Assembly (NCBI GenBank): GCA_024277285.1
Contig: JAJRVM010000307.1
Location: 1 to 6,972 of the forward strand
Origin: Planctomycetota bacterium
GTDB taxonomy: Bacteria > Planctomycetota > Planctomycetia > Pirellulales > Pirellulaceae
Length of the DNA: 6,972 nucleotides
Direction: 5' to 3'
The notes below the pieces were generated by a model. That model was not told the origin of the DNA. It made no database searches and saw only the letters and a program-made list of their open reading frames with translations. The number at the start of each line of letters is the position of its first letter. Positions within the stretch are counted from its first letter, which is position 1. Positions 1 through 6,972 of the stretch are shown here, piece after piece. The position numbers and the translations under genes were made by a program.

Positions 1-24
1 CTAGATCGCAATCGAGATGATTTC

Positions 25-77
25 CCGCCTCTCTCCCGCGTCTGCCGCCTCCGGCGGCAGACGCGGGAGAGAGGCGG
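25..77. repeat. Long perfect central hairpin of repeat copy 1
   Basis: A 25-bp perfect inverted repeat (25-49 and 53-77) surrounds a 3-nt TCC loop. The stem is very GC-rich, with GCCGCC/GGCGGC nearest the loop. No T-run follows on either strand, so it is not a canonical Rho-independent terminator. It lies about 174 nt downstream of the stop codon of the minus-strand propeller gene. Its counterpart at 4443-4487 shares the GCCGCC-loop-GGCGGC core but has a different outer stem. Confidence 0.9.
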
Positions 78-118
78 CATTTTCGGCGGTGCCCCGGCTA
101 GCCATGCAAACTGATTCA

Positions 119-139
119 CCAACGGCACAAGCCCGTAGG
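119..139. repeat. ACAAG-loop hairpin of repeat copy 1 (decayed)
   Basis: The arms 119-126 and 132-139 flank an ACAAG loop (127-131). Six of eight positions pair, with mismatches next to the loop (126/132) and at 121/137. Compared with the full copy, the pair 4546/4556 (C-G) has become 124/134 (G-C), a compensating change. The other two changes break pairing, so this copy looks partly decayed. Confidence 0.65.
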
Positions 140-198
140 GGTCCCGGACTTAGGCAAACACTCCTATTGGCTAAACGGTTACGTGGAACGAAACGAAG

Positions 199-212
199 CG
201 AAGCGATCTTCG
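199..212 (-). terminator. Weak candidate terminator after the propeller gene
   Basis: CGAAG (199-203) and CTTCG (208-212) form a 5-bp stem with a 4-nt loop, about 38 nt beyond the minus-strand stop codon at 251-253. In the direction of transcription it is followed by CTTCGTTTCG, which is only mildly T-rich. Transcription could instead end at the long hairpin at 25-77. Confidence 0.25.
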
Positions 213-250
213 GCTCCGAGCTGCTCCTCCGTGAATTCGAAAACACGCGC

Positions 251-2167
251 TCACTCAGCAACCGCGTAGCTGTACAGGTGCGAACCACTGCCGAAGTAAA
301 TCCGTCCATTCAAGAAATCGCCCCCCGGCCCGATCGGGACCGGAGAATTGGCCAGCAACGTCACCTCGAACGTCTGTGGGTCGAGTCGTCCGATGCCTTT
401 CGCAAACAGGATATAAATCGTGCCGCGATCGTCTTTCACAAAGACACGTCGTCCTTGCTGCGAATTGGTCGGACCGAATTTTAGGCTGATCGTTTCCTGA
501 TGCACAATCTTGCGTGTTTCGGGGTCGAATACAAACAGATGCGAGCGGTCGGCAATTCCAATAACCTTGCCCGCTGACCCGAGACACAGGTCGGTGTATT
601 CTTGGGCTCCCGGATGCACGGGTTCGTGCCACTCCATTTTCTTCGTGGCCATGTCCAAAATATAGAGCTCGGCCTGTTCCGCTTTCTTTTCGCCACCGGT
701 GCCCGCAGCCGTCGTGGTGCCACAAAGCAGCTTGCCATTTGAAAGCGGAACGATCGACAACGTCGAGTGCATGGGCAGCAGGTCGGTGTGTTCCAGCAAT
801 ACGCGCTGCTTTGTTTGCCGGTCCCAGAACAGCAGGCCGCCACCGGTATAGCCGTAGCCAGGCGTACCCGCCAAGACCAGTGTCTTGCCGTCGGGGTGAG
901 CCAGCAGTTTATGTGGCCGATTGATGGTGGGTGCCGACTGCGTGAGGAACATCGGATTGCACTGCTTCCCCTTGACTGTCGCTTGCCAGGGTTGAGCAGG
1001 ATCCCAGTCGAGCAGGAAACCGCCGCCATAGCCGCCGGCAAAGAAGTGGTCGCCCTGCCGACCAATTGTATTCCATTGGCCGTAACAAGCTCGATTCACC
1101 CAGCGATCGGCCACCGGATCGTAGCTGAAGAAACGCATGGGAAACGCGGTGCCGCCACAAAGCGTCCCATCAGGCGACGTGGCAACACCCATGATATGCG
1201 CTCCCTCACTGGTATAGTCGAACTTCACCTGCCTGACCTCTTCGGCACCAGCATTCCTAATGGCCATGGCCCGATCAACCAGATCACACGTCACCAACTG
1301 GCTACCATCTGGAAACGCCTGATGAAACAACCCCTGGCTGCTGCTGATCACCGGCTTGATCCGAATCTGATTGTGCTGGCCGATCTTCACGGCAGTGCCC
1401 GCGTGCATTCGGTACCATTTGTCCTTGCCGGGATGGTGCCCGTAGACATTGCCGTCCACATCTCGGTAAACAAAGCCATAGCCCTGTGCGCGCTCGGCAG
1501 CAGGCAACAATTCCTGCACCTTCGCAGTGGTCGGGTCAAACGCCAAGATCTGGCTCATCGTGCTGCCCACCTCGAAGTAGATCCACCCCGAATCGTCCGC
1601 GGCGATGTGACGCGGATACTGGCGCCAATTCTCCTTATTCTGGTAGCCGTAGTCCTTGAACTCGCCCGACTTGGGATCGTACGACACCAATCCACAGTTG
1701 GGATATGTCACTGACCAGATTACACCGCGATCGTCTTCCGTCATACTCATCGCCATCTGCCGCGCGGTCTTGTGGAAGAACGTAAACTTGCGTCGCGCCG
1801 GGTCGAACTCGACAAAGTGGCTGTTGAAATGCGTGTAGTACTTATTTTGACTCGACAGTATCGACGCGTAGGGACCGTCGCCGCCAGGAGGAAATGGCAT
1901 CGGAAACTGGTTCGCCTCGCCTGTGACAGCGTCAATCATCAACAACGCGTACCCACCTCGACAATCGAACAACCAGACCAAAACAACATTACGACCATCA
2001 CCATCGACCGTAGCTACCGTGCCGCGGTGGTTACTCACCGGCGTCGCCACTCCATGGTGCAAAAATCCGTTGCCCAAATCTTCCGTCTCGGCGCGAAGAC
2101 ATGGTGCGAAACAGAATAGAATGCCACACAACAGGAATGCGTGAACGTTGGCGAATCTTGTAGACAT
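251..2167 (-). CDS. Secreted multi-blade beta-propeller protein
   Basis: The 638-residue product starts with a Sec-type signal peptide: a hydrophobic run at residues 10-22, then a likely cleavage after LRA at residue 26. No lipobox is convincing. The mature part is made of repeated beta-propeller-like strands carrying a D-P/T-x-x-x-K/R signature, for example VEFDPARRKF (119-128), VSYDPKSGEF (161-170), LAFDPTTAKV (208-217), FSYDPVADRW (347-356), LFWDRQTKQR (446-455), YILDMATKKM (502-511), FVFDPETRKI (545-554) and GRLDPQTFEV (593-602). About twelve or thirteen such units would suit two tandem six- or seven-bladed propellers. The resemblance is to SMP-30/NHL/Vgb-like propellers in general, and no enzyme family or catalytic set was recognised. 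The start is supported by AAGGAG (2175-2180) 7 nt before ATG. It lies 116 nt downstream of two amidohydrolase genes on the same strand, which suggests a shared transcript and an extracytoplasmic role. The specific function is unknown. Confidence 0.88.
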   Translation of the reverse strand: MSTRFANVHAFLLCGILFCFAPCLRAETEDLGNGFLHHGVATPVSNHRGTVATVDGDGRNVVLVWLFDCRGGYALLMIDAVTGEANQFPMPFPPGGDGPYASILSSQNKYYTHFNSHFVEFDPARRKFTFFHKTARQMAMSMTEDDRGVIWSVTYPNCGLVSYDPKSGEFKDYGYQNKENWRQYPRHIAADDSGWIYFEVGSTMSQILAFDPTTAKVQELLPAAERAQGYGFVYRDVDGNVYGHHPGKDKWYRMHAGTAVKIGQHNQIRIKPVISSSQGLFHQAFPDGSQLVTCDLVDRAMAIRNAGAEEVRQVKFDYTSEGAHIMGVATSPDGTLCGGTAFPMRFFSYDPVADRWVNRACYGQWNTIGRQGDHFFAGGYGGGFLLDWDPAQPWQATVKGKQCNPMFLTQSAPTINRPHKLLAHPDGKTLVLAGTPGYGYTGGGLLFWDRQTKQRVLLEHTDLLPMHSTLSIVPLSNGKLLCGTTTAAGTGGEKKAEQAELYILDMATKKMEWHEPVHPGAQEYTDLCLGSAGKVIGIADRSHLFVFDPETRKIVHQETISLKFGPTNSQQGRRVFVKDDRGTIYILFAKGIGRLDPQTFEVTLLANSPVPIGPGGDFLNGRIYFGSGSHLYSYAVAE

Positions 2168-2283
2168 CTTTCATCTCCTTAATGCGGCGTGTTGCTGGTA
2201 GCTGGCCAGCCATGCCTTCCGCCGGGACGAACCCGACGGTGGGCCGTATTCGATAGCTGGGCCAGCATGTTGTGAGACACAGT
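2168..2283. other. Intergenic spacer with two similar palindromes
   Basis: This 116-nt gap holds TAGCTGGCCAGCCATG (2199-2214) and TAGCTGGGCCAGCATG (2254-2269). They are near-identical, each is centred on a GCTGG/CCAGC palindrome, and they lie 55 bp apart. They could be paired operator half-sites, or alternative RNA stems between the second amidohydrolase gene and the propeller gene. No clear promoter was found, and the Shine-Dalgarno of the propeller gene lies at its left end. Confidence 0.4.
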
Positions 2284-3057
2284 TTAGACCGGTTTACCAA
2301 CACGCTGCGCGTTCTGAAAACAGATCGCCTTCCGCTGCGCGTCGATCAACGACGACTCGCGCAATTTCAGCAATGCCGACTCGATCACGAAAAACGGAAA
2401 ATGCGAACCGAACAACAACCGGTCCAAGGGCATCTGTTGCAACGATCGGGCAATCCCCTCGATTCCTTCAAGCGTCGCGATCTCGAAAAAGACTCGGTCG
2501 GTCGCGACGAGTTTCTTGAGCGCGTCGCCGCGTACCGACTGCATCGCATTAAGCAATACCAGCTTCAAACGCGGACAGGCCGCAACCAGATCGGCCAACG
2601 GCGCCGTGTCGACATCCTTGACGCGTGCCAACGGATGTTGCATTCGCGGATCTTCCATGCGCACGGCCAACTGCACTAACAAACCACGCGCCGCCGCCAA
2701 CCTCAGCAGTTCGGCGAACCGTGGATCGTCGAGCTGATAGCCATGATAGTTGGGATGTAATCGGATCCCAGGCATGCGGTACACTTCGTGGCAACGTCGC
2801 AAGTCTTCACGCCAGTCAGGCAACATCGGGTTGACCGTTCCCAGCGGACGCAACATCCCCTGCGGTGCGTTTCCACAATCTGTTGTCAGCCGAGCATTTA
2901 CACCATCAACATCTTTGTGAAACAGGCCATCGAAACTGCCAACCCACGCTTGTGTGACGCCAACGGCGCGCAGTTTCTTGACCAGCTGTCCCGTTTCGTC
3001 ATGCGGTAACCGGCGAAACGGCCATCGCGACAGATTGACATTGACGTCAATGATCAT
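2284..3057 (-). CDS. Amidohydrolase-2 family protein with degenerate metal site
   Basis: The 257-residue protein has the overall layout of Amidohydro_2 (PF04909) TIM-barrel enzymes but lacks the usual metal ligands. The N-terminal HxH position reads DVNVN (N6, N8). The strand that normally ends in His reads LLVQLA (Q129). The usual AHxG strand reads LKLVLLNAMQ (N170). The C-terminal GSD motif reads FGSHFPF (H219 in place of Asp). The RLHP segment (H101) is kept. By family knowledge this predicts a metal-free pseudoenzyme or one with a rebuilt site. The barrel ends with the usual helix near FQNAQRV. No signal peptide is visible. ATG overlaps the stop of the upstream amidohydrolase gene (ATGA, 3054-3057), with AAGGAG (3066-3071) 8 nt before it, so the two are translationally coupled and probably made in similar amounts. 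The likely role is a structural or regulatory partner of that enzyme; the substrate is unknown. Confidence 0.85.
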   Translation of the reverse strand: MIIDVNVNLSRWPFRRLPHDETGQLVKKLRAVGVTQAWVGSFDGLFHKDVDGVNARLTTDCGNAPQGMLRPLGTVNPMLPDWREDLRRCHEVYRMPGIRLHPNYHGYQLDDPRFAELLRLAAARGLLVQLAVRMEDPRMQHPLARVKDVDTAPLADLVAACPRLKLVLLNAMQSVRGDALKKLVATDRVFFEIATLEGIEGIARSLQQMPLDRLLFGSHFPFFVIESALLKLRESSLIDAQRKAICFQNAQRVGKPV

Positions 3058-3983
3058 AGCGCGATCTCCTTGGCCGCACAGATGGGTGCCAACAGCCGTC
3101 TAATATTACCAGCCAAGATCAACCGTTTCGACGACTCGGGAATCTCGGCACCCAACACTTTGGCCAACTGCGAAGAAAAACTGCGTCCGGCAAAGTCGCT
3201 GCCATAGATCACGCGCCGATCCCCCAGTTCCCGGACCGCCATTTCAACAAAACCGGCCGTCGGATCGCCACCACATACTTCGGCGACCACATTCGTGGTC
3301 TTACGTATGGCGCGAATCCCGATTTCCCAATCGCCGCCCGTATGCGCTGCGATGAACGACGCATCCGGATGACGCGTGGCCAGTTCGGCCAGCTCCTCGG
3401 CCGTCGACTCGCCCGGCAAATTCCCCGTGATCTTGTACCACGTATGCTGAAGGACGGGCGCTTTCAGCTCCGTGGCGCGTGTGACAATCGGATCGAGCCG
3501 CTTGTCATTACAGTGTAATGCGACCCACAACTTGACCCCCACCATCGGCCCGTCACGGACACAGCGATCCAACTCGTCAAGGCTCGCTTGCGTGTGCTTG
3601 GGATTCACATAGACGAAACCCAGCGCGCGTCCATCCGCATGCTCGATCGCTTCCAACACCTGATCGTTCTGCCGGCGCAGGGCATCCGGAGTGGGATCGT
3701 GAGACCAGGGATAGCCCATGAATACGATCACTCGCTCGATATGCATCGCATCGGCAACTTTCAGCAAGCTGGTCATGCGCTGCGACGGCGTCTCGCCCGG
3801 CGAGCTGAGGTGACCGTGCGCGTCCCAGATCACATAGTCGCTTGGGTCGCACGCGCTCGAGCAGGAGGCCGGCTGAGCCGCTGCCACATTCGACGGACCG
3901 CTCAATACAGATCCTGCAACGGCAATTTGCGCACTGCTGATCAGCATGTCGCGTCGCGATACCTTGCGGTCGGAAACATCCAT
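3054..3983 (-). CDS. Tat-exported amidohydrolase (metal-dependent hydrolase)
   Basis: The 309-residue product has a twin-arginine signal, SRRDML (residues 9-14), followed by a hydrophobic stretch to about 28 and a probable cleavage near VAAA (33-36). The mature domain fits Amidohydro_2 (PF04909) and keeps the full metal-binding set: DAHGH with H56 and H58, VLQH with H180, FIAAHTGG with H214, and IYGSD with D263. K151 in VGVKLW is another candidate active-site residue. Family members hydrolyse lactones or decarboxylate aromatic acids; the substrate here cannot be assigned. Export is predicted to be in a folded, metal-loaded state. ATG at 3983 has GGAG (3992-3995) 8 nt upstream. It is the first gene of a minus-strand unit and overlaps the next amidohydrolase gene by 4 nt. 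Lactonase-like and decarboxylase-like roles are both possible. Confidence 0.88.
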   Translation of the reverse strand: MDVSDRKVSRRDMLISSAQIAVAGSVLSGPSNVAAAQPASCSSACDPSDYVIWDAHGHLSSPGETPSQRMTSLLKVADAMHIERVIVFMGYPWSHDPTPDALRRQNDQVLEAIEHADGRALGFVYVNPKHTQASLDELDRCVRDGPMVGVKLWVALHCNDKRLDPIVTRATELKAPVLQHTWYKITGNLPGESTAEELAELATRHPDASFIAAHTGGDWEIGIRAIRKTTNVVAEVCGGDPTAGFVEMAVRELGDRRVIYGSDFAGRSFSSQLAKVLGAEIPESSKRLILAGNIRRLLAPICAAKEIAL

Positions 3984-4028
3984 CCGGAAGACTCCGTGAA
4001 TTTTATTGGCCCTGTCACAAACGGCCGG

Positions 4029-4059
4029 ACGCGTTGCCCAATAACGCGTTGGCCCAATA
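4029..4059. promoter_or_regulatory. Tandem 15/16-bp repeat, candidate activator or operator site
   Basis: ACGCGTTGCCCAATA (4029-4043) is followed directly by ACGCGTTGGCCCAATA (4044-4059), identical except for one extra G. The junction also forms a dyad, CGCGTT (4030-4035) and AACGCG (4043-4048). Its centre is about 104 bp before the start expected for the sigma-54 promoter at 4121, a usual distance for enhancer-binding-protein sites. It also lies 46-76 bp upstream of the divergent amidohydrolase start codon, so it could serve either gene or both. Confidence 0.5.
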
Positions 4060-4120
4060 CCGCCCCCAGCTGCACGTTAAGCGGGTTATGTGACAGGTTC
4101 TTAGTGTGATTATCACCACA

Positions 4121-4138
4121 TTGGCACGACGATTGCAA
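4121..4138 (+). promoter_or_regulatory. Sigma-54 (RpoN) promoter, rightward
   Basis: TTGGCACGACGATTGCAA fits the -24/-12 consensus TTGGCACG-N4-TTGCW at every conserved position: the GG is at 4123-4124 and the GC at 4135-4136. Transcription should start near 4147-4148 and run right toward the glycosyltransferase, giving a leader of about 500 nt that includes the whole repeat at 4332-4628. Sigma-54 promoters need an ATP-driven activator bound upstream; the tandem repeat at 4029-4059 is the best candidate site. Confidence 0.75.
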
Positions 4139-4148
4139 GTCGCGTCCT

Positions 4149-4331
4149 CGTCCAAGAAAAGACATAGCAGCCGTTCACGCAATTCGAGCGAGCGGAATGT
4201 CCTCCGATTTGAGATGCTCACCTTGTCTTCCGCTGGCCTCGCACTACAACTTGGGTAACACGACAACTTGCATAGCTGGTTTCAACACGATTCGTTGGTA
4301 CGATTTGGGTTGATGTGAGTTGAGCTAACTT
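4149..4331. other. Leader region without a recognised gene
   Basis: This stretch between the sigma-54 promoter and the hairpin repeat shows no convincing gene. A 38-codon ORF (4197-4313) lacks a good ribosome binding site. AACTTG recurs near 4249, 4266 and 4327, with no clear structure. Confidence 0.4.
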
Positions 4332-4382
4332 GAATTCGAGTAACAGTTTAGCCGAATGAAGTAATGTCGCTTTCAAGTGACT

Positions 4383-4403
4383 CCCATGGGCTTGTCCCAT
4401 GGG
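4383..4403. repeat. Left CTTGT-loop hairpin of repeat copy 2
   Basis: CCCATGGG arms (4383-4390 and 4396-4403) pair perfectly around a CTTGT loop (4391-4395). Compared with the complement of the right hairpin (4541-4561), stem positions 5, 6 and 8 differ, and each difference is matched by its pairing base, so all eight pairs are kept. Confidence 0.8.
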
Positions 4404-4442
4404 TGAATACGGCTGGTGAGCTACCGCGATGCCAGCTACTCC

Positions 4443-4487
4443 CCCCCTTCCCTCGCCGCCGCCTTCGGCGGCGGCGAGGGAAGGGGG
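4443..4487. repeat. Central 21-bp GC hairpin of repeat copy 2
   Basis: The arms 4443-4463 and 4467-4487 are perfectly complementary around a TTC loop. The inner stem is GCCGCC/GGCGGC, as in the hairpin at 25-77, while the outer stem differs in sequence but is also perfectly paired. No T-run follows. In the expected leader of the glycosyltransferase message it would be an extremely stable stem. Confidence 0.9.
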
Positions 4488-4540
4488 CCGTGAATGTGGG
4501 GGGGAATGGGAAGTCACGGGTAGCCTACCAATCCTCTTCA

Positions 4541-4561
4541 CCCACCGCACAAGGCGGTGGG
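4541..4561. repeat. Right ACAAG-loop hairpin of repeat copy 2
   Basis: CCCACCGC (4541-4548) pairs with GCGGTGGG (4554-4561) around an ACAAG loop (4549-4553). It is the inverted counterpart of 4383-4403 and is preceded by TTCA and followed by GGGTC, both also present at the hairpin at 119-139. Confidence 0.8.
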
Positions 4562-4645
4562 GGTCGACCGATGGAAAATGAACTCGAGTGCACGCCTCAC
4601 TTCAGATGGCTAAACAGTTACGAATTCGATAACACGGGAATGCAC

Positions 4646-5959
4646 ATGAATGTACTAGCACGACCTGGCGTCAAACGCGTGGGGTTCGTCTCGACCCGGA
4701 TCAGCGGGACCGATGGCGTTTCGCTTGAGATTGCCAAGTGGGCCGACGTGATTGAGAGGATGGGACTCGAGTGTTATTACATTGCGGGCGAATCGGACCG
4801 CGCGGACAACCGTACTTACCTGATCGAAGAGGCCCACTTCAATCACCCCGACGTCTTGGATATCTCGCGGCGAGCTTTCGAGGGGGAGCTTCGCACACCG
4901 GAGTTGACGAACGACATTGTGAACCTCAACCTGGTGATTCGTGAAAAGCTGCGCCGCGCCGTGGAAGCACTGGAAGTGGACGCGTTGATCGTGGAGAACG
5001 CTCTGACGATCCCCATGAATCTGTCGTTGGGGATGGCGCTGGTTGCCGAGATTCAGGAGCAAGGCATCCCCTGCGTGGCGCATCACCACGACTTCTATTG
5101 GGAACGTGATCGGTTCCTGGTTAACGCGGTGGACGATATCATCCGCTACGCCTTTCCACCCGCGTTGCCGCAGATTCAACACGTCGTGATCAACAGCCTG
5201 GCGGGCGAAGAGTTTAGCCGCCGTACGGGTCTGTCGTGTCGAATCATTCCCAACGTAATGGACTTTGCGAATCCGCCTGAACCGCCAGATGAATACTCGG
5301 CTCAGTTTCGCGCCGAAATCGGCCTCGACGACGACGATCTACTGATTCTCCAACCGACGCGAGTCGTTGCGCGCAAGGGCATTGAGTTGGCGATTGAATT
5401 GACCCGACGTCTGGCTCCCGATCGAGCCAAGCTGGTGATCACACACGCCTCGGGGGACGAGGGGGATGCCTACTCGAAACGAATCCGCGAATTTGCCGAG
5501 CTTATGGACGTGGACGTGATCTTCGCCGACAAGTGGATCTCGGACCAGCGCGGGACAGCACCGGACGGACGCAAGCTGTTTACGATCCACGACACTTATC
5601 CACAGGCAGACTTGATTGCGTATCCTTCCACCTATGAAGGGTTTGGCAACGCGTTCCTTGAAGCCGTCTATCATAAGTGCCCGATCGTTTGCAATCGATA
5701 CGCAGTCTACCGTACTGACATCGAACCGGTGGGCATGAAACCGATCCTGTTTGACGGGTTCCCCACCGACGACACCATCGACGAAATTCGCCACGTGTTG
5801 AGCGACGCGACCTATCGCAAGGAGATGGTAGATCACAACTACGCCGTCGCCAACCAATTCTTCAGCTACGAAGTGCTGGAAGAAGAACTGCGGCTCATGA
5901 TCCAACGGCCACACAATATCTACCGGTCGCTCGGACGACGCAAACCAATGGGCGACTGA
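4646..5959 (+). CDS. GT4-family glycosyltransferase, possibly MggA-like
   Basis: The 437-residue protein is a GT-B retaining glycosyltransferase of family GT4. The N-terminal acceptor domain starts VGFVSTRISGTDGVSLE (12-28), with the glycine-rich loop, and contains HHHDFYWERD (146-155). The C-terminal nucleotide-sugar domain has PTRVVARKG (237-245), whose R239 and K244 suit the phosphate contacts, and the EX7E motif EGFGNAFLE (E331, E339). No membrane segment or signal peptide is visible, so it should be cytosolic. The N-terminal pattern recalls mannosylglucosyl-3-phosphoglycerate synthases, which make the compatible solute mannosylglucosylglycerate; this is from memory and uncertain. ATG 4646 is chosen because the fold begins there and GGGA (4636-4639) lies 6 nt upstream. 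ATG 4640 is an alternative. The frame stays open back to 4364, but that part translates hairpin repeat DNA and is low-complexity. A sigma-54 promoter lies upstream. Confidence 0.88.
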   Translation: MNVLARPGVKRVGFVSTRISGTDGVSLEIAKWADVIERMGLECYYIAGESDRADNRTYLIEEAHFNHPDVLDISRRAFEGELRTPELTNDIVNLNLVIREKLRRAVEALEVDALIVENALTIPMNLSLGMALVAEIQEQGIPCVAHHHDFYWERDRFLVNAVDDIIRYAFPPALPQIQHVVINSLAGEEFSRRTGLSCRIIPNVMDFANPPEPPDEYSAQFRAEIGLDDDDLLILQPTRVVARKGIELAIELTRRLAPDRAKLVITHASGDEGDAYSKRIREFAELMDVDVIFADKWISDQRGTAPDGRKLFTIHDTYPQADLIAYPSTYEGFGNAFLEAVYHKCPIVCNRYAVYRTDIEPVGMKPILFDGFPTDDTIDEIRHVLSDATYRKEMVDHNYAVANQFFSYEVLEEELRLMIQRPHNIYRSLGRRKPMGD

Positions 5960-5981
5960 ATTTGAGGGGAAATGGGGACGG

Positions 5982-6003
5982 ACAAGTCTTGTGACCTGAC
6001 AAG
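5982..6003. other. Mutually exclusive ACAAG/CTTGT stems between convergent genes
   Basis: Between the ends of the glycosyltransferase and vapC genes, CTTGT (5988-5992) can pair either with ACAAG at 5982-5986 (1-nt loop, implausibly tight in RNA) or with ACAAG at 5999-6003 (6-nt loop). It may contribute to termination from either side, but no T-run is present. The same pentamers form the loops of the hairpin repeats elsewhere in the window, which may be coincidence. Confidence 0.25.
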
Positions 6004-6018
6004 TGCTTGGAGGCAGGT

Positions 6019-6462
6019 CTACCGTGAAGCGGTTTCCAGCGGGAATCGGCACTGCAGCCCCGGGAACCTCGTGAAGTCCCGGCCCGCAGTATGGACGGTG
6101 CCTCGGTAGGCGATTGCCAGTGAGGCGATCTGAGCATCCGTGACAAGGTTCCCTCCTGCGGAACCGGCTTCGCTAAGCAGGTCGAGAACCTTCCGAACAT
6201 GCCCCGCATCTGGTTGCAAGAAACGCGTTACCTGGCGGTCGAGCCACGACGCGACGTGAGCGGAGGCATCCGCCAAACTCATCGGCCGAATGTAAGCCCG
6301 CGTGCTGGTCGCAATGCGCACAAACGCAAAGAGGACCGGGTTGGACAACCCAACCGGCTCGCTACCCGAGAGGCAATCGCTCCACCATGTCCGTGCCACA
6401 TCATGAAATGGCGATGTATCATCATATGCGTACAACAGCAGATTCGCATCGGGGACGATCAT
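6019..6462 (-). CDS. vapC: VapC-type PIN-domain toxin (RNase)
   Basis: The 147-residue protein opens with MIVPDANLLLYAYD, the standard first strand of a PIN domain with catalytic D5. Further acidic residues are D109 in LVTDAQIA and D129 in the terminal GRDFTRFPGL motif. The second-helix position that carries Glu in many VapC proteins reads NPVLFAFVRI (41-50), with no acidic residue, as in some PIN subfamilies with an xFxRI motif. PIN toxins are Mg-dependent endonucleases that cut tRNA or rRNA and are held inactive by VapB. ATG 6462 is chosen because it overlaps the vapB stop as ATGA (6459-6462) and begins at the fold. An in-frame ATG at 6507 would add 15 residues and deepen the overlap. No good ribosome binding site is seen, which fits translational coupling. 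Target unknown. Confidence 0.88.
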   Translation of the reverse strand: MIVPDANLLLYAYDDTSPFHDVARTWWSDCLSGSEPVGLSNPVLFAFVRIATSTRAYIRPMSLADASAHVASWLDRQVTRFLQPDAGHVRKVLDLLSEAGSAGGNLVTDAQIASLAIAYRGTVHTAGRDFTRFPGLQCRFPLETASR

Positions 6463-6758
6463 CGCATGCGTCCGTTCGCGCAATCGAATTTCTGGTTTAG
6501 CCGACACGTGAGATTGAGAAATGCATCGACTTCCAATTCATCTCCCAACTGCTGAAGCTCCACCGGATCAATCCCGGTGCGCAACCCCATCGACTGAGGC
6601 GACACCACGAATGGCTCTTCAGGTACCGCCAAAGTTATTCCGGCCAAGCCCTTTCGGATGGCCTCATTGAGCGTCGTCTTGAAGCTCTGCCCCGTCTGCT
6701 GCATGGCCTGCCGCAGCAGTTGCTCTACATCCGGTTCGACAGTTACGGTGGTCCTCAT
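6459..6758 (-). CDS. vapB: VapB-type ribbon-helix-helix antitoxin
   Basis: The 99-residue protein has an N-terminal ribbon-helix-helix DNA-binding part: strand MRTTVTVEPDVEQLLRQAMQ (1-20), then helices through TTLNEAIRKGL (28-38). A linker follows with FVVSPQSMGLRTG, a segment common in PIN-partner antitoxins, and DELEVDAFL near residues 73-81. The last 18 or so residues, rich in basic and polar residues, go beyond where such antitoxins often end and run into the ATGA overlap with vapC. The N-terminal part should repress the operon and the C-terminal part should wrap and block the toxin. No Shine-Dalgarno precedes ATG 6758; the promoter position suggests a leaderless message. Confidence 0.85.
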   Translation of the reverse strand: MRTTVTVEPDVEQLLRQAMQQTGQSFKTTLNEAIRKGLAGITLAVPEEPFVVSPQSMGLRTGIDPVELQQLGDELEVDAFLNLTCRLNQKFDCANGRMR

Positions 6759-6764
6759 GCAGGC

Positions 6765-6793
6765 ATCATAGCATCACCATTGCATGCTGTCAA
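6765..6793 (-). promoter_or_regulatory. Sigma-70-type promoter for vapBC
   Basis: Reading the minus strand, TTGACA (6793-6788) is a perfect -35 box and TATGAT (6770-6765) a one-mismatch -10 box, 17 nt apart. Initiation 6-8 nt beyond the -10 box falls at about 6757-6759, on the A of the vapB ATG (6758). GCATCA repeats at 6763 and 6771, and a TGCAT...ATGCA pair (6781-6785, 6795-6799) around the -35 box, are candidate contact sites for VapB autoregulation. Confidence 0.7.
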
Positions 6794-6820
6794 GATGCAC
6801 CACCGATATACACCTATTAA

Positions 6821-6836
6821 GGGTGCAGCAACACCC
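6821..6836 (-). terminator. Weak candidate terminator upstream of vapBC
   Basis: GGGTG (6821-6825) and CACCC (6832-6836) form a 5-bp stem with a 6-nt loop. On the minus strand it is followed by TTAATAGG. It could end transcription from a gene to the right, but it is short. Confidence 0.2.
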
Positions 6837-6919
6837 CACTGAGACAGGCAGCATTCGCACACGACGGCACGGGCCGCATGCAGGTACCACTGCGCGTCGC
6901 ACAGCAACAGAGCTGCACT

Positions 6920-6972
6920 TCAGGCTGAGCGAGCTTGCCGCATCTTACGCGCGGCATCGACGGCCGTGGCCA
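6920..6972 (-). CDS. Possible C-terminal end of a gene entering from the right
   Basis: In this minus-strand frame the last codons read ATAVDAARKMRQARSA before a TGA stop at 6920-6922. The composition suits the basic, alanine-rich end of a real protein, and a gap of about 125 nt to the vapBC promoter would be normal. With only 16 full codons visible the product cannot be identified, and the frame may be open by chance. Confidence 0.3.
   Translation of the reverse strand, partial: ATAVDAARKMRQARSA

Follow-up and report, generated by a model that had tools for sequence, protein, structure and literature searches.

Organisation of the locus

The window, by which we mean the whole 6,972 nt stretch of planctomycete DNA analysed here, contains a 282 bp element (4340-4621) flanked by an amidohydrolase-type gene (3054-3983, minus strand; PF04909) and, in divergent orientation to it, a glycosyltransferase gene (PF00534) whose ORF is listed from 4364 and whose probable ATG lies at 4640. 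The element itself lacks a transposase gene, the long ORF that crosses it being the glycosyltransferase frame. Elsewhere in the window two Amidohydro_2 (PF04909) genes lie side by side (2284-3983, minus strand), and at 6019-6758 (minus strand) a gene for a PIN-domain protein (PF01850) is overlapped upstream by a 99 aa ORF without a Pfam match, a pair that looks like a VapBC-type toxin-antitoxin system. No match in the window reached the Rfam gathering score, and three sub-threshold microRNA matches at 21-80 were put down to chance on a GC-rich hairpin.

An exact 8 bp direct repeat, GAATTCGA, stands outside both ends of the element, which begins at either tip with a 14 bp terminal inverted repeat, GTAACNGTTTAGCC, starting GTAAC. 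The original prediction had set the extent at 4332-4628; the element does lie inside this range, which additionally takes in nearly all of both duplications as these occupy 4332-4339 and 4622-4629. The mirrored architecture that it described, with a terminal motif, CTTGT-loop hairpins and a central 21 bp hairpin, was confirmed by the coordinates. The terminal motif GGCTAAACAGTTAC is found at 4608-4621 on the plus strand and as its reverse complement at 4340-4353, with a third occurrence at 169-182, while the subterminal hairpins have their loops at 4391-4395 and 4549-4553 and 8 bp arms at 4383-4390/4396-4403 and 4541-4548/4554-4561. The arms of the element are unequal, with loop-to-tip distances of 51 nt on one side and 68 nt on the other. 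The DNA folding energy of -83 kcal/mol compares with -47.6 (sd 4.1) for 200 dinucleotide shuffles, none of which folded as low (z = -8.6). The third terminal motif belongs to a second, right-half copy (about 25-182), in which the REP hairpin has 2 of 8 pairs broken and scores 41.7 bits with our module model R1, and any left half of which lies beyond the window.

Table 1. Coordinates of the mobile element, its parts and the partial second copy in the window
Feature	Position	Strand	Evidence or remark
Left target-site duplication, GAATTCGA	4332..4339	.	8/8 identical to right flank
Whole MITE, 282 bp	4340..4621	+	End 18 nt upstream of probable ATG (4640) of glycosyltransferase gene; start codon read from sequence
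Left terminal inverted repeat, GTAACAGTTTAGCC, IS66-type tip	4340..4353	+	Tip common to complete IS66 element L166
Left REP module: 8 bp stem, CTTGT loop 4391-4395, GGTGAA tail	4379..4428	+	Model R1, 56.2 bits (sequence in R1 training set)
Central 21 bp hairpin, TTC loop	4443..4487	.	Arms 4443-4463/4467-4487, 100% complementary
Right REP module in inverted orientation, differing from left at three compensated pairs	4516..4565	-	Model R1, 54.8 bits (in training set)
Right terminal inverted repeat, GTAACTGTTTAGCC	4608..4621	-	Motif search and border analysis
Right target-site duplication, GAATTCGA	4622..4629	.	8/8 against left flank
Second copy, right half only: central hairpin 25-77 (by inspection), degenerate REP 94-143, terminal repeat 169-182	25..182	-	

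Copies in one genome and IS66-type ends

The search for further copies that the original prediction proposed was productive: a contig database scan with the terminal repeat and hairpin loop pattern returned 51 stretches, all from a single MAG, Planctomycetota bacterium Dive96_bin4.48 (G001), a restriction that is no proof of absence elsewhere as the scan pattern was strict. Over the BLAST-aligned parts the window is 67-79% identical to the G001 sequences. By requiring both ends to fit a degenerate end pattern (at most one mismatch) at 180-420 bp from each other, which leaves out copies with worse ends (for example in L004 and L042), we delimited 33 copies in G001 with lengths of 219-411 bp, 28 of them within 277-285 bp. 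The target duplications of these copies agree at 8/8 positions in 18 cases, 7/8 in 8, 6/8 in 6 and 5/8 in 1, so that 32/33 match at 6 or more positions; for left and right flanks taken from different copies this is the case in about 2%.

Inverted repeats starting GTAAGCG and 8 bp direct repeats are given for IS66 in the accessible part of PMC11946415, and the accessible part of PMC12888890 places GTAACCGTCCGGGCA at the ends of ISPsy43 and other IS66 elements. A relative of G001 harbours a complete IS66 element (L166) of 1510 bp with a 487 aa transposase; its ends are GTAACCGTTCACAC, it ends in GTAACCGTTCAC, and the 8 bp duplication CGCCGGCG is present on both sides. Common to this element and the MITE are GTAACNGTT and an 8 bp duplication. 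Judged by its sequence, with GTAA ends and 8 bp duplications as in L166, the shell of the window element is an IS66-type MITE. Among the 31 IS66 loci scanned none has the full 14 bp GTAACNGTTTAGCC end, and the tip GTAAC-N-GTT was seen only in L166 and L053. Only two IS66 transposase fragments were seen in G001, and these were rejected as the autonomous partner as they lack a full end (beside one of them, L053, lies a GTAACCGTTCACG end). Also in G001 (L053, 67-137), a short palindrome that carries GTAACCGTTCACG at either end adjoins an IS66 transposase fragment.

The hairpin module beyond the element

An alignment of 39 rows defines a module of about 50 nt consisting of GACCCC, a 6 bp variable stem, a CTYGY-type loop, the returning stem and GGTGARnnAG. 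The conserved flanks are GACCCC and GGTGA, and an unpaired GTAG or CGTC foot was not found in it. R1 matches numbered 126 across 52 sources, 51 of which had been picked with a search pattern containing the hairpin. Searched by model, 6 of 294 genomes drawn across the phylum and 27 of 196 relatives of G001 carry the module; in these whole-genome searches only the best candidates per genome were scored and misses are possible.

Modules also occur in tandem in G001 at 68 bp steps (L001 at 5391, 5459 and 5527; L048 at 2979 and 3047). Elements of G004 (L055-L072, L171, L197) contain several modules each and have different terminal repeats (GGGGCG...). Palindromes of about 225 bp with four copies in the order + + - - are present in G059 and G041 (L229-L239), where in 8 of 11 stretches each of the four copies passes a 6 bp stem filter. 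In G397 (L240) a REP pair surrounds a perfect 22 bp hairpin without IS66-type ends, a form that resembles the interior of the window element minus those ends. No IS66-type end, with two mismatches allowed, was found in 13 stretches from G059, G041, G397 and G414. The CTTGT hairpins form a module in their own right, which occurs alone, in tandem and in four-copy palindromes. We interpret it as a REP, and the window element as an IS66-type MITE that encloses a REPIN-like pair.

These occurrences bear on whether the hairpins are REPs at all or belong to the transposon ends, where the IS66-type transposase would use them for binding or regulation. Their mirroring along with the terminal repeats is what the latter would give, as is their spacing, the loops starting 51-52 nt from one tip and 70-72 nt from the other in the 27 of 33 G001 copies with both loops found. 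Against it, the module stands apart from such ends in G001, G004, G041, G059 and G397 and at RAYT genes, and R1 had no match at E 0.05 over the 99 kb that surround 29 IS66 loci; we hold an origin as transposon-end structures to be very improbable.

Association with a RAYT subfamily

In G121 (L108) a Y1 transposase gene encoding 289 aa (1653-2522, minus strand), with a PF01797 match at 2.5e-13, is bracketed by five modules, of which one flank has two and the other flank three in inverted orientation. The subfamily of RAYT (REP-associated HUH transposase) to which it belongs was found in 3 of the 294 genomes of the phylum draw, all three of them among the 6 genomes with the module (the module and RAYT counts apparently derive from one draw, as the listed handles agree). 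Within the 196 relatives of G001 the module is present in 27 and the RAYT, with a cut of E 1e-10, in 24, while 18 have both, such that the module occurs in 18/24 RAYT genomes against 9/172 others (Fisher p 3.7e-14); at a RAYT cut of E 1e-3 the figures are 19/37 against 8/159 (p 1.4e-10), and both tests overstate the association as related genomes are not independent. The module is without the RAYT in 9 genomes and the RAYT without the module in 6 of 24. The original prediction had suggested looking for a nearby transposase or RAYT gene, and RAYT genes do lie beside modules in relatives; a RAYT of the L108 subfamily was not found in G001 or G004, which are both module-rich and both draft assemblies of many contigs. 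Four RAYT-like PF01797 genes of G001 (L074-L077) were rejected, having no R1 match alongside and no match to the L108 protein.

With R1, modules were found alongside 9 of 24 further RAYT loci (L199-L222). A model-free count was also made of hairpins with perfect 7 bp stems and 5 nt loops within 700 bp of the gene, using 27 RAYT loci, namely these 24 and those of G121, G174 and G189. The loop is CTYGY in 77 of 110 hairpins beside the RAYT genes, the positives falling in 15 loci, compared with 0 of 13 hairpins at 22 other Y1 loci and 0 of 7 at 29 IS66 loci. The other Y1 loci comprise 16 of the 21 from G121, G174 and G189 together with L223-L228, with L118, L119, L120, L130, L133 and the four of G001 excluded; R1 at E 0.1 or better had no match in the 21 loci of G121, G174 and G189. 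The G121 locus falls outside the 15, its loops being of other length or sequence by inspection, and is positive via the model only. By R1 or a CTYGY hairpin 16/27 RAYT loci are positive and 11/27 have neither. Orientation is inward for 53 of the 77 CTYGY hairpins (31 plus-strand on the left, 22 minus-strand on the right) and outward for 24, tandem copies among them not being independent. Hairpin tails at the G174 and G189 RAYTs differ from GGTGAA. Tandem REP arrays with a period near 70 bp adjoin the RAYT in L202 (604-1499, about 13 hairpins) and L213 (985-1451, about 7).

The L108 RAYT has two Y1-like halves, with a Tyr/Gln motif in the first and HUH in the second. H231, H233, Y140 and Q144 are invariant in 34 aligned sequences, and we infer that Y140 is the catalytic Tyr. 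In the structure comparison a high-Z alignment to transposases was obtained for the second half only; the assignment of the first half comes from its sequence profile and predicted secondary structure.

Covariation and its causes

The three stem differences between the two subterminal hairpins were as originally described: running from the outside inwards, the 5' arms have the sequences CCCATGGG and CCCACCGC, all three differing pairs are compensated, and the CTTGT loop and GGGTGAA flank are the same in both. In the larger alignment of 39 modules covariation extends between arms and genomes, with two-sided changes at 6 of 8 pairs and 99.4% of cells paired, a proportion that is inflated by the choice of rows with at least 5 paired stem bases. 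Aligned regardless of pairing, the REP stems of 34 MITE copies contain 521 Watson-Crick pairs, 2 wobbles, 6 mismatches and 15 gapped cells. Only two pair columns there are compensated, and each owes this to a single row, by inspection that of the window copy. The proposal that this pattern points to selection on folded RNA or single-stranded DNA is partly supported: the stems covary, but compensation by itself does not prove selection on the fold. That the hairpin matters is better argued from its CTYGY loop and from its inverted placement at RAYT genes.

Compensated differences could also arise by mutation, through template switching in which one arm of a near-palindrome serves as template for the other, and we regard this as a serious possibility, if somewhat short of an even one. 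The central hairpin, an equivalent of which is present in 32 of 34 MITE copies, calls for caution here. Within one genome it shows compensated swaps (G-C/C-G and C-G/T-A), a loop reading TTT in 21 and AAA in 8 of the 32 copies with the hairpin, and a perfect 26 bp stem in one copy (L039, 7648-7926), a combination that fits arm copying and inversion and suggests a mutational process, which may act on the REP stems too. The REP stems inside G001 change by single uncompensated hits, which again speaks for mutation. Template switching leaves unexplained the recurrent CTYGY loop and the RAYT-adjacent placement, and the two causes are compatible, in that changes might be supplied by mutation and tolerated under selection on the hairpin.

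With its end so close to the probable start codon (Table 1), the element might instead act as a folded RNA in front of the glycosyltransferase gene, for instance as an attenuator or to stabilise the mRNA, and REPs and MITEs can serve as RNA elements according to the accessible text of PMC3733652. A simple scan of 3900-4800 found no terminator-like site (intrinsic terminator), Rfam gave no match at gathering score, and the hairpin class tracks a DNA transposase. We consider this explanation unlikely, though the element may still have some RNA effect.

Discussion

In our view the element is probably an IS66-type MITE, non-autonomous, that carries as its payload a REPIN-like unit of two inverted REP hairpins around a GC-rich hairpin, a confidence that is slightly lowered by the inward orientation of 53 of 77 hairpins rather than nearly all. 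The original prediction saw a resemblance to a MITE or a REP/BIME-type element and named no family; it is seemingly both at once, and families can now be named, by the IS66-type ends and 8 bp duplications on the one hand and the REP-like modules of a specific RAYT subfamily on the other. Two mobile-DNA systems, one double-strand and one single-strand, thus appear to be nested in 282 bases. In an ancestor, a RAYT-mobilised REP pair would have been caught between two IS66-type ends, and the composite would then have been multiplied in trans by an IS66-type transposase, producing the 8 bp duplications. The CTTGT-loop hairpins may have been kept as hairpins through putative recognition as single-stranded DNA by the RAYT. 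We put forward only tentatively, and as rather doubtful, a fuller two-engine scheme in which an IS66-type DDE transposase would mobilise the 282 bp in double-stranded form and a RAYT the inner REP pair in single-stranded form. This RAYT would be a pseudo-dimer within a single chain and have one composite active site, to which the N-terminal half would contribute the Tyr/Gln helix without HUH and the C-terminal half HUH without the Tyr helix.

In common with IS66-family MITEs the window element has the GTAA tip, 8 bp target duplications, small size and lack of a transposase gene; it differs from them in its interior, where two inverted REPs lie around a central hairpin, and in that no autonomous partner with the full 14 bp end was found in the IS66 loci scanned. 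The REPs and REPINs with RAYT/TnpA_REP of the GTAG and CGTC superfamilies, as far as the accessible parts of PMC3733652 and PMC8266576 describe them, are likewise short high-copy hairpins in inverted pairs or clusters with an adjacent Y1 HUH transposase gene, whereas the modules here have a CTYGY loop and GACCCC and GGTGA flanks in place of a GTAG/CGTC foot, form four-copy palindromes in G041 and G059 and, in the window, sit inside an IS66-type MITE. TnpA_Y1 class 3 (accessible text of PMC6006769) is also found in Planctomycetes, with flanking atypical hairpins that are sometimes high-copy and REPtron-like. As described, its profile of 178 residues with NHVH differs from the RAYT here, of about 270 residues with two apparent Y1 halves and PDHLH. 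In Pseudomonas, degenerate GTAG units of RAYT genes fused to unrelated hairpins (accessible text of PMC3733652) provide a parallel for a REP joined to foreign repeats in many copies; there the composite flanks the RAYT gene, whereas the composite here has IS66-type ends and target duplications. Our literature search, which covered titles, abstract openings and open-access texts, in part, found no description of a REP-carrying planctomycete IS66 MITE or a two-half RAYT, which is weak evidence of novelty. What is new lies in the combination, the REP class and the RAYT type, every single part being of a known kind.

If this reading is true, a single-strand (HUH/REP) system is nested in a double-strand (DDE/MITE) system and REPs would gain a second route of spread, one that is testable via target duplications. 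It also points to a class of REPs that is marked by the CTYGY loop and not by a GTAG foot, and that is tied to a RAYT subfamily with a seemingly shared active site. Should the two RAYT halves indeed share one active site, the protein would be a minimal single-site HUH transposase open to direct dissection.
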